Position numbers and translations under genes: made by a program | Notes under the pieces: model-generated | What the model was told of the DNA's origin: nothing | The model's input: the letters and a program-made list of their open reading frames with translations, nothing else | The model's database searches: none | In this document: one piece after another, positions 1 through 64,000 of the stretch | Position numbering within the stretch: the first letter of the stretch is position 1 | Layout of the letters: every line of letters starts with the position of its first letter | DNA from: an uncultured Pseudothermotoga sp. | GTDB taxonomy: Bacteria > Thermotogota > Thermotogae > Thermotogales > DSM-5069 | DNA: 64,000 nucleotides | Reading direction: 5' to 3' | Assembly: GCA_937995655.1 (NCBI GenBank) | Contig: CALKJI010000006.1 | Coordinates: 62,001-126,000, forward strand

Positions 1-18
1 TGGGTGTATTACGAATGA
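1..18 (+). CDS. 3' end of an upstream gene, probably the partner sugar permease (partial)
   Basis: Only the last five codons (W-V-Y-Y-E) and a TGA at 16-18 are inside the window. The stop overlaps the ATG of the following permease in an ATGA arrangement, which is usual for paired MalF/MalG-type permease genes. The identity as a MalF-type permease is inferred only from this coupling. Confidence 0.35.
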   Translation, partial: WVYYE

Positions 19-848
19 AGAAGACCACAAAAGAGAAAATCATCAACTGGGTCTTATTTGGCGTCATGATGATAGTTGCCTTTTTCATGCTGATACCATT
101 TTTTTGGATGTTTTCTACATCTCTAAAGGCTATTGGTGAAGTTTTCGAATACCCTCCCAAATGGATACCATCGACCTTTCACTGGGAAAATTACAAGAAG
201 GTTTGGACTGTAGTGCCCTTTGGAAGGTATCTTTTGAACAGTTTGGTGGTATCGGGTTCCATAACTGTGCTTCATTTGATCGTTGCTTCCATGAGTGCTT
301 ATGCTTTTGCTCGGCTCAACTTTCCTGGGAGGGATAAATTATTTCTGCTTTATTTAGCTACGCTGATGGTTCCCGGCCAGGTGACCATGATACCAAATTT
401 CATTTTGGTTAGGATCTTTGGTTGGACTGATACATACACAGGTCTAATAATTCCAAATGTTTTCACTGCCTTTGGTGTTTTTTTGCTCAGACAGTTCTTT
501 ATGACGATTCCAAAAGATTATGAAGATGCAGCAAGAATAGACGGTGCATCGAGATTTTATGTATTTTCAAGAATCATAGTCCCACTTTCTCTACCTGCTG
601 TTTCGACATTAGCAGTCTTTACCTTCGTATTTCAGTGGAATAATTTACTGTGGCCCCTGATTGTCGTAAGTAGGGACTACATGAAAACGGTGACGATAGG
701 TTTGGCAAGTTTCCAAGGTATGTATGGAACAAGCTGGAACTTACTGATGGCAGCAGCTGTTATGGGAGTTCTACCTTCTGTTGTAGCCTTCCTTGTGGGG
801 CAGAGATATTTGATAAAAGGTATAACACTGACTGGGCTCAAAGGTTGA
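15..848 (+). CDS. Sugar ABC transporter permease, MalG/UgpE family
   Basis: Inner-membrane subunit of a carbohydrate ABC importer (binding-protein-dependent transport family, usual length 270-300 aa; here 277). The N-terminal helix at about residues 12-32 is followed by a periplasmic stretch and five more hydrophobic segments. The cytoplasmic EAA loop that contacts the ATPase is at about residues 168-192, with the core E-D-A-A-R-I-D-G-A. The ATG overlaps the stop of an upstream gene, so the rest of the operon lies left of the window. Its 3' end overlaps the convergent purD by 11 bp and no terminator is visible between them. The substrate cannot be inferred because the binding protein is outside the window. 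Confidence 0.9.
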   Translation: MKKTTKEKIINWVLFGVMMIVAFFMLIPFFWMFSTSLKAIGEVFEYPPKWIPSTFHWENYKKVWTVVPFGRYLLNSLVVSGSITVLHLIVASMSAYAFARLNFPGRDKLFLLYLATLMVPGQVTMIPNFILVRIFGWTDTYTGLIIPNVFTAFGVFLLRQFFMTIPKDYEDAARIDGASRFYVFSRIIVPLSLPAVSTLAVFTFVFQWNNLLWPLIVVSRDYMKTVTIGLASFQGMYGTSWNLLMAAAVMGVLPSVVAFLVGQRYLIKGITLTGLKG

Positions 849-2085
849 GCGCGATATCTTTCCGATAATAGATGTTCTCAAAGTGAATATGCTTTATGGT
901 ATCGTAGACAATCTTTCTTGCTTGCTCATAGCTTTGCGATCTTGCACAAACATTCAAGACTCTTCCACCGTTCGTAAAGATCCTTCCATTGATTTTTTTC
1001 GTACCTGCATGGAAAATAACGGTGTTTTTCCTGGCTTTTTCTAAACCAGAGATTTCAAAACCTGTCTTGTAGGCATCAGGGTAGCCACCGCTCACAAGTA
1101 CTACACAGACGGCCTTTTCATCTAACCAACCTATCGAGCAAGAATTCAGCATTCCTTCAACGGTAGCTTGCATGATTTCCAAAAGATCATTTTTCAACAA
1201 CATCAATATAACCTGTGTTTCTGGATCTCCAAATCTGCAATTGAATTCCAGTACCTTGGGACCTACCTTTGTGAGCATCAATCCAGCATACAAAACCCCT
1301 TTGTATTTGATCCCTTCATTCTCAAGCGCCTCTATAGTCTTGGCAAGGATATTGTCATAGACATATTTTGCCGTTTCCTCTGAGTAAAATGGGCACGGTG
1401 CAACAGAGCCCATTCCACCTGTGTTTGGTCCAAGATCGTTATCGTAAGCCTTTTTGTAATCCATGCTACTGACCATTGGAATAATAGTTTTTCCATCGCA
1501 GAAGGCCAAGATGGAGACTTCCTCCCCCTGGAGAAACTCTTCGATAACTACTCTCTTTCCAGCTTCACCAAAGATCCTTCTATTCATTATATCGTCTATT
1601 GCTTTGTGAGCGCTTTCTTTTGATCTTGCCACAACGGCCCCTTTTCCTGCAGCAAGACCATCGGCTTTCACGACTATTGGGCCCTCTACCTTAGAAACAT
1701 ATCTATGAGCAAGGTTTGGATCATCGAAGATTTCGAATTTTGCCGTTGGTATACCGTACTTTGCCATTAGAAGTTTTGCAAAGACTTTGCTGCTCTCTAT
1801 CATGGCAGCCATTTTATTCGGTCCAAAGATCTTTAGACCATGTTTTTCAAATTCATCGACAATACCGTCTGCAAGGTAGACCTCTGGTCCAACGATTGTT
1901 AAATGGATTTTTTCTTTCAAGGCGAAATCGATCAAATCTTCAATTTTTTTGAATTCAACACACTGTGCCAAGTCATTGATTCCACCATTTCCCGGCGCAC
2001 AATAGATGTGATTTTGTTCGCTCGTAGAAAGCTTCCAAACTATCGCATGTTCTCTTCCACCTTGTCCTACGACCAGTATCTTCAC
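838..2085 (-). CDS. purD: Phosphoribosylamine-glycine ligase (GARS)
   Basis: ATP-grasp enzyme that joins glycine to phosphoribosylamine, the second step of de novo purine synthesis. It has 415 aa, the usual size for a monofunctional PurD. Visible marks are the N-terminal GQGGREHA loop, the ATP-grasp region around V-K-A-D-G-L-A-A-G-K-G (about residues 140-150), and E-F-N-C-R-F-G-D-P-E-T-Q near residue 285, which carries metal ligands. The start is GTG, set by the SD sequence GAGGTGA a few bases upstream. It is the last gene of the purine operon, 9 bp after purH, and its end overlaps the convergent permease. Confidence 0.97.
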   Translation of the reverse strand: MKILVVGQGGREHAIVWKLSTSEQNHIYCAPGNGGINDLAQCVEFKKIEDLIDFALKEKIHLTIVGPEVYLADGIVDEFEKHGLKIFGPNKMAAMIESSKVFAKLLMAKYGIPTAKFEIFDDPNLAHRYVSKVEGPIVVKADGLAAGKGAVVARSKESAHKAIDDIMNRRIFGEAGKRVVIEEFLQGEEVSILAFCDGKTIIPMVSSMDYKKAYDNDLGPNTGGMGSVAPCPFYSEETAKYVYDNILAKTIEALENEGIKYKGVLYAGLMLTKVGPKVLEFNCRFGDPETQVILMLLKNDLLEIMQATVEGMLNSCSIGWLDEKAVCVVLVSGGYPDAYKTGFEISGLEKARKNTVIFHAGTKKINGRIFTNGGRVLNVCARSQSYEQARKIVYDTIKHIHFENIYYRKDIALNL

Positions 2086-2094
2086 CCGATCACC

Positions 2095-3615
2095 TCAGTG
2101 TCTGAAATGTCTTGTGCCCGTAAAGACCATCGCTATGTCATATTGATTTGCAACTTCAATAATTTGTTGATCTCTTACTGATCCACCAGGTTCTATTATT
2201 GCTGATACACCAGCCTTGGCAGCGATTTCAACTGCATCTGGGAATGGAAAAAAGGCATCTGAAGCAAGTACTGCACCTTTTGCATTTTCCTGAGCGACTC
2301 TCACACAATGTTCTGTTGGCCATAGCCTGTTGACTTGACCTGTTCCTATACCAAGGGTACACAGATTCTTTGCAAAGACGATGGCATTTGACTTGGCATG
2401 CTTGACGACCTTCCAAGCAAAGAGTAAGTCCACCATTTCTTTTTCTGTTGGCGCCCTTCTTGTGACGACTTTGAGCTCTTGGTAATCTAAGACATCTTTT
2501 GTCTGTAGAAGTAGTCCTCCACTGACTTTTCTAAAGTCTAATTCAGCGTGGTCTTTAGAAAAATGTACCTTCAGGATTCTCAAATTTCTCTTTTTTGAAA
2601 GAATTTCTAACGCCTCAGGGCTATAATCGGGGGCAACTATGACTTCCAGAAAGATCTCGGATAGTTTTTCTGCTAATTTTTTTCCAACAGGTCTGTTCAA
2701 TGCTACGATTCCACCAAATATAGATAATGGATCGGCTCTATATGCCTTTTCGAATGCAGTAGAGATATCATCATCACAGGCAACACCGCAAGGATTGGTA
2801 TGTTTAACGGCAACGGCACAAGGTGTTTCAAATTCTTTCACAAGTTGGAATGCCGCATCTGCATCGCAGATATTGTTGAATGACAGTTCTTTTCCTTGAA
2901 TTTGCTCTGCCTTTACGATCATTGATGGACCTGCAAAAAGATCTTTGTAAAGCGCGGCTCTCTGATGAGGATTTTCACCATAGCGAAGATCGTATACCTT
3001 TTCGAATGTGAATGTGAAGGTCTTTGGAAATTCTTCTAAATTCAATCTTTCTCTGAAAAATTGACAGATCATTGCATCATAATATGCCGTGTGTTCAAAG
3101 GCTTTCAAGGCAAGTTTTGCTCGCTCTTCTTGGGTTATTATTTCCTCCTTCGAAATTTTATCGATTAACCACTCGTAATCGCATGTATCACATATAACAA
3201 GGACATCTTTGTAGTTTTTTGCAGCCGAGCGAAGCATCGATGGTCCGCCTATGTCTATGTTTTCCAATATCTGTTCCAGATCGTTTGTTTTTTGCACCGT
3301 TTCTTTGAATGGATAGAGATTGACCACCACGATATCGATCGGTGTAATTGAGAGTTTTCTGAGTTCTTTCATGTGTTCTTCTTTGTCTCTTTTTGCAAGA
3401 ATCGCTCCGTGGATTGCCGGGTGTAATGTCTTGACTCTGCCGTCTAGTATTTCGGGGAAAGACGTTACTTGTTGCACTTCTAACACATCTATGCCATTTT
3501 CTTTTAGGTACTTTGCGGTTCCTCCAGTACTTATGATCTGTACATGTAACTGAGTCAATTTTCTTGCAAAATCGACGATGCCTTCTTTGTTTGAAACGGA
3601 TATTAATGCACGCAT
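2095..3615 (-). CDS. purH: Bifunctional AICAR transformylase / IMP cyclohydrolase
   Basis: Catalyses the last two steps to IMP. The N-terminal ~190 residues form the MGS-like cyclohydrolase domain (S-T-G-G-T-A-K-Y near residue 30, H-P-A-I-H-G near 66). The remainder is the AICAR transformylase with the conserved K-H-T-N-P-C-G (about residue 270) and S-D-A-F-F-P-F-P-D (about 450). Length is 506 aa, typical for the family. It starts with ATG behind GAGAGGTG, 4 bp after purN, and is followed closely by purD, so the three are translated from one message. Confidence 0.97.
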
Positions 3616-3619
3616 CTTT

Positions 3620-4246
3620 TCACCTCTCTATCAAAACTCTTCTTCCAACGATTCTGAGTCTCCCTTCGGCAAAGAGTCTGATCGCCTCTGGAAGTATTTG
3701 GTGTTCTATTTGGTGTACCTTCAAGGCTACTGTTTCTGCAGTGTCATCATCCTCAACTTCAACGGCTTTTTGAAGTATTATCGGTCCTGAGTCCACATTT
3801 TCATCTACAAAATGAACCGTTGCTCCCGTGAGCTTAACTCCATAATCTATGACTGCTCGATGTACCTTCATGCCATAGAATTCTTTACCACAGAAGGCAG
3901 GTATCAGGGATGGATGAATATTTATGATCTTGTTTCTGAAGGTCTCGATAAAATGAGGTGAAAGGATTTTCATAAAACCAGCCAAGACGATTAGTCCCAC
4001 ATCGTAGTCTTCCAGTATCTCTATCATTTTCTGCTCGTAAGATCTTTTGTCAGGGAAGTCTTTTGGCTTTACTACAAAAGCTGGAATGGCGTGTCTCTTT
4101 GCTCTGTGCAACGCATAGGCTTCCTCTGTGTTGCTTATAACAACGACTACTTTTGCTGGAATCTCACCAATTTCTGATTTATCTATGATGGCTTGAAGAT
4201 TCGTCCCGTTGCCTGATACAAGAACTCCTAGCTTCAAAATCTTCAA
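3620..4246 (-). CDS. purN: Phosphoribosylglycinamide formyltransferase (GART)
   Basis: Transfers a formyl group from 10-formyl-THF to GAR. The family signature is clear: [10 protein letters not shown] at the start, the catalytic [10 protein letters not shown] segment at about residues 109-118, and the catalytic Asp region V-D-E-N-V-D-S-G-P. Length is 208 aa, normal for PurN. The start is TTG, supported by AGAGGTG upstream, and it overlaps the purM stop by 4 bp (translational coupling). Confidence 0.96.
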
Positions 4247-5256
4247 ATCACGACACCTCTTTGACCTTTGAAGATCTGGCCAATGACCGATACCTTTTCA
4301 CCACGAATTTGAAGTTTTCTGATCACTTCGTCCACACTGTTTTTCTCGACAATCAAGATAAAACCTATTCCCATGTTGAAGGTTCTAAACATTTCTTTTT
4401 CATCTATCTGTCCCATTTTTTGAATTAGATGAAAGACAGCTGGTGTATTCCAAGATTTCTTGTCGAGGCGAGCCTCTAGACCATCCGGCAAGACCCTTGG
4501 AAGATTCTCTACAATTCCTCCACCTGTTATGTGTGCCATTGCGTGGATATTTTCGTCGAGTATCTCAAGGATAGGCTTGACATAGATCTTTGTTGGGATT
4601 AAAAGTTCTTCTCCCAGAGTTTTTTCAAAATCATCTATGTATGTATCCAGCTTTAGATCCTTTAAAAGAACCTTCCTGGCTAAGGAAAAACCATTGCTAT
4701 GGATGCCACTTGAAGCAAGACCGATGACGAGATCACCTTCTCTGACCTTTGAGCCATCTAAAAGTTGTTCTTTCTCTACAATTCCAACAGCAAAACCCGC
4801 TAGGTCATATTCATCTTCCTTGTACATATCTGGCATCTGCGCTGTTTCACCGCCTATCAAGGCGCAGCCAGCTTGAATGCAACCATCGCAAAGACCTTTA
4901 ACTATTTGTGAGATCTTCTGGGGTAAGAGTTTCCCGACGGCAATGTAATCAAGAAAGAACAGTGGTTTTGCTCCATGAACCAGCACATCGTTAACACACA
5001 TGGCAACACAGTCTATACCAACGGTATCATGTTTATCCATCATGAAGGCTATCTTCAACTTTGTGCCGACTCCATCGGCTCCTGCGACTAAAACAGGATT
5101 CTTGTGCGAATCATCTATCTGGAAAAAGCCTCCAAAGTTTCCTATATCTCCAATGACTCCCTTCGTATACGTTGAGTGAACATATCTTTTTATCATCTGT
5201 ACAGAAAGATCGGCTGCATCTATGTCTACTCCACTATCTTTGTATGATATAGCCAT
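4243..5256 (-). CDS. purM: Phosphoribosylformylglycinamidine cyclo-ligase (AIRS)
   Basis: ATP-dependent ring closure of FGAM to AIR. This is a PurM/PurL/SelD-type fold with N- and C-terminal AIRS domains. The ATP-binding loop G-A-D-G-V-G-T-K-L-K is at about residue 58 and G-G-E-T-A-Q-M-P-D-M-Y at about residue 136. Length is 337 aa, as expected. ATG start. It lies 9 bp after purF and overlaps purN by 4 bp. Confidence 0.97.
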   Translation of the reverse strand: MAISYKDSGVDIDAADLSVQMIKRYVHSTYTKGVIGDIGNFGGFFQIDDSHKNPVLVAGADGVGTKLKIAFMMDKHDTVGIDCVAMCVNDVLVHGAKPLFFLDYIAVGKLLPQKISQIVKGLCDGCIQAGCALIGGETAQMPDMYKEDEYDLAGFAVGIVEKEQLLDGSKVREGDLVIGLASSGIHSNGFSLARKVLLKDLKLDTYIDDFEKTLGEELLIPTKIYVKPILEILDENIHAMAHITGGGIVENLPRVLPDGLEARLDKKSWNTPAVFHLIQKMGQIDEKEMFRTFNMGIGFILIVEKNSVDEVIRKLQIRGEKVSVIGQIFKGQRGVVI

Positions 5257-5265
5257 TGAATCACC

Positions 5266-6657
5266 TCATCTTTTTTCAAAAAGATACTTTTTACCTTCCC
5301 TTGGTGTTTCAACGGGATAATCACCGATGAAACAAGCCAAGCACAGGTCTTCCTTTCTCATGCCAGTAGCTCTGACTAAACCTTCTACACTCAGATAGCC
5401 AAGGCTGTCAGCACCTATGAACTCTCTTATACTTTCAATGTTGTTGTCCGAGGCAATCAACTCTTTTCTTGTGGAGGTGTCTATACCAAAATAACAACTG
5501 TGAGTTATGGGGGGAGAGCTTATTCTCACGTGAACCTCTTTTGCACCACAGTCTTTCAACATTTTGACGATCTGTCCCATAGTTGTTCCACGAACGATAG
5601 AATCATCTACCAGAACGATTCTCTTTGCGTTGATCAGTTCTCTGAGGGGATTTAGCTTTAACCTCACACCAAGGTTTCTTATTCTTTGAGAGGGTTGAAT
5701 GAAGGTTCTTCCTATATAGCGATTTTTGATCAACCCCATACCCATTGGTATGTGTGAGAAGTCTGAAAACCCTATAGCTGCAACATTTCCTGAGTCTGGA
5801 ACCGCAACAACCAGATCGGCATCTACAGGATGTTCTTGTGCCAGTATTGCCCCAGCCTTCCATCTTGTTTGATAGACACTGACCTGGTCTATCATGCTGT
5901 CAGGTCTTGCAAAATAGACAAATTCAAAGACGCACAACGATCTTCTAGAAGATCTTCTTTTTATAGAGGAAAGACCACTTTCCTCGAATATTACGATCTC
6001 TCCTGGTTCGACATCTCTAATGAATGTGGCACCTATGGTATCGAAGGCGACGTTTTCTGAGGCCACTACGTAAGAACCATTGTAGGAACCAATGCACAGA
6101 GGGCGAAAACCATTCGGGTCTCTCACTGCAATAAGTTTATCTTTTGACATCAACAAAAGTGAATAGGCACCCTGTATCCTTTCGGTACACTCAAAGATTG
6201 CTTCGGTCAAAGATTTGTGTGATCTTGCTATCAAAGCTGCGATCACTTCACTGTCAGTTGTAGTGTGAAACATTGCACCGTTTTGTTCTAATTCGTTCCT
6301 AAGTTCGTAAGCATTCACCAAGTTTCCATTGTGAGCGATGGCAAGTTCACCTGAATGGTATTTAACAACCAAAGGCTGTGCATTGCTCAGAGAGTTGCTC
6401 CCCGTTGTGGAATATCTGACATGTCCGATAGCAATCCTGCCCCCGAGCCTTTCGAGGTCTTCTTCTTTGAAGACCTCAGAGACTAGTCCCAAGCCTTTGT
6501 GATATCTAATGGAGTTTTGATCACTCACTGCTATACCAGCACTCTCTTGGCCCCTATGTTGGAGAGCAAAGAGTCCATAGTAGATAGTTTTTGCTATCGA
6601 TCCGTCGAACTGTGAAGAGAAAACGCCCAAAAGCCCACAGGCTTCTCTCATAGGCAT
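5266..6657 (-). CDS. purF: Amidophosphoribosyltransferase, Fe-S type
   Basis: Commits PRPP to purine synthesis using glutamine. An N-terminal Ntn glutaminase follows a short propeptide: MPMREA then C-G-L-L-G-V, so Cys7 would be the nucleophile after processing. The C-terminal PRTase domain carries the PRPP loop V-L-V-D-D-S-I-V-R-G-T-T. The cysteines expected of the Bacillus-type 4Fe-4S enzyme are present, including the C-terminal C-L-A-C, so this is probably the oxygen-sensitive Fe-S form. The ATG overlaps the purL TAA by one base, with GGTGAG as SD. Confidence 0.96.
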   Translation of the reverse strand: MPMREACGLLGVFSSQFDGSIAKTIYYGLFALQHRGQESAGIAVSDQNSIRYHKGLGLVSEVFKEEDLERLGGRIAIGHVRYSTTGSNSLSNAQPLVVKYHSGELAIAHNGNLVNAYELRNELEQNGAMFHTTTDSEVIAALIARSHKSLTEAIFECTERIQGAYSLLLMSKDKLIAVRDPNGFRPLCIGSYNGSYVVASENVAFDTIGATFIRDVEPGEIVIFEESGLSSIKRRSSRRSLCVFEFVYFARPDSMIDQVSVYQTRWKAGAILAQEHPVDADLVVAVPDSGNVAAIGFSDFSHIPMGMGLIKNRYIGRTFIQPSQRIRNLGVRLKLNPLRELINAKRIVLVDDSIVRGTTMGQIVKMLKDCGAKEVHVRISSPPITHSCYFGIDTSTRKELIASDNNIESIREFIGADSLGYLSVEGLVRATGMRKEDLCLACFIGDYPVETPREGKKYLFEKR

Positions 6658-8834
6658 TATTGGCTCACCAGCTTTTCGAGTGAGTGGTAATAAATCTCCT
6701 TTATCTGGTCTACAGTTGTGTGTATGACCTCATCTTCGTTGATCTTAATGACAAAATCATGTTCCACAACTTTTCCAATCACCGTGGCTGGGATCTGCTC
6801 TTGTTGAACGATCTTCCAAAAGGACTGTGCTTTCTCTTGAGAAAGGCTCACTATGATTCTCGATTGAGCTTCACCAAAGAGTGCAAAATCTTGCCTCACA
6901 ATGTTTTTCAAATCACAGATTACACCAAGATTTCCCATTATACATGACTCTGCAAGGGCAATGGCTAAACCACCTTCTGAAAGATCGTGCGCCGAATTTA
7001 TGATCTTTTCTTTTATCAATCTCAAACAGGTCTTATGAAGTTTTTTTTCCAGTTCAAGATTGACGATAGGTGGTTTACCTGATTCAATACCGAAGATATA
7101 CCTTGTATATTCACAAGCATTTTCTTCACAGTTGCTATTACCCAAGAGTATTATAAGGTCTTGTGGATTCTTAAAACCTGCCGTGCACAGATCTGAAAGA
7201 TCTTCTATCAAACCAACCATACCAATTACTGGGGTGGGATATATCTTTCTCTGGGGACTTTCGTTGTAAAGACTGACGTTACCACTTACAACTGGTATCT
7301 GTAAATATTTTGCGGCATCGGCTATGCCCTGTACCACTTTTTCAAGTTGATATGCGATCTTTGGATCGTCTGGATTTGCAAGGTTCAGACAATCTGTTAT
7401 CCCAATTGGTTCTGCACCTGTGACAACTAAATTTCTTGCCGCTTCACAAACGGCATTCTTTGCGCCTTCGTAGGGATCAAGGAAACAATAAAAGCTGTTG
7501 CAATCTGTTGTAACTGCTATAGCTTTCTTTGAACCTTTTATTCTAAGGACTGATGCATCTGCCCCGGGTAAAACTACTGTATTTGTACCGACTCTGTGAT
7601 CATACCTTTCGTATACGTATCTCTTGCTACAGATGTTTTCATTTGAGAGTAGCTTGAAAAAGACCTCTTGTAGATCTTTTGGCTGCTCAAAGTTAAGGTT
7701 GTTTGGATTGCCCCATTCTTTGGAGTTTAATTCAACGATCGGCACTTGATCGGTTAATGCTTTAGCTGGGATCTGAGCAACGATCTGACCTTTCATCTTC
7801 ACAGTGAAGAGCCCATCATCGGTTATTACTCCAATTTTAGAGGCATTTAAATCCCATTTTTCAAAGATCTTTTGGATCCTTTCCTCACAACCTGGCTTGA
7901 CGATGAGGAGCATTCTTTCTTGAGATTCTGAAAGTACTATCTCGTATGGTGTCATCTCCGATTCCCTCTGTGGCACAAGAGAAAGGTCTATTTCGATTCC
8001 CCTGTTTCCCTTTGAGGCAACCTCTGAACAAGCAGAAGTCAACCCTGCGGCTCCAAGGTCTTGAATAGCTAATACACAGTCGAGTTTTCCAGCTTCAAGA
8101 CACGCCTCTATGAGAAGTTTTTCCATGAAGGGATCTCCAATTTGCACAGAAGGTCTTTTCTTCTCTGACAGTTCTGTGAGGTTTTCTGAAGCAAAACTTG
8201 CACCGTGTATTCCATCTCTTCCTGTGGAACTACCAACAAGGATCACAGAACTACCAGATTCTGCTGCTTTTGAAAACTTTATTTCTTCTTTCTTAGCGAT
8301 ACCGACACACATTACATTCACTAAAGGATTGTCATCGTAGCAATCGTTGAAATAAACTTCACCTGCCACCGTCGGAACACCTATGCAATTCCCATAATGT
8401 GATATCCCAGATACGACACCTGAAAATAGATACTTGGTCCTTGGATTTTTCAAATTTCCAAATCTCAAGGAGTCGAGTAAGGCAACAGGCCTTGCGTTCA
8501 TCGCAAAGATGTCTCTGACAATTCCACCGATGCCTGTTGCGGCGCCTTGAAATGGTTCTACTGCCGAAGGATGGTTGTGACTTTCCATTTTAAATACAAC
8601 AACAAGTCCATCACCTATGTCGACAACACCTGCATTTTCACCAGGTCCTTGAATAACTCTCTTACCGGTCGTTGGAAACTTCTTCAGTAGAGGTCTTGTG
8701 TGCTTATAACTACAGTGTTCAGACCACATAACAGAAAACATCCCAAGCTCGATTTGATTTGGTTCTCTATGCAATATTTCAAGGATCTTTTCATACTCTT
8801 TTTCACTCAGTCCGAATTCTTTATATGAATGCAT
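6657..8834 (-). CDS. purL: FGAM synthase subunit II (small PurL)
   Basis: ATP-dependent amidation of FGAR, working with PurQ (glutaminase) and PurS. About 725 aa, the size of the three-subunit type rather than the ~1300 aa fused enzyme. Family marks are [13 protein letters not shown] near the N-terminus and [10 protein letters not shown]. The start is set at the ATG at 8834 (Met-His-Ser-Tyr-Lys) because GGAGG lies eight bases upstream; a longer frame to 8900 would run far into purQ. It overlaps the purQ 3' end by 14 bp. Confidence 0.96.
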
Positions 8835-9525
8835 GGGACTTCCTCCGTTCCAGATAGGCAGCAGCTGACTCGAAGATCTTTTTTCCATCCACTGAACCAA
8901 GTATCTTTTCAGAGCATCTTTCGGGATGAGGCATCAATCCAAGCACATTTTTTTCTTTGTTGATAATGCCGGCAATATTCTCTAAAGAACCATTTGGGTT
9001 AGAATCTTCGTTGACCACTCCGTTCTCATCGCAGTATCTGAAGACCACGCGAGATTCTATTTGATCAAGATTATTAATGAAATAATTCCCTTCACCGTGT
9101 GCGATACTCATCTTGACTACTTCGTTGGGTTTGTACATGAGTGTGAATGGTGTTTGGTTATCCTCAACACGAAGGTAGACATCGCGGCAGTGAAATTTTA
9201 GATCTCTGTTCTTCATGAGTGCACCCTCAAGGAGCCCTGCCTCGGTTAGTATCTGAAAACCGTTGCATATGCCAAGGACGAGCACACCACTTTTTGCTGC
9301 TTGGATTACACTCTTCATGACAGGTGAAAATCTTGCAATTGCGCCAGCTCTCAAATAATCACCGTAGGAAAATCCGCCAGGTAAGACTATGAAATCAAAT
9401 TCATTTGGTCTGAATTGCTCTTTATGAAAAACGTAGTGACATTCAAAACCCACAACATTTTTTAAAACATGATAAGCATCTGCATCACAGTTTGAACCAG
9501 GGAAGACAATCACAGCCGATTTCAT
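8821..9525 (-). CDS. purQ: FGAM synthase subunit I, glutaminase
   Basis: Class I glutamine amidotransferase that supplies ammonia to PurL. The nucleophile elbow is V-L-G-I-C-N-G-F-Q (Cys near residue 94). The His/Glu of the triad are in P-H-P-E-R-C near residue 209. Length is 234 aa, normal. The ATG is preceded by TTTGGAGG. It overlaps purS by 4 bp and purL by 14 bp, so purS-purQ-purL are tightly coupled, as expected for a stoichiometric complex. Confidence 0.97.
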
Positions 9526-9776
9526 TTTATTTCCTCCAAAGACAAAATTGAATATTTTTCAATAACTGGGTTTGCTAGAAGCTTTTCACACATATCTTTT
9601 ACCTGAGAGTGAATTGTTTCTCTGTCGCTTGAATTTAAGAAGAGTTCGATCAATTTACCAATCCTCACCTCTGTAATTTTCTCAAATCCCAGATGATGTA
9701 GTGCCTGTTTAACGGCCTTACCCTGAGGATCGAGTACACCATCCTTAAGCGTTATTTCGATCTTCGCCTTGTACAC
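9522..9776 (-). CDS. purS: FGAM synthase subunit PurS
   Basis: Small (84 aa) structural subunit that bridges PurL and PurQ in the Gram-positive/archaeal-type enzyme. It starts with the typical [10 protein letters not shown] and contains the G-x-A-V-x-x-A-L-x-x-L-G pattern (here [12 protein letters not shown], about residues 19-30). GTG start behind AGGAGTGA. Its position between purC and purQ supports the assignment. Confidence 0.95.
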
Positions 9777-9786
9777 ACCATCACTC

Positions 9787-10491
9787 CTAACTGCTTACTC
9801 TTTTGTATATCTCCCAGTAAGCTTCTTCTACATTCCCAAGGTCTCTTCTGAATCTGTCTTTGTCTAATTTTTCTTTTGTTGAGCTGTCCCAAAATCTACA
9901 GGTATCTGGTGAGATTTCATCGGCAAGCAAGATCTTGTCCTTGTGTGTGCCAAACTCAAGTTTGAAATCCACCAAGACGATGTTCCTGGTCATTAAAAAT
10001 TCTCTGAGGATTTCATTCACCCTTAAGGCAGTCTGTTCGATCTCTGCGATCTGATCCTTGCTGGCAAGGTTCATTGCAAGCGCATGATATTGATTTATCA
10101 TGGGATCGCCTAATTCGTCGCTCTTATAGCAAAATTCAAGAACAGTCGTACTGAGTTCTGTGCCTTCAGCCAAGCCCAATCTTTTGGAGAGACTTCCAGC
10201 AACGATATTTCTAACTATGACTTCTATCGGAATTATCTTGACTGCTTTGACGAGCATCTCTCTATCATTCAGCAGTTTAACGAAATGGGTTTGCACACCA
10301 TTTCTTTCGAGCAATTCGAAAAAGATCGCCGAGATCTTGTTGTTCAAAATGCCCTTATCCTTTATTGTTCCTCTTTTTTTGCCATCAAAAGCTGTCGCGT
10401 CGTCTTTGTACTCGATTATCAGATAGTCAGGATCTTGAGTTTGGTAAACTTTTTTTGCTTTTCCCTCGTATATCATCTGTCTTTTTTCCAT
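9787..10491 (-). CDS. purC: SAICAR synthase
   Basis: Ligates aspartate to CAIR. N-terminal [10 protein letters not shown] and C-terminal [12 protein letters not shown] are the two classic signatures. The ATG at 10491 (Met-Glu-Lys-Arg) is preferred over an ATG nine codons upstream because AAAGGGTGA sits directly before it. It overlaps the purE stop by a few bases. About 234 aa, the usual prokaryotic size. Confidence 0.96.
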
Positions 10492-10495
10492 TCTT

Positions 10496-10975
10496 TCACC
10501 CTTTCTGTGATTTTTCATTCTTGTCCAAGACAGCTTTTCTCAGACTGTCTCTGTACTGTTTCAGTTTCTCTTTGAGTCTCTGATCGTTCAGAGCTAAGAT
10601 CTGAACAGCATACAATGCCGCATTCTTTGCACCATCAACAGCCATTGTTGCGACCGGTATACCTGTGGGCATCTGACAGATCGAGAGGAGTGAATCAAGT
10701 CCATTTAGAGAAACAGAAAGTGGCACGCCAATCACAGGCAGTGTTGTCATCGACGCTATGACTCCAGGTAAATGGGCAGCTTTCCCGGCCATGGCGATGA
10801 TCGATGAGTAACCTTCTTTCTCTGCGTTTTTTGCAAACTCCGCAGTCTCAAGGGGTGCTCTATGTGCAGAGAGAATAAGAATTTCATGTGGTAGGTCAAA
10901 AAATTTTAGAATCTCAGAGGCTTCATAGGCATGTTTTAGATCGCTATCACTTCCCACAACGATGGCAACCTTCAT
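10496..10975 (-). CDS. purE: N5-CAIR mutase
   Basis: Class I PurE, 159 aa, first gene of the purine operon. Signatures are G-S-D-S-D near residue 8, S-A-H-R-A-P near 40 (catalytic His), and the P-V-I-G-V-P-L motif with a glycine-rich segment after it. No purK is in this operon, so N5-CAIR supply must come from elsewhere, or bicarbonate-driven carboxylation is used. The ATG lies behind TTTTGGAGGTG, immediately downstream of the riboswitch terminator, so the whole operon depends on read-through of that element. Confidence 0.96.
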
Positions 10976-10990
10976 ACAAACACCTCCAAA

Positions 10991-11022
10991 ATAAAAAATC
11001 GGTAGCGAAAGTCTCTACCGAT
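10991..11022 (-). terminator. Intrinsic terminator of the purine riboswitch expression platform
   Basis: In the transcript, the arm ATCGGTAG and its complement CTACCGAT form an 8 bp stem around a 9-base loop, followed by a TTTTTTATTT run (A tract at 10991-10998). It sits between the aptamer and the purE ribosome-binding site. The 5' arm and part of the loop are also perfectly complementary over 10 bases to the aptamer core, so the stem can be blocked in the unbound state. Confidence 0.9.
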
Positions 11023-11033
11023 AAATGATATTA

Positions 11034-11107
11034 GCCCTTGTAGCCAGGACAGTTTACGGCTGTCCGGTAGAGACTTCCGAGCCCTATCCTCGGAATTATA
11101 CAAGGGC
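11034..11107 (-). ncRNA. Purine (guanine-type, C74) riboswitch aptamer
   Basis: A 9 bp P1 (GCCCTTGTA with TACAAGGGC) encloses TATAATTCC, P2 with loop GATAGGG, the J2/3 element GTCTCTACC, and P3 with loop CCGTAAA. This matches the purine riboswitch class. The base just before the P1 3' strand is C, the residue that pairs with guanine; adenine switches have U there. Departures from the usual aptamer are GG in place of GA before that C, an extra U after P3, and GATAGGG for GATATGG in L2. Placement in front of the purine operon with a following terminator implies an OFF switch. Confidence 0.93.
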
Positions 11108-11146
11108 ATTTCCCCGTGGGAGGGAAATATTCACTTGTACGTTTTA

Positions 11147-11155
11147 ATAATATCA
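11147..11155 (-). promoter_or_regulatory. Extended -10 promoter of the purine operon
   Basis: TGATATTAT, a TGn motif plus a 5/6 match to TATAAT, lies about 40 bases upstream of the aptamer. A good -35 at the normal distance is not seen. A small hairpin (ATTTCCC with GGGAAAT) separates it from the aptamer. Confidence 0.45.
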
Positions 11156-11231
11156 CGAACCTTGATCAAAAAGACATTTGCAAAATGTATAAAAAAACTT
11201 TACTGCAAGTTAAATCCACCACATTCAAATG

Positions 11232-11278
11232 CATAAATAAAAGATACCCGGGCAAGGTCAGATTCATGCCTCGGGTAT
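11232..11278 (-). terminator. Terminator downstream of the encapsulin operon
   Basis: ATACCCG pairs with CGGGTAT, extended by GGCA/TGCC across a bulged A, with a 12-base loop. CTTTTATTTAT follows on the minus strand. It lies about 40 bases past the encapsulin stop codon. Confidence 0.7.
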
Positions 11279-11315
11279 GGAGTACTCATGAACATAAAAG
11301 CTCATTTATTTTTGC

Positions 11316-12104
11316 CTATTTCGAACTCAATACACATACAGAAGCGGGTACATTCAGCAGTAACGCAAGGCTTTCAGATATTGAAAACTCAAATTTTTCA
11401 CCCACAGGACCTATGAAACCTATTGACATGTCCTGGCCGATTATTATTGAAGCATACGCCTCTGACTCGCTTATGAGAACACCAGAGTCTTTCAAGATAG
11501 GTGCCTTGTAAACTGATTTTACGAGAGTTCTAAGATGTTCCAATTCTGTCTGATTTCCACTCTCGTATCTTCTGAAAAGTAAGTTATATCTCTCAGGTGC
11601 TAAAGCCAGTATGTACGGTCCATGGAAACCTGCTTGGTCAAGGCGAGTGACAGCCTCAATTATGTTGTTCACAGCCTCACCAACTTTTTCCCAAGATTTT
11701 AATTCCACATTGAGCACACCTTCTGAGTTTAGTAAACCTCTGGAGGTTATACCTTCGAAAATCAATCTATCCTCGATCGTTGCGCACTCTTTTGTAACTC
11801 CAATCAAAGAAGAAAGGTCAATGGCAACGCCTTCCTTTTCATAGCTAGCAAGGTCTCTTTTGGAAATCAAGAAAGTTCTGTGAATGTAAGTCAGCGGGAG
11901 TGTCTTGATTGAAAAAATTCCAGGTCCAACTTCAACGTCTGTCAGGGATATCTGTCTCAAGCCCAGCCCAAAAGGTCCCTTGGTTGGAAGGATTTTTCTA
12001 CCTGTAAGCTGGTGTTTTGCCGTCTCAATCATGGTATTGTTAAAAAGCTCCCAGAGTTCGGTTGATATGGGGGCATCTTGCTGCATTAGGTATTTGTTTG
12101 CCAT
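11316..12104 (-). CDS. Encapsulin shell protein (family 1, HK97 fold)
   Basis: Self-assembling protein of a bacterial nanocompartment. About 262 aa, the size of the T. maritima shell. Recognisable features are the N-terminal helix region with the L-x-G-R-K segment, the P-F-G-L-G stretch, the A-x-x-E-D segment (here A-T-I-E-D-R-L-I-F-E-G), and the late G-Q-D-M-S-I-G-F motif before a hydrophobic C-terminus. The ATG at 12104 is chosen because AAGGAAGGTGAG lies just upstream and the preceding cargo gene stops two bases before it. The sequence clearly differs from the T. maritima shell as I remember it. Identity is strong; the role in iron storage is inferred from the adjacent cargo gene. Confidence 0.9.
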   Translation of the reverse strand: MANKYLMQQDAPISTELWELFNNTMIETAKHQLTGRKILPTKGPFGLGLRQISLTDVEVGPGIFSIKTLPLTYIHRTFLISKRDLASYEKEGVAIDLSSLIGVTKECATIEDRLIFEGITSRGLLNSEGVLNVELKSWEKVGEAVNNIIEAVTRLDQAGFHGPYILALAPERYNLLFRRYESGNQTELEHLRTLVKSVYKAPILKDSGVLISESEAYASIIIGQDMSIGFIGPVGEKFEFSISESLALLLNVPASVCVLSSK

Positions 12105-12105
12105 A

Positions 12106-12447
12106 TTACTCACCTTCCTTGAGAGAGCCAATAGTTGGCTCTTCATCACCCATTTCTTTGATGATGTCTTCGACTTCTTTCGCTCCTTGTTCCATGAACT
12201 GTGCCTCATCCTTTGTGAGAATCTCTAAAAGTCTTGTAAACTCTCCAATGTGAACTCTTTCTTCGTTTGCGATTTCCATCAATACCTTCTTTGCCAGGGG
12301 ATGATCTGTTGCATCGGCATGTGATAAATATTGATGTACCGCTTCATGTTCCGCAGCCACGTTCAGCCTAATGGCTCTGATTAACTCTGAAAGGGTCATT
12401 TTCCTATCGGGAATCTTCCCGCTGAAAGGATTGACAAATTCCGGCAT
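12106..12447 (-). CDS. Encapsulated ferritin-like protein (cargo)
   Basis: A 113 aa ferritin-like protein with two predicted helices. It has iron-ligand patterns A-E-H-E-A-V-H (about residues 32-38) and N-E-E-R-V-H (about 62-67), as in the short Flp/EncFtn proteins that form an active site only on dimerisation. The tail, after an acidic linker, is T-I-G-S-L-K-E, the typical family 1 encapsulin cargo-loading peptide. It is first in a two-gene unit with the shell gene. The start ATG follows TTTTAGGAGG. Expected function is ferroxidase activity inside the shell, storing mineralised iron. Confidence 0.92.
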   Translation of the reverse strand: MPEFVNPFSGKIPDRKMTLSELIRAIRLNVAAEHEAVHQYLSHADATDHPLAKKVLMEIANEERVHIGEFTRLLEILTKDEAQFMEQGAKEVEDIIKEMGDEEPTIGSLKEGE

Positions 12448-12466
12448 CTTTCCACCTCCTAAAATT

Positions 12467-12475
12467 ATTCTATCA
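12467..12475 (-). promoter_or_regulatory. Candidate extended -10 promoter of the encapsulin operon
   Basis: TGATAGAAT (TGn plus a 5/6 -10 match) lies just upstream of the TTTTAGGAGG ribosome-binding site, giving a very short leader. No convincing -35 is seen. Alternative promoters further upstream, near 12620, are possible. Confidence 0.35.
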
Positions 12476-12480
12476 TCGAA

Positions 12481-12621
12481 CTAGATCTTTAGATTCTGGA
12501 TGAGCCTTTTGGTGTAAAAGTTCTTTGAGTGGTATTTCATTTGTACAAGCTTCTGAATGCTGTTTATTCCATATTCGCTAGAAATTGCTCCTTCATTGGT
12601 TTTTATAAAATTCTCCAGTAG
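12481..12621 (-). pseudogene. Short coding-like remnant upstream of the encapsulin operon
   Basis: One minus-strand frame stays open for about 46 codons between two stops and reads like protein sequence (for example E-Y-G-I-N-S-I-Q-K-L-V-Q-M-K-Y then F-Y-T-K-R-L-I-Q-N-L-K-I). There is no ATG/GTG start with an SD. It may be the 3' end of a lost gene, or chance. I do not recognise the family. Confidence 0.25.
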
Positions 12622-12665
12622 TCATAGATTCAATTGAGAATCACTTAAATAATTAATCTTTTAGA

Positions 12666-13415
12666 TCAGATGTGTTTATATCCTAATTTTTGTGATATCA
12701 ACTTGGCACAATCAACTACCTTGATTGAAAGGCTTTCAATAACATCATCTGATAGCACCGAAGCCGCACCAGATATGCTGATGGCAGCTATGGGGTAAGA
12801 TTCGTGATTCAGTATGACAGCTCCTATACATTTTATACCAACTTCGCTTTCTTCATTGTCTACAGCATAACCACGGGTTTTTATCCTGGCGATTTCGTCG
12901 CGAAGTTTCTGGATGTCCGTTATTGTTTTCTCTGTCCTCTTTATCAGTCTTACAGCACTCAAGTATTCTTCAAATTCCTTTGCAGGTAGGTGGGCCAAAA
13001 TTGCCTTGCCGGCCGAAGTTGAATATAATGGTGCGCGCATACCGATCTTTGAAACCATAGGAATACTGTTGATACCCTCGACTTTATCAAGATAGACTCC
13101 TTCAAAACCATCTTTAATTATTAAATGCACGGTTTGACCAGTTTTTGTCATCAAATCTACTAAATCTTTGTGTGCCATATCTCTGATGTCGAATCTTCTT
13201 AGAATGATTGAACCATACTCCAGCAGCTTAAATCCAGGGTGATAGGTTTTGCCATCACGCCTTGTGAGGTAACCGTATTCTGTAAAAACAACCAAATATT
13301 TGCATGCGTTGGAGATACTCATAGAGAAATGTTTTGATATCTCACTGGCTGTTACTCCCTTTGGTGCTTTTACGATGTAATCGAGTATCTCAATACCCTT
13401 TTTGAGCGTATGCAA
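12666..13415 (-). CDS. IclR-family transcriptional regulator
   Basis: Winged-helix repressor/activator, 249 aa. The N-terminal HTH (about residues 5-60, containing V-T-A-S-E-I-S-K-H-F) is followed by the IclR effector domain with A-P-L-Y-S-T-S-A-G-K-A-I-L-A (about 128-141) and the C-terminal A-A-I-S-I-S-G-A. The start codon is TTG, with AAAGGAGAT six bases upstream; the kdgF stop lies inside that SD region. It is the last gene of the uronate operon, so it is probably the local KdgR-type regulator responding to a uronate intermediate. That function is inferred from context. Confidence 0.88.
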   Translation of the reverse strand: MHTLKKGIEILDYIVKAPKGVTASEISKHFSMSISNACKYLVVFTEYGYLTRRDGKTYHPGFKLLEYGSIILRRFDIRDMAHKDLVDLMTKTGQTVHLIIKDGFEGVYLDKVEGINSIPMVSKIGMRAPLYSTSAGKAILAHLPAKEFEEYLSAVRLIKRTEKTITDIQKLRDEIARIKTRGYAVDNEESEVGIKCIGAVILNHESYPIAAISISGAASVLSDDVIESLSIKVVDCAKLISQKLGYKHI

Positions 13416-13418
13416 GAT

Positions 13419-13757
13419 TTAATCTCCTTTCTTTAGAAAATCTTCTCTGATTGGTGTAAAGACATCGACAAGTGAACCATCTGTGATTGCCTTTACCCAG
13501 TGTGAAACGTCTGATGGAATGTAGATACTGTAGCCCTGTTTTACTTCATACTCTTTGTCGTCAATGAAATATATGAAATCACCTTCAACTACATAGGAGA
13601 GCTGCTCGTGTTTGTGTGAGTGTGGATCACTTGTCGCACCCTTTGTGAAAAAAACCTGGGTCATCATCAGGGATCCGCCCCAAGCCAAAACACGCATTTG
13701 GATTCCTTCTTTGATTGTTCTTCTCTGTATCGTGTTAACATCGACGATACTGATCAT
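13419..13757 (-). CDS. kdgF: Cupin protein, KdgF-like (unsaturated uronate ring-opening)
   Basis: Single-domain cupin, 112 aa. The metal-binding pattern is H-S-H-K-H-E-Q (about residues 47-53) with a later H-W in S-D-V-S-H-W-V. Length, the S-H-K-H-E-Q motif and the P-S-D-V-x-H pattern fit KdgF, which converts 4,5-unsaturated monouronates from pectin or alginate breakdown to the linear keto form. It overlaps the dehydrogenase gene by 4 bp and sits between KduD-like and IclR genes, which supports the role. A generic cupin of another sugar pathway cannot be excluded. Confidence 0.75.
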   Translation of the reverse strand: MISIVDVNTIQRRTIKEGIQMRVLAWGGSLMMTQVFFTKGATSDPHSHKHEQLSYVVEGDFIYFIDDKEYEVKQGYSIYIPSDVSHWVKAITDGSLVDVFTPIREDFLKKGD

Positions 13758-14521
13758 CTACATAGCCACCCCCCGTCTACAGGAATCACCGCACCTGTGA
13801 CATAATCAGATGCTGAACTTGCCAAGAAAACGACTACACCCTTCAAATCCTCTGGATCGCCCCATCTTCCCATGGGAATTCTTGAAAGGATCTCTCTGTT
13901 TCTACTTTCATCCATCCTCAGTGGTTCGGTGTTCTTTGTTGCCATATATCCTGGTGCAATGGCGTTTACATTTATTCCATATGGTGCCAACTCATTGGCA
14001 AGAACCTTCGTCAATCCAACGATCCCATGTTTTGAGACCGTGTACGCCGTTGTGAGAATACCTCCTTGGAAGGATAGCATCGAAGCAATATTGATTATCT
14101 TCCCTCTTGTCTTTCTTTCTATTACATATCGTGCAAATCGTTGAGATAGTACAAAAACTGATTTGAGGTTCACGGTCATCACTTCATCCCAATCTTTTTC
14201 AGCATATTGTGTCGCAGGTGCTCTGCGAATTATTCCCGCGTTGTTAACTAAGATGTCAATTTTGCCAAAGCTCTCAACAGATTTGTCGATGATAGAAGAG
14301 GTATTCGATGAATCTTTCAGATCCATCCTTAGTTCCAGATACCTTCTATTGAGGCTCTCAACCATCTTTTTTGTTTCTGTTTGATCGGAAGATCTGCTCA
14401 CTCCAACTATATCTGCACCAGCTTCGGCTAATGCGATAGCCATTGCCTGACCAAGCCCACGGGAAGCACCCGTAACTATTGCAACCTTTCCTGACAATGA
14501 AAAACTCTCCATAATGCTCAT
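13754..14521 (-). CDS. SDR-family 2-deoxy-D-gluconate 3-dehydrogenase-like (KduD)
   Basis: Classical short-chain dehydrogenase, 255 aa. It has T-G-A-S-R-G-L-G (residues ~18-25) for NAD(P) binding, N-N-A-G at ~93, catalytic Ser in the I-A-S-M-L-S segment, and Y-T-V-S-K at ~160, with the C-terminal G-A-V-I-P-V-D-G-G-W. In pectin catabolism KduD oxidises or reduces the 2-keto-3-deoxygluconate-type intermediate. The start ATG follows GAGAGGTG. Family assignment is firm; the substrate is inferred from the KdgF and isomerase neighbours. Confidence 0.82.
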   Translation of the reverse strand: MSIMESFSLSGKVAIVTGASRGLGQAMAIALAEAGADIVGVSRSSDQTETKKMVESLNRRYLELRMDLKDSSNTSSIIDKSVESFGKIDILVNNAGIIRRAPATQYAEKDWDEVMTVNLKSVFVLSQRFARYVIERKTRGKIINIASMLSFQGGILTTAYTVSKHGIVGLTKVLANELAPYGINVNAIAPGYMATKNTEPLRMDESRNREILSRIPMGRWGDPEDLKGVVVFLASSASDYVTGAVIPVDGGWLCR

Positions 14522-14533
14522 TCTCTACACCTC

Positions 14534-15376
14534 TCATATGGAAAGATTGTTTTCAATGTTCTTGATCATCTTTGTGGCCAAATCTACAAATCTTAAATCT
14601 GGATCGACATAGGGTACCTGTATTCTCTTGGGACCTGCCAAGAACCACAGATAGTACACGGTGAAACCTGGTGCTGCAACAACTGTATGATAGCCCTTTG
14701 GTATCAAGTGCAATGTGTTGTCTTGGACCACATAACTGGCATCCAAGTCTCTCGAGTCAGTATAATGCCTTGCAAGTCCAAAACCTTTGGGATGATCGGT
14801 TTTGTAAAAGTAAATCTCTTCTAAATAACTTTCATCTGGAAGATTATCATTTTCATGCCTGTGTGGCGGATATGTTGACCAGTTTCCTGAGGGAGTGAAG
14901 GTCTCACCTATCATCAGTCTCATGGCAGGATGATTTTGATCAACTGCAATCTGATGATAGGTTCTTGAGTAATTCGAGACACCCCATTTTCCCGATGCAA
15001 CTTCCTCTGGTTTTATCAAGTATGGTTCTATAAAAGTTTCTTCATCGACCTTTGCTTTTGCCAAGGCGATTTCCGCACTGTCTTGTTGGCTAGTTTGAAG
15101 GGTGAAGACAGATCTTGGAGGTATATAGACTGAAAAAGGTTTGCCTTGAAAAACATTTTTTCTTGTGCCAATGTTCTTAAATTCTCTGTCTCTAACAGAT
15201 ACATCACACTTTCCAGAGAGCACAACTAAGAAAATCTCATAATCTGAACTGTTCGAAAAGTATTCCTGCGAAGGAGAAAGTAAAATTCTTTCAAAACCAA
15301 GATAGCTCATACCATTGTCTGGTGGATCGGTTCTGAATATTCTCTCTTGCTTTGGTAATTGTAAGAAATACTGCAC
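14534..15376 (-). CDS. IolB/KduI-type 5-deoxy-glucuronate isomerase-like bicupin
   Basis: About 280 aa bicupin. The central block G-N-W-S-T-Y-P-P-H-R-H followed by L-E-E-I-Y-F-Y-K, and the later P-K-G-Y-H-T-V-V-A-A-P-G, are IolB-family signatures (metal-binding His and Glu). IolB isomerises 5-deoxy-glucuronate in inositol catabolism, but no inositol genes are nearby. With kdgF and a KduD-like gene it probably does the KduI step, isomerising 5-keto-4-deoxyuronate; this is inference. The start is placed at the GTG at 15376, six bases after GAGGTGA; the GTG at 15385 lies inside that SD. Confidence 0.75.
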   Translation of the reverse strand: MQYFLQLPKQERIFRTDPPDNGMSYLGFERILLSPSQEYFSNSSDYEIFLVVLSGKCDVSVRDREFKNIGTRKNVFQGKPFSVYIPPRSVFTLQTSQQDSAEIALAKAKVDEETFIEPYLIKPEEVASGKWGVSNYSRTYHQIAVDQNHPAMRLMIGETFTPSGNWSTYPPHRHENDNLPDESYLEEIYFYKTDHPKGFGLARHYTDSRDLDASYVVQDNTLHLIPKGYHTVVAAPGFTVYYLWFLAGPKRIQVPYVDPDLRFVDLATKMIKNIENNLSI

Positions 15377-15401
15377 AGGAATCACCTCATTGTCATTTTA
15401 T

Positions 15402-15462
15402 GAAAGTGACTTTCTTTTTACGACATATTAATAGCGTAGCAGTTTCCTCATGACAGTGTCAA
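15402..15462 (-). promoter_or_regulatory. Probable promoter/operator region of the uronate operon
   Basis: A perfect TTGACA (15457-15462, minus strand) overlaps the 11-base palindrome TGACAGTGTCA (15451-15461). Its -10 partner is weak (TACGCT at 18 bp spacing). A second inverted repeat, GAAAG-TGA-CTTTC, lies at 15402-15414 between the promoter and the start codon. Either could bind the IclR regulator encoded in the operon. Confidence 0.45.
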
Positions 15463-15555
15463 GTTCAAAAAATATGGCAAGCGGCGAAATCTTTTGATCA
15501 AATTTTGTTGCAAAATCTTTCCAGAAAAACCGTTCTTTGTTGAGCCTTTCTACGC

Positions 15556-15561
15556 TATACT
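15556..15561 (+). promoter_or_regulatory. -10 element of the VIT1-fusion gene
   Basis: TATACT precedes the gene by only seven bases. A transcript from it would begin near the GTG at 15568, so the message is either leaderless or is translated from a downstream non-standard start after AAGGAGG (15571-15577). The -35 is poor. Confidence 0.35.
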
Positions 15562-15567
15562 ATTTTT

Positions 15568-16419
15568 GTGAAGGAGGAAGTTATACTGACTAACTTTCAA
15601 AAAAACGAGATAACCGAACACGTTGTTTACAGAATACTTGCAAAGCAAAATAGATCAGATAATTCAGCGATCTTAACCAAAATATCGCGTGAGGAACTTG
15701 CTCACTATGAAAAAATCCGTTCCTTAACAAAGGTAGACAAAGGGCCGAACTGGTTGAAGGTATTTTTGTATGTTGCTCTCGCAAAGATCCTTGGCTTGAC
15801 CTTCGCATTGAAATTGATGGAAAGGGGCGAAGAAAAAGCCCAGAAGAACTACTCACTATCTCAAGAAGATCTTTTGAAAGAACTAGCTAGGGATGAAAAA
15901 GTACATGAACAAGAGTTACTCGAACTTATCAATGAAGAAAGACTCGACTACATAGGTTCGATGGTTCTTGGATTGAACGATGCCCTCGTTGAATTGACAG
16001 GAGCGTTGGCTGGTCTCACGTTGGCTGTACAGAAAGCATCTATCGTGGCTCTTTCGGGTATAATAACTGGTATAGCTGCAGCTCTTTCTATGTCAGCTTC
16101 TGATTATTTATCAAGAAAGTCAGAAGGTGGAGAGAAAAAACCGCTTAGATCTGCTCTGTACACAGGCATTGCTTATATATTCACCGTTTTGTTTTTGACC
16201 TTCCCCTATCTTGTTCTGAAAAACCCTTTCATCGCACTTTCTCTGACCGTTTTGAATGCGATTTTTGTCATTTTCGTCTTCACATTCTTCTTGTCTGTTG
16301 TTAAAGATCAAAGTTTTGGCAAAAATTTTGTAGAGATGTTATCGATAAGTATGGGGGTAGCAGCGGTCTCATTTTTCATAGGCCTCTTCGTCAGAAGGTT
16401 TTTCAACATCGATATCTGA
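15568..16419 (+). CDS. Ferritin-like/VIT1 fusion membrane iron transporter (MbfA-like)
   Basis: The N-terminal ~125 residues form a rubrerythrin/ferritin-like domain with E-E-L-A-H-Y-E (about 47-53) and D-E-K-V-H-E-Q (about 109-115) iron-ligand patterns. The rest is a CCC1/VIT1-type membrane domain with five hydrophobic segments and the G-L-N-D-A-L-V-E-L-T-G-A-L-A-G motif at about 134-148. Known relatives (bacterial MbfA, plant/yeast VIT1/CCC1) export Fe2+ or Mn2+. The start is uncertain: a GTG at 15568 opens the frame, but AAGGAGG lies inside it and no ATG/GTG/TTG follows at the right distance. The 3' end overlaps the convergent DUF4129 gene by 51 bp. Confidence 0.87.
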   Translation: MKEEVILTNFQKNEITEHVVYRILAKQNRSDNSAILTKISREELAHYEKIRSLTKVDKGPNWLKVFLYVALAKILGLTFALKLMERGEEKAQKNYSLSQEDLLKELARDEKVHEQELLELINEERLDYIGSMVLGLNDALVELTGALAGLTLAVQKASIVALSGIITGIAAALSMSASDYLSRKSEGGEKKPLRSALYTGIAYIFTVLFLTFPYLVLKNPFIALSLTVLNAIFVIFVFTFFLSVVKDQSFGKNFVEMLSISMGVAAVSFFIGLFVRRFFNIDI

Positions 16420-17781
16420 CATAGTTCCATTCTGAGTTTGATTCTGCATGTTTTGAACAAATCGGATCATATTTTCGTAAAAAACTTTCATCTGCTGTTG
16501 AGTCATTTCTTGGTGTGCGTATCTCAGTTTCACGTATGTATCCGTAACTATAGAAAGGTTCTCCTGTTCTCCAGTCACTGCAAGTATCTCAAGAGGTGTT
16601 AAATGATGAAGGTTGCTGAAGTACTTTCTTCTAAGCCACCAATAGGCACCAAAAATGAATTTCTTGGTAGGTTCGAATTCTGGAACCTTATCGAGTGGAT
16701 AGATCTGCACATCCTCAGGTATCTGTTCTTGAATTTTCTCTGCTTGTGGTGCTTTGAGTCTTGCAGTTCTAAAGATTGAGTATACTATAACTGTAGATAC
16801 AGCCGAAAGTAAGATTACCGTTATTGTATCAAGAATTTTCATAAGGTTCAAAGGTAAATTACCTGTCTGTTCATCCTCAATTGTTATGACTGTAGCATTC
16901 GAAGAGATTTGAAGGTTTTGTTCATTCTGAGTGATACTCTGTTCAATCTGTGAAAGTTCCTCAAAGCCTTTCTCCGATGGCTTTATGAGCCTAAACAATA
17001 ATGATAAAGAGCTTACCACAATGGCAAAGAACAGTGCCCCTAAGATCAGTAATTTCAATGTTCCTTTGATTCCAAAGTTTCCCAGCGTGAAGGTGAATAA
17101 AAGTATCCCAAATAGTGTCAATATCACAGGAAACCAGATCTTATCTATGAACTCCGTTAGTTTGGTTTTCTGTGATTCTTGGTGCCTTTGGGATTTTCTG
17201 ACGATGATGATCTGCCCTTGAGGTTGTTCTTGTCTTTGATTTTCTCTCACGGCTGGGATCGCCGAAAGGACAGGTTTTAATGGAAATAGATTGATCTGTG
17301 AAAACAATGCAGAGATCAGCAGAATCAAAGCTATGTATAAAAGTGCAACTTTGAAGTTGAATGTCTTTGCTTTACCGGCATACCAGATGCCAGTCAGGAC
17401 TCCAAAAAATAAAAGGTCAAGGACGGTTCCGTGTGGTCTTACCAGACTAAGATAAACTCCCAGGAAAATCAGCGAAGTTATAGAAATTATACCGCTCGAT
17501 GTGAATATCAATATCAAAGCCATTGCCACCAAGGACAGCAAGATCGATTCAAAAAAATCTGTTTTGAGAATCCCAGCAATAACCGTGTTGGTTATGAAGA
17601 TCAAAGGCAAAATGAGTAATATTGAACAACCAAGGTCTGAATCCAGAAGCACGGTGAGAAAGACGGTGAGTGCCACAAGCAACAGGCTTGCCCACAGGGG
17701 CAATGGTGAACTAAAGATATAAAAGGCTATTATGCTCAAGATGATGTAGCTTAGTATTTTTTCAAAAACTCTGGATTTCAT
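16369..17781 (-). CDS. Membrane protein with C-terminal DUF4129-like domain
   Basis: About 470 aa. Six or so hydrophobic segments (residues ~10-170), a polar Gln-rich linker, two more helices (~218-262), an acidic stretch, a single helix at ~320, and a C-terminal cytoplasmic part with F-G-A-Y-W-W-L-R-R-K and L-T-P-L-E-I-L as in DUF4129. In many bacteria this domain closes a transglutaminase-like protein in MoxR/DUF58 operons, but here there is no transglutaminase core or Cys-His-Asp triad. ATG at 17781 behind AGGAGGT; overlaps the DUF58 gene by 20 bp. Last gene of the fluoride-switch operon. Function unknown. Confidence 0.75.
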   Translation of the reverse strand: MKSRVFEKILSYIILSIIAFYIFSSPLPLWASLLLVALTVFLTVLLDSDLGCSILLILPLIFITNTVIAGILKTDFFESILLSLVAMALILIFTSSGIISITSLIFLGVYLSLVRPHGTVLDLLFFGVLTGIWYAGKAKTFNFKVALLYIALILLISALFSQINLFPLKPVLSAIPAVRENQRQEQPQGQIIIVRKSQRHQESQKTKLTEFIDKIWFPVILTLFGILLFTFTLGNFGIKGTLKLLILGALFFAIVVSSLSLLFRLIKPSEKGFEELSQIEQSITQNEQNLQISSNATVITIEDEQTGNLPLNLMKILDTITVILLSAVSTVIVYSIFRTARLKAPQAEKIQEQIPEDVQIYPLDKVPEFEPTKKFIFGAYWWLRRKYFSNLHHLTPLEILAVTGEQENLSIVTDTYVKLRYAHQEMTQQQMKVFYENMIRFVQNMQNQTQNGTMSDIDVEKPSDEEAYEK

Positions 17782-19042
17782 CAAAGACCTCCTGTAAAGT
17801 TTGACTCGGTTTTACTATTCTCACGATTATCTGTTCCTTTTCAAGTAATTTTGCCTGTTCTCTCAATTTCACCATATCTATTGGGTACATTTCGTAAGTT
17901 CTTGAAGGTTTGTATCTGGGATCTCTAAAACCATAGGGAATCAAAAGAACTATAACGCGAGAAACTTTGGCTCTGGCGTTTATCAAAAGTGGCAGCAGCG
18001 AGTCAGTTAAATACATCGATATTATCACCAAGGTGTTAGATGGATTCAAGGTGTAAAGATCTTTGGTCAGTTCTTCAGCAATCTGAGGACCGTTTTCATC
18101 GCCCTCAGCCATGGCAAGTAATTCAACGGCACTGACCCAATCTGTGCTCGAACCATAGTTTCTTTTAAATACTTCCTTACCCACAACGATCAAATCTACC
18201 ACATTACCTCTGTGAGTCAACCAGTATATTACGGAAGATGTTGCCAAAACAACTTCTTCTTCGTAATTTTTCCGAATTTGTGCCCATACAGCTTTAGCAA
18301 AAATGTCCTTTGAAAGATTCAGATCAAGATAGATTATGGTGTTACTTATGGCAGTGAAATCGAGTTCTTTGACGTACAGTGAGCCAAGTTTTGCCGAGAT
18401 CTTCCAATGCACTCTGTTCAAAGGTTCATTTGTGTACTCGCGAACACCTTTTATATGTGTTGAATCCTCGAGTAGTTTGAAATCCGATCTATTGCCTGGT
18501 AATAGTTCCCTCAATCTAGATGGGAAGGATTCAAGATGCATTATCTTTGGAAGTATAAATATTTCCTGCTCATTAGAATAGGTAGCCCAGAGTTTGAAGA
18601 ACCCAAGGGGATGTTCATAGATGACCATGAAGTCTTTGAGAATCTTCTTTCCTCTTGTAGAGAAAGATGTCCTTGCTTCTAAGGTGATTGGTTGTGATTT
18701 TGTAAGAGTCAAGGTTCGCTCCAGAAGATTATAGCTCAACAATCCAGCAATTTTTATTTGTGAAATTACCGTTACACTCAAAGTTGTCGATTGGCTGCAC
18801 AATTTGTGATAGACTGTGATGCTTTCGTTAGTGAAAGCCCTTGTTGTGTTTGCCCATCTCTCCACTTCCAAGTTGCATATCTTTCGCTTAGTTGAAAGAT
18901 AATTGAACCATAGCAAGGCACATGCTACAAGGGCGATCAAGGAAAAGCCATTCAGGCTTATCAAGAGCCATAGGGTAGAAAGAGAGGTCAAGAACCACAG
19001 CGTACCGCTCGAAGATGTGATTTTCTTTAGTTCAAGCTTCAC
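17762..19042 (-). CDS. DUF58-domain protein (MoxR-associated)
   Basis: About 426 aa. Two N-terminal hydrophobic segments (~12-50), then an extracellular or CARDB-like stretch, then the DUF58 core with G-V-R-E-Y-T-N-E-P-L-N-R-V-H-W-K-I-S-A (about 208-226). A von Willebrand factor A-like region follows, with a degenerate D-L-N-L-S motif. These proteins are usually partners of MoxR ATPases and are thought to receive chaperone or metal-insertion activity. GTG start; overlaps the MoxR gene by 11 bp. The specific role is unknown. Confidence 0.85.
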   Translation of the reverse strand: MKLELKKITSSSGTLWFLTSLSTLWLLISLNGFSLIALVACALLWFNYLSTKRKICNLEVERWANTTRAFTNESITVYHKLCSQSTTLSVTVISQIKIAGLLSYNLLERTLTLTKSQPITLEARTSFSTRGKKILKDFMVIYEHPLGFFKLWATYSNEQEIFILPKIMHLESFPSRLRELLPGNRSDFKLLEDSTHIKGVREYTNEPLNRVHWKISAKLGSLYVKELDFTAISNTIIYLDLNLSKDIFAKAVWAQIRKNYEEEVVLATSSVIYWLTHRGNVVDLIVVGKEVFKRNYGSSTDWVSAVELLAMAEGDENGPQIAEELTKDLYTLNPSNTLVIISMYLTDSLLPLLINARAKVSRVIVLLIPYGFRDPRYKPSRTYEMYPIDMVKLREQAKLLEKEQIIVRIVKPSQTLQEVFDEIQSF

Positions 19043-19979
19043 TTTTTATGGGTGCCTCCTCTGTCTGGAGGATATACTCAAGTATCTCTTGCTTGGTTTT
19101 TCGCATCAACCTTGCCTCGGGTCTTAGAATAATTCTGTGTGCCAGGGTATCTATGACTATCGTTTTCACATCGTCAGGTAAGACGTAATCTCTTCCTCTG
19201 AGAGCGGCGAGGGCTCTAGAGATCTTCATCAAAGCTATAGCGCCTCTTGGACTTGAACCCAGTGCGATATCTTCATGTTCCCTTGTTCGAGAAACTAACC
19301 TGATTATATAGTCGATCACTGAATCATCGATGTAAACTCTCTTGATGGCTTCTTTTGCTCGTTCCAATTCGCTTTGATCACAAACAGCTTCGAGTGAGTC
19401 TATGGGATGTTCTTTTTCTAATTTTCGCAACATTTTCATCTCGTCTTCTCTACTAAGATATCCAACGGAAAGGCATATTGAGAATCTGTCAAGTTGTGCT
19501 TCTGGTAAGGGAAAGGTCCCCTCAAATTCTACAGGATTTTGAGTGGCGATGACAAAGAAATGCTTGCTCAAATGGTGGGTAATTCCATCAACAGTCACCT
19601 GCCGCTCTGCCATTGACTGTAAGAGTGCTGATTGAGTTCTCGGAGTTGCCCTGTTTATTTCGTCTGCAAGTAATATGTCCGTGAATACCGGCCCTTTCTT
19701 AAAGACAAACTCATTTCGTCGGGTGTCCAGAATGTTCAATCCTGTTATATCCGACGGCAACAAATCTGGAGTACATTGAATTCTATTGAATTCTAAACCA
19801 GTTGAGACTGCCAACGACCTTGCCAACATTGTCTTACCAACACCTGGTACGTCGTTTAAAAGTAAATGTCCATTGCTTAGCATACAGGCTAGCATCTTTT
19901 CTATGATGCTTTCTTTCCCAACTATTACTTTTGAGACATTCGCCACTATCTTTCTTTTGAATTCTTCCAGATCTGCCAT
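19032..19979 (-). CDS. MoxR-type AAA+ ATPase
   Basis: 315 aa AAA_3 protein. Walker A D-V-P-G-V-G-K-T-M (about 41-49), Walker B L-L-A-D-E-I-N-R-A (about 102-110), sensor T-Q-N-P (about 149-152), and the C-terminal lid with G-S-S-P-R-G (about 235-240). MoxR ATPases act as chaperones that mature or activate partner proteins, typically with DUF58/VWA proteins. ATG start after TAGGAGG. Its first 34 bp overlap the end of the upstream Cys-rich gene, so the two are coupled. Confidence 0.93.
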   Translation of the reverse strand: MADLEEFKRKIVANVSKVIVGKESIIEKMLACMLSNGHLLLNDVPGVGKTMLARSLAVSTGLEFNRIQCTPDLLPSDITGLNILDTRRNEFVFKKGPVFTDILLADEINRATPRTQSALLQSMAERQVTVDGITHHLSKHFFVIATQNPVEFEGTFPLPEAQLDRFSICLSVGYLSREDEMKMLRKLEKEHPIDSLEAVCDQSELERAKEAIKRVYIDDSVIDYIIRLVSRTREHEDIALGSSPRGAIALMKISRALAALRGRDYVLPDDVKTIVIDTLAHRIILRPEARLMRKTKQEILEYILQTEEAPIKSEA

Positions 19980-20644
19980 TTTGAATTCCTCCTAATACTG
20001 AGATTAACAGGTTTTGCCATCAAAGCACCGACAATTTTATAAGCTGCTGCTTCCTTGCCAAATGGTTCTTTGTTTCTATAATCGTGTTTTCGGATAAAGA
20101 TTGAAAGTTGATTCTTCAAATTTGAAAGTTTTGCATGCTGTATGCTTTTCAAACCTTTTGCGAATGGTTCATCAACAACGGTAGATATCTTGTAGTAATG
20201 GTAAAGGCACAAAATACTGTTGCTTTTTTCATAAAGATTCAAACCGTCGGTCTCACTGAAGATTCTACTGAAGGACGATAAGTAGGTTTTTTCTATCTCA
20301 TTTTCGTGTTCACAAAGATAACAGCCTTTATTCCCCATCGAGTCAAGACTATTCTGTGTCATCAAATCTATTTGGTTCTGAAGCAAGTCTTCATAGATGA
20401 TGGCGACACCTAACAATCCAAGCTCTGGATGGTGCTTTAGGTACTTTTCAATCATTTCTGTATGCCTTTTACACAAACCAGAACTTCTAAGGTCGCCTCT
20501 AATCTGTGGATCATTTACAAGTTCGTAAAAAATTGTATCGACCAGTCTTTCAACATTTTCATTGATGAGTGTGCATATAGGGCACCCCTGGGCCCTTTCC
20601 ATGGTATCGAATATTTTGATTTCAACCAAGTCTCTTGGCTTCAA
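19946..20644 (-). CDS. Double CxxC...CxxH protein, DUF6062-like
   Basis: About 232 aa, soluble. It has two copies of a putative metal site: C-P-I-C with L-C-K-R-H in the first half, and C-Y-L-C-E-H with L-C-L-Y-H-Y in the second. This suggests a tandem duplication of a Zn- or Fe-binding unit. I assign it tentatively to the DUF6062-type proteins of unknown function. The start is TTG at 20644, six bases after GAGGTG; the GTG at 20653 is part of that SD. It is the first gene behind the fluoride riboswitch, and its tail overlaps the MoxR start by 34 bp, so it is presumably a MoxR partner. No membrane segment, so it is not an exporter. Confidence 0.78.
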   Translation of the reverse strand: MKPRDLVEIKIFDTMERAQGCPICTLINENVERLVDTIFYELVNDPQIRGDLRSSGLCKRHTEMIEKYLKHHPELGLLGVAIIYEDLLQNQIDLMTQNSLDSMGNKGCYLCEHENEIEKTYLSSFSRIFSETDGLNLYEKSNSILCLYHYYKISTVVDEPFAKGLKSIQHAKLSNLKNQLSIFIRKHDYRNKEPFGKEAAAYKIVGALMAKPVNLSIRRNSKWQIWKNSKER

Positions 20645-20660
20645 AATCCTCACCTCAAAA

Positions 20661-20690
20661 GAAAAAACCCCTACTCTTTCGAGTAGGAGT
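20661..20690 (-). terminator. Intrinsic terminator of the fluoride riboswitch
   Basis: ACTCCTACTC pairs with GAGTAGGGGT around a GAAA tetraloop, followed by TTTTTT (A run at 20662-20667). The 5' arm contains the ACTCC strand that the aptamer needs for its pseudoknot, so terminator and ligand-bound aptamer exclude each other. This predicts transcription ON with fluoride. Confidence 0.92.
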
Positions 20691-20731
20691 CATCAGCCGC
20701 TTTGGGCAAATATGGCAGACTCCATTGCCTA
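20683..20731 (-). ncRNA. Fluoride riboswitch (crcB motif) aptamer
   Basis: Read on the minus strand: P1 GGCA/TGCC enclosing AATGGAGTC, a short linker, P2 with GCC/GGC, then the hallmark GGCTGATG followed by ACTCCTAC. The loop strand GGAGT (20719-20723) pairs with ACTCC (20686-20690) to form the class pseudoknot. The conserved ATG after the P1 5' strand and TGATG before the pseudoknot match the fluoride-site nucleotides of the Thermotoga petrophila structure. The linker ATATT differs from the more usual AAAC. It precedes a MoxR operon rather than a fluoride channel gene. Confidence 0.9.
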
Positions 20732-20735
20732 AACT

Positions 20736-20744
20736 ATTATATCA
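20736..20744 (-). promoter_or_regulatory. Extended -10 promoter of the fluoride-switch operon
   Basis: TGATATAAT, a perfect TGn-TATAAT, lies 5 bases upstream of the aptamer, so the transcript would begin at its first nucleotides. The TGA of the motif is also the stop codon of the GH38 gene. The -35 region is weak (CTGGCT at 16 bp). Confidence 0.75.
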
Positions 20745-23201
20745 CATGATTTTAATCAGCCAGCTTTGGACATTTTTCAGTCTATGATCAGGCAAAAGGG
20801 GTTTTTCTGAAAGATCTACTTCGCACATTTGTTGAGATGAACCTATCTTTGGCTTGTCTCCCTCGGGATCAAAGGTTCGAATTATCACACCTTTGTCATC
20901 TTCCGAGGGTTTGAAGGCACTCAAAAATCCTTTTTCTACAACAAGCTCTATCTTTGGCATTCTTTCAAAGTGTCCTTGAATTGCCATCGGTGCTATTTGA
21001 TAGTTTCTGACATGATAGTAAACGTCTTTGATACTCCATTTATCGTGAAGAATGATTGAAAATTCAGCGGTGTGTTGACCGATTCCTTGCGCCTCGGGGG
21101 TCTTGATTCCAGGACCTGCATGGCCCGGTCTTGTTACAAGGTCGTTTCTTGAAAGCCATCCTACACCCCTGAGTATGGTCAACTTCAGACCATTGTCTTC
21201 AACTCGTACTTCTCTAAGTCCTTTCGTCGAGATTGTGATACCCATCTTGGGGAGTGTTACAAACCAATACATTGCAAAGTTGTTCTCTGGTAACTCTGCC
21301 CAATCTGAATAATCCAGACCGAGTTTTTCAACTTTGTGTTGGACTGGACCGAAATAGCCATCGGTGATGAGTTCTGAAAGGTCATCAAGTGGGAAAACAA
21401 CAGACAGCCTGTGATCCTTGGCGTTGTTGGTGAATTTGATTTTCACATCTATCCTTGGTAGATCTCTGTAAAAGGTGTATTCAATCTCAAAAGGTAGATC
21501 TATCAGTCTTTCTGAACGTTTTTTCCTGTTGACGTCTATGGATTCTGGTATTTTCATGGTATTTGTGACGATCACCTTCTTCATGAAGGAAGAGTCGATA
21601 GAATTTTTGATAGTAGCCTTCATTTTGAGTGAGGTGAAGATCTCTTTTGATACCCAACTGTAATTGTATTCATCACCCACATCTTCTACATCTTCCAGAT
21701 AACACAGATTCTTGAAAATCTTCCCTTTGTGATTCAAAATGAGTGTTCCGTTTTCATCTATCTTGTGGGGTTCTACAAAGGATCCGTTCTTTCCTTTTGA
21801 AGGAACTATATTGAATGATCTGAAGCCAAAACTTGGTACTGAAAGATTTAGGAAACACCTGTACGTTTTTCTCTCATCATTTTCTATAGCCTTTGTGGTT
21901 GCGCTCTCATAGAACCTGACTAGTATGCTCATATCATTTTGCGAATCTTTTTCAGTTTCCACCATAATTGAATCTATTTGATTTCCATCCTCATCTGTGA
22001 ATAGGTACTCACCTTCCTCAAGATTCACACAGGCCTCTACAACACCTTTGTAATCCCATTCAAGTGGGTTGAAGATCGTTATTCCCATATCGTCGATACG
22101 TCTTTTAACAATTGATAGGAAAGTTTTTGCAAACAAGGCTTTACCATGATCCATCGCATTCTTCAACCTTGCCTGCACAGCTCTGTGAACATCATCCATG
22201 CTACATCCACAGATGCTGTCGTGTGGTTGACACTGTAAAATCTGCTTCCATCCATACCATATGGAATCAAATGGTACTTGATCGCCAATGATTTTGGAAA
22301 TGGCAAGAAGTGGTTCTAGATAGTAAACATAGAATTTCTCCACCTGATGGTGTAGGATCTTTTCCCAAATCCTGGAGGAAGTTACATCTTTTAAGACTGG
22401 AACAATCCTGGGCGATCTCAATTCCCCAACCACACAAGATTTTGGCCTTCCAAGTTCCGCTGTATATTCTTCGAATCCTGTTTGAGTGAATCTGATTTCT
22501 GTTGTAGAAATTTCTTGAAGGATCTTGCCTATGTTGAAATAGGGAATCTCGTGGTCTGTCCCGTTCATCAAGAGTGGAGGATTGTGGGGAGCTATCTTTG
22601 AAAGCCTCTCTGCTTCTTCAATGAACTTTCTTTTCAATGATTGTGTATCCATACCAAAGTGCGCTGCATTTGAATAACTGTGAATGAGATAGATCGCATC
22701 TACCAAGTCACCAAAGGGAGTCGACCAAGAAAAGGATGTGTCTTGGAGGTTATCGACACCACGCCAGATCACGGCCCATTTCAAGCCAAGCCCCTTCACC
22801 ACTGCCGGCATGTATGCGTTATGCCCGAACATATCGGGTAAGTAAGCCACGTTGGAAAGATTTATACCAAATTTCTTGGCAATTTTTTCACTGTAAAGAT
22901 AGTTTCTGATCCAAGATTCCGCGCCGATGAGAAATTCGTCGGGCAATACATACCATGGGCCGACAGTGATCCTTCCATCTTTTATCAAATCCAGAAGATC
23001 TTGGTTTGTACCCATAGTTTCCTGAAAGTCTTCGAGGACCACCGTTTGTCCATCAAGATGGAAATGTTGGAAAGAATCGTCTTTTTTCATATGATCAACC
23101 AGTTTTTCAAGTAGGAGCGTCAATCTTTCTCTAAAGATCTCAAAAGAAGCATACCATTCTCTGTCCCAATGGGTGTGTGTCACTACGTAAACTCTTTTCA
23201 A
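20742..23201 (-). CDS. Alpha-mannosidase, glycoside hydrolase family 38
   Basis: 819 aa. The N-terminal GH38 catalytic domain begins V-V-T-H-T-H-W-D-R-E-W-Y (zinc ligands His and Asp). It continues with Y-L-P-D-M-F-G-H-N (nucleophile Asp near residue 114) and C-G-C-S-M-D-D-V-H (zinc His, about 345). All-beta C-terminal domains complete the fold. There is no signal peptide, so it works in the cytoplasm on imported mannosides. The start is TTG, set by GAGAGGTGA upstream, overlapping the PHP gene stop. Last gene of the sugar ABC operon, which suggests that the imported sugar contains alpha-mannose linkages. Confidence 0.94.
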   Translation of the reverse strand: MKRVYVVTHTHWDREWYASFEIFRERLTLLLEKLVDHMKKDDSFQHFHLDGQTVVLEDFQETMGTNQDLLDLIKDGRITVGPWYVLPDEFLIGAESWIRNYLYSEKIAKKFGINLSNVAYLPDMFGHNAYMPAVVKGLGLKWAVIWRGVDNLQDTSFSWSTPFGDLVDAIYLIHSYSNAAHFGMDTQSLKRKFIEEAERLSKIAPHNPPLLMNGTDHEIPYFNIGKILQEISTTEIRFTQTGFEEYTAELGRPKSCVVGELRSPRIVPVLKDVTSSRIWEKILHHQVEKFYVYYLEPLLAISKIIGDQVPFDSIWYGWKQILQCQPHDSICGCSMDDVHRAVQARLKNAMDHGKALFAKTFLSIVKRRIDDMGITIFNPLEWDYKGVVEACVNLEEGEYLFTDEDGNQIDSIMVETEKDSQNDMSILVRFYESATTKAIENDERKTYRCFLNLSVPSFGFRSFNIVPSKGKNGSFVEPHKIDENGTLILNHKGKIFKNLCYLEDVEDVGDEYNYSWVSKEIFTSLKMKATIKNSIDSSFMKKVIVTNTMKIPESIDVNRKKRSERLIDLPFEIEYTFYRDLPRIDVKIKFTNNAKDHRLSVVFPLDDLSELITDGYFGPVQHKVEKLGLDYSDWAELPENNFAMYWFVTLPKMGITISTKGLREVRVEDNGLKLTILRGVGWLSRNDLVTRPGHAGPGIKTPEAQGIGQHTAEFSIILHDKWSIKDVYYHVRNYQIAPMAIQGHFERMPKIELVVEKGFLSAFKPSEDDKGVIIRTFDPEGDKPKIGSSQQMCEVDLSEKPLLPDHRLKNVQSWLIKIM

Positions 23202-24484
23202 ACAGGGTCACCTCTCTTTACAAAAACAGGGTTTGTAATCACCAATGGCTGATCATTCCGACCAAAAACGATGAGCATCACAAAATCATTCTCCCGTACT
23301 GCAACTTTGATATCTATTTCACTCACCCCACCAAGGTCTCTTGTGTCATTTTTGGTGATCAGTAACACCTTTTCTTGACCGATTTTTCCTATTGAAGCTT
23401 CTACGTGAACTTGATCGTTTGCAAAAAGAACCTGGCCACTTTCCTTGCCTGCCACTGTGAAAGAAATGTGATCTACATAGCTAAGCATTACTCTTCCAAA
23501 TTTTATCGAGAACAACATTTCGGATAAACTCAACTCTCTTGCAAAAACGATTGTCTTTAACCAATCCGTTTCAGACCTTCTGTGAAGGTCTCTCCCGGCC
23601 GTTGCAGTGATTCTTGAACCTCTCTTTAGATTTTCGATCCATTTACCAACTGCCTCAAGATTCAATTCAAATCGACTCAGATCTGCATTCCATACTTCAA
23701 CAAAGTCTGTTTTAAACGGATCAAAATCATATGTCCATTTGCATCCAACACACAGAGGATCACCGAAAGCAAAGGGATGAGCGACCCCCATCAGTCCGTA
23801 TTGATTGTGAACTGTGTGCAGTACCTGAGAAATATCTTTTTTAGTACCATCGACTTCTTTCCAATCTATAAAAGTGTTACACCCAAGTATTAGTGCATGG
23901 CCATTGAAAGTGTTCAGTTCTTGCCCAGGAAACCCTGAGATTCCTTCAATATCAGAAAGGTCCCTCCAGCCGGTTGTGTTACTGTGATCTGTTAGAAAGA
24001 AAAAGTCAAAACCAAGATTTTTCAAGTAACTTGCGAGCTCTTTCACAGTAAAAGAGCCATCACTATGTACAGTGTGGGTGTGTAGTTCACCGACGTAGTT
24101 TTTCCAGATGGAATTCTCCTGGAATTTGATGGATAATCTGTAAGCTACATCTGTAAAAAGATAATGATTTTCAAAGTAAACTCTCCATTTGCCAGGCAGT
24201 GGGAGTGCTTTCTGAGCAGCCGAGCTTGCCTGTTTGCCAACGACAAATTGTGTTGTTCCCCTGTCATACCTTCCCATGAACCTGTTCATAGAATCGTATA
24301 TAAGAAGATTTACGTGGTTTTGAATAGGTCCAATTGAGGTTGGAGCATACTCAAAATGAAGTTCAACAGCACTGGCATTTTCTGGAACCTCAAACTCTTG
24401 AAACAGGACCTTTTTCGAGTTTTCTACGCTCAGCCTTCCTTCAATGACTATCACAGGTCTCACTTCCCTGTATTCGGTTGCCAT
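23198..24484 (-). CDS. PHP-domain metallohydrolase, CehA/McbA-like
   Basis: About 428 aa. An N-terminal beta-rich region (~1-130) precedes a PHP domain opening with G-E-L-H-T-H-T-V-H-S-D-G-S. It continues with F-F-L-T-D-H-S-N-T-T, G-Q-E-L-N, V-A-H-P-F and G-R-D-L-H-R, which together supply the His/Asp ligands of a multinuclear metal site. Related proteins hydrolyse phosphoesters. The start is uncertain: ATG at 24484 is taken, and it overlaps the ATPase gene by 44 bp without a clear SD; a GTG further in is possible. Its presence between the ABC genes and the mannosidase suggests the imported glycan carries a phosphodiester or similar group. That is inference. Confidence 0.8.
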   Translation of the reverse strand: MATEYREVRPVIVIEGRLSVENSKKVLFQEFEVPENASAVELHFEYAPTSIGPIQNHVNLLIYDSMNRFMGRYDRGTTQFVVGKQASSAAQKALPLPGKWRVYFENHYLFTDVAYRLSIKFQENSIWKNYVGELHTHTVHSDGSFTVKELASYLKNLGFDFFFLTDHSNTTGWRDLSDIEGISGFPGQELNTFNGHALILGCNTFIDWKEVDGTKKDISQVLHTVHNQYGLMGVAHPFAFGDPLCVGCKWTYDFDPFKTDFVEVWNADLSRFELNLEAVGKWIENLKRGSRITATAGRDLHRRSETDWLKTIVFARELSLSEMLFSIKFGRVMLSYVDHISFTVAGKESGQVLFANDQVHVEASIGKIGQEKVLLITKNDTRDLGGVSEIDIKVAVRENDFVMLIVFGRNDQPLVITNPVFVKRGDPV

Positions 24485-25520
24485 CTTTGTCAAATATGTG
24501 TATCTTGTCTCTTCTAAACCTAATCCAGATCATATCACCTGGTTTGTAGGGAATATCATCTTCAAAGGCAAGACACTTTAACTGAAAACTGTCAACATTG
24601 AACGTGATTATCGTTTCCACTCCAAGCGGTTCTATCACAAAAATCTGTGCGCGAAGATCTCCTTGTGCTGTAACTATCTGGATATTTTCTGGTCTGATTC
24701 CAAGATATGCATCTTCTTCGAGTTCTGTCAAAGGTATGGGCAGCTGTAATCTTTGTTCTCCGACAAGAAAGTGTCGATCCGAGATCTTACAAGGGATTAT
24801 GTTCATAGGTGGATTTCCTATAAATGAAGCGACAAAGATGTTGGCAGGTTCGTTGTAAATTTCTTTTGGTGAACCTATCTGTTTTATACAACCATTGTCC
24901 ATTACAGCGATTTTTGTTGACAAAGCCATTGCTTCTGCTTGATCGTGTGTGACATAAACAACAGCTGTACCAAGTTCAGTGTAAAGATGTTTTAGGAAGC
25001 TCCGCGCCTCAAGTCTGAGCTTTGCATCAAGATTTGATAGAGGTTCATCAAGCAGAAAGACGGTTGGTGTCTGTATCATGGCACGAGCCAAGGCCACCCT
25101 TTGCTGTTGACCACCACTGATCTGTTGTGGATATCTGTCGAGTAGCTGACTTATTTGAAGGCTCTCGGCAACAAATCTAACCCTTTTTTCTATCTCTCCT
25201 TTGGGAATTTTTCTCACAACCAGTGGGTATGAAATATTTTCTCTTACGGTCATGTGTGGATAGAGAGCGTAGTTTTGGAATACCATGGCAACGTTCCTCT
25301 CTTTTGGAAGTTTGTATGTAACATCTTGATCTGCTATAAAAATCTTCCCGTCATCTGGTATTTCGAGTCCCGCTATGAGTCTGAGAGTGGTTGTTTTGCC
25401 ACAGCCTGAAGGCCCGAGTAGTGTGAAAAAATCATGTTTTTCTATTGAAAAGCTCACATTGTTGACGGCTGTAACATCGGAGAATCTTTTGACTACATTT
25501 ACAAATTCCACCCAAGGCAC
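24441..25520 (-). CDS. Sugar ABC transporter ATPase, MalK/UgpC family
   Basis: 359 aa. Walker A G-P-S-G-C-G-K-T-T-T (about 35-44), signature S-G-G-Q-Q-Q-R (about 134-140), Walker B V-F-L-L-D-E-P-L-S-N-L-D, and a C-terminal TOBE/OB regulatory domain ending L-G-I-R-P-E-N-I and beyond. GTG start with GGAGGTC upstream. This operon carries its own ATPase; the other two sugar ABC units in the window do not, and in Thermotogales and other bacteria one MalK-type ATPase can serve several importers. Confidence 0.95.
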   Translation of the reverse strand: MPWVEFVNVVKRFSDVTAVNNVSFSIEKHDFFTLLGPSGCGKTTTLRLIAGLEIPDDGKIFIADQDVTYKLPKERNVAMVFQNYALYPHMTVRENISYPLVVRKIPKGEIEKRVRFVAESLQISQLLDRYPQQISGGQQQRVALARAMIQTPTVFLLDEPLSNLDAKLRLEARSFLKHLYTELGTAVVYVTHDQAEAMALSTKIAVMDNGCIKQIGSPKEIYNEPANIFVASFIGNPPMNIIPCKISDRHFLVGEQRLQLPIPLTELEEDAYLGIRPENIQIVTAQGDLRAQIFVIEPLGVETIITFNVDSFQLKCLAFEDDIPYKPGDMIWIRFRRDKIHIFDKDGNRIQGSETCDSH

Positions 25521-25533
25521 AGTATGACCTCCT

Positions 25534-26355
25534 TCAGCCCTTTATGCCTCCATAGAACGAGAAACCAAATTTCCGTTCAACAAGAAAGTACATTACTATC
25601 ACAGGTGCCGTATACAGTAAAGCGTAGGCAGATATCATACCGATATCGGGTACACCGACTTCGGTGAAAAATGTGTATATAGCTATCGATACAGGATATT
25701 TGGTGTGAGTTCTCAGCAAGATGAAAGGGATCAAAAAATTGCTCCAAGATTGGGCGAAAACGAGCATGGCGATGACTATAATCCCTTTGCTGGAAAGTGG
25801 CAGGAAGATCTTAAACATGATTTGTAAGGGTGAACTACCATCAACAAGCGCGGCTTCCTCAAAAGATCTTGGAATAGAGTCAAAAAAGTCTTTCAAGATA
25901 AATATGGAGGTCGGCAACATACCACCTGCGATCGTTAGAATAACTCCAAGTTCCTTGTCTATCAGACCTAGTCTTAAATTGAGCATGAATATCGGGACCA
26001 TTGCTGCCACGCCAGTGACTATACTTGAGAAAAGAACTAAGATGTACAAAAGGATATCTCTGCCTTTGAAATAGTGCCTTGAAAGGACATAGGCGGCAAA
26101 AAGCGCACAAATGGTTACAAGTAACACTACACCTACAGATATGATCACACTGTTTTTGAATGCGTTGATTGCAGTCTTGTTTTGAAAAACCCTTATGAAG
26201 TTGTTCAATGTTGGTTTTGAGATAGATATGAATAATGAAGGTCTTAAACTGAATGGTGTCACCAACAACCATAGAATAGGCGCAACGAAAAAGGCCAGAA
26301 TTGGAGCAAGTATTATATAGCTTATGATTTTACTCAATCTCTTTGGATCTTTCAT
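25534..26355 (-). CDS. Sugar ABC transporter permease, MalG family
   Basis: 273 aa inner-membrane subunit with six hydrophobic segments. The EAA loop E-E-A-A-L-V-D-G-S-S (about residues 166-175) is followed by F-K-I-F-L-P-L. ATG start with GGAGGAAAAG upstream, overlapping the partner permease stop in an ATGA. Lies 13 bp before the ATPase gene. Confidence 0.94.
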   Translation of the reverse strand: MKDPKRLSKIISYIILAPILAFFVAPILWLLVTPFSLRPSLFISISKPTLNNFIRVFQNKTAINAFKNSVIISVGVVLLVTICALFAAYVLSRHYFKGRDILLYILVLFSSIVTGVAAMVPIFMLNLRLGLIDKELGVILTIAGGMLPTSIFILKDFFDSIPRSFEEAALVDGSSPLQIMFKIFLPLSSKGIIVIAMLVFAQSWSNFLIPFILLRTHTKYPVSIAIYTFFTEVGVPDIGMISAYALLYTAPVIVMYFLVERKFGFSFYGGIKG

Positions 26356-27233
26356 GTTCTTTTCCTCCGCGACAGAGTTATGTAGAAAATTGCCAACAGA
26401 AGATTTATCAGCAATACAACTGTCGATATCGCTGACCCATAGCCGATTTTGAAGTACCTGAATGCGTTTCTGTATATGTAAATTGGCAGAAGTTCAGTTT
26501 TAAACGCAGGACCTCCACCAGTCAATAGATATGGTGTGAAGACGTTGAAGGTCCAGAGAGTTATCAAGATCAAGTCCGTGAAGATATAACTCTTTATATT
26601 GGGAAGAACTATATCTTTGAACTTTCGCCAGGCCGAGGTTCCTATTATATCGGCAGTCTCAAGGTAAGAAGGCGGGATGGTCTCGAGTGCCGCAGAAAAA
26701 AGTAGCATAGAGTATGCAGTTCCTCTCCAAGTGTTGAATAACACAATGGTCAAAATGGGGTGGTTATAAAACCAGTTGACCTTCTCAAAACCAAACCAAG
26801 ACAAAGTTACATTCAAGGTTCCAAAATCCTTGTCTAAAAATGCAATCCAAAGATAAGCAACTACCACTTCAGGAATGATCCAGGCGAGTATCACAATAGA
26901 TTGAACAGTCGTCCTGAGTCTGCGACTCTTTCTATAAGTGAGCAATGCCAAAATCATTCCAAGACCTGCTTGACCAACTATCGCGGAACCAAAGACAAAC
27001 AGAAGACTTATCCTCAAAGCATTATAGAAAAAACGATCAGAAAAGATCCTCAAGAAATTCTCAAAACCAACAAAATCAGGTTCCCTTGCCTTTATGCCAG
27101 TCAATGTTTCATTGGTCATTCCAAGTTTCAAGACCCATATGGCTGGAAAAATCAAAAAAATAGATATGAGAATCAAAGCGGGAATCAGTAACAATACAAC
27201 AGCTTTCTTACCTATCAAATATTTTTTTTGCAA
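26352..27233 (-). CDS. Sugar ABC transporter permease, MalF/UgpA family
   Basis: About 293 aa, six hydrophobic segments, with an EAA-like loop L-E-T-A-D-I-I-G-T-S-A-W-R-K-F (about 195-209). The start is taken as TTG at 27233 because GGTGA lies five bases before it; a GTG three codons upstream falls within that SD. It is separated from the binding-protein gene by a strong inverted repeat. Confidence 0.92.
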   Translation of the reverse strand: MQKKYLIGKKAVVLLLIPALILISIFLIFPAIWVLKLGMTNETLTGIKAREPDFVGFENFLRIFSDRFFYNALRISLLFVFGSAIVGQAGLGMILALLTYRKSRRLRTTVQSIVILAWIIPEVVVAYLWIAFLDKDFGTLNVTLSWFGFEKVNWFYNHPILTIVLFNTWRGTAYSMLLFSAALETIPPSYLETADIIGTSAWRKFKDIVLPNIKSYIFTDLILITLWTFNVFTPYLLTGGGPAFKTELLPIYIYRNAFRYFKIGYGSAISTVVLLINLLLAIFYITLSRRKRT

Positions 27234-27254
27234 AATGCTCACCGTCCAGCGGGG

Positions 27255-27275
27255 AAGGGGGACCAGGTCCCCCTT
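27255..27275 (-). repeat. Inverted repeat between binding-protein and permease genes
   Basis: AAGGGGGACC and GGTCCCCCTT are perfect arms around one base, forming a very stable hairpin in the mRNA. There is no U run after it on the minus strand. In such operons, hairpins here usually protect the 3' end of the binding-protein message and raise its level over the permeases. Confidence 0.7.
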
Positions 27276-27284
27276 TTAATTAAA

Positions 27285-28610
27285 TTAAGGTTTCTCGATG
27301 ACATTTTGTTTCCCGACTATGCGAGTAACCTCTGCAGCGAAGTCCTTGAGAGCTTGTTCGATAGTCATCTGTTTTGTGACGACTCTTTCGGTTAGTAGTT
27401 GTGCTTGGAATGATATTTCTGGATAAACTGGAAATGCAGGTCTGAAGGTTGTGTACTTCACTAAGGCTCTACTGGTTTCGGCTATAAATTTATCTTTGTT
27501 AACTGTCCAACATGAATCGGCAAGATCAGATCTTGGTGAAACAAACGGTTTGAGCATAAAATAGCTGAGCTGTGGCTCAACATAGAGGATCCTCTTCAAG
27601 ACCTCTGCTACAAGCTTTATATTCTTCGTATTGGGGTTTACAGCAAAACCAGTACCACCAGAGATAGAAACAAACTCTGGATCGCCCGGTCTGCCTCTAC
27701 CAGGCATCGCAGCCCATCCAATTCTTTCATCTCTGTCTGGAAAGCCCCATGATGGGTTGTTGGGGTTCAAAACAGATGTGTACATCCAGGTCCCCTCAAC
27801 ATACATTGCAATCTTCTCCTGTCTGAACAGATCGAATGTTTTTTCACGTGCACCAGGAGAAACTTGAAGCTGCGCATCGCCAAGTTTCTCGTCCACATAG
27901 ATTTGTTTGTAGAAATTCAGCGTATCTCTTAGAGCACTGCTGTTCACAATCCATTTGCCACTGTCCCAATCGTAGAGATTTCCGCCGGCTCCAAGCAAAA
28001 CCATGAAAAATCCCTGCATTGTCGTTGCTTCACCCATCTCAGTTCCTGCATTGATCTGCAATGGTATCACGCCAGGCAGTTTTTCCTTAATGATTCTTGC
28101 TGTTTTGATGATATCATCCCAACTCTTTGGTTGCCATGGGATTGGTATTCCTGCTTTCTTGAAAAGCTCTTTGTTGTAGTAAATCATCCTTACATCGGTA
28201 GAGGCTGGAACAAGGTAAGTCTTTCCTTTGTAGCTTCCCATGGCTTTCATTGAGTCAAAGTAATACTTCCATGCTGGTATTGATTCGAGAATGTCGTCGA
28301 TTGGTCTGAGATATCCTGCTTCCACAAATTCTGGAACCCAGAAACCATCGATCCAGAGTATGTCAGCTCCTCCACCACCTTTGATATCCAGTACGATTCT
28401 AGCTTTGAAGTCTTCGTCTTTGATACCAGTTTGAATCAATTCAACTTGGATGCCGAGTTCCTTTTCAATGTCGGGAAGGAATTTTTCGAACCATTCGACA
28501 ACTTGCGTGTTCTTTCCACCCTTGATAGCATTTGCGATGATCGTTACTTTCTGTGCAACTACAAAGACAGCCAATGCAAGAATGATTAATAAACAGATCC
28601 ACCTTTTCAC
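27285..28610 (-). CDS. Extracellular sugar-binding protein of ABC transporter
   Basis: 441 aa, family 1 solute-binding protein. N-terminal signal peptide (W-I-C-L-L-I-I-L-A-L-A-V-F-V-V-A then Q), no lipobox Cys. It has the usual features of the family, such as D-I-L-W-I-D-G-F-W-V-P-E-F (about 85-97) and P-A-S-T-D-V-R-M-I-Y-Y-N-K-E-L-F (about 137-152). GTG start with GGGGGAGGTG upstream. It directly follows the regulator gene. The sugar is unknown; the downstream GH38 gene suggests mannosides. Confidence 0.94.
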   Translation of the reverse strand: MKRWICLLIILALAVFVVAQKVTIIANAIKGGKNTQVVEWFEKFLPDIEKELGIQVELIQTGIKDEDFKARIVLDIKGGGGADILWIDGFWVPEFVEAGYLRPIDDILESIPAWKYYFDSMKAMGSYKGKTYLVPASTDVRMIYYNKELFKKAGIPIPWQPKSWDDIIKTARIIKEKLPGVIPLQINAGTEMGEATTMQGFFMVLLGAGGNLYDWDSGKWIVNSSALRDTLNFYKQIYVDEKLGDAQLQVSPGAREKTFDLFRQEKIAMYVEGTWMYTSVLNPNNPSWGFPDRDERIGWAAMPGRGRPGDPEFVSISGGTGFAVNPNTKNIKLVAEVLKRILYVEPQLSYFMLKPFVSPRSDLADSCWTVNKDKFIAETSRALVKYTTFRPAFPVYPEISFQAQLLTERVVTKQMTIEQALKDFAAEVTRIVGKQNVIEKP

Positions 28611-28634
28611 AAAAACACCTCCCCCTATGAAGTA

Positions 28635-29684
28635 CTACTTGCACCCACAAGAGTTTCTGATAATGAGTTTTGTAGGGATGTAATGTGTCTGTTCTTCGAT
28701 GTTATTCCATGCTAATAATGAAATGAGAACCGCGGCTGCTTTTTCACCAATTTTTTCAGGATACTGTCTAACAGTGGTAAGTTTTGGCTGAATGAATTCA
28801 CTGAAAGGCCTGTCATCGAAACCGACAACAGCTATCTCTTCAGGTATTTTTATATTGTAGGTTTGTAGGTGTGAGATGATTTCCACTGCCAGTAGATCTG
28901 TGCAGGCAAAGATGGCGTCGAATTTCTCGACAATTTGGTGTAAGGTACTTATTTTGGATCTCTCTATTTGAAGGAGCTGTACTGTTCCCCCAAATTCATC
29001 GCAAGCCTTTTTGGCACCATGAAATCTTTCTCTAACACTACTAACCTTTATGCTTTCCCAAGATACAAAGGCGATTTTCTTATAACCATGGGCCTGTAAC
29101 AGATGCTTTGTCAAATCATAGGCACCTTTTTGATTATCAGATTGAACGCTGTGGTACTGAAGACCTTCAATAGTTCTGTCGACAAAGACTAAAGGTTTTT
29201 TCTGTTTCACCAAATCAAGAAGCGTTTGGTCTGATAGTGAACACAGGTGTGGGAAAATTATGAAGCCCGCTACTTGAAGTTGGAGCAATCTGTCAAGCTT
29301 TTCTTTTTCTGAGTTTTCATCGTCGTCAGAGAATTGCACCACAGGATGAAAACCAAGTGTAGATAAATATTCTTCCAAACCTCGCAGAATTCCAACGCTG
29401 AGTACATCAGAAGCCGTGGTCAAAAAAACGCCTATCAATTTCGAAGAGACAACGGATATCTTCGGTGAAGGTTTCTGTACAAATGCACCGATTCCTTGTA
29501 GCCTGTAAATGTAGCCTTCGATAGCTAATTCATCGATGGCTTTTCTGACCGTAATTCTACTCACCTGAAACAAGTCCATTAATTCTTTTTCTGAAGGTAT
29601 GCGATCTTCTGGAGAGAGTTCACCTTTCTTGATTTTTGACAGAATATATTCTTTCACTATCATGTACATGGGTTTATTCTTCAT
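28635..29684 (-). CDS. GntR-LacI chimeric transcriptional regulator (AraR-like)
   Basis: About 349 aa. N-terminal GntR winged helix (residues ~8-70, with R-I-P-S-E-K-E-L and S-R-I-T-V-R-K-A-I-D-E-L). It is joined to a LacI/periplasmic-binding effector domain (from about 85 to the end, with A-V-V-G-F-D-D-R-P-F). This architecture is that of AraR and related sugar repressors. ATG at 29684 after GTGGGGGA. First gene of the operon, so it is autoregulated with the transporter and mannosidase genes. Confidence 0.92.
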   Translation of the reverse strand: MKNKPMYMIVKEYILSKIKKGELSPEDRIPSEKELMDLFQVSRITVRKAIDELAIEGYIYRLQGIGAFVQKPSPKISVVSSKLIGVFLTTASDVLSVGILRGLEEYLSTLGFHPVVQFSDDDENSEKEKLDRLLQLQVAGFIIFPHLCSLSDQTLLDLVKQKKPLVFVDRTIEGLQYHSVQSDNQKGAYDLTKHLLQAHGYKKIAFVSWESIKVSSVRERFHGAKKACDEFGGTVQLLQIERSKISTLHQIVEKFDAIFACTDLLAVEIISHLQTYNIKIPEEIAVVGFDDRPFSEFIQPKLTTVRQYPEKIGEKAAAVLISLLAWNNIEEQTHYIPTKLIIRNSCGCK

Positions 29685-29706
29685 GATATCCCCCACTTAT
29701 CATTAC

Positions 29707-29737
29707 ATGTTATATCATATTATTTCAAGGTTGTCAA
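29707..29737 (-). promoter_or_regulatory. Promoter and candidate operator of the mannoside operon
   Basis: TTGACA (29732-29737), a 17 bp spacer and TATAAC (29709-29714) form a near-consensus promoter reading into the regulator gene. The -10 is covered by the near palindrome ATGTTATATCAT (29707-29718), a plausible site for the encoded regulator. Confidence 0.8.
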
Positions 29738-29928
29738 ATTATTTTTTCAAGAGTGTGCAAAGTTTATAAAAGTGTAAAGATACGGTACAGTCTCGCGAAA
29801 ATAACTGCTGATAACTAATTCTTTATTCTCGTCTATACGATATTTTGTTAGTGGTTTTTTGATGTCCAAGAAATTTTTTTGGTAGAATAGCAAAAGTGGG
29901 CTCAATATCAATCAAAGGGTGTGATAAG

Positions 29929-31074
29929 GTGTTGCATAGTACCGATCGAAGAAACACAGACTGTGTCAAGTATGATGCTATTATTGACAAGTATGGCCAA
30001 GACATGATTCCAGCTTGGATAGCAGACATGGATTTTAAAACTGCTCCCCAGATACTCGAAGCATTCATTAAGAGGGTTGAACATGGCATCTTTGGATACA
30101 CTTTTCGATCAAAACGTTATTATGGAGCAATAGCGGAATGGTACAAAAGGAGGTACAACTGCAGCATCGATCCAAAATGGATTGTTGATGGTCCTGGTGT
30201 TGTCCCGATGATTGCCATCTTGATCAACACGTTTACACAGCCAGGCGATAAGATCATAATTCAGCCGCCAGTTTATCCACCATTTTTCGCGGTAATTAAG
30301 AAGAATGAAAGGATAATAATTGAAAATAGACTTAGAAAGACACAGAATTCTTATGAAATGGATTACGATGGCTTAGAAAAGGTGATTGACGAAAGGACAA
30401 AGTTAATGATCATTTCCAATCCTCACAACCCTGTTGGTAGAGTATGGAATTATGAAGAACTAGAAAAACTCTACTCTATGGCGCTGAAATATGATTTGAT
30501 CGTTGTGAGTGATGAAATACATGCCGATGTAATCTATAAACCCAACCAATTCACCTCGCTACTCAAAGTTGGTCAGAAAAATGTCGTTGTACTCAATTCT
30601 CCTGGAAAAACATTCAACATACCTGGCTTGACAAATTCTTACGGGCTGATACCAGATGAAAGGTTGAGAGTCTCTTACACCGAGACTCTTGAAAAACTTG
30701 AATTGACAACGGGGAATGTGTTCGGTATAACTGCTCTTTGTGCCGCTTATTATCATGGAGAAGAATGGTTGAACGAATTGATAGATTTTTTGCAATCCAA
30801 CAGAGATTATGTCTACGACTTTGTCAAGAACAATATGCCTTTGATAGATCTCACGCTACCGCAAGGGACCTTCTTGATGTGGTTTGATTGTTCCAGACTT
30901 GGACTTGATAATCCCCACCAGTTCTTCTTACAGAATGCAAAAGTTTATTTGAATAACGGCGCAGATTTCGGTGACAAAAGTTCAGTCAGACTGAATATCG
31001 CATGCTCGAGAAAGATGCTTGAGCAGATAATGGAAAGAATGAAACAAGCTTATGATTTATTGGCCAAGAGATGA
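29929..31074 (+). CDS. MalY/PatB-type PLP enzyme (cystathionine beta-lyase/aminotransferase)
   Basis: Fold-type I aminotransferase, about 381 aa. P-A-W-I-A-D-M-D-F near the N-terminus, I-S-N-P-H-N-P-V-G-R (PLP region) and the Schiff-base lysine in S-P-G-K-T-F-N-I-P-G are MalY/PatB marks. These enzymes cleave cystathionine or cysteine, or transaminate. The start is GTG at 29929 because AAAGGGTGTGA lies directly upstream; the frame extends 11 codons further without an SD. Single gene, divergent from the mannoside operon. Confidence 0.88.
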   Translation: MLHSTDRRNTDCVKYDAIIDKYGQDMIPAWIADMDFKTAPQILEAFIKRVEHGIFGYTFRSKRYYGAIAEWYKRRYNCSIDPKWIVDGPGVVPMIAILINTFTQPGDKIIIQPPVYPPFFAVIKKNERIIIENRLRKTQNSYEMDYDGLEKVIDERTKLMIISNPHNPVGRVWNYEELEKLYSMALKYDLIVVSDEIHADVIYKPNQFTSLLKVGQKNVVVLNSPGKTFNIPGLTNSYGLIPDERLRVSYTETLEKLELTTGNVFGITALCAAYYHGEEWLNELIDFLQSNRDYVYDFVKNNMPLIDLTLPQGTFLMWFDCSRLGLDNPHQFFLQNAKVYLNNGADFGDKSSVRLNIACSRKMLEQIMERMKQAYDLLAKR

Positions 31075-31109
31075 GTAACTCTGTGAAGTTTTAAGAGTTT
31101 TTGTAACGA

Positions 31110-31115
31110 TATAAT
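31110..31115 (+). promoter_or_regulatory. -10 element of the cold-shock gene
   Basis: A perfect TATAAT, giving a leader of about 100 bases before the start codon. The -35 is weak. The leader carries the hairpin GGCGG-ATGA-CCGCC (31184-31197) just ahead of the SD. Long structured leaders are usual for cold-shock mRNAs. Confidence 0.55.
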
Positions 31116-31218
31116 GGCGTAGCTGTATTTTCTTTATTTTGCTGGATCTCAAATGGGCAAAGGTGTTATGATTAAATCAACGCCGGCGGATGACCGCCAA
31201 AGTTTAGGAGGAATCAGC

Positions 31219-31422
31219 ATGTTCAAAGGTACAGTCAAGTGGTTCGATTCAAAGAAAGGTTACGGTTTCATCACCAAAGAAGGTGGAGAGGACGTATTTG
31301 TACACTTCTCTGCTATCAAGAGCGATGGCTTCAAGACACTCAAGGAAGGTCAGAGAGTTCAGTTTGAAGTTCAGCAGGGAAGCAAAGGACCTCAAGCGGT
31401 CAATGTAGTTCCCATAAACTGA
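31219..31422 (+). CDS. csp: Cold-shock domain protein
   Basis: 67 aa single [19 protein letters not shown] (RNP1) and D-V-F-V-H-F-S-A-I (RNP2) are all present. The ATG follows TTTAGGAGG; an upstream in-frame start at 31153 would add residues without an SD and is rejected. An RNA chaperone that melts mRNA structure, with a terminator 17 bases after the stop. Confidence 0.96.
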
Positions 31423-31438
31423 ATCGAACACAATTGAA

Positions 31439-31465
31439 ACGGAGCCGATTGGCTCCGTTTTTTAT
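31439..31465 (+). terminator. Terminator after the cold-shock gene
   Basis: ACGGAGCC-GATT-GGCTCCGT followed by TTTTTATT. The stem may also serve the convergent argF transcript, though its U run on that side is poor. Confidence 0.92.
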
Positions 31466-31474
31466 TCCCCTTTA

Positions 31475-32416
31475 TCAAAGTAATGTAGCGATCATCAATG
31501 CTTTTATAGTATGTTTCCTATTTTCCGCCTCGTCCCACACACGACTCTGTTTTCCTTCAATGACATCGAATGTAACTTCTTGACCTTTTACAGCAGGCAG
31601 ACAATGTAAGAAGATGGTTTCTTTCTTTCCAGTGTTCCTCATGAGTGCTTCGTTCACTTGATATGGTCTAAGCAGTCTTTCACGTTCTTGCTGTTTACTT
31701 TCCTCTCCCATTGATGCCCAAACATCCGTGTAAATTACATCGGCACCTTCAACAGCCTTTTGAGGTTCCTCTATTATCTCAATTTTGGCTTCTGTCTGCT
31801 GAGCCAAACTTAGACAAGTTTTAAGCAGGTTTTCTTCTGGTTTCAGTTCCTTTGGGGAACATATTACATAATGCATTCCCATCTTCGCACAACCTATCAT
31901 AAGTGAGTTTGCCATGTTATTTCTTCCATCACCCATGAAGACAAGCTTTATATTTTTGAGTTTTCCAAAGGTTTCTTGCACAGTCATCAGGTCTGCAAGG
32001 ACCTGCGTTGGATGGTATACGTCTGTCAAGCCATTGTAGACTGGAACGCCCGAATACCTTGCCAGTGCTTCGACCGTCTCTTGTTTGTAACCGCGAAACA
32101 TTATCGCGTCGACCATCCGTCCAAGTACCCTTGCTGTGTCTTCTATCGATTCCTTTGCTCCTAACTGAATGTCTTGAATCGATAAGAAGATCGGATGTCC
32201 GCCCTCCTCAGCAAAGGCAGTTTCAAAAGCGAGTCTCGTTCTTGTGGATCGCTTTTCAAAGATCATAGCCAGTGTTTTACCGAGGAATCGTCTGTGAGTA
32301 ACCTTTGCTCTACTTTCCCTTTTTACTTGCGCCGAAAGATCGAGCAAGAAGTTGATCTCCTCGGGTGTGTACTCAAGCAATGTCAGCAAAGATCTTCCTG
32401 TTAAGTTAACTGCCAT
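31475..32416 (-). CDS. argF: Ornithine carbamoyltransferase
   Basis: Makes citrulline from ornithine and carbamoyl phosphate. About 313 aa. The carbamoyl-phosphate loop S-T-R-T-R (about 54-58), the H-P-T-Q segment, and F-L-H-C-L-P-A near the C-terminus are diagnostic for OTCase rather than aspartate carbamoyltransferase. ATG at 32416 behind GGGAGGT; an ATG seven codons upstream is rejected because the SD lies inside that stretch. Last gene of a minus-strand run that includes purA and purB. Confidence 0.96.
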   Translation of the reverse strand: MAVNLTGRSLLTLLEYTPEEINFLLDLSAQVKRESRAKVTHRRFLGKTLAMIFEKRSTRTRLAFETAFAEEGGHPIFLSIQDIQLGAKESIEDTARVLGRMVDAIMFRGYKQETVEALARYSGVPVYNGLTDVYHPTQVLADLMTVQETFGKLKNIKLVFMGDGRNNMANSLMIGCAKMGMHYVICSPKELKPEENLLKTCLSLAQQTEAKIEIIEEPQKAVEGADVIYTDVWASMGEESKQQERERLLRPYQVNEALMRNTGKKETIFLHCLPAVKGQEVTFDVIEGKQSRVWDEAENRKHTIKALMIATLL

Positions 32417-32429
32417 GCGCTTACCTCCC

Positions 32430-32948
32430 TTATTCATGGAATATTGCTATCTCATTCAGTGGTTTTCTTGGGCGATCTCTCCTTGGTTCTGCAGCGTAAC
32501 CAAGGGGAATCATTGCAACACACCTGTGCCCGACTGGCAATTGTAGAATTTCCCCTGCTTTCTTTTCATCGAAGGCACCTACCCAGCAGGTGTCAAGCCC
32601 GAAATTTCTGGCGATGAGCATGATGTGAGTAACAAGTGCTGCAGTATCTTGAATACAATATAAATTTCTACCTCTCTCACCATATCTAGATGCACTTTCC
32701 TCTGGTACTGCTATGATGCATATTACCCAAGGAGCTTCCATCAAAAACAGTTGTCCACCGGCAGCATCACTCAAATGCTTTCTCAAAGTGGCGTTATGTA
32801 CAGCGTGAATCCTCCATGGTTGTTTATTTCCGGCGCTTGGAGCGTTCAAAGCAAGTTGCAAGATCTCTGCAACAACATTTTTAGGTACATCGGTGGATTC
32901 GTAACGTCGTATACTCCTTCTCGTTTTAATCGCTTCAAGCAATTCCAA
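32430..32948 (-). CDS. Nitroreductase-family flavoprotein
   Basis: About 172 aa. FMN-binding pattern R-R-S-I-R-R-Y near the N-terminus, N-A-P-S-A-G-N-K-Q-P-W, and a later D-T-C-W-V-G-A-F. The start is TTG at 32948, five bases after GGGGGTGA, since the longer frame to 33020 would run into purA. Located between purA and argF; it has no known link to either pathway. Confidence 0.88.
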   Translation of the reverse strand: MELLEAIKTRRSIRRYESTDVPKNVVAEILQLALNAPSAGNKQPWRIHAVHNATLRKHLSDAAGGQLFLMEAPWVICIIAVPEESASRYGERGRNLYCIQDTAALVTHIMLIARNFGLDTCWVGAFDEKKAGEILQLPVGHRCVAMIPLGYAAEPRRDRPRKPLNEIAIFHE

Positions 32949-32961
32949 AGACCTCACCCCC

Positions 32962-34164
32962 TCAGATTTTGAGTATTTCATCAACCCTTGGACCGGTAGA
33001 AATGTGGGAAAACTTGACACCGATTTCCTTTTCGATCTTTGTCACAAATCTTTCAAATTCCTTCGACTCCAAAGATTTCCAACCGTCGAAGATCTCATAA
33101 ATTGGTTCTGCTTGGTCCACAAGTTCAAGATTATCCAAGCTTTCAAGGACCTTTCCTTTGAACTTGTATGCTACACAAACTGGCACTTTATCATAACCTG
33201 AAAGAATATCAGCCTTTGTCAAAATGAGCGAGTTGCACCCACTCAATTCAACGGCATATCTTAACAAAACAAGATCAAGCCAGCCGCATCTTCTTGGCCT
33301 GCCTGTCGTGGCGCCGTATTCACCACCAAGTTTGCGAAGTTTCTCCCCTTCTTCACCCTTCAACTCCGTAGGAAACGGTCCTTCCCCCACTCTTGTAGTA
33401 TATGCTTTCATAACACCAAAGACTTGGTCCAACTGAACTGGGTAGCCAAATCCCGATTGTATACCAGTACTTGAGCAATTTGTTGAGGTTACATACGGAT
33501 AAGTGCCTACATCTACATCGAGTAGCACTCCTTGAGTTCCCTCGAATAAAAGATCTTTGTCTTTCAAGGTTCTCACGGCTTGGACGGTATCTATAAGAAG
33601 ATCTCGAGTTTTATTGTATTTCGCAATCAGTTCATCCAAGATCCTTTCAACGTCGATACTTGTTTGCCAAATATGAGATAGCTCTTGTATGAAGTATCTT
33701 GTCTTAGAAGTATTTTCAAGATCTTGTATTCTCAAACCGCACCTAAGAGCTCTGTTTGCATAAGACAAACCTATGCCCCTTCTGGTTGTACCTATAGCAT
33801 TCAGACGTGACTTGTCTATCTTCTCATCAAGCTCCTTGTATACAGGAAGTACAACATGAGCTTGTTTTGAAATTCGCAGCAAAGATCTTGCATGTGGTAG
33901 GAGTTTATCGATTTGATCGATTTCTTCAATTAGTACATCAAAGTCTACAACAACACCTGGGCCAATGTACATCATTTTTTGTTTTTTCACATCGGCAGAC
34001 GGCAAAAGATGGTGCACGATTTTAAAGTCTCCATAATCCACGGTGTGTCCCGCATTGCTCCCCCCAGAGTACCTGACTACGCAATCGTAGTTTCTTGAAA
34101 GGTATGTAACGATCTTTCCTTTTCCCTCGTCGCCCCATTGAAGTCCTATTACTGCTGTCTTCAT
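32962..34164 (-). CDS. purA: Adenylosuccinate synthetase
   Basis: First step from IMP to AMP. About 400 aa. N-terminal G-L-Q-W-G-D-E-G-K-G-K (phosphate loop), S-G-G-S-N-A-G-H-T, the E-G-T-Q-G-V-L-L-D segment and T-T-G-R-P-R-R-C-G-W-L-D are family signatures. The ATG at 34164 overlaps the purB stop (ATGA). Somewhat shorter than the E. coli enzyme, as in many thermophiles. Confidence 0.96.
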   Translation of the reverse strand: MKTAVIGLQWGDEGKGKIVTYLSRNYDCVVRYSGGSNAGHTVDYGDFKIVHHLLPSADVKKQKMMYIGPGVVVDFDVLIEEIDQIDKLLPHARSLLRISKQAHVVLPVYKELDEKIDKSRLNAIGTTRRGIGLSYANRALRCGLRIQDLENTSKTRYFIQELSHIWQTSIDVERILDELIAKYNKTRDLLIDTVQAVRTLKDKDLLFEGTQGVLLDVDVGTYPYVTSTNCSSTGIQSGFGYPVQLDQVFGVMKAYTTRVGEGPFPTELKGEEGEKLRKLGGEYGATTGRPRRCGWLDLVLLRYAVELSGCNSLILTKADILSGYDKVPVCVAYKFKGKVLESLDNLELVDQAEPIYEIFDGWKSLESKEFERFVTKIEKEIGVKFSHISTGPRVDEILKI

Positions 34165-35456
34165 TGAATGCACTCTCCTTCAAATCTTTTGTAGATTTCA
34201 TCAACATATTTCAAGTAATAACTTGGATCAAAAATAGACTCTATTTCTCCATCTGTCAAAATTTTTAGATTCTCTTTCGCAAGGTTCTTGAGATCTTCCT
34301 TGGTCTGCCAACATTTGAACGATAGAGATTGAACAATATCGTAGGCTTCACTTCGGGGAAGTCCTTTATCAATAAGGGCTAACATCAACCTTTGGGAGTA
34401 GATCAGACCATGAGTTATTTCGATATTCTTGATCATGTTGTCTTTGTACACCACAAGATTTTCAAGCAGGTATTTGGATTTGACTAACATGTAGTACAGT
34501 GTCTGGGTCGCATCGGGCAAGATATACCTTTCAGCTGATGAATGTGAGATATCTCTTTCGTGCCATAGTATATTGTTCTCAATCGCAGCTGGAACAAAAG
34601 ATCTCATCATTCTTGAGAGACCACATAATCTTTCACAAAGAATTGGGTTCTGTTTGTGTGGCATCGCGCTGGAACCTTTCTGCCCTTCTTTGAATGGTTC
34701 CTGAACTTCGAGTACCTCTGTTTTCTGCAAGTGCCTGATCTCTGTTGCTATTCGTTCGATTCCACTGGCTATCAGTGCCAGTGTCATGACAAAAAATGCG
34801 TGATGATCCCTATTGACAATCTGACTCGATACTGGAGTTGGTTTTAAACCAAGTTTTTCCAATGAAAGTTTCTCTACCTTTGGTGGAACATTTGCGTAAT
34901 TACCGACAGCACCACTTATTTTACCAAATCTGATTTGCTCTCCTGCAAAGATCAATCTTTCGTAGTTTCTCTTTGATTCCGCATACCAATTTAGAACTTT
35001 CAAACCAAAAACAGTCGGTTCTGCGTGAACACCATGCGTCCTACCTATTGTTAAGGTCTGTTTATGCTCTAAAGCGAGTTTCCACAAAACTTTGAGTAGT
35101 TCTTTCATTTGTTCTATGAGGAGATTGCAAGCTTCCACAAGCGTCAAGGAGAGTGCAGTATCTATAACATCGGAGGAAGTCAAACCATAATGGAAGAACC
35201 TGGCTTCGGGTCCCATTTTGCTCGTCGCCATCTTCACAAAGGCTATCACTTCGTGATCTGTCTGTTTTTCGTATTCGTTGAAGAGTTTTAGGTCTATCAC
35301 TGAATTTTGCTTCGCCAGACTCGTTGTTCCTTGGGGTATCATTCCAAGTTCTTCATAGGCTTCCATCACAGCTAATTCAACCTTCAGCCACCTTTCAAGA
35401 TTCGTCTTTTGATCCCACAGTTCTTTCATCGGTGAGAGGGCATACCTTTCTACCAC
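34161..35456 (-). CDS. purB: Adenylosuccinate lyase
   Basis: Acts twice in purine synthesis (SAICAR cleavage and AMP formation). 431 aa. The fumarase/aspartase superfamily signature G-S-S-A-M-P-H-K-Q-N-P (about 257-267) and the T-S-S-D-V-I-D-T-A segment are clear. GTG start set by AAAGGAGG seven bases upstream. Its first 62 bp overlap the end of the upstream membrane-protein gene in another frame. Confidence 0.96.
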   Translation of the reverse strand: MVERYALSPMKELWDQKTNLERWLKVELAVMEAYEELGMIPQGTTSLAKQNSVIDLKLFNEYEKQTDHEVIAFVKMATSKMGPEARFFHYGLTSSDVIDTALSLTLVEACNLLIEQMKELLKVLWKLALEHKQTLTIGRTHGVHAEPTVFGLKVLNWYAESKRNYERLIFAGEQIRFGKISGAVGNYANVPPKVEKLSLEKLGLKPTPVSSQIVNRDHHAFFVMTLALIASGIERIATEIRHLQKTEVLEVQEPFKEGQKGSSAMPHKQNPILCERLCGLSRMMRSFVPAAIENNILWHERDISHSSAERYILPDATQTLYYMLVKSKYLLENLVVYKDNMIKNIEITHGLIYSQRLMLALIDKGLPRSEAYDIVQSLSFKCWQTKEDLKNLAKENLKILTDGEIESIFDPSYYLKYVDEIYKRFEGECIQ

Positions 35457-35889
35457 AGGACTTCCTCCTTTCAAACAAGTCTCGTAAGCCTATCAAGGCA
35501 ACTGCCAAAAAGATGATCCATGATTTGTCAGATAATTTTGTTCTTACCACTTCAAAGAGTCCTAGGGCTGTGCAACTCCAAAATGCAATCCAAGCCGCAT
35601 ACCAAAAATTCGTGGTGTAAGATAGGTCATACAAGATGCTAACAGTTAGGGCGGCGTAGAATGAACCTAATGAAATAGTATCAACACCTCTGAGCCTAGG
35701 TAGTATCATCACTGCGATCGTCAAAATCAGTGTGACTGTGTGCAATGTATCAGACTTTCTGGATTTTCTTATGACAAAATAGATCGATGTGGGAATGACA
35801 AAGATGGCAAAGATCAATATGCTGTACATGTCAAATTTCAGTAAATAAAACAAAATCAAAGCAGCTATGGAGAACAACAATTTTGCCAT
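35395..35889 (-). CDS. Small membrane protein of unknown function
   Basis: 164 aa with about four to five hydrophobic segments (residues ~5-22, 25-40, 50-65, 72-115, 123-140) and a basic, hydrophilic C-terminal tail. I do not recognise the family. ATG start, five bases after argS, with no strong SD, which suggests coupling. Its tail overlaps the purB start by 62 bp in a different frame, so it is integral to this operon. Confidence 0.65.
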   Translation of the reverse strand: MAKLLFSIAALILFYLLKFDMYSILIFAIFVIPTSIYFVIRKSRKSDTLHTVTLILTIAVMILPRLRGVDTISLGSFYAALTVSILYDLSYTTNFWYAAWIAFWSCTALGLFEVVRTKLSDKSWIIFLAVALIGLRDLFERRKSCGRKVCPLTDERTVGSKDES

Positions 35890-35893
35890 AATA

Positions 35894-37528
35894 TCACATC
35901 TTTTCTGGTGCGCTTACGCCCAGCAATGTCAAGCCTTTTCTGAGGACAATCATTGTTGCATAGGACAGGTTAAGACGCGCATTAGAGAGTTCGGGATTTT
36001 CTTGATCGACTATAAGACATTTGGTGTAGAAGGTGTGAAAATCATAGGCAAGTTGCTCAAGATACTGAGTTAATTTACTCGGTGATAAAGTTCGTACAAC
36101 ATCCCTGAGGGCATCTTCAAAGGCATCTATTCTCTTTATCAGATCGAGTTCTGATTTTTGGGTGAGAAGTTCTATGTTTTCACCTTTTTTGAATTCAACT
36201 GATTTGATTTTTGCCTGTTCAAAAAGACTACAGATTCTAGCATGAGCATACTGAACATAGTACACAGGATTGTCTGAGGATCTTTCTTTTGCAAGGTTCA
36301 GATCGAAGATCATATGGGTATTCGGATCGATCATCGCAAAGAAGTATCGTGTAGCATCGACTCCGACTTCTTCGCGAAGTTCTTGTAAAGTGACAAATTC
36401 ACCGGCTCTTGTAGACATCCTCACTATTTCATCGCCACGCTTGAGTGTCACGAACTGGTGTAGGATTACGTTAAAAAATTCATCATGTACACCAAGGGCT
36501 TTCATGGCCGCCATCATTCTTGGAATGTGGCCATGATGGTCACTGCCCCATATGTCGTAAACCTTCCAGAAACCTCTTTTGTACTTGTTATAGTGGTAAG
36601 CGATATCTGTTAGAAAATATGTGAGAGTTCCATCTTTCTTTATCAGTACCTTATCATCTTCGTCTACAAATTCAGAAACCTTGAGCCACAAAGCACCATC
36701 TTTCCAGTAGGTGTAACCTTTTTCCTCAAGGATGCTCAGAACCTGCTTGACTGTTCCATCCTCTACCAAAGATTTTTCAGAGAAATAAACATCGAAGGAA
36801 CAACCAAGCTCGGAAAGATCTCTTTTCATGTCTTGAAGAATACTCTCGACAGCATATTGTTCAAAAAAATGAGCGACATTATCGTCCCATCTATCTTTAT
36901 AACTATCTGCTTGCTCTTGTACCAGTTTTTTAGCGATATCTATCAAATATTGGCCGCGATAACCATCCTCCGGAATCTGAAGATCCTCCTCACCAAGAAG
37001 TTGATTATATCTAACCCAGAGTGATCTTCCAAGTAGCTTTATCTGTCTTCCGGCATCGTTTATATACATCTCCCTTGTCACTTGATAACCGAGTTCTGTG
37101 AAAACATTTGATAATACATCACCTATGACAAGCTGTCTTCCGTGGCCAACGGTGAAGGGTCCTGTTGGATTGGCACTGCCGTATTCGAATTGTATTTTTT
37201 CCGATCCAATTTTGTTCAAAGGATAGTTATCAGAGTCTATTATCCTTGACAAGACTTTCAACAGTGCCGATTTCCTCACGACAAAATTTATAAAACCTGG
37301 CTTGGCAATCTCAATTGACTCAAATAGCTCGCTATCGCCTAAATCTTTTTTCAGTTCTTGTGCCAATTGCATGGGGGGCTTTTTGGCATACTTAGCTCCC
37401 ACCAATGCAACGTTCGTAGCGAAATCTCCGTAGCCTTCTGGTGCGATGTCGACCTCGAAGTTGTAACTCTCATTGACGATTTTTTCAACAGCTTTCACAA
37501 GTTCAGCTTTCAAAAGTTCTCTGAGCAA
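35894..37528 (-). CDS. argS: Arginyl-tRNA synthetase
   Basis: Class Ia synthetase, 545 aa. N-terminal additional domain, then [14 protein letters not shown] (the HIGH-equivalent, near residue 118), and V-R-M-S-T-R-A-G-E near residue 378 in place of KMSKS, as is usual for ArgRS. C-terminal DALR anticodon domain. The start is TTG at 37528 behind GAGGTGA; the GTG three codons earlier lies within that SD. It follows the phosphoesterase gene by 10 bp. Confidence 0.96.
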
Positions 37529-37538
37529 GATGATCACC

Positions 37539-38732
37539 TCACATTGCGCCGTTACGGTTCATTTTGTTTGTGACACTCGTTATTATCTCAAGGTCACTAC
37601 CTGGATTGTCTACAATAATTGTATAGAACAGCTCAGCCTTTCTTTGAAAACCAAATTTCTTTTTTCCGTTCACTTTTTCCACAACGGGCCTCCAAGAACC
37701 GCAGTTTATATAAAATTTGTTTTGCCCATCGTGGGGAATTATCCTAAGACAATTGTGGTGAATGTGTCCAAAGATAACACCGTTGAGTTCATCTATTTCT
37801 ATGGCCTTATCACAGTAACCGAGAAGATCCTCTTTGGTTAATACTTTATTACCAACTAGAAGTGCCTTTGCCGTTTTATACAAGTAGTCTGTCTTTCTAA
37901 AGTTTCTGATCTTCATAGTCATCCTGACTAAGAGCGAACCAAATTTCATCCCACCAACCCTGTTGAGAAAAACTCTGGAAAAACAGTGCATCACTGGAAA
38001 GTTCTTCTTCATCCAGAATTTTGCTTCCGACGTTCTCATCATGTTCAGGAAAGTACTGATCCATAGTTCGAGTATGTCAACACCTAAATCGTAGACTTCA
38101 ACGGCTCTGTCAAACCAGTGAAAGACATCTAGAATAGGTCTCACATTGTCGTAATCGCGTGTCACTTCGATTGGTGCAAAGGTTTGTATGTATTCATCGA
38201 AGTGAAACATCATGTACCTTGCTATGTAATCACCAAGCGGGGGCACGAGTGAGCCATTCTTCTTATCATATCCAAACTTATTGATTATATCGAATTGATT
38301 ACCGTGTATCGCGAGTATACCAATGTCTGGGTTGTAATAGTAGGGTATTACTTCAACGTTCAATAATTCAGCTAATCTTTCACGCAAAGATTTATTTGAC
38401 AGTAGATAGTAGTCATGATTTCCTACAATATAGAAAATCTTGTGACTTTTTGCAAATTCTCTGAAAGCTTCAAAAACAATGGGATGTCTTCTAGCAATAT
38501 CATCTATAACAGATCCGTCCAGTTGTGTGCCAAGCTCATAAAATGGTACCAATCCTATGTCTTTCACAGCTCGACTCTCAAGTATCTCAAACCCATCTCC
38601 TACAATAACAATTTCAGCATCGGAATGCTGCGAAAAATCAGCTATCAAATTTGAAAGTTCAGCATCGAATTCAAAATCATCCTTTGCAGAGCCATCGCCA
38701 ATGTGTAGATCGCTCAGAAAGAGTCTCTTCAC
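37539..38732 (-). CDS. Metallophosphoesterase (calcineurin-like)
   Basis: 397 aa. Motifs in order: D-L-H-I-G-D, V-G-D-G-F-E (in place of G-D-x-x-D), V-G-N-H-D-Y-Y, and G-H-I-H-H near residue 340, which together give a dinuclear metal site. Layout resembles the UDP-2,3-diacylglucosamine hydrolase-like branch, but with a large insertion between N-H-D and G-H-I-H. The substrate is unknown. GTG start behind GAGGT; first gene of the minus-strand run down to argF. Confidence 0.85.
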
Positions 38733-38906
38733 TTTTACTACCTCGCAAGTGTCATGATTGGTACGAGAGATACCTCTCTTTTGTCAATTGATTATACAAC
38801 GTGTTTAAATACTAAGTGTTGATGAATCTGAACAGATTTTTAGAAAGAATTAATCTATATCATGACCTTGTAGTAAAATAATTCTGAGACTTTTAGATCC
38901 ATTGTT

Positions 38907-40541
38907 GTGAGTGATGGTACCTTGAATAAGCCGTCTAGTCTAATTAGGCACTTGCTTAGATATGCTTGGTTTTTGGTTTTTATCCTTGCTTTCTCTATAA
39001 TGATATCTGTTCTTACCTTCGAAAACTATTATCGCTCGAGGGTATCGAATGTTTTTTGCTCTTCTACCTTCAAAGCTGTGACTTGGTCTTTGAATAATTG
39101 GACCGATGTTCTTAATGCATTATATAAATTAGACTTTTATTCCTTGAAACAAGCTCTCGATAAACTCTATCTTTTCTTTGAGAGAGAACCAAATCGTACA
39201 GATGAAGAGATCAATGAAGAGCTTTCGAGAGTTTTTCAAGAAAATGTTCAATCAGCGAACTGGTATTTGATAAATCCACTTGGGATAATTGAAAGAACTG
39301 ATTATGCAACAGATATGGGACTTGATCTGTCAAAGAAACCTGATTATTGGAAAAGGCTGGTGTCTTTGAAAGCTTCTGAAAAGCACTTTGACCCAATAAC
39401 CTATGAGGTTCGCACGGGTAAACCAAGATTTTATTCCTATGTTAAATTGGCCAATGGTTACCTCTTTGAACTGGGTTTTTCTATACCGACAGAACAATTC
39501 AACAGATTGTTAGAACTGTTGCAAAATCTGAAGAGACAGTTTGTGCTCATAAAGGATATATCGATCTATAATGAAAGCCTCGCACCTATCTTACCTAATT
39601 TTAAGATTACAGAAGAAGATAAAAAATACCTTTCAAAGATCGATGGTCAATCCTTTGCAACTCGTAGCAATGGCAGATGGGAACATATCATTTACGGTAG
39701 GTGGATTCCGAGCGGTTTTCCAATGGGTTTTGATATTAAGATCCATCTAGATCTTTCGGTACTATCAGGCTTCAAGAGACAGTCGCTGTGGATTTTGAAC
39801 ACCACAATATTCGTTATAGCAGCAGTCTCCTTGTTGATAATTTACCTTGGAACCAAAAAAATAAACTACCTGATCGATGAAGTTGTGGATCATATTACTG
39901 GTTCATCCCACAGTTCGAAAAAAACAGGGGTACGTGAAATTGATCTTTTGATAGATAAATATGACGAGCTTGTGAAAGAACTTAATGAAGAATTGAGGCT
40001 AAAAGATGAATTTAATCGAATTCTTTCGCAGAGTATAGAAGAGCGTGATGAACTGCAGCGAAAACTTGAAAAGCTTGCCTTGATAGATGAGCTAACAGGT
40101 GTATATAACAGAAGAGCTGTCATCGGTTTTCTGTCCGATTACCTCAAAAACACAGTCTCAAAGCTCAGTTTATGCTATTTTGATGTGGATCATCTGAAGA
40201 TGGTAAATGACAATCTGGGTCATCTATGCGGTGATTATCTTTTGAAGCATGTAACTAACGTGGTCAAGGAACATCTGAGAAGGACCGATCTTGTTGCGAG
40301 GTTCGGTGGCGATGAATTTCTCATTATTTTTCCTCATACCTCCCAAGAGCAAGCGCAGTTTGTAATGGACAGGATAATTCAGAATTTACAAAGATCAAAA
40401 CCAGAATGTCTTAAGAACTTAGAGGTTTCAATAAGTTATGGTTTGATTGAGATTAATCCAGGTGAAAAAGCAAATATTGACCAAATCATAAAGTTAGTAG
40501 ATGAAAAGATGTATAGACACAAAAAGGAAAAGCAGGGGTAA
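38907..40541 (+). CDS. Membrane diguanylate cyclase (GGDEF) with extracellular sensor
   Basis: 544 aa. An N-terminal transmembrane helix (~17-37), an extracellular sensor of about 240 residues (single Cache-like), a second helix at ~292-312, a coiled-coil linker (~355-395), and a GGDEF domain. The active site R-F-G-G-D-E-F is intact. R-R-T-D lies five residues upstream, a complete inhibitory I-site. It should make cyclic-di-GMP in response to an outside signal. The start is uncertain: GTG at 38907 has a poor SD, and a TTG five codons later is possible. Convergent with the chemoreceptor gene. Confidence 0.9.
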   Translation: MSDGTLNKPSSLIRHLLRYAWFLVFILAFSIMISVLTFENYYRSRVSNVFCSSTFKAVTWSLNNWTDVLNALYKLDFYSLKQALDKLYLFFEREPNRTDEEINEELSRVFQENVQSANWYLINPLGIIERTDYATDMGLDLSKKPDYWKRLVSLKASEKHFDPITYEVRTGKPRFYSYVKLANGYLFELGFSIPTEQFNRLLELLQNLKRQFVLIKDISIYNESLAPILPNFKITEEDKKYLSKIDGQSFATRSNGRWEHIIYGRWIPSGFPMGFDIKIHLDLSVLSGFKRQSLWILNTTIFVIAAVSLLIIYLGTKKINYLIDEVVDHITGSSHSSKKTGVREIDLLIDKYDELVKELNEELRLKDEFNRILSQSIEERDELQRKLEKLALIDELTGVYNRRAVIGFLSDYLKNTVSKLSLCYFDVDHLKMVNDNLGHLCGDYLLKHVTNVVKEHLRRTDLVARFGGDEFLIIFPHTSQEQAQFVMDRIIQNLQRSKPECLKNLEVSISYGLIEINPGEKANIDQIIKLVDEKMYRHKKEKQG

Positions 40542-40550
40542 AATCCCCCG
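40520..40550 (-). terminator. Weak terminator after the chemoreceptor gene
   Basis: On the minus strand, GGGG pairs with CCCC around GATTTTA, followed by TGCTTTTCCTTTTT. The stem is short. Confidence 0.35.
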
Positions 40551-40551
40551 C

Positions 40552-42558
40552 TCAGATTCTAAATTTAGCTAATGTTTCAACCAATTTCCTTGACATCTCC
40601 ATAAGTTGTTCGCTTGCTTTATTAACTTTTTGCGCGCCATTTGCTTGTTCTTTTACTAATTCCATCATCTGTTCAATTTGTTGTACGATACTTGTGACAG
40701 CCTTGGTCGCGTTATCCATGGCGCTTGCCATTTCTTGTGCGGCTGCACTCTGTTCTTGTGCACTAGCAGCCGTTGACTCAACCATACTTCCCATAGACTC
40801 CACTTCAGAAAGAATATCTTTCAAGCGCTTGCCTACAACAAGTGCTTGACCACTGGCTTCATCTACAACCTTCGCCGTTTGGTTGGTCTGTTCATCGGCA
40901 TCCTTTGCACTTTGCTGGATTTTTCTCAATATATTCGCGATATTCTCGGTGGCTGATTTACTTTGTTCTGCGAGCTTTCTTATCTCATCTGCAACAACTG
41001 CAAATCCTCTACCAGCCTCCCCTGCCCTGGCCGCTTCAATAGCTGCATTCAAGGCCAGTAGGTTTGTTTGCTCGGCTATAGAGTTTATAGTTTCAACGAT
41101 TGTTGCGATGTTCTTAGCGTCTTCCGTTAAGCCTCCAACAGTTTTAGTTGTAAGATCAGCTCTTTCTTTTGCTCTTGTTACTATCTCGATGATCTTCTCT
41201 ATGGCTTTCTCACCTTCTTTTGCAGAATCTGTGACTCTTTGTCCTTTCTCGCTTAGCTGTTGAGTAGATTTTGAAACATTTTGAGCACTCGCCGCAACTT
41301 CTTCAACACCAGAACTGACCTGCTCTATTGAAGCAGAGGCATTCTGTACGTTTTTGTTTATTTCCTCGGCTCTCAATGTAAGCTTGTTGGCTATATCGCT
41401 ACTTTGTTGCGCAATTTGCTCAAGTTCTTTGGAAAAGCTATCTATCGTATCAGAAGAGTCCTTTACTGATTTCATCGATTCTCTCAGAGATGCTGCCATT
41501 GAATTGAGTGCATCTGCCATATGGGCTATCTCGTCTTTGCCCTTTGCCTGGAACTGTGTTGTTAGATCGCCACCACCAAACTGTCCTACACCTTTTGCCA
41601 AAATCTTTATTGGTTTGGCGATTGTATTTCCCACTATGAATGAAACCAGCACCACTATGCCTATGATGACGGCTATGACGGTGATCATAATCCTCAACAA
41701 TGTATTTGCGCGAGCCATCAAATCGCTTTCAGGGATCGACATGCCAAGTGTCCAGCCTGGGCTTGACTTTATGGGCGTGAAGAAGATGAATGCTTTACTT
41801 TTATCAGGTAAAGTGATCAAACCTGAACCTGATTGCCCTTGAACCATCTTTTTGCCCAGTTCTTCAAGACCGATGTATCCTTGCTTTGAACTCTCGAGTA
41901 AATTCATTCTGAGTACTTTATCTTTATCTGGGTGAGCAAGTACAAGGCCCGTTCCGTCTACAATCCATCCATAACCGACCTGTCCCATCTTTATTTGTGA
42001 GGTCATATCACTCAACTTGTTCAGCGAAACAGTGCCACCAAAGACACCAGCAACATTGCCATAGCTGTCAACAACTCTATGTGCGATCATAAAAACGCTG
42101 TTTTTGGTCAAGGGAGATTGATGAATTTCACCTATGAAAACCGGCTGGTTTTGCCCAACGATCTTTTTGAAGAATTCTCTGTTTATTGCATCAAATGAAA
42201 CTATATTTGCGCTGTCTGTTTCCCACATTTGTCCCTTGTAGTCACAGACAAAATATGTATCAAACACCTCTTTCCTATCCTTGAGCTTTTCAGATAGTTG
42301 CTGTGCAACCCAGTATGTTGCCGTCACAAGAAAGTCCATCGTACTGCTTTGAGCTATGGCTTTCAGTTCAAGGGATCTACCGTTGACCCACTCGCTCACC
42401 ATTGCTGCATTGCCACGCACCACTTCACCACTCAGTTCTTTTGTGAGGGGAAGGACTGTATTTCGTGTTTGAAGATAAATAAAGATTCCTAAAATAATGA
42501 GCAGTGTAATCGTAGTTGCCAAGAACCAAAAAAGTATTCTTGATCGTACAGATTTCAT
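40552..42558 (-). CDS. Methyl-accepting chemotaxis protein
   Basis: 668 aa. Transmembrane helix (~8-28), a double-Cache-type extracellular sensor (~35-275), second helix (~286-308), HAMP (~310-362), then the long cytoplasmic coiled coil. The hairpin tip has [16 protein letters not shown], the CheA/CheW-binding core. Gln/Glu-rich flanks hold the methylation sites (for example [10 protein letters not shown] near residue 610). No CheR-docking pentapeptide at the C-terminus. ATG behind AAAGGAGGG. The ligand is unknown; Cache sensors often bind amino or organic acids. Confidence 0.95.
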
Positions 42559-42617
42559 TCCATAATCCCTCCTTTGAATACTGAGTCATTAGATTTACGC
42601 AACAATTCTACCATGAT

Positions 42618-42965
42618 TTACATGAGCACTATTATAGCCAAAAGTTCAAGATTTTGTTGCGATGTATTTTCGATAGAATGGGTTTCACCAGGTGCTGTGA
42701 AACAAATATCGCCAGTTTGGACGGGCGCTACATTACCGTTATCGTTGAAAAGACCATTCCCAGATAATACATAGAAGATTTCAAACTCATTTTCGTGTTT
42801 GTGTAATCCAATGGATGATCCTGGCTTAACAGACAACTTCGCAAACAGTCTTGCTTTACCAAAGAGAGATTGTTTTTCGATTAAATGAACTATATCAACT
42901 TCACCTTTGCCGTTACGCATGTTAATAACTTTCTCCCTGCGCATCGAATCTGGATTTATCAGCAT
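42618..42965 (-). CDS. Single-domain cupin protein
   Basis: About 115 aa. Metal-binding motif G-L-H-K-H-E-N-E-F-E-I-F-Y with G-x-G after it, and P-G-E-T-H-S-I-E-N. ATG at 42965, set by GGGGGTGA upstream. Stand-alone gene with its own promoter; the substrate is not evident. Confidence 0.82.
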   Translation of the reverse strand: MLINPDSMRREKVINMRNGKGEVDIVHLIEKQSLFGKARLFAKLSVKPGSSIGLHKHENEFEIFYVLSGNGLFNDNGNVAPVQTGDICFTAPGETHSIENTSQQNLELLAIIVLM

Positions 42966-43004
42966 ATCTTCACCCCCGTTTTTTCTATAGAGTATAAGGG
43001 ACAC

Positions 43005-43032
43005 ATCATAAGAGTAGGCAGGATATGATCAA
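43005..43032 (-). promoter_or_regulatory. Promoter of the cupin gene
   Basis: TTGATC (43027-43032), 16 bp spacer, TATGAT (43005-43010) on the minus strand. Between here and 43236 I see no gene; the stretch holds only this promoter and the tRNA promoter. Confidence 0.6.
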
Positions 43033-43236
43033 AAGACGGAAAAAGATCTGTCGATTCGTTTTATTCTCCGATGCTGTTGTAAATATTATACTATAGGCCT
43101 CAGTGTGTTCAAAAACTGTTATAATACCGTGTTTTATCTTTAGATTTAGCACATAAGGTACTTACCCATATGAAATACTGAAAAAGGTTGCTAGGTGTGA
43201 CAATGAGTAAAAGTACTTTAGCATCGATAGTAGAAC

Positions 43237-43265
43237 TTGAAAAGGTTATAAACGTATGGTATCAT
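43237..43265 (+). promoter_or_regulatory. tRNA promoter
   Basis: TTGAAA, 17 bp spacer, TATCAT, ending 12 bases before the tRNA. Confidence 0.75.
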
Positions 43266-43277
43266 ACATAATGCGAT

Positions 43278-43354
43278 GGCGGTGTAGCTCAGATGGTCAG
43301 AGCGAGTGATTCATAATCACTATGTCGTGGGTTCGAATCCCACCGCCGCCACCA
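43278..43354 (+). tRNA. tRNA-Met (CAU), elongator type (or tRNA-Ile2)
   Basis: 77-nt cloverleaf: acceptor GGCGGTG with CGCCGCC, D arm GCTC/GAGC, anticodon stem AGTGA/TCACT with loop TTCATAA, T arm GTGGG-TTCGAAT-CCCAC, and an encoded CCA. The anticodon is CAT. It lacks the three G-C pairs in the anticodon stem that mark initiators, so it is elongator Met or, with lysidine modification, Ile2; the sequence alone does not decide. Confidence 0.95.
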
Positions 43355-43398
43355 AAGAGTTTCCAAATCGAAGTAGATAGTTTCAGTAGTAATGGTGA

Positions 43399-43420
43399 GG
43401 GCATTTTTGTGCCCTTTTTT
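43399..43420 (+). terminator. Terminator after the tRNA
   Basis: GGGCA-TTTTTG-TGCCC followed by TTTTTT, 45 bases past the tRNA. Confidence 0.8.
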
Positions 43421-43468
43421 GTTGTTGCAAAGTGTTCCTGGTAAAATCACTCTTTGGGGGTGAACGAC

Positions 43469-44602
43469 TTGTGTAAATATATAGTTTTCTTTTTTAGCTT
43501 TCTTTATCTTTTTTGTTTTGCTCTCGAAGTGAAAGTCCCGGTCTTTGACAAAAGTAATTCTGTATGCAAGATTTACTCCTATGATCATGGTGATAAGAAA
43601 GAGATCACAATTGTTTTTTGGGACGAGGATCATCCTAACCCCTTTGTGGATCTTGTCTATGATATTTACCGTTTTTTCAAATGGGGTAGATTCTATGATG
43701 TTGAGACATTTTTTGTTTTGAAAGACTACATCTTATTTGAAGATGATTATTGTGATTCACACTCCTATTATCAGTTAGAAGGTTTGCACAACAGTGCAAA
43801 GATTCCTATCGATGATTTCGAAAGGACTGATAACGGTTTGACTATTTATGTAAGCACATGGAACCACATGTTTTCCAACAGAGCTTTGGCTAATACTGAA
43901 TACATGTCCTTTACGGTAAAGGGATTTAGTGGAACAAGAAAAGATGTTGAAAAAATCTACAGTTGGAGAGAAAATATTCGCTTGAAAATGAGCGTGATTT
44001 TATCTTTCGTAATGATCTTTTTGGCAGCGCTAACAATATCTCTAAAGAACAAACAAAGAGACATTACAGTAATAAAGGCCCTTACAACATTTTGTGCGGT
44101 CTTGATAGCTTTTTTGAACTCCAATGGCGTCGAATGGTTCATTGCTTTTGGATTGGTTTTTGGTGCGTCAGGTGATATATTTTTGGAAAAACCTGAAAAA
44201 TTCATCTATGGTATGGGTTCATTTTTGATCGGTCATTTGTTTTATTCTGTTGGTTTTGGGCTCAAATTTACTGTTTTTCCCTTTTGGAATTTGGTTATCG
44301 TCTTTTTGGTGCTGCTCACTCTGTATTTTACAGTACTACATAGACACCTTGGGGCTATGAAGTTTCCAATATTTGTATATCTCATAGCAATAGGGGTAAT
44401 GTTCGGTTTCTCATTTTCTCCTCTGTATAAGAATCTCTATTATCTAAGATTTCTATTGCCCTTAGCTGGAGGATTGTTCGTGTTTTCTGATTTTCTTATC
44501 GCAGTTGATAGGTTTGTAAAAAGAGTGCCAGCTCGTCATCTGTTAATTCTTGGAACATATTTCACGTCTCAGCTTATCATCTCTTTGTCAACAATCTTTT
44601 GA
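43469..44602 (+). CDS. YhhN/TMEM86-like membrane protein with secreted N-terminal domain
   Basis: About 377 aa. Signal sequence (I-V-F-F-F-S-F-L-Y-L-F-C-F-A), an extracytoplasmic domain of ~150 residues rich in Tyr/Asp, then seven or eight hydrophobic helices. The helical half carries G-A-S-G-D-I-F-L, G-M-G-S-F-L-I-G-H-L-F-Y and F-V-F-S-D-F-L-I-A, the pattern of the YhhN family (lysoplasmalogenase in mammals, unknown in most bacteria). The start is TTG at 43469, five bases after GGGGGTGA. The N-terminal extension is not typical of YhhN and may be a separate sensor or enzyme module. Confidence 0.75.
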   Translation: MCKYIVFFFSFLYLFCFALEVKVPVFDKSNSVCKIYSYDHGDKKEITIVFWDEDHPNPFVDLVYDIYRFFKWGRFYDVETFFVLKDYILFEDDYCDSHSYYQLEGLHNSAKIPIDDFERTDNGLTIYVSTWNHMFSNRALANTEYMSFTVKGFSGTRKDVEKIYSWRENIRLKMSVILSFVMIFLAALTISLKNKQRDITVIKALTTFCAVLIAFLNSNGVEWFIAFGLVFGASGDIFLEKPEKFIYGMGSFLIGHLFYSVGFGLKFTVFPFWNLVIVFLVLLTLYFTVLHRHLGAMKFPIFVYLIAIGVMFGFSFSPLYKNLYYLRFLLPLAGGLFVFSDFLIAVDRFVKRVPARHLLILGTYFTSQLIISLSTIF

Positions 44603-44800
44603 AGATCAAGAAAGAGATCATCTTTGTGATAATAGTGAAACGATTCACGAAAAATCTTTTTACAGTCGGTCTTTTTATTCTGTAAGGTTATATCATACTT
44701 TCTAGAAAGAATATATCTTGAAAACAGATTGATGCCTTGTATTTTGACTATCATTTATGACAACCAGCAACCTTACAATAGATTAACACCTTCTCGCGAG

Positions 44801-44828
44801 ACTGGGGTTAGCAAGCCCCAGTTTTTTC
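44801..44828 (+). terminator. Terminator upstream of the PLD gene
   Basis: CTGGGG-TTAGCAAG-CCCCAG followed by TTTTTT. It ends transcription coming from the YhhN-like gene. The stretch from 44603 to here holds nothing else I can support. Confidence 0.85.
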
Positions 44829-44861
44829 AAAGGTTAGTGGTAAAATTTACAGGGGCTTGGA

Positions 44862-45438
44862 ATGAGAAAGCTTACCTTGCTGTTTTTACTATTTCTCGTA
44901 CTGGCTTATGGTTTTCAAGTAGAAGTGGTTGATATCCGTTTTTCTCCAAGGGGTGGATGCACACAAGCCGTTGTCCAAAAGATAGATGAAGCGCAAAGAG
45001 AGATCAAGATCATGATCTATTCCTTCACTTCGGAGCCCATTGCCAGTGCTCTATTAAGAGCACCTAGTAGAGGTGTTGGTGATAATCATAGACGAAGCTA
45101 ATGATAGATCTCGATATTCACAAACACTGTTTTTGAAACAAAATGGAATAATAGTTCATGTTGATGGCAAAGAGAAGATCCATCACAATAAGGTGATCAT
45201 AATAGATCAAGAAGTAGTTATCGCAGGCTCATTCAATTTCTCAAAGGCGGCAGAATTTTCAAATGCCGAAAATTTGATAATAATCAGGTCGGTTGAACTT
45301 GCAAGGATCTACCTTGAAAATTACGAAACACATAAAAGTCATTCATATTCGCTTGAGGAAGAACCTAAAGAATACCAACCTCAAGAGACTTTAGAGGGCA
45401 CATCAACGCAAGATTTACCTGTGAGCACGGTTAAGTAG
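44862..45438 (+). pseudogene. Frameshifted phospholipase D-like nuclease (Nuc family)
   Basis: Two overlapping frames together make one ~185 aa PLD-superfamily nuclease. The first frame has a signal peptide (L-T-L-L-F-L-L-F-L-V-L-A-Y-G) and F-S-P-R-G-G-C-T. The second has I-I-I-D-E-A-N-D-R-S-R-Y, the single HKD motif H-N-K-V-I-I-I-D, and A-G-S-F-N-F-S. The break is between about 45070 and 45085, where R-G-V should run straight into V-L-V-I-I-I-D. As read, the first frame ends at 45101 without a catalytic motif. It could be a true lesion or a sequence error; intact homologues dimerise and cut nucleic acid outside the cytoplasm. Confidence 0.8.
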
Positions 45439-45639
45439 CAATCTGTTGTGATAAGTCTTCTGAAACTGGTTTATATTGTTTAAGAAACCTATTGTTTATC
45501 AGCGACCACAGTGATAATGATTTGGGAACATAGTTTGTGACTCTTTATCTACTTCCACTGTGGAACTGATCTTTCTGAAACATAGGCCAAGACCGGTCTG
45601 CCTCCTGTAGTTCATCACTGAGGGCTTTAATTACATATG

Positions 45640-46810
45640 ATACCCTTCCGTGTTGACAAAAAAGATCTTTCCGTTATAAAGAGCTGGGTTAGCTTCCACA
45701 TACTCTTTTAGTTCTACGGAAATGTCGTGATTTTGTGGATTTACAGCCACTAACTGAGTGCCGCGACATAGAGAATACCATTTTCAGCGATTAGACAGGA
45801 TAGATGAAGAGGACCGAGACCTGTTTTTTTCAGTAGAAACCCTGCTGAGATTTGAATGCGTAGAGTGTTCCTGAGTCGTCACCCATAGAGAACACCATCT
45901 TTTGATAACATAGGATTTGCATAACTTTGACTGGTGAGTGTGTAATACCTTCAGGTGTATTCACAGAACCTGGGTCCAAGGCCCACATTGTTCTTCCACT
46001 TATGAAAATGGTGCCGCCTGGATGGATTGCAAAACCACCTTGAAAAGATTCATAATCTGAAATCAGTATCTTCATATCAAAGTCAGAGAGCGTATCTTAA
46101 CAACCTTGCCACCTTCAATCGCGAAATATAGATTTCCATCATAGATCGCTGAGGCAGCGCGAATCGAAAAACCGACCTGCTTGATTACAGATATTTCTGA
46201 AAGACTGGATTTTTTGACTTTTATGACTTTCCCATCGGTATCTATTATGTACAAGTAATCTTCGTAAATCACAGGCGGCGAGTACAAACGCGGATATAAG
46301 GAAGATTCTGAGACTTGGTAACTTTCTTTATCTGGATAGACGTGAATTTTACCATCCTTGCTAACAAAGTAGACCTTACCTGTCTAAGGACCAACAACAG
46401 AAGAGCTCCATATAGCCTCTGTGGTAACAGTATTTACGATTTCAGAATCATCACTATCTATGACCAAATAACCGACACTTGAACCGATGTACAGTTTATC
46501 ATCAATACCTATTGCTGATGAATACACAGGTCCATTGAGTTTTAATTTTTCAGGATGATCATCCCTTGATATTTTCTAATGAATACCAACTCTGCAAATG
46601 AAAGCAGACCAATATCTGTAGAATCGTTTTCTTGAACTTATTTATAAATCCTTTCGCTGAATCCGTTCTGAAAATTCACTGAAAATGAGGCAAGATAAGT
46701 CAGTGAAGATCCTGTTATGGGTTATTCTTACCTTACCTTCTGTTGCAAATGTTGTAAAGGATTGATCTCCGTATTGTAAAGAAGGTGCGTCAAAAGTAGA
46801 TCGTTCTGTA
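45640..46810 (-). pseudogene. Decayed PQQ-like beta-propeller protein gene
   Basis: Several minus-strand fragments read as PQQ/WD-type repeats with the pattern V-I-Y-x-D-x-L-Y-I, G-K-V-Y-F-V-S-x-D-G-K-I and N-G-K-I-F-F-V. They are split by at least one in-frame TAG (46384-46386) and several frameshifts. Open pieces lie at 46072-46287 and 45830-46075, with shorter ones on each side. No intact start is visible. Probably once an outer-envelope BamB-like or PQQ-repeat protein; now non-functional. Confidence 0.7.
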
Positions 46811-46811
46811 C

Positions 46812-46827
46812 AATAACAATTGTTATT
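46812..46827. promoter_or_regulatory. 16 bp perfect palindrome, candidate operator
   Basis: AATAACAATTGTTATT is a perfect inverted repeat 21 bases before the first chromate transporter start. Its position fits an operator for that gene pair. The binding protein is unknown. Confidence 0.5.
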
Positions 46828-46848
46828 CTTTACTAGGGGTTGTTACAG

Positions 46849-47394
46849 ATGAGAAGTTCAGGATTACTATTCAAGGTGTTTTTCACTTTCTTGAAGATAT
46901 CGACCTTTACACTTGGTGGAGGCTATGCGATGGTCCCAGTGATGCAGTGGGAAGCAAAGAGACTTGGTTGGCTCAGTGAAGACGAATTTTACAAGGACCT
47001 ATCGCTCGCTCAATCGATACCAGGTCCGATAGCTTTTACTACTGCCGTAATGGTTGGTAAGAGAGTGGCAGGCTTCTTGGGGGCCCTTTTGGCAGGACTG
47101 GCAATTGTTGTACCACCGTTCTTTGCTATCGTAACTGTCGCGAACTTAATTAAGCCCTTCGCGGGTAACATTTACGTTCGAGGCTTCTTGAAAGGTTGTT
47201 ATGCTGCCGTTATAGGGCTTGTTTTCAATGTCCTTTATGGTCTTTTGAAGCGTCAAAGATGGGATATTTTCAGATTTGGAATAATTTCAGCAGGTGTTGT
47301 GCTTCTTATTTTTAACTCCTCTTTACTCATTGTAGTCTTTCTTGGCGTTGTCGGTATTTTGTATCTGAAAGGAGAAAAGATGAGATGTTCCTGA
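46849..47394 (+). CDS. Chromate transporter, first half (short-chain CHR)
   Basis: About 181 aa CHR-domain membrane protein, with F-T-L-G-G-G-Y-A-M-V-P-V-M near the N-terminus and S-I-P-G-P-I-A (the CHR signature). Five or six hydrophobic segments. ATG at 46849 after TAGGGG. Pairs with the next gene, which overlaps it by 10 bp; short CHR proteins work as heterodimers with opposite membrane topology. The physiological substrate may be chromate or another oxyanion. Confidence 0.88.
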   Translation: MRSSGLLFKVFFTFLKISTFTLGGGYAMVPVMQWEAKRLGWLSEDEFYKDLSLAQSIPGPIAFTTAVMVGKRVAGFLGALLAGLAIVVPPFFAIVTVANLIKPFAGNIYVRGFLKGCYAAVIGLVFNVLYGLLKRQRWDIFRFGIISAGVVLLIFNSSLLIVVFLGVVGILYLKGEKMRCS

Positions 47395-47900
47395 GTCTTT
47401 TAATGATCTTTTTTAAGGTAGGCTTTTTTGCTTTCGGTGGTGGCTGGGCTATCGTGGGAATTTTGAGAAATGAAATTATATCAAAAGACATTCTTTCTGC
47501 TGAAGAATTCACGGAATTATTATCGGTTGCGCAGATCACGCCAGGACCTGTTGCCATCAATCTTGCCACCTATACTGGTTACAAATATTTCGGCTTTTTG
47601 GGAGCCATCATGAATACCTTTGTTTTTTTACTTGCTCCTTTATTGATAATCTCGGCTCTGTTCTTATTAGCAAGGCGAGTCAGAGTTGACAAAGAAAGAT
47701 GGTCTGGAGCACTTACAGGTATCACTACAGTGATGGTTACTGTAACCATATATTCTTTGTTTGTACCAAATATAAGAGATCTTTTAATGGTTTCGATCGC
47801 TGTTGGTGTTTTTCTTTGCATCTGGAAGTATAAGATTCATCCTCTCATCTTGATCTTTTTGAGTGGATTCATAGGTGCAGTATTCTATGGATTGCTTTGA
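47385..47900 (+). CDS. Chromate transporter, second half (short-chain CHR)
   Basis: 171 aa CHR-domain protein with F-A-F-G-G-G-W-A-I-V-G near the start and Q-I-T-P-G-P-V-A. Overlaps the first subunit by 10 bp, SD AAAGGAG. Intact in the middle of a decayed region, so probably under selection. Confidence 0.88.
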   Translation: MFLSLLMIFFKVGFFAFGGGWAIVGILRNEIISKDILSAEEFTELLSVAQITPGPVAINLATYTGYKYFGFLGAIMNTFVFLLAPLLIISALFLLARRVRVDKERWSGALTGITTVMVTVTIYSLFVPNIRDLLMVSIAVGVFLCIWKYKIHPLILIFLSGFIGAVFYGLL

Positions 47901-47986
47901 CATTGTTATGCGATGTTAAACCAACAAGCAGGATCTCTTCTTCCCCTTAAAGAAAACGGTAAGGAGGTGAGCACCGACGAAAACTC

Positions 47987-48018
47987 ACACCAATGGTAAC
48001 GATTGGTGTTTTCTCTTT
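47987..48018 (+). terminator. Terminator-like hairpin after the chromate genes
   Basis: ACACCAAT-GGTAACG-ATTGGTGT followed by TTTCTCTTT. It is preceded by AAGGAGGTGAG, whose GTGAG can pair with CTCAC at the foot of this hairpin. Confidence 0.65.
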
Positions 48019-48023
48019 AATCT

Positions 48024-48420
48024 ACCTTGTATGCTTGGTATAAATACTGGTAGAATCATGCATGCCTTTAGTCGTTGGAAACCAGCTTTTTTAGCCATTG
48101 GTATCAAGTTCTTAATTTACTCCTCTGATCGTCTGGCTACTTGGCTATCTGGTTTTGCGCAACTATCCTGATATTTGGGTCGGGCTTGATACTCTAACTT
48201 GTAACTCCCTCCATCGGCTGCCTTGTCTTTACCAATTTGGAAAAAGTTGATGTCGAACTGGGTATTACCCTTCTGTTATGGTGCTACTCGCGGGCACTGT
48301 GTTTCAGATTCAAGGCAAGGATATCCTACTTGGTTTTTCTTAGTTGAGCTGAGATCTAGCAGATCGTTGTACAACGTTACGCTAGAAATGTTTTCCTCTG
48401 AGCGTATAATTTTTCATTGA
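48024..48420 (+). pseudogene. Remnant of an AEC-family permease (tentative)
   Basis: Read across two or more frames, the plus strand gives L-G-I-N-T-G-R-I, then W-K-P-A-F-L-A-I-G-I-K-F-L-I-Y, then P-L-I-V-W-L-L-G-Y-L-V-L-R-N-Y, then E-K-V-D-V-E-L-G-I-T. That resembles the C-terminal helices of auxin-efflux-carrier (AEC) type permeases. Frameshifts and stops interrupt it, and no start is visible. The family call is by eye only. Confidence 0.4.
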
Positions 48421-48561
48421 ATTTGCATTTTCACCTTGATTGGAAAAATCCATATTAGTGTTGTCCCATGAATTGTCCTTTAATCTTCCCATACTTTGCT
48501 CTGTTTTTCTTTTGACCGTGCTAAAATGAGGGTGAAAATAAAAGATTAAAAACATTTTTGT

Positions 48562-48587
48562 AACGTTTTTAAAGTGTAGTATACACT
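48562..48587 (+). promoter_or_regulatory. Promoter with overlapping inverted repeat before the DGC gene
   Basis: TTGTAA and TATACA, about 16 bp apart, lie upstream of the DGC gene. The inverted repeat AGTGTA-GTA-TACACT (48573-48587) covers the -10. Confidence 0.45.
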
Positions 48588-48625
48588 GTATGATCAGTAA
48601 AGGACGAAAATAGGAGGTGTTATCA

Positions 48626-49033
48626 ATGACAAAGGAAAACTGGCAAAGACTACCGGGTTGTCATCAAAAAGCCGATAACCTTGATATTATACTTGTCTGT
48701 GACGGTGCTGCTTCTGTTGGCCAAGTCGGTCACGAGGTAGGTGTAAAGCTTACAAAGGTCATGCCTCAAGAGTTTAGACTGTGCTGCCTTGCCGCAATTG
48801 CTGCGGGATCGAAACTGCACCTTGAGCTCGCGCAGAAGGCGAAGAAACTTATTGCTATCAACGGTTGTGGGAATAAGTGTGTTACTAAGATACTTGAGCA
48901 ACGTGGTATGAAGCCAACTTATGAATTCAATATCGTTGAAGAGGATGTGGAAAAGGTTCCGACTCTTGATTTTGACGAGGCGGATGTAGACAGGATTGCC
49001 ACAAAAATAGCACAGACGATCGCTAAAGGCTAA
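48626..49033 (+). CDS. DGC-domain putative metal-binding protein
   Basis: 135 aa. Contains C-D-G-A-A-S-V-G-Q-V-G-H-E (about 26-38), R-L-C-C-L-A-A-I (about 53-60) and I-N-G-C-G-N-K-C (about 82-89), the conserved Cys pattern of DGC proteins (thought to bind zinc). ATG at 48626 six bases after TAGGAGGTG. Function unknown. It is followed by a broken gene that may once have been its partner. Confidence 0.85.
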   Translation: MTKENWQRLPGCHQKADNLDIILVCDGAASVGQVGHEVGVKLTKVMPQEFRLCCLAAIAAGSKLHLELAQKAKKLIAINGCGNKCVTKILEQRGMKPTYEFNIVEEDVEKVPTLDFDEADVDRIATKIAQTIAKG

Positions 49034-49092
49034 ATTGAGGTTGTACTTTTTTCAGTGGAAAGTAGGAAGTCTAAAGAGATCAAGGAGGAAGG

Positions 49093-49428
49093 TTGACGAA
49101 GCTAAAAATTGTTTTGAATGGAGACCTACAAACGTGCTTTTGCAGATAATCGGCAAAGGCTGTCTACAACGTTGTCAAAAGTTGGCTCAGTGAGAATCAT
49201 GAAGTTGAGGTTATTGACAAAAGCGAGGTCGAGCGGAGACAGGATGAACTTAGTCAGATTGACGAACGGTATTTGGAGAAAATATCCTTTCATCTGGTTT
49301 ATGTGAATGAGATTCTTGTGGTTGTGAACTACATTTTGGACAGAGAATCTCTGATCATGATTGGTGTAGATGCTTCAAGATATGATATCACCAAAGAAGA
49401 TATCATGGGAATAAGGATAAAACTTTGA
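49093..49428 (+). pseudogene. Redox-like small protein gene with one in-frame stop
   Basis: From TTG at 49093 (AAGGAGGAAGG upstream) one frame reads K-I-V-L-N-G-D-L-Q-T-C-F-C-R, then TAA at 49147-49149, then continues cleanly for about 92 codons (A-V-Y-N-V-V-K-S-W-L, E-V-E-V-I-D-K-S and onward) to TGA at 49426-49428. Only this stop breaks it. The T-C-F-C start is suggestive of a thiol-redox fold. I do not recognise the family with certainty. Confidence 0.6.
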
Positions 49429-49834
49429 TTCAACTCCTTTTCTTCTCGCTACATTTGAAGCTCTCCAAACTATCTGAAACCAAATATCACTTCTCTTTCA
49501 ACAGAGGTTACAATCCCGTTTGCTTTTCTGATGAATTGGACGAGAAGCAGTTACTCTCTTTACTTGAATATCTTGGCAAAACAATCGTTGTGAAAGAGGA
49601 GGCCCTTGAGGCGCACGCTGTTGTTTCTGCTACGTTGACTACTTTTTTCTGGTTTCTATGGGATGAAGTGAGCAAAATAGGTATTGAGTTTGGTCTAAAG
49701 AGAGCGAGGTGAAGGATATCTGTACCGACCGCAGTTGATCTATCTTGAGTACGGTGTGGGTGCCTATAACTTTATTCTTGCAAGGCCACCGAAAAATTGT
49801 GAAGAGGAAATGAGGAATGTCTGCAAAAAAGACT
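49425..49834 (+). pseudogene. Remnant of a ProC-like (pyrroline-5-carboxylate reductase) gene
   Basis: The frame from 49425 to 49712 contains L-L-E-Y-L-G-K-T-I-V-V-K-E-E-A-L-E-A-H and F-W-F-L-W-D-E-V-S-K-I-G-I-E-F-G-L, similar to the C-terminal helical domain of ProC. The N-terminal Rossmann domain is absent. After 49712, coding-like sequence continues in another frame (L-Y-R-P-Q-L-I-Y-L-E-Y to about 49834), so it is also frameshifted; this last part may come from a different gene. Confidence 0.45.
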
Positions 49835-49919
49835 AAAAGGGGCGTTTGAAAAATTAAAAAGATGAGATTTAATCAATCCAGATTTGATGTATAATAGAGC
49901 TAACAAAGGGGGGATTGTG

Positions 49920-50438
49920 GTGAAAAAAGTTTTACTTGGGATCATTTTAACACTATCCGTATGCCTTTTTGCCTATGAAGCTACTCTCAATTTACTCAAT
50001 TTCAAATCCTTCACCTACAAAGTGATCACGGAAGATCGGGAAATAATGGCCGGTTTCACCAGTGAAAAGACAAAGAATGGTTACGAAGTTACACATTGGT
50101 CTAAATTTGTTGTTCCAGAGGGTGAAGAAATGGATTACGATTATTTTGCGACTTCATACTTAGCAGCCATCTTCACTTTTGTATATAACCCGGCTTATAC
50201 TAGTTTTTTTGGCATGATAGACTTGGACAATCCCACTACACTGAACATGTATGGAATTAAGATTGTTTACGAAGGTGAAGAAAAGGTTGGAAAATATGTG
50301 GGAAAGAAATTTACCTACTATGTTAATGAGAAACCTCTTATAACTTGGGTTATAAGTAAACAGGTTCCATTGGTTTTGAAATCCATTATCCATGAGAGTA
50401 ATTACAAATTCGAGCTTGTGGATTTTCAAAAAAGATAG
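49920..50438 (+). CDS. Secreted protein of unknown function, possibly truncated by frameshift
   Basis: 173 aa with a signal peptide (V-L-L-G-I-I-L-T-L-S-V-C-L-F-A) and a beta-rich body ending F-Q-K-R. GTG at 49920 after GGGGGATT; a TATAAT at 49890-49895 serves as -10. At an A6 tract (50428-50433) a -1 shift would extend the protein by ~18 plausible residues (Y-K-V-G-F-Y-G-T-V-E-L-P-E-E-V), so the present stop may result from a lost base. I do not recognise the family. Confidence 0.65.
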   Translation: MKKVLLGIILTLSVCLFAYEATLNLLNFKSFTYKVITEDREIMAGFTSEKTKNGYEVTHWSKFVVPEGEEMDYDYFATSYLAAIFTFVYNPAYTSFFGMIDLDNPTTLNMYGIKIVYEGEEKVGKYVGKKFTYYVNEKPLITWVISKQVPLVLKSIIHESNYKFELVDFQKR

Positions 50439-50483
50439 CTTATAAAGTTGGATTCTATGGTACAGTGGAGCTTCCAGAGGAAG

Positions 50484-51323
50484 TTAGTCTTTTCTTGCTG
50501 CAAATAATTCTGCGCCGGATAAAAAGTATTTTGTGAGTGTAAAGAATAAAATGAACATTGGTATACTGGCAATTGCTGCAGCAGCCATCATTGCACCTTC
50601 GTTGGTGTATTTTTCCGTCGCAAATTGAATAATGTAAAGCGGTATTGTTTTCTTTTCAGGACTTTGTATGATAAGTAAGGGCCAGAGTAAGTTATCCCAT
50701 TGAGATCTGAATGTCAAAATAGCAAGGGTGGCGATAGCCGGTAAACTGTTAGGTAAGACTATCTTCCAGTATATTCCAAATTCACTTGTTCCATCTATTC
50801 TTGCTGCGTCAATCAATTCGTCTGGGAAGGTCAAAAGATACTGTCTCATCATGAAGATGCCAAAAGCATTCATCAAAAGAGGTACTATCAACCCTGCGTA
50901 CGTGTCTTGCATACCCATGTTAGTCACAATAAGATAAAGTGGGATCATTATTGCCTCGAAAGGAATCATCATGGTACTTAAGATCATCAAGAGTACAAAT
51001 GTTCGACCTTTGAACCTATACTTGGCAAGACCGTAACCAGTTAAAGAACACAGAAGTACAGTTCCAATCGTTGTCAAAGACGCTACCAAAAATGAATTCC
51101 AAATACTCTTGAGGTAGAAGAATTTGCCATCGTTTCCTTTTATTGCTTGCCAGTAATTCTGCCACCTGAACTCTCCACTGATCCACGGATATGGAATTCT
51201 CATGATGTTCTTCGAAGACATAAGGGAAGCTGTGAACATGAATAAGATCGGCACGAGAATAAAGACGGCAAATACGATTAAGAAAAACCATATAAAGATA
51301 TCCAAAAATACTGATTGCCTCAC
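50484..51323 (-). CDS. Sugar ABC transporter permease, MalG family
   Basis: 279 aa, six hydrophobic segments, EAA loop L-I-D-A-A-R-I-D-G-T-S-E-F (about 171-183). GTG start with GAGGTGG. Last gene of a three-gene importer operon without its own ATPase. Confidence 0.93.
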   Translation of the reverse strand: MRQSVFLDIFIWFFLIVFAVFILVPILFMFTASLMSSKNIMRIPYPWISGEFRWQNYWQAIKGNDGKFFYLKSIWNSFLVASLTTIGTVLLCSLTGYGLAKYRFKGRTFVLLMILSTMMIPFEAIMIPLYLIVTNMGMQDTYAGLIVPLLMNAFGIFMMRQYLLTFPDELIDAARIDGTSEFGIYWKIVLPNSLPAIATLAILTFRSQWDNLLWPLLIIQSPEKKTIPLYIIQFATEKYTNEGAMMAAAAIASIPMFILFFTLTKYFLSGAELFAARKD

Positions 51324-51332
51324 ATTACCACC

Positions 51333-52226
51333 TCAGTAAGTGATATTCTCGGTCTTTGAAATTCTAATTTGCAGGTAACTGAAGGACATAATTATCAAGA
51401 AAAGTATCACACTCATTGCGCTGGCTCTACCAATTTGTCGATCTCTGATGGCTGTGTTGTATATACTCAATGTGATCACATCGATAGGTTTAATTGGTGC
51501 ACCACCTTGAACAAACAAATACTGCGTACTGAAAGTTCTAAGACACTGAATCATCGACATGACCGATACCAACAATGTCGTTGGTCGTATCAGAGGTAAA
51601 GTGATGTGCCAAAAATCCTGCCATCTGTTTGCACCATCTATTGTGGCAGCTTCGTGAATAGATTTTGGTATGCTTGCCATACCAGCAACAAAGATTATAG
51701 TGAAATATCCGACGTACTTCCAAAAATAGACTATTATCGTTGCAAGTCTCAGCATATTTTCGTTGGATAACCAGCGATAGTCGATGCCTTTTGTGTTGAA
51801 GAGAAAATTCAAAAATTGATTGGACAGTCCTCTGGGATCAAATATTAAAAGCCAGATTGCCGCTGCAACAACCGATGACAGGACTGCGGGCGAATAGTAG
51901 GCCATCTGAAGAAATTTTTGAAACCTCTTTCTTGTAAGTATCAAAGCCGCAAAGGATAAACTGAATAGAACCATAGGAACAAAGGTGCCAAAGGCAAAAA
52001 TTGCTGTTGCTTTGATCGAATTCCAGAAAGATTCTGATCTGAGAAGGTATAGATAATTGTTCAAGCCTACAAATCTAGGAGCTTTCAGAGATAAAAGTTC
52101 TTTCCTAAAAAAACTTGTCCAAAAGGCATTTGCCATAGGATAAAAACTAAAGATTGCAAAAAAGATAATTGCTGGCATCGTGAATATGAATCCCCAAATT
52201 GCCTTCTTTCTTTCCAAGGTTCTCAA
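51333..52226 (-). CDS. Sugar ABC transporter permease, MalF family
   Basis: About 298 aa, six hydrophobic segments, EAA loop H-E-A-A-T-I-D-G-A-N-R-W (about 202-213). The start is TTG at 52226, five bases after AAGGTGA; the longer frame to 52262 would begin inside the hairpin after the binding-protein gene. Ten bases before its partner permease. Confidence 0.91.
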   Translation of the reverse strand: MRTLERKKAIWGFIFTMPAIIFFAIFSFYPMANAFWTSFFRKELLSLKAPRFVGLNNYLYLLRSESFWNSIKATAIFAFGTFVPMVLFSLSFAALILTRKRFQKFLQMAYYSPAVLSSVVAAAIWLLIFDPRGLSNQFLNFLFNTKGIDYRWLSNENMLRLATIIVYFWKYVGYFTIIFVAGMASIPKSIHEAATIDGANRWQDFWHITLPLIRPTTLLVSVMSMIQCLRTFSTQYLFVQGGAPIKPIDVITLSIYNTAIRDRQIGRASAMSVILFLIIMSFSYLQIRISKTENITY

Positions 52227-52241
52227 ATCTATCACCTTCGG

Positions 52242-52267
52242 AAAAAGGTGGGCTTGGCCCACCTTTT
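52242..52267 (-). terminator. Terminator-like hairpin between binding-protein and permease genes
   Basis: AAAGGTGGGC-CAA-GCCCACCTTT followed by TT on the minus strand, starting at the binding-protein stop codon. It would cause partial termination, so the binding protein is made in excess. Confidence 0.75.
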
Positions 52268-53532
52268 TATTCTTCCTTTAGAAGTTCATTCGCCTTCTTT
52301 TTCAAAATTCTCAGTGCTTCTTCTGGAGTTGTAGTTGTTAGCATCACAGACTCAACGGCTTCTTTTATCAACTGTTCGAATTGCGGACCCTTAGGATGAA
52401 GTGGAACAATATGAGCCCTTTCCATGTCTTGAAGAAAAACTTTTGCATATGGATAGTTTTTAAAGGTATCGGATTCGATTAAAGACCTCTTTGGTTGTAT
52501 GAGACCTACGTTCAATAAATAATCTTCTGGATGGCTGAGTATGTAGTTTATGAATCTCCAAGCCCATTCTTGTTTTTCCTTTGAACTTTCTGCATTCACC
52601 ATGTAATAATGCCCGTAGTAATTACATCTCACATCTTTCACGGCATCTTTGAAAACGGGGAATGGAACGACCATCCATTCTTTGCTGTTGTAGAAATTTG
52701 GATTCTCTGCTTTAATTCTGTCTATCTGGTATAGTCCAGACAAACACATTGCAACAGTATTGTTGTCTTTGTTGAATTCCTTTCTTGCAGCAGTATAGGT
52801 TGGAGAGCCAAGGTTTCTCCCATTTGGTCCCCAGTCTTTCATAAATCTTAAAACCTTCAGCCATGCCTCATCGTTTACGATTGCTGTTTTGCCATCATCA
52901 CTAAATAAAGCACCTCCAAGCTGCTCAACCATTGGTAAAAGGAAGGTCAGGTAATAGGGATATCGGAAATCAAACCCCCTTCTTTTGATGATCTGTCCTT
53001 CTCTTATGACTAACTTTTCACTGATTTGTACCATTTCTTCCCATGTTTTTGGATAGTCTTTTTCTGGATCAAGTCCAACTTCTCTGAAGTATTTTTTGTT
53101 GATAAAAATGCACCAATTAGTCAGTTCAAGGGGTAAACCATAGATCTTACCTTGATAAGTGACAGCATCGAGGGCACCTTCGACGTATAAACTTTTCAGT
53201 TCATCAAATGTCTTTAAGCCAAGCACACTCAAATTTACAGGAGCGACCCTTTCATTTACAATATAGGGGTATGCATCCTGTATTTCCATGTTGAAGATAT
53301 CAGGACCTTTACGTGCCGCGAAGGCAGTCAATACGACTTCTCTTATTTTTGCAGAAGGATAAGTCACTCGTGTAATTTTGACATTAGGGTACATTTTTTG
53401 AAATTCTTGAATGTACCTTTCCTCAAGCGGTGTTCTGTTAGGATCTTCGTGAGTCCAAATGGTTATCTCGATCTGAGCTGCACAGACTATAACTGCCAAC
53501 CAGAACATTACGAACCATGTCATCCACCTCAT
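52267..53532 (-). CDS. Extracellular sugar-binding protein of ABC transporter
   Basis: About 421 aa. Signal peptide (M-T-W-F-V-M-F-W-L-A-V-I-V-C-A-A then Q), no lipobox. Family 1 solute-binding protein with I-T-I-W-T-H-E-D-P at the mature N-terminus and the P-L-E-L-T-N-W-C-I-F-I-N-K-K-Y-F segment (about 109-124). ATG at 53532 behind GGGGGTGA. The substrate is unknown; there is no enzyme gene in the operon. Confidence 0.93.
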   Translation of the reverse strand: MRWMTWFVMFWLAVIVCAAQIEITIWTHEDPNRTPLEERYIQEFQKMYPNVKITRVTYPSAKIREVVLTAFAARKGPDIFNMEIQDAYPYIVNERVAPVNLSVLGLKTFDELKSLYVEGALDAVTYQGKIYGLPLELTNWCIFINKKYFREVGLDPEKDYPKTWEEMVQISEKLVIREGQIIKRRGFDFRYPYYLTFLLPMVEQLGGALFSDDGKTAIVNDEAWLKVLRFMKDWGPNGRNLGSPTYTAARKEFNKDNNTVAMCLSGLYQIDRIKAENPNFYNSKEWMVVPFPVFKDAVKDVRCNYYGHYYMVNAESSKEKQEWAWRFINYILSHPEDYLLNVGLIQPKRSLIESDTFKNYPYAKVFLQDMERAHIVPLHPKGPQFEQLIKEAVESVMLTTTTPEEALRILKKKANELLKEE

Positions 53533-53568
53533 GCAACTCACCCCCAAGAGATTTCTATTTGCAATCAT

Positions 53569-53596
53569 ATTATAGCCTTAATAAATTTGAAATCAA
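53569..53596 (-). promoter_or_regulatory. Promoter of the second sugar ABC operon
   Basis: TTGATT (53591-53596), 16 bp spacer, TATAAT (53569-53574). It reads into the binding-protein gene with a 37-base leader. Confidence 0.8.
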
Positions 53597-53850
53597 AGCG
53601 CTGATGAATTTGAACTTTGAAATAGATTGGATGTTTCTTTAAACAATTTGCAACCATCATCGTTTGTACGAACGCCCATTGCCAATGGTGGGAATATAGT
53701 TCAAAAGCCTTGTCAATACACTTAGGCACGATAGATTCAAACAGCACGATTAAGTGGGATATCGGTTCTTTATTTTAGATAAACAGATGTGTAACTTTCA
53801 AAACTTCAAATTGCAGGTCAACCGAGAGATCTGAGTTGCTTTGGGAGTAG
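53597..53850. other. Intergenic stretch without recognised features
   Basis: About 250 bases between the sugar-operon promoter and the tRNA terminator. The one open frame here (53565-53747, minus) has no SD and no recognisable motif, so I do not call a gene. Confidence 0.5.
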
Positions 53851-53883
53851 AGAAAAAATCGGGATAAATTAGATCCCGATTTT
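53851..53883 (-). terminator. Terminator of the tRNA-Pro/tRNA-Glu transcript
   Basis: AATCGGGAT-CTAATTT-ATCCCGATT followed by TTTTTC on the minus strand, about 20 bases after tRNA-Glu. Confidence 0.9.
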
Positions 53884-53903
53884 GCAAAGAACTACTTTTC
53901 TTC

Positions 53904-53979
53904 TGGCGCCCCCAAGGGGATTCGAACCCCTGCTTCTGGCTTGAAAGGCCAGTGTCCTAGGCCGCTAGACGATGGGGGC
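53904..53979 (-). tRNA. tRNA-Glu (UUC)
   Basis: 76 nt: acceptor GCCCCCA with TGGGGGC, anticodon loop CTTTCAA with anticodon TTC, T arm AGGGG-TTCGAAT-CCCCT, CCA encoded. Lies downstream of tRNA-Pro in the same transcript. Confidence 0.95.
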
Positions 53980-54060
53980 CTTAGTACACAACGTTATATT
54001 ACACTATGTTGTTAAAATGGTCAAGAGGTTTCTCATGAAAAAGGCGGCAGGTGCCGCCTA

Positions 54061-54138
54061 TGGTCGGGGCGACTGGACTTGAACCAGCGACCTCTTGCGC
54101 CCCATGCAAGCGCGCTAGCCAAACTGCGCCACGCCCCG
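54061..54138 (-). tRNA. tRNA-Pro (GGG)
   Basis: 78 nt: acceptor CGGGGCG with CGCCCCG, anticodon stem CTTGC/GCAAG around loop ATGGGGC (anticodon GGG), T loop TTCAAGT, CCA encoded. Confidence 0.95.
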
Positions 54139-54146
54139 CATATCTA

Positions 54147-54175
54147 ATCATACCACTCGAGTGAGGCTATTTCAA
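54147..54175 (-). promoter_or_regulatory. tRNA promoter
   Basis: TTGAAA (54170-54175), 17 bp spacer, TATGAT (54147-54152), eight bases before tRNA-Pro. The spacer holds the 10 bp palindrome CACTCGAGTG. Confidence 0.8.
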
Positions 54176-54352
54176 GTCATGAATGTTGGAGAAACTATTT
54201 TTGCCTGAGCTTTGATTTAGAGACACTTCTCTTTACTGGCCACAGGCTTGAATACAAGAATTCTTGTGAAACACATCAAGTTTCCTTTGTTTCATTCATT
54301 TGAGTAACGTCTTTGTTTCTCTCAGCAAGATTTTCAACACAATCAAATTGAG

Positions 54353-54380
54353 TTGACTGTTATTAATTGTGTGATATGAT
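54353..54380 (+). promoter_or_regulatory. Promoter of rpmE
   Basis: TTGACT, 16 bp spacer ending TGTGA, then TATGAT, so both a -35 and an extended -10 are present. Confidence 0.7.
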
Positions 54381-54418
54381 TAATAAGGTACAGAAGAATT
54401 TGGAGAGGTGATAGAAAA

Positions 54419-54634
54419 GTGAAGGATAAAATCCATCCAGAGATGAAATTTGTCTCGGTCAAATGTGCTTGCGGAGCAGAACACAACTTTTATACAACTC
54501 GCGAAAACGTACGAATCGATGTGTGTTCAAATTGTCATCCACTGTACAAAGGTCTTTCTGGTGCAAGTCTGGTAATAGATGCAGAAGGTAGAATAGAGAA
54601 ATTTAACCGCAAATACAAGAACAAAAAATACTGA
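54419..54634 (+). CDS. rpmE: Ribosomal protein L31
   Basis: 71 aa. M-K-D-K-I-H-P, then C-A-C-G and later C-S-N-C-H-P, so this is the zinc-binding four-Cys form. GTG start with AGAGGTGA upstream. Confidence 0.96.
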
Positions 54635-54666
54635 TAAGCCATACATTCTTCGAGGAGGGGCATTTT

Positions 54667-55035
54667 GTGACAAAGGTTGGAGATGTCGTGAAGAGCAAGG
54701 TAACACAAATTACAAAGTTTGGAGCAATGGTTACACTCGAGAGTGGAGAACCAGGTTTTATCCACATTTCTAAGATAGCCAATCAGTATGTGAAAAACGT
54801 CGAGGACTTTCTGAAACAGGGTCAGGAGATAACTGCAAAGATCATTGGAAAGACTAAAGATGGCAAATGGGAATTGTCGTTGAAGGAGCAGAGAGGACCA
54901 GAAAAAGGCTCTGAAGAGCAGAAGGGAACAAGTAAAGCTGATTTTGAGAAAAAACTTGCAAGATTCATGAAGGAAAGCGAAAGAAAAATGGCAGAGTACC
55001 GAAAAAGGGTTGAGAAAAAGGGTGGGAGGTTCTAA
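54667..55035 (+). CDS. S1 RNA-binding domain protein
   Basis: 122 aa. One S1/OB domain (residues ~3-75, with F-G-A-M-V-T-L and G-F-I-H-I-S-K-I) and a basic, charged coiled-coil tail. Similar in layout to the YugI/GSP13 small S1 proteins that associate with ribosomes. GTG start behind GAGGAGG. Its stop overlaps the convergent transpeptidase gene by 4 bp. Confidence 0.88.
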   Translation: MTKVGDVVKSKVTQITKFGAMVTLESGEPGFIHISKIANQYVKNVEDFLKQGQEITAKIIGKTKDGKWELSLKEQRGPEKGSEEQKGTSKADFEKKLARFMKESERKMAEYRKRVEKKGGRF

Positions 55036-56234
55036 AGAAGGTTTTCGAGTTTTTCTGGGAATGGTTCTGTGTTCCTAATTACTATCACTTTTGTTCCTGT
55101 GTCTATTAGAGCATCTAAGGTTTCTACATCTTGATTGAGCATACGCACGCAACCATGGGAGATTCTTTTTCCGATTTCCCATGGTTTTGTTGTACCGTGG
55201 ATCCCGTAGGTTGGGTTCGATAATTGAAGAAATCTTGTTCCTAAGCCGTTTATTGGTGAACGTGGTGGTATATATTCTCCGTACCAATACAGTGCTGGAT
55301 CAACTTCCTTTTTCACGATCCAGTAGACGCCTGGGGGAGTAGTGTCGCTTTTGCCGATGGCAGCCGGGAAGGTTTTAACCAAGAACCCATTGTAATATAG
55401 AGCAAGGCGTGCTGTCATTGTGTTTATCACTACAGTTGTCAAAGAACTATCGAATCTAACCCTTGCCAATTTTAAGACTGTACCAGCAATGATTTTGCTA
55501 CCATCTTCCAGGCCGTTTGCAAGCTCAAGATCTGCTATCCTAAGACCGTACATATTCGCTATCGCCCAAAGAGTTTCACCGGACTTCACAACATGTTGAT
55601 ACGGTGGAACTTGTTCAACGATAAATGGTGCATTAGTACCTCTAAGAAAGTTTGCAATCCCTGCCAGGATGAAGATCTCTTTTTCTATTTTCTTTTTCAA
55701 TCCGTAAGCCAGTTCAAATTGGAAAGTGACTTTGTCTATACCGTCCTTGAGTTTATCGTCGGTGTATAGGTACGTGATATTCGAATGAGTGAAGGATTTG
55801 AATGAGGCATTTTGTAACTGGCAACTTTTAAGCTTCCAATCTTTTGGAACTCTAACACCAATGTACAATCTTTTACTGTTCTCTATGTCGGTAAAGAGAA
55901 AAATTTCTGGCTGTACTCTGTAGGAAGTTATTTGCAAAACAGATGGGGTTGTACCTTTCATTGTGCTATTGAAAATGTTTTCTCCAAAGATCTCTGGCAC
56001 AACCCAGTCTGTCCTTGATACATCGAAAGCAATAGTTTGCCCTGAAACTTCTTTTGGCAGTCTATGGCCGGTTTGAGTTAGGATATAGCCCTTTAATGAT
56101 CCAGAGTGCGTGTAAAATGGTTTCACAAATAAGGTCAATCTTTCGTTTTCAAAAGAGAGCACCGATAGTTCATGATCTATTCCAAAGCTCAGCAAGCTCA
56201 GAAAGAATAGCAAGGGCAATACGACTTTTCTCAT
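55032..56234 (-). CDS. LysM and L,D-transpeptidase (YkuD) protein
   Basis: 400 aa. Signal peptide (L-P-L-L-F-F-L-S-L-L-S-F-G), an N-terminal domain of ~190 residues of unknown type, a LysM domain (Y-Q-H-V-V-K-S-G-E-T-L-W-A-I-A, about 207-221) for glycan binding, and a YkuD domain. The catalytic motif is H-G-T-T followed 12 residues on by S-H-G-C-V-R-M. It should form 3-3 peptide crosslinks or attach proteins to the wall. ATG start without a strong SD. Its beginning overlaps the end of coaBC by 65 bp. Confidence 0.9.
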   Translation of the reverse strand: MRKVVLPLLFFLSLLSFGIDHELSVLSFENERLTLFVKPFYTHSGSLKGYILTQTGHRLPKEVSGQTIAFDVSRTDWVVPEIFGENIFNSTMKGTTPSVLQITSYRVQPEIFLFTDIENSKRLYIGVRVPKDWKLKSCQLQNASFKSFTHSNITYLYTDDKLKDGIDKVTFQFELAYGLKKKIEKEIFILAGIANFLRGTNAPFIVEQVPPYQHVVKSGETLWAIANMYGLRIADLELANGLEDGSKIIAGTVLKLARVRFDSSLTTVVINTMTARLALYYNGFLVKTFPAAIGKSDTTPPGVYWIVKKEVDPALYWYGEYIPPRSPINGLGTRFLQLSNPTYGIHGTTKPWEIGKRISHGCVRMLNQDVETLDALIDTGTKVIVIRNTEPFPEKLENLL

Positions 56235-57351
56235 CAGGTCCCACTCTCTTTACCGTCCCATCTTTCTTAAAGATAATTACATCATTTTGATCGCTTCCCA
56301 TTGCTTGGACCTTATTTGCTACTATCATATCCAAGTTTTTCTTCACCAATTTCTCTTTGGCGTATTCTTCAAGAAAGTCTGTCTCAACTGCAAAACCCAC
56401 AAGAATCTTATCCTTCTTTTGCTCCCCTATGTGCTTCAGAATATCAATAGTTTTCTTCAAAGATATACTCAGCTGTTGCGAATCCTTTTTTATCTTACTT
56501 TCACTCGCACTGACTGGAGTGTAGTCAGCCACCGCGGCAGCCATTATAACAGCGTTCATTTGTTCGAGTCTTTGTATGACTGCATCAAACATTTGTTGAG
56601 CACTCTCAACCTTCACAACTTCGTCTACAAAATGTGGTGTTTTCAGACATGTGGGGCCTGAAATCAATGTGACAGATGCTCCTAAACGAACTGCTACCTT
56701 CGCAATTTCATAGCCCATTTTTCCACTTGAGCGATTCGATATTATCCTGACTGGATCGATCGATTCCCATGTAGGACCTGCTGTAACAAGGAGTTTCATA
56801 CCCCTTAAGAGTTTTTCACTACCGAGAATTTCTATAGCTTCCTGTACAATCTCGTTCTCTGGATATCTCCCCTTGCCAAATTCACCACAGGCAAGATGCC
56901 CAATAGATGGTTCCAAGACCCACCAACCTCTGTCTCGTAAAACTTGGAGGTTACTTTGGGTTGCAGCATTTTCGTACATTCTATAATTCATGGCAGGCAC
57001 CAAAAGTTTCTTGTCCCCACTGTAGGCAAGGCATATCATTGTTAAAAGATTGTCTGCTATACCGTGTGCTATCTTTGCAATCGTGTTCGCCGTGGCCGGT
57101 GCTATGACGAGCACATCAGGCCATTTTGATAGTTCTGTGTGGGGTATGAAACCATTTTTTATTTCAAAAGCATCTGAGTCAGTGTAAACTTCACAATTTC
57201 CAACTGCTGAAAACAAATCCTTTGAAACCAGCCTCTGTGCACTTTGTGTCATTACTATCTTGAGTTCATTACCAGATTTTCTAAGTGAACTTACAAGTTC
57301 AGCAACTTTGTACAGTGCTATGCATCCCGTTACTCCAACGAGAATTTTCAT
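56170..57351 (-). CDS. coaBC: Phosphopantothenoylcysteine decarboxylase / synthetase
   Basis: Bifunctional coenzyme A enzyme, 393 aa. N-terminal flavoprotein CoaC with A-P-A-T-A-N-T-I-A-K, P-A-M-N-Y-R-M-Y and C-G-E-F-G-K-G-R (catalytic Cys). C-terminal CoaB with V-T-A-G-P-T-W-E-S-I-D and N-R-S-S-G-K-M-G. ATG two bases after the rpoZ stop. Confidence 0.95.
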   Translation of the reverse strand: MKILVGVTGCIALYKVAELVSSLRKSGNELKIVMTQSAQRLVSKDLFSAVGNCEVYTDSDAFEIKNGFIPHTELSKWPDVLVIAPATANTIAKIAHGIADNLLTMICLAYSGDKKLLVPAMNYRMYENAATQSNLQVLRDRGWWVLEPSIGHLACGEFGKGRYPENEIVQEAIEILGSEKLLRGMKLLVTAGPTWESIDPVRIISNRSSGKMGYEIAKVAVRLGASVTLISGPTCLKTPHFVDEVVKVESAQQMFDAVIQRLEQMNAVIMAAAVADYTPVSASESKIKKDSQQLSISLKKTIDILKHIGEQKKDKILVGFAVETDFLEEYAKEKLVKKNLDMIVANKVQAMGSDQNDVIIFKKDGTVKRVGPDEKSRIALAILSELAELWNRS

Positions 57352-57352
57352 A

Positions 57353-57583
57353 CTACTTCACTTCAGGTAAGAGAATCCTCAGTATTTCTTCGTTCTTTAT
57401 TCTTATGTAACCTTCTTGAAGTTCTTTGAAGGCGATGGACACTAAGTTACCATCTGGTGTTGTGACATATGGTTTTGCATATTCTTTCAGTGCTTCTGCC
57501 CTTTTCGCAACAGCTATAGGCACGGCATATTTGTAAGGTATCCTTTTGGACAGATAATCGTAATCAATAACCGGTTTACTCAT
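57353..57583 (-). CDS. rpoZ: RNA polymerase omega subunit
   Basis: 76 aa. [16 protein letters not shown] is the conserved omega helix. ATG at 57583, five bases after GGAGGTGA, overlapping the gmk end by 8 bp. The gmk-rpoZ-coaBC order is the usual bacterial one. Confidence 0.93.
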
Positions 57584-58202
57584 TATTTTCACCTCCGTTT
57601 TCGAAAAACCTGTGTAAACCTAATCGGTCGATTATGCGCTTGACTTTCAGTTGTTCCGCAACAATTATAGAACATAACTGGTCAACAGATTCCTGTAGTT
57701 GTGTGTTGACTATTATATATTCGAAATTCGGGATATAGGAAAGTTCCCTTTTAGCATCTTCAAGCCTCCTCTGAAGATTCTCTTGACTTTCTGTGCCTCG
57801 GTTTATCAGTCTTTGTTTGAGCACATCAAAGGAGGGTGGAGCAATGAATATGTAAACAGCATCTTTGTATTTGTTCATTACACTCATTGCTCCCTGCACG
57901 TCGATATCGAGTAACACACTTTTGCCCTTTTCAATCTCTTGTTCTACGAATTTTCTTGGTGTTCCATAATAATGGTTGTGAACTACTGCCCACTCAAGAA
58001 ATTCATCACGCTCTATCATATCTCGGAATTTGACTATGTCAACAAAAAAATAATCTCTCCCTTCGACTTCGTTTGGTCTCTTAGGTCTGGTTGTGCAAGA
58101 GACAGAGAATACCAAGTTCTTAACCTTTTTTAGAGTCAGTTCTATGATGGAGGTCTTACCTACACCAGATGGCCCGCTGATAACATACAAGACACCCTTC
58201 AC
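57576..58202 (-). CDS. gmk: Guanylate kinase
   Basis: 208 aa. P-loop [13 protein letters not shown]-binding [11 protein letters not shown] and G-R-D-Y-F-F, and [11 protein letters not shown] start with GAGGTAAC. Directly after the RemA-like gene. Confidence 0.97.
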
Positions 58203-58206
58203 TTCG

Positions 58207-58482
58207 TTACCTCACTTTGTTTAGACTTTCTTCAATCTCTATCATAGATTGCTTAAACCTTTGTGCAATTGTTTCTGGCTGAATCGCGCTCAGTATTATG
58301 TGATTACTATCAGTGATCAATATAGCTCTTGTCTTTCTACCGTAGGTGGCATCGATGAGTTTGCCCTCGTCTTTCGCTTCATCCTTAAGTCTCTTAAGTG
58401 GAGCAGATTCGGGATTCACAATCGCTATCACACGATCACCCGAGATTACGTTACCAAACCCAATGTTGATCAAACCATACAT
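58207..58482 (-). CDS. RemA-like DUF370 protein
   Basis: 91 aa. Begins [13 protein letters not shown] and contains [14 protein letters not shown], typical of DUF370. In Bacillus RemA is a DNA-binding matrix regulator. The order yicC-remA-gmk-rpoZ-coaBC matches that of Bacillus. ATG at 58482 after AGGAGGTG. Confidence 0.92.
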
Positions 58483-58504
58483 TGCGGACCACACCTCCTA
58501 ACGA

Positions 58505-59383
58505 TCATTCCATATTTTGGATCTGCTCTCTGAACTGAGAAATCAGTACTTTAGCTCTCAATGCATCATCTATGATTCTCTGGTCTTGCGTTTTTGCCAG
58601 AATCGTGTTTGTCTCTCTGAACATTTCCTGTGCAACAAAATCAAGATGATTACCTACAGGATCGTTTGACAGAAGAAGCTGTTCAGCCTTTTGTAAATGG
58701 CTCTTTAGCCTGGCAAGTTCTTCTCGTATGTCGGCTCGTTGCACAGCCATCACTACAGCATTCTCAAGCAACTCTTCATTGAGTCGTGTGCCGTTATCGA
58801 GCATTCTTTTCACATCTTGCTTGATCTTTTCCTTCATGAGTGTTAAAGATTCCTCGCTGAATTTTGACATGTCGTTCTGTATGGTCAGCAATTGCTGAAG
58901 AATCCTTTCAAGATCTTGTGCCAATCTCAGCCCTTCGTTTTTCCTTTCCTCATCGAGCAGTTCCAGAGTTTTATCGAGAGCTTCCCTTACCATTTCGAAA
59001 ATTTGCTGTTCCTGCTTTGGAGATAATTCAAACCTAACAAGATCTCGAAAACGCAACAGATTGTCTAAATTGACTGGCTCTGGTATTCCAAGTCGGCTAA
59101 CAAGGTTTTCCAAGGCGTCATAATAACTCTTGGCCAAACCATAATCAACCTTTACCGCGTCTAATGGGGTCAAAAATTCCACATAAACTCTGAGTGTTAC
59201 CTTACCTCTCTTAACGATCCTTTGAACCAACTGAGTCAACTCGTTTTCCCTGCCGAACATGAAAGATGGAGACTGAATATCTATGGCAAAATACTTTGAG
59301 TTGAGCGATTTCATCTCGCAGGCGATCCTGTAGTTCTGTTCCACCCTTTCATACTTTGCGTAACCCGTCATACTTTTTGGCAA
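58505..59383 (-). CDS. YicC/YloC-family endoribonuclease
   Basis: About 292 aa. N-terminal M-T-G-Y-A-K-Y-E and S-L-N-S-K-Y-F, and the C-terminal E-M-F-R-E-T-N-T-I-L-A-K, are the family marks. The start is put at TTG 59383 (giving M-P-K-S-M-T-G-Y) with GCGGGGAT upstream. Members have been shown to have RNase activity. Confidence 0.9.
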   Translation of the reverse strand: MPKSMTGYAKYERVEQNYRIACEMKSLNSKYFAIDIQSPSFMFGRENELTQLVQRIVKRGKVTLRVYVEFLTPLDAVKVDYGLAKSYYDALENLVSRLGIPEPVNLDNLLRFRDLVRFELSPKQEQQIFEMVREALDKTLELLDEERKNEGLRLAQDLERILQQLLTIQNDMSKFSEESLTLMKEKIKQDVKRMLDNGTRLNEELLENAVVMAVQRADIREELARLKSHLQKAEQLLLSNDPVGNHLDFVAQEMFRETNTILAKTQDQRIIDDALRAKVLISQFREQIQNME

Positions 59384-59481
59384 AATATCCCCGCCTTTGT
59401 CCAATTATAACATGTTTCGATCAACGACAGCCATCTGCTTCCTAAAATGGTCTTTGTATCTCTCTGTAACTCACTAGATCT

Positions 59482-61671
59482 TTAAAAAGCTCCACCAAAA
59501 CGGAAGAATGGTTTGAAATTCTCGAAGGTCCACCTTCCATCAAAGTTGTAAGCTACGCCAAAACCAATCACTCCAAGCATTGGTATTGCGATATCGAGCT
59601 CAGGCCCTGCTGTGAAGTTGAACCCAGTTCTCCAGAGGTTGCTTCCTGTGCCTCCTATATCGACAAATGCGAGCAGATACATTGGCACAGTTTGTGATTT
59701 CAGATCATACCTTAGTTCAAAGCTACCAAGCCAACCAGCCTTTGCTTGACTACTTTCCACACCTCTAACCGTGTTGATGCCGTAGAACAATATTTCTTCT
59801 TGATTGGTACCAGGTACTTTGTAATTTTCCAAAAATAAAGTTGCAGCAAAACCTCGCAATGCAAAAGAAAGCAGATCTTCATAGACTGGTAGAAAGATTC
59901 TTGCGTCCAGCTTTGCTTTCCAGTAATCTCTGTCATCTAGTATTCCAAACAGTCCTGCCTTATCTAAGCCCAGATAAAGGTATTGACCGTTGGTTGCAAA
60001 GATCGCGCTGTTACGAGTATCGTAAGAGTAGTTGCCAGAAAGGATTAATGTATTCTCATCATTTGCCAGGTTGGAATAATATCTGTAATCGTAAGTTACG
60101 CCTACTCCGAAAGCATGCCCTTGTGATCTAAGTGTCGTGAAGTTACCACCTATTTTGAAGATATTTTTTATCGACGAACCTGAAGTTATATATTCGTAAC
60201 TTAACAGGGCACCAAGTGTTGCAGGTAATGCAAATGGCTTTCTCACAGAATAATCAAAACTGATGCTCTTGGTTTCCAAGCCCAGTTTACCAGTCACAGA
60301 AAAGCTTTGTCCATAGCCGAATGGATTGATCGTGGCAAGCGTTACTTCACCCATGAATCCTTCGTACCAAGGTCCTCTAGGAGGCGCCCACGTTATACCA
60401 CCAGAGAGATCGAATTTCCTCTTTTTTTCACTTATGTCTATTGTGACCTTGACCTCGGTAGAATCAATGGTGCCCACGGGATATGCACTGACAGACTCGA
60501 AGAATTGAGTCCGATTCAGAGCGGATATCGTATCGTAGAAATCTTGTTTTTGGAGTGGACTTCCCTTCTCGAATGTGATCAAATCACTAATGACGTATTC
60601 CTTTGTTATTTCAAGACCCTTGAGTTCGACTTGAGAAACATACTTTTCTAAGACTTCGAAGGACAACTCTTCGTTTTTGTCTCTTACTAGTACATACACC
60701 ATGGGATAACCTTTGCTTTCGTAATAATCAACGATAGATTGCATGGATTTGAGGATATCAACGTTGTAGACAACCTGGTTTGGTTTGACAGACAAAGAGT
60801 TTTTAAGTTCTGTTGTTGGAATAAGTTGATTACCCATGATTTCAATCTTTTTGTAAAGTTTGGCATCTGATATGATTTTCTTCAAAACTACATTGATCTT
60901 CAAAACTGCCGTTTTCTCACTCACACCTGGTACTTCCATTTTCTCAAAGTTAATCGAGGTATCTTTGTCAAAATAAACATACTTGCTGAGCACACTCATG
61001 ACAGATGACATATTTTCAACTTTGGGATAACAACGTTTGATATCCTTGGTGAAAATTCTTAAAAATCCAGGAGTTGTGTAGAAATCCTTTAGCGTATCTA
61101 TCTTTATCTCTTTTCTGATCTTTGAAAAATCAAGGCCATCAGTTTCACCTTCAAAATATACTTCCCAGAGCGCGTATTGTACGATCTTGAAAACATAAAT
61201 GTCTTTATCAAAATCCCCACTGACCTCTATCAAGAAGTAGCCAGCTTCGTCAAATTTCTCTTTGATTGCCTGTAGTGAGTCTCTGACTTTTGTAATACTC
61301 AGTGCCTTGTTCTTTTCAAGTTTCACAACCGATTCCAAGTCGGTTTTCTTGATCAGTTCTGGTCCGACTAGATCTATTCTCCATCCTCTCACAACGGGGT
61401 TTTCCTGAACATTGATCTGAAGTATATAACCTTTGCCTGATGAAATCATCTTTGGTTCAAGAGTTGAAAAATAACCGGTGTCAAAAACCTTTCTGAGAAG
61501 TTCCTGAACCCCCTGATCCGTCAATTCGACATTCAAATAATCCTTTACTAAAGCGATTAATTCCGATGACTCAACGGTTTCAAGTCCTGTAAAAGCAAGA
61601 TCATTTATGACTATCGCTGTCATCACACAGGATAAAAGGATCAAGAACAAAAAGGTTAACAACAACCTCAT
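59482..61671 (-). CDS. bamA: Outer-membrane assembly protein, BamA/Omp85 family
   Basis: 729 aa. Signal peptide (~1-20), several POTRA domains (~21-415), then a beta-barrel (Bac_surface_Ag, ~425-729). It ends in F-F-R-F-G-G-A-F, with a C-terminal Phe as in outer-membrane proteins. It contains the barrel R-G motif region (G-I-N-T-V-R-G-V). It would insert proteins into the outer envelope (toga). ATG after GAGGAGGTG. Confidence 0.93.
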   Translation of the reverse strand: MRLLLTFLFLILLSCVMTAIVINDLAFTGLETVESSELIALVKDYLNVELTDQGVQELLRKVFDTGYFSTLEPKMISSGKGYILQINVQENPVVRGWRIDLVGPELIKKTDLESVVKLEKNKALSITKVRDSLQAIKEKFDEAGYFLIEVSGDFDKDIYVFKIVQYALWEVYFEGETDGLDFSKIRKEIKIDTLKDFYTTPGFLRIFTKDIKRCYPKVENMSSVMSVLSKYVYFDKDTSINFEKMEVPGVSEKTAVLKINVVLKKIISDAKLYKKIEIMGNQLIPTTELKNSLSVKPNQVVYNVDILKSMQSIVDYYESKGYPMVYVLVRDKNEELSFEVLEKYVSQVELKGLEITKEYVISDLITFEKGSPLQKQDFYDTISALNRTQFFESVSAYPVGTIDSTEVKVTIDISEKKRKFDLSGGITWAPPRGPWYEGFMGEVTLATINPFGYGQSFSVTGKLGLETKSISFDYSVRKPFALPATLGALLSYEYITSGSSIKNIFKIGGNFTTLRSQGHAFGVGVTYDYRYYSNLANDENTLILSGNYSYDTRNSAIFATNGQYLYLGLDKAGLFGILDDRDYWKAKLDARIFLPVYEDLLSFALRGFAATLFLENYKVPGTNQEEILFYGINTVRGVESSQAKAGWLGSFELRYDLKSQTVPMYLLAFVDIGGTGSNLWRTGFNFTAGPELDIAIPMLGVIGFGVAYNFDGRWTFENFKPFFRFGGAF

Positions 61672-62222
61672 TTGGGCACCTCCTCTATCACGCTCTTTTC
61701 GAGTTCTTCAACCACCTGGTAAACAAATTTTATAGCAAAAGGTGAAGAAAGATCCTTCAGTACTTCCCTAAGTTCAGCATTGGAAATAGAATATGATCTT
61801 GTATCCTTGGATCTATACACCGTTAATTCTACATCATTTGAAGATATGAGCAACGTGGAAAGTGAATCTGATAAATCTCCTATCTCTTGACAATCCACGT
61901 GGTTCGTGTTAAAGCAAGCCTTCACTATTGTACCAACACCTTTGGTACTTTTTACTTCTATGCTTCCACCAGTCATCTCGGCTGCTTGTTTTAGGAAAGG
62001 TAAACCGAGCCCGACTCTCCTTATGCGTGGATCACGTGTTGTATAAAAAGGATCGAATATTCTTGAGAGCTGCTCTTGATCCATACCTTTGCCATTGTCT
62101 TGTACCTGAAAACAAAACCAGTTCTTATTCTGCTCAATTTTCAGAGTTACTTTAGTTGCACCGGCGTTGAAAGAATTTTGTACGATGTCCATTATATGAT
62201 CAGATATCGTTCTCAATCCCAT
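61668..62222 (-). CDS. HATPase_c-domain protein without a His-phosphotransfer domain
   Basis: 184 aa. GHKL ATPase only: N-box V-Q-N-S-F-N-A-G-A-T-K (about 14-24), D-N-G-K-G-M-D (about 42-48), and G-L-G-L-P-F-L-K (about 72-79). The rest is a small C-terminal domain of unknown type. No dimerisation/phosphoacceptor region, so not a full histidine kinase. Overlaps bamA and the PHP gene. Confidence 0.85.
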   Translation of the reverse strand: MGLRTISDHIMDIVQNSFNAGATKVTLKIEQNKNWFCFQVQDNGKGMDQEQLSRIFDPFYTTRDPRIRRVGLGLPFLKQAAEMTGGSIEVKSTKGVGTIVKACFNTNHVDCQEIGDLSDSLSTLLISSNDVELTVYRSKDTRSYSISNAELREVLKDLSSPFAIKFVYQVVEELEKSVIEEVPK

Positions 62223-62926
62223 ACGGAAAGAATCCTTTCTCTACTTGGCATAGACAGGATGTTGAACAATTCCTTTGGGTTTGAATCTTCTACCTTTAAC
62301 CTTGTGAATCTACAACCTATTTCATCGGGAGTGTGGGCATCAGAATTACTGAGTACAACAAAACCAGACTTAACAGCTTGAGCCCATCCTTCCCTACTGC
62401 GTGCTTCGACCAACTTAACTTGGTCGTTTCTTGGGAAGATGCCCAGCTGATAAAGGACTCCGAATCTTCTTTCGATGTGTGCATAGACCGGTATTCCATC
62501 ATAGGAATGAACGATTTCTATAAGATCGGTGAGTGATAGTTGTAAGGCAATACCCAAGAAATCTTCCTCTAATCTTTGAAACTGGTCTTGCTCATCGACA
62601 ACGATTTGATATCCCATTATTTCGGGGTCATAGTTGACTTTTGGTAAGAAACTTCTAACGAAGTTGCATAGGCTGAGGGCCTGCTCGATTGAAGAAAAAT
62701 AGGCAAGTACATGAACTTCTTCAAAAGAGGTAAGTTCTACTCCAGGAATCAAGCGATTTTTTATTTTCTTAGCAAAGCTATTTAAATTGTGACAGCCGTT
62801 GTGATCTGTTATAGATATCACATCCATTTGCTTTTCTTTGACCACCTGAGATATGACACTTGGGACCATGGTTATTTGTGCACAAGGTGAAAGACACGAG
62901 TGCACGTGAAGATCAGCCTTTATCAT
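62213..62926 (-). CDS. PHP-domain phosphoesterase
   Basis: 237 aa. D-L-H-V-H-S-C-L-S-P near the start, I-S-I-T-D-H-N-G, P-G-V-E-L-T, Y-A-H-I-E-R and N-S-D-A-H-T-P give the metal ligands. ATG overlaps the DRTGG gene stop by 4 bp. Part of a four-gene module. Confidence 0.88.
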   Translation of the reverse strand: MIKADLHVHSCLSPCAQITMVPSVISQVVKEKQMDVISITDHNGCHNLNSFAKKIKNRLIPGVELTSFEEVHVLAYFSSIEQALSLCNFVRSFLPKVNYDPEIMGYQIVVDEQDQFQRLEEDFLGIALQLSLTDLIEIVHSYDGIPVYAHIERRFGVLYQLGIFPRNDQVKLVEARSREGWAQAVKSGFVVLSNSDAHTPDEIGCRFTRLKVEDSNPKELFNILSMPSRERILSVWD

Positions 62927-63255
62927 GGTTTGATTCCTATGGAATAGAGCAATCCAGCAATTTCAAAAGCAGATTTATTGGTCTTCAATAGACATATTCC
63001 CTCGTGCTCTGCTTTGACAATGGTTTCTTGTGGATATTTGTGATCGTTACACAAGACTATCGCTCTTATACCTGAGATCGCTGCTACTGCAACGATATTC
63101 ACGTGTGATTGTACGGTCACCCAAATTGAAGAAGGTTTCGCATGTGACATAACCTCGCTGAGGAGATCCCCACTACAACCATGAAATACCTCTTGTTCGC
63201 AATTACCACAGCAAATTTCTAATCCAAGCCTTTGTGCAATTTCAGAGATTTTCAC
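62923..63255 (-). CDS. DRTGG-like domain protein
   Basis: 110 aa. The stretch from about residue 20 (V-F-H-G-C-S-G-D-L-L-S-E-V-M) to I-W-V-T-V-Q-S-H-V-N-I-V-A-V-A fits a stand-alone DRTGG domain. Three cysteines near the N-terminus (C-C-G-N-C) may bind metal. ATG start, overlapping the next gene by 4 bp. Confidence 0.75.
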   Translation of the reverse strand: MKISEIAQRLGLEICCGNCEQEVFHGCSGDLLSEVMSHAKPSSIWVTVQSHVNIVAVAAISGIRAIVLCNDHKYPQETIVKAEHEGICLLKTNKSAFEIAGLLYSIGIKP

Positions 63256-64000
63256 CCTTTTGCCTCCCTTCCCCTAAGAAACTCCATTTCAACTACCACG
63301 CCAGCACCCACTTTCGACATAACTATCATATTGTCTGAACAACGTTTCATATTGGCAAGCCCCATACCAGCACCAAAACCAAGCTCTCTCACGTAATCTG
63401 GTGCTGTAGAATAGCCCTCGCGCATTGCCAATTCAACATCTTCAATCCCTTTACCTGTGTCTTCTACTCTAACAAAGATGCTTTCAGGTTTTATGAAGCA
63501 ATATATGGCCCCTGTACTTCCGCTGTGAATGACCACATTTGTCTCGGCTTCGTATGTTGCAATCGATACTCTCCTTGCCGTTTTTTCATCGACTCCTTTT
63601 GAAAGCAAAAACTGTCTAAGTTTTGATGCGCCTACTCCAGCTAAGTTAATATCAAAGTAATCTATGGAAAAATAAAAATCTGCCCCAGATTTGTCGAGCC
63701 TTTCGCCTGTCAAGAGAGATCTTGCAAAATATTCGGGGCTATCAAGAACCTCGCGGCGCCTTTCATCGTGAAGATAAACAAGGCCGAGTTTTGCCAGTAG
63801 GGCCATCATCACGTCGTTCTTTGTGACTATTCCAACCAATCTTTTCTCGCCGTCTACGACTGGGAATCTCCCATAAGACCATTTTTCGAAAAATTCTATT
63901 ACTTCCTTCAAAGTCGCCGTACTTTCAATGGAAACAACATCTTTAGTCATCCTGTTCTCAACAGTGTCGTCTATGTACCCACCTTCTAATGCTTTAATTA
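63252..64000 (-). CDS. CBS-domain / HATPase anti-sigma-like protein (5' partial)
   Basis: The frame runs past the right edge: codons before the Met at 63950 read I-K-A-L-E-G-G-Y-I-D-D-T-V-E-N-R, so the start lies outside the window and a first CBS domain is probably cut off. Visible are the second CBS (M-T-K-D-V-V-S-I and K-R-L-V-G-I-V-T-K-N-D) and a C-terminal HATPase with N-V-V-I-H-S-G, D-T-G-K-G-I and G-F-G-A-G-M-G-L-A-N-M-K. Overlaps the DRTGG gene by 4 bp. Confidence 0.88.
   Translation of the reverse strand, partial: IKALEGGYIDDTVENRMTKDVVSIESTATLKEVIEFFEKWSYGRFPVVDGEKRLVGIVTKNDVMMALLAKLGLVYLHDERRREVLDSPEYFARSLLTGERLDKSGADFYFSIDYFDINLAGVGASKLRQFLLSKGVDEKTARRVSIATYEAETNVVIHSGSTGAIYCFIKPESIFVRVEDTGKGIEDVELAMREGYSTAPDYVRELGFGAGMGLANMKRCSDNMIVMSKVGAGVVVEMEFLRGREAKG

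Follow-up and report, generated by a model that had tools for sequence, protein, structure and literature searches.

Among the described encapsulins, those of Myxococcus xanthus (EncA/EncC; 4pt2, 7s8t), Quasibacillus thermotolerans (6nj8), Thermotoga maritima (3dkt, 7kq5) and Pyrococcus furiosus (2e0z, 5n5e) stand closest to the locus presented here. The Q. thermotolerans shell is a T=4 assembly whose cargo, IMEF, is a four-helix Dps-like protein described as lacking ExxH (PMC11202242). In T. maritima the FLP cargo falls under the TIGR04535 model and carries a GDLGIRKL-type tail, and residue W90 of the shell binds flavin (PMC8610991). The ferritin domain of P. furiosus is fused to the shell, and archaeal fusion-FLPs bear the signature DXXXEEXA(T)H (PMC11202242). 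For bacterial EncFtns the same source reports an HXXXEEXEH signature and an EXXE entry site, the former as a trait and not as a requirement. The ferroxidase residues of the R. rubrum EncFtn are Glu32, Tyr39, Glu62 and His65 (PMC5012862). Flps located outside encapsulin operons and devoid of a targeting peptide have already been described as noEncFlp (PMC6668986) and s-FLPs (PMC11202242). A search of the open-licence part of PubMed Central found no paper on encapsulins in Pseudothermotoga or Thermotoga lettingae, and likewise none on Anaerolineae encapsulins with a ferritin-like protein or on horizontal transfer of Thermotogae encapsulins.

The window, i.e. the whole stretch of 64,000 nucleotides of an uncultured Pseudothermotoga sp. 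that was analyzed, carries two adjoining genes on its minus strand. The upstream cargo gene (12106..12447, stop included) encodes a 113-aa EncFtn-type ferritin-like protein of the EncB family and the downstream shell gene (11316..12104, stop included) a 262-aa family 1 encapsulin with the HK97 fold. A single base separates the stop codon of the cargo from the ATG of the shell, and GGAAGGTGAG, in the final stretch of the cargo gene, may serve as ribosome site for shell translation. The start of the shell was placed at the conserved MANKYL (12104) in preference to a longer mechanical ORF from 12209. The shell matched Linocin_M18 in Pfam (PF04454, E=1.6e-67) and encap_f1 in NCBIfam (NF041155; 196.8 bits, cut-off 100). 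The cargo matched EncB_fam in NCBIfam (111.1 bits, cut-off 90) and, modestly, the Pfam Rubrerythrin family (E=2.4e-7); against TIGR04535, which models T. maritima-type cargo, it failed with 76.3 bits (cut-off 125). An earlier note had proposed an encapsulin shell of family 1 with a ferritin-like cargo, and curated models, structure prediction and conserved pairing all bear this out at the above coordinates. A chance pairing is excluded by the PF04454, encap_f1 and EncB_fam scores, together with the presence of a tailed cargo upstream of the shell at 38 of 38 loci. The stand-alone cargo gene mentioned in that note is nothing unusual: the cargo is separate and upstream in all nine mapped loci of the T. 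maritima type, and T. maritima-type cargo is present at 29/29 such loci examined. With its EncB-family cargo the locus is a family 1 encapsulin of the ordinary sort, and belongs to a known kind of bacterial iron-storage compartment. A phage origin was also considered and rejected, tblastn of the shell against a phage collection having returned no match.

The monomer model of the cargo (mean pLDDT 84.0, pTM 0.65) has three helices, two of them long, and a tail modelled with low confidence. The four best Foldseek matches of this model, all with weak E-values, were encapsulated ferritins (5n5e, 7s8t, 7s5k and 7s5c), with that of P. furiosus at the top (E=3.1e-4) and M. xanthus EncC also among the best, EncC being as well the best match by sequence (E=6.2e-15). 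Matched by motif spacing, E33, Y40, E63 and H66 of the cargo correspond to the ferroxidase residues of the R. rubrum EncFtn. Of the paired ExxH motifs in the earlier note, both strings exist, but only E63-R-V-H66 (12250..12261, minus strand) is conserved as the ferroxidase motif, E33 and Y40 completing the site. The other string, E35-A-V-H38 (12334..12345, minus strand), has a histidine that is not conserved beyond close relatives, residue 38 being H in some relatives and Q, S or T in many. The ExxH and the EncFtn fold do not fit an IMEF-type cargo.

Both the EXXE entry site and HXXXEEXEH are absent from this cargo and present in 9/9 cargos of type A, by which we denote the T. maritima-type systems of Thermotogota, type B being those of the window's group; iron entry and exit may therefore differ from those in the best-studied bacterial EncFtns. 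The signature of the window's cargo reads EXXXEEXVH, and its first position is E in three and D in seven of the ten type-B rows, and D in all 18 tailless rows considered below and in 36/36 rows from other phyla (two of which have EEXEH). This (D/E)XXXEEXVH pattern resembles the archaeal fusion-FLP signature, although the ferritin domain here is separate and tailed, and it differs from the HXXXEEXEH of EncC, with which the cargo shares the lack of the EXXE entry motif. In the same genome, outside the window, a classical ferritin is encoded (G000:C6:36052-36459; PF00210, E=1e-42), so that the encapsulin is not the sole iron store.

The cargo ends in EEPTIGSLKEGE, of which residues 105-113 (12109..12135, minus strand) form the predicted C-terminal targeting tail TIGSLKEGE, similar to the reported TVGSLIQ tail (PMC6668986) and to the TVGSL-type tail of Q. 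thermotolerans. The tail T-I-G-S-L-K-E that had been pointed out earlier was located at residues 105-111, and its conservation supports the targeting role ascribed to it. Tail variants at the 38 loci include TIGALR, TVGPLK and TVGDMK, and the linker before the tail is shorter in Thermotogota (11-12 residues) than in the other phyla (19-27).

These 38 loci, nearly all from metagenome bins, were recovered by scanning a genome collection with a ten-row shell alignment, and they represent a lower bound, as the patterns used favour close relatives. They comprise 2 Thermotogota, 12 Chloroflexota, 22 Euryarchaeota (mostly named methanogens), 1 Atribacterota and 1 Brocadiaceae, each with a cargo bearing a TIGSLKE-type tail directly upstream of the shell; the shell frame is broken at one of them (L116). 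Within Thermotogota, a PF04454 shell was detected in 44 of 103 genomes, of which 29 were typed A and 10 typed B (nine of the window's family and G101), the remaining five (G035, G036, G048, G051 and G052) having yielded no locus for typing. No typed genome holds both types, and shell type agreed with cargo type at 31/31 loci tested (29 A-A and 2 B-B). PF19307, the model of the family 2 shell, matched none of the 103 genomes, and its control likewise matched nowhere. A second cassette was seen in two related bins, G101:C27 (L058:3899-4416) and G102:C82 (L057:5744-6267), with a shell match ending near residue 60; the cargo match beside it is intact in G101 and interrupted by a stop within the frame in G102. 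As both break at the same point, a genuine truncated copy seems likelier than an assembly error. Thermotogota share the window's type of cassette with Chloroflexota and methanogens, and it is distinct from that of T. maritima.

The earlier note had described the shell as clearly divergent from that of T. maritima, and this proved right: identity is 24.2% over 256 aligned residues to L070, a stand-in for the T. maritima type with a shell near-identical to 3dkt. The two systems nevertheless share a phylum, a similar shell length (262 vs 265 aa), shells that both pass the family 1 model and, on close relatives, a separate ferritin-like cargo gene upstream. It could be argued that the two shells are simply orthologues, the window's having evolved fast but behaving like that of T. 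maritima in forming T=1 particles and binding flavin. We regard this as very unlikely. Profile scores favour M. xanthus EncA (184 bits, the best match) and Quasibacillus (177) over T. maritima (120); identity is 30.4% to the M. xanthus shell and 31.7% over 240 residues to that of Quasibacillus. A tree of 57 shell rows (rooted at midpoint, with a tool warning of long branches) places a long and fully supported branch between the nine type-A rows and all others, among them the three PDB shells. Within the remainder all ten Thermotogota rows of type B fall into a single clade with support; the tree does not set the other-phylum rows off as a group of their own against the PDB shells, with which the Brocadiaceae row groups (97/97). 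The cargo models point the same way, as the window's cargo passes EncB_fam and fails TIGR04535, and the reverse holds for the type-A cargo of L070, which scores 156.2 bits on the latter (cut-off 125). At the flavin position, which the earlier note had wished to see compared, the flavin-stacking W90 of T. maritima aligns with R83 (11856..11858, minus strand). This position is W in 9/9 type-A rows and R in 44 of the 45 type-B and other-phylum rows, the remaining one having S; M. xanthus has R there too. Judged by sequence, the shell is placed on the Myxococcus/Quasibacillus side of family 1 and not on that of T. maritima.

A different doubt concerns the cargo. The ferritin-like protein might be free in the cytosol, with the shell carrying something else and the tail being incidental, and homologues of the cargo do occur apart from shells: they are 47-58% identical to it in 36 Thermotogota genomes, none of which has a PF04454 match. 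(From the 48 genomes with a cargo match, G102 with its truncated cassette and G046 with a weak match and a type-A shell were set aside.) Some of the 36 genomes are incomplete; the tail was read in 18 copies from 17 of them, and it is present in 0/18. It can be deduced from these tailless homologues that the fold can probably act unencapsulated. The same counts speak against a cytosolic role here, since the tail is kept wherever the shell is adjacent (10/10 Thermotogota type-B rows and 36/36 rows from other phyla, 46/46 in all) and is missing where no shell was found. On the cargo tree, which rests on few columns, the tail appears as one change, so that its association with the shell is a single event and not many independent ones. 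As for another passenger, clustering of ORFs up to 5 kb on each side of the 36 loci outside Thermotogota found only cargo and shell in common across phyla, the remaining clusters being methanogen or Chloroflexota synteny; a weak partner gene could have escaped, as the ORF caller chose spurious antisense frames in G+C-rich loci. Taken together, a free cytosolic protein beside a shell that carries something else is considered extremely improbable, and a tail-docked cargo is the reading retained. One tailless homologue from a genome with no detected shell (L055, the one protein tested) passes EncB_fam with 101.8 against the cut-off of 90, which implies that automatic annotation can name an encapsulin cargo where no compartment is found.

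The shell model, built with AlphaFold2 on 44 rows, is of high confidence (mean pLDDT 91.2, pTM 0.86) and shows an N-terminal helix at residues 15-32. Its best Foldseek matches were the encapsulins of Bacillus methanolicus and M. xanthus and one engineered encapsulin (28-30% identity), T. maritima ranking lower (25%). VIA-align gave Z values of 28.8 for the engineered encapsulin, 28.7 for M. xanthus EncA and 25.3 for T. maritima 3dkt; family 1 entries ranged from 28.8 to 18.0, the best phage capsid reaching 18.0 and some T. maritima pore mutants also about 18. Asn200 of the five-fold pore of Q. thermotolerans (PMC6668986) aligns with N184 of the window's shell. Between G46 and P70 lies a short E-loop region of 23 residues (11898..11966, minus strand), with 22-23 residues in 42/44 rows and 28-29 in L082 and L115; the aligned region is longer in the nine rows of T. 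maritima type (28-29 residues) and longest in M. xanthus EncA (38). The orientation of the E-loop is said to have a key role in the triangulation number (PMC6668986). As to capsid size the indicators conflict: the length of 262 aa resembles T=1 shells, homology points towards those with T=3 or T=4, and structure entries of both T=1 and T=3 exist for M. xanthus EncA. The shell group is without a solved structure.

The pair is surrounded by a putative purine operon and by genes that resemble those of sugar catabolism; among the neighbours, Pfam was applied to the IclR and VIT1 proteins. Between the shell gene and the presumed purine-biosynthesis operon, a purine riboswitch was found at 11021-11123 (minus strand; Rfam, 76.9 bits, gathering 37), reading in the same direction. 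The promoter and terminator scan returned fewer sites than shuffled sequences did. On the plus strand, 3.1 kb from the cargo, stands a gene (15568..16419) for a VIT1-family membrane protein (Pfam VIT1, E=9.1e-13) whose N-terminal part weakly matches rubrerythrin. This layout is that of the MbfA proteins, described under iron efflux in alpha-proteobacteria (PMC7762939). Of the ten full type-B cassettes of Thermotogota, nine have such a gene within 7 kb, six of them at 93-185 bp and three at 1.0, 3.1 and 6.7 kb; in the last (G057) the distance is 475 kb. With the truncated cassettes (93 bp in G101:C27, 67 bp in G102:C82), 8/12 Thermotogota type-B cargo loci have it at 67-185 bp. Many genomes with another encapsulin or none encode VIT1 homologues as well, and in the five type-A and three tailless genomes measurable on one contig they lie at least hundreds of kilobases off. 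The VIT1/rubrerythrin-like protein is probably a functional partner of the cassette. An IclR-regulator block (12666-15385, minus strand) occupies the interval between cargo and VIT1 gene in the window, and is longer in G064; the pair is close in most relatives, and the block is apparently a later insertion.

Overall, the locus is very probably a two-gene family 1 encapsulin operon for iron storage, with a tail-docked EncFtn-type ferroxidase as cargo and a probable link to VIT1 efflux. The shell protein would self-assemble into an icosahedral compartment, and the cargo, by analogy with its relatives, would form a ring of dimers around the di-iron ferroxidase centre of E33, Y40, E63 and H66. With its TIGSLKE tail anchored on the inside of the shell, as the sequence leads us to expect, the cargo may oxidise Fe2+ arriving through the pores, the ferric iron being stored inside. 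Surplus Fe2+ would probably be exported by the VIT1/rubrerythrin-like membrane protein, as its neighbourhood and the MbfA precedent suggest.

Rather more tentatively, and with doubt outweighing confidence, the cassettes could be viewed as an interdomain encapsulin group. Its short-E-loop shells would belong to the T=3/T=4 side of family 1, its separate and tailed cargo would have a ferroxidase environment like that of the archaeal fusion proteins, and its Thermotogota members would in addition be coupled to an iron exporter resembling MbfA. If this holds true, the capsid geometry would not be readable from any solved relative, and the homologues without a tail, encoded in genomes of this phylum that lack a shell, would offer a natural test of what encapsulation gives an EncFtn. 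Thermotogota possess two family 1 systems that are distant relatives of each other; each has a cargo subfamily and a tail of its own, and among the genomes typed the two are housed in different genomes. Coming from a thermophile and placed on the T=3/T=4 side, the present shell, with an E-loop shorter than in the aligned T. maritima-type and M. xanthus shells, bears on the determinants of capsid size.
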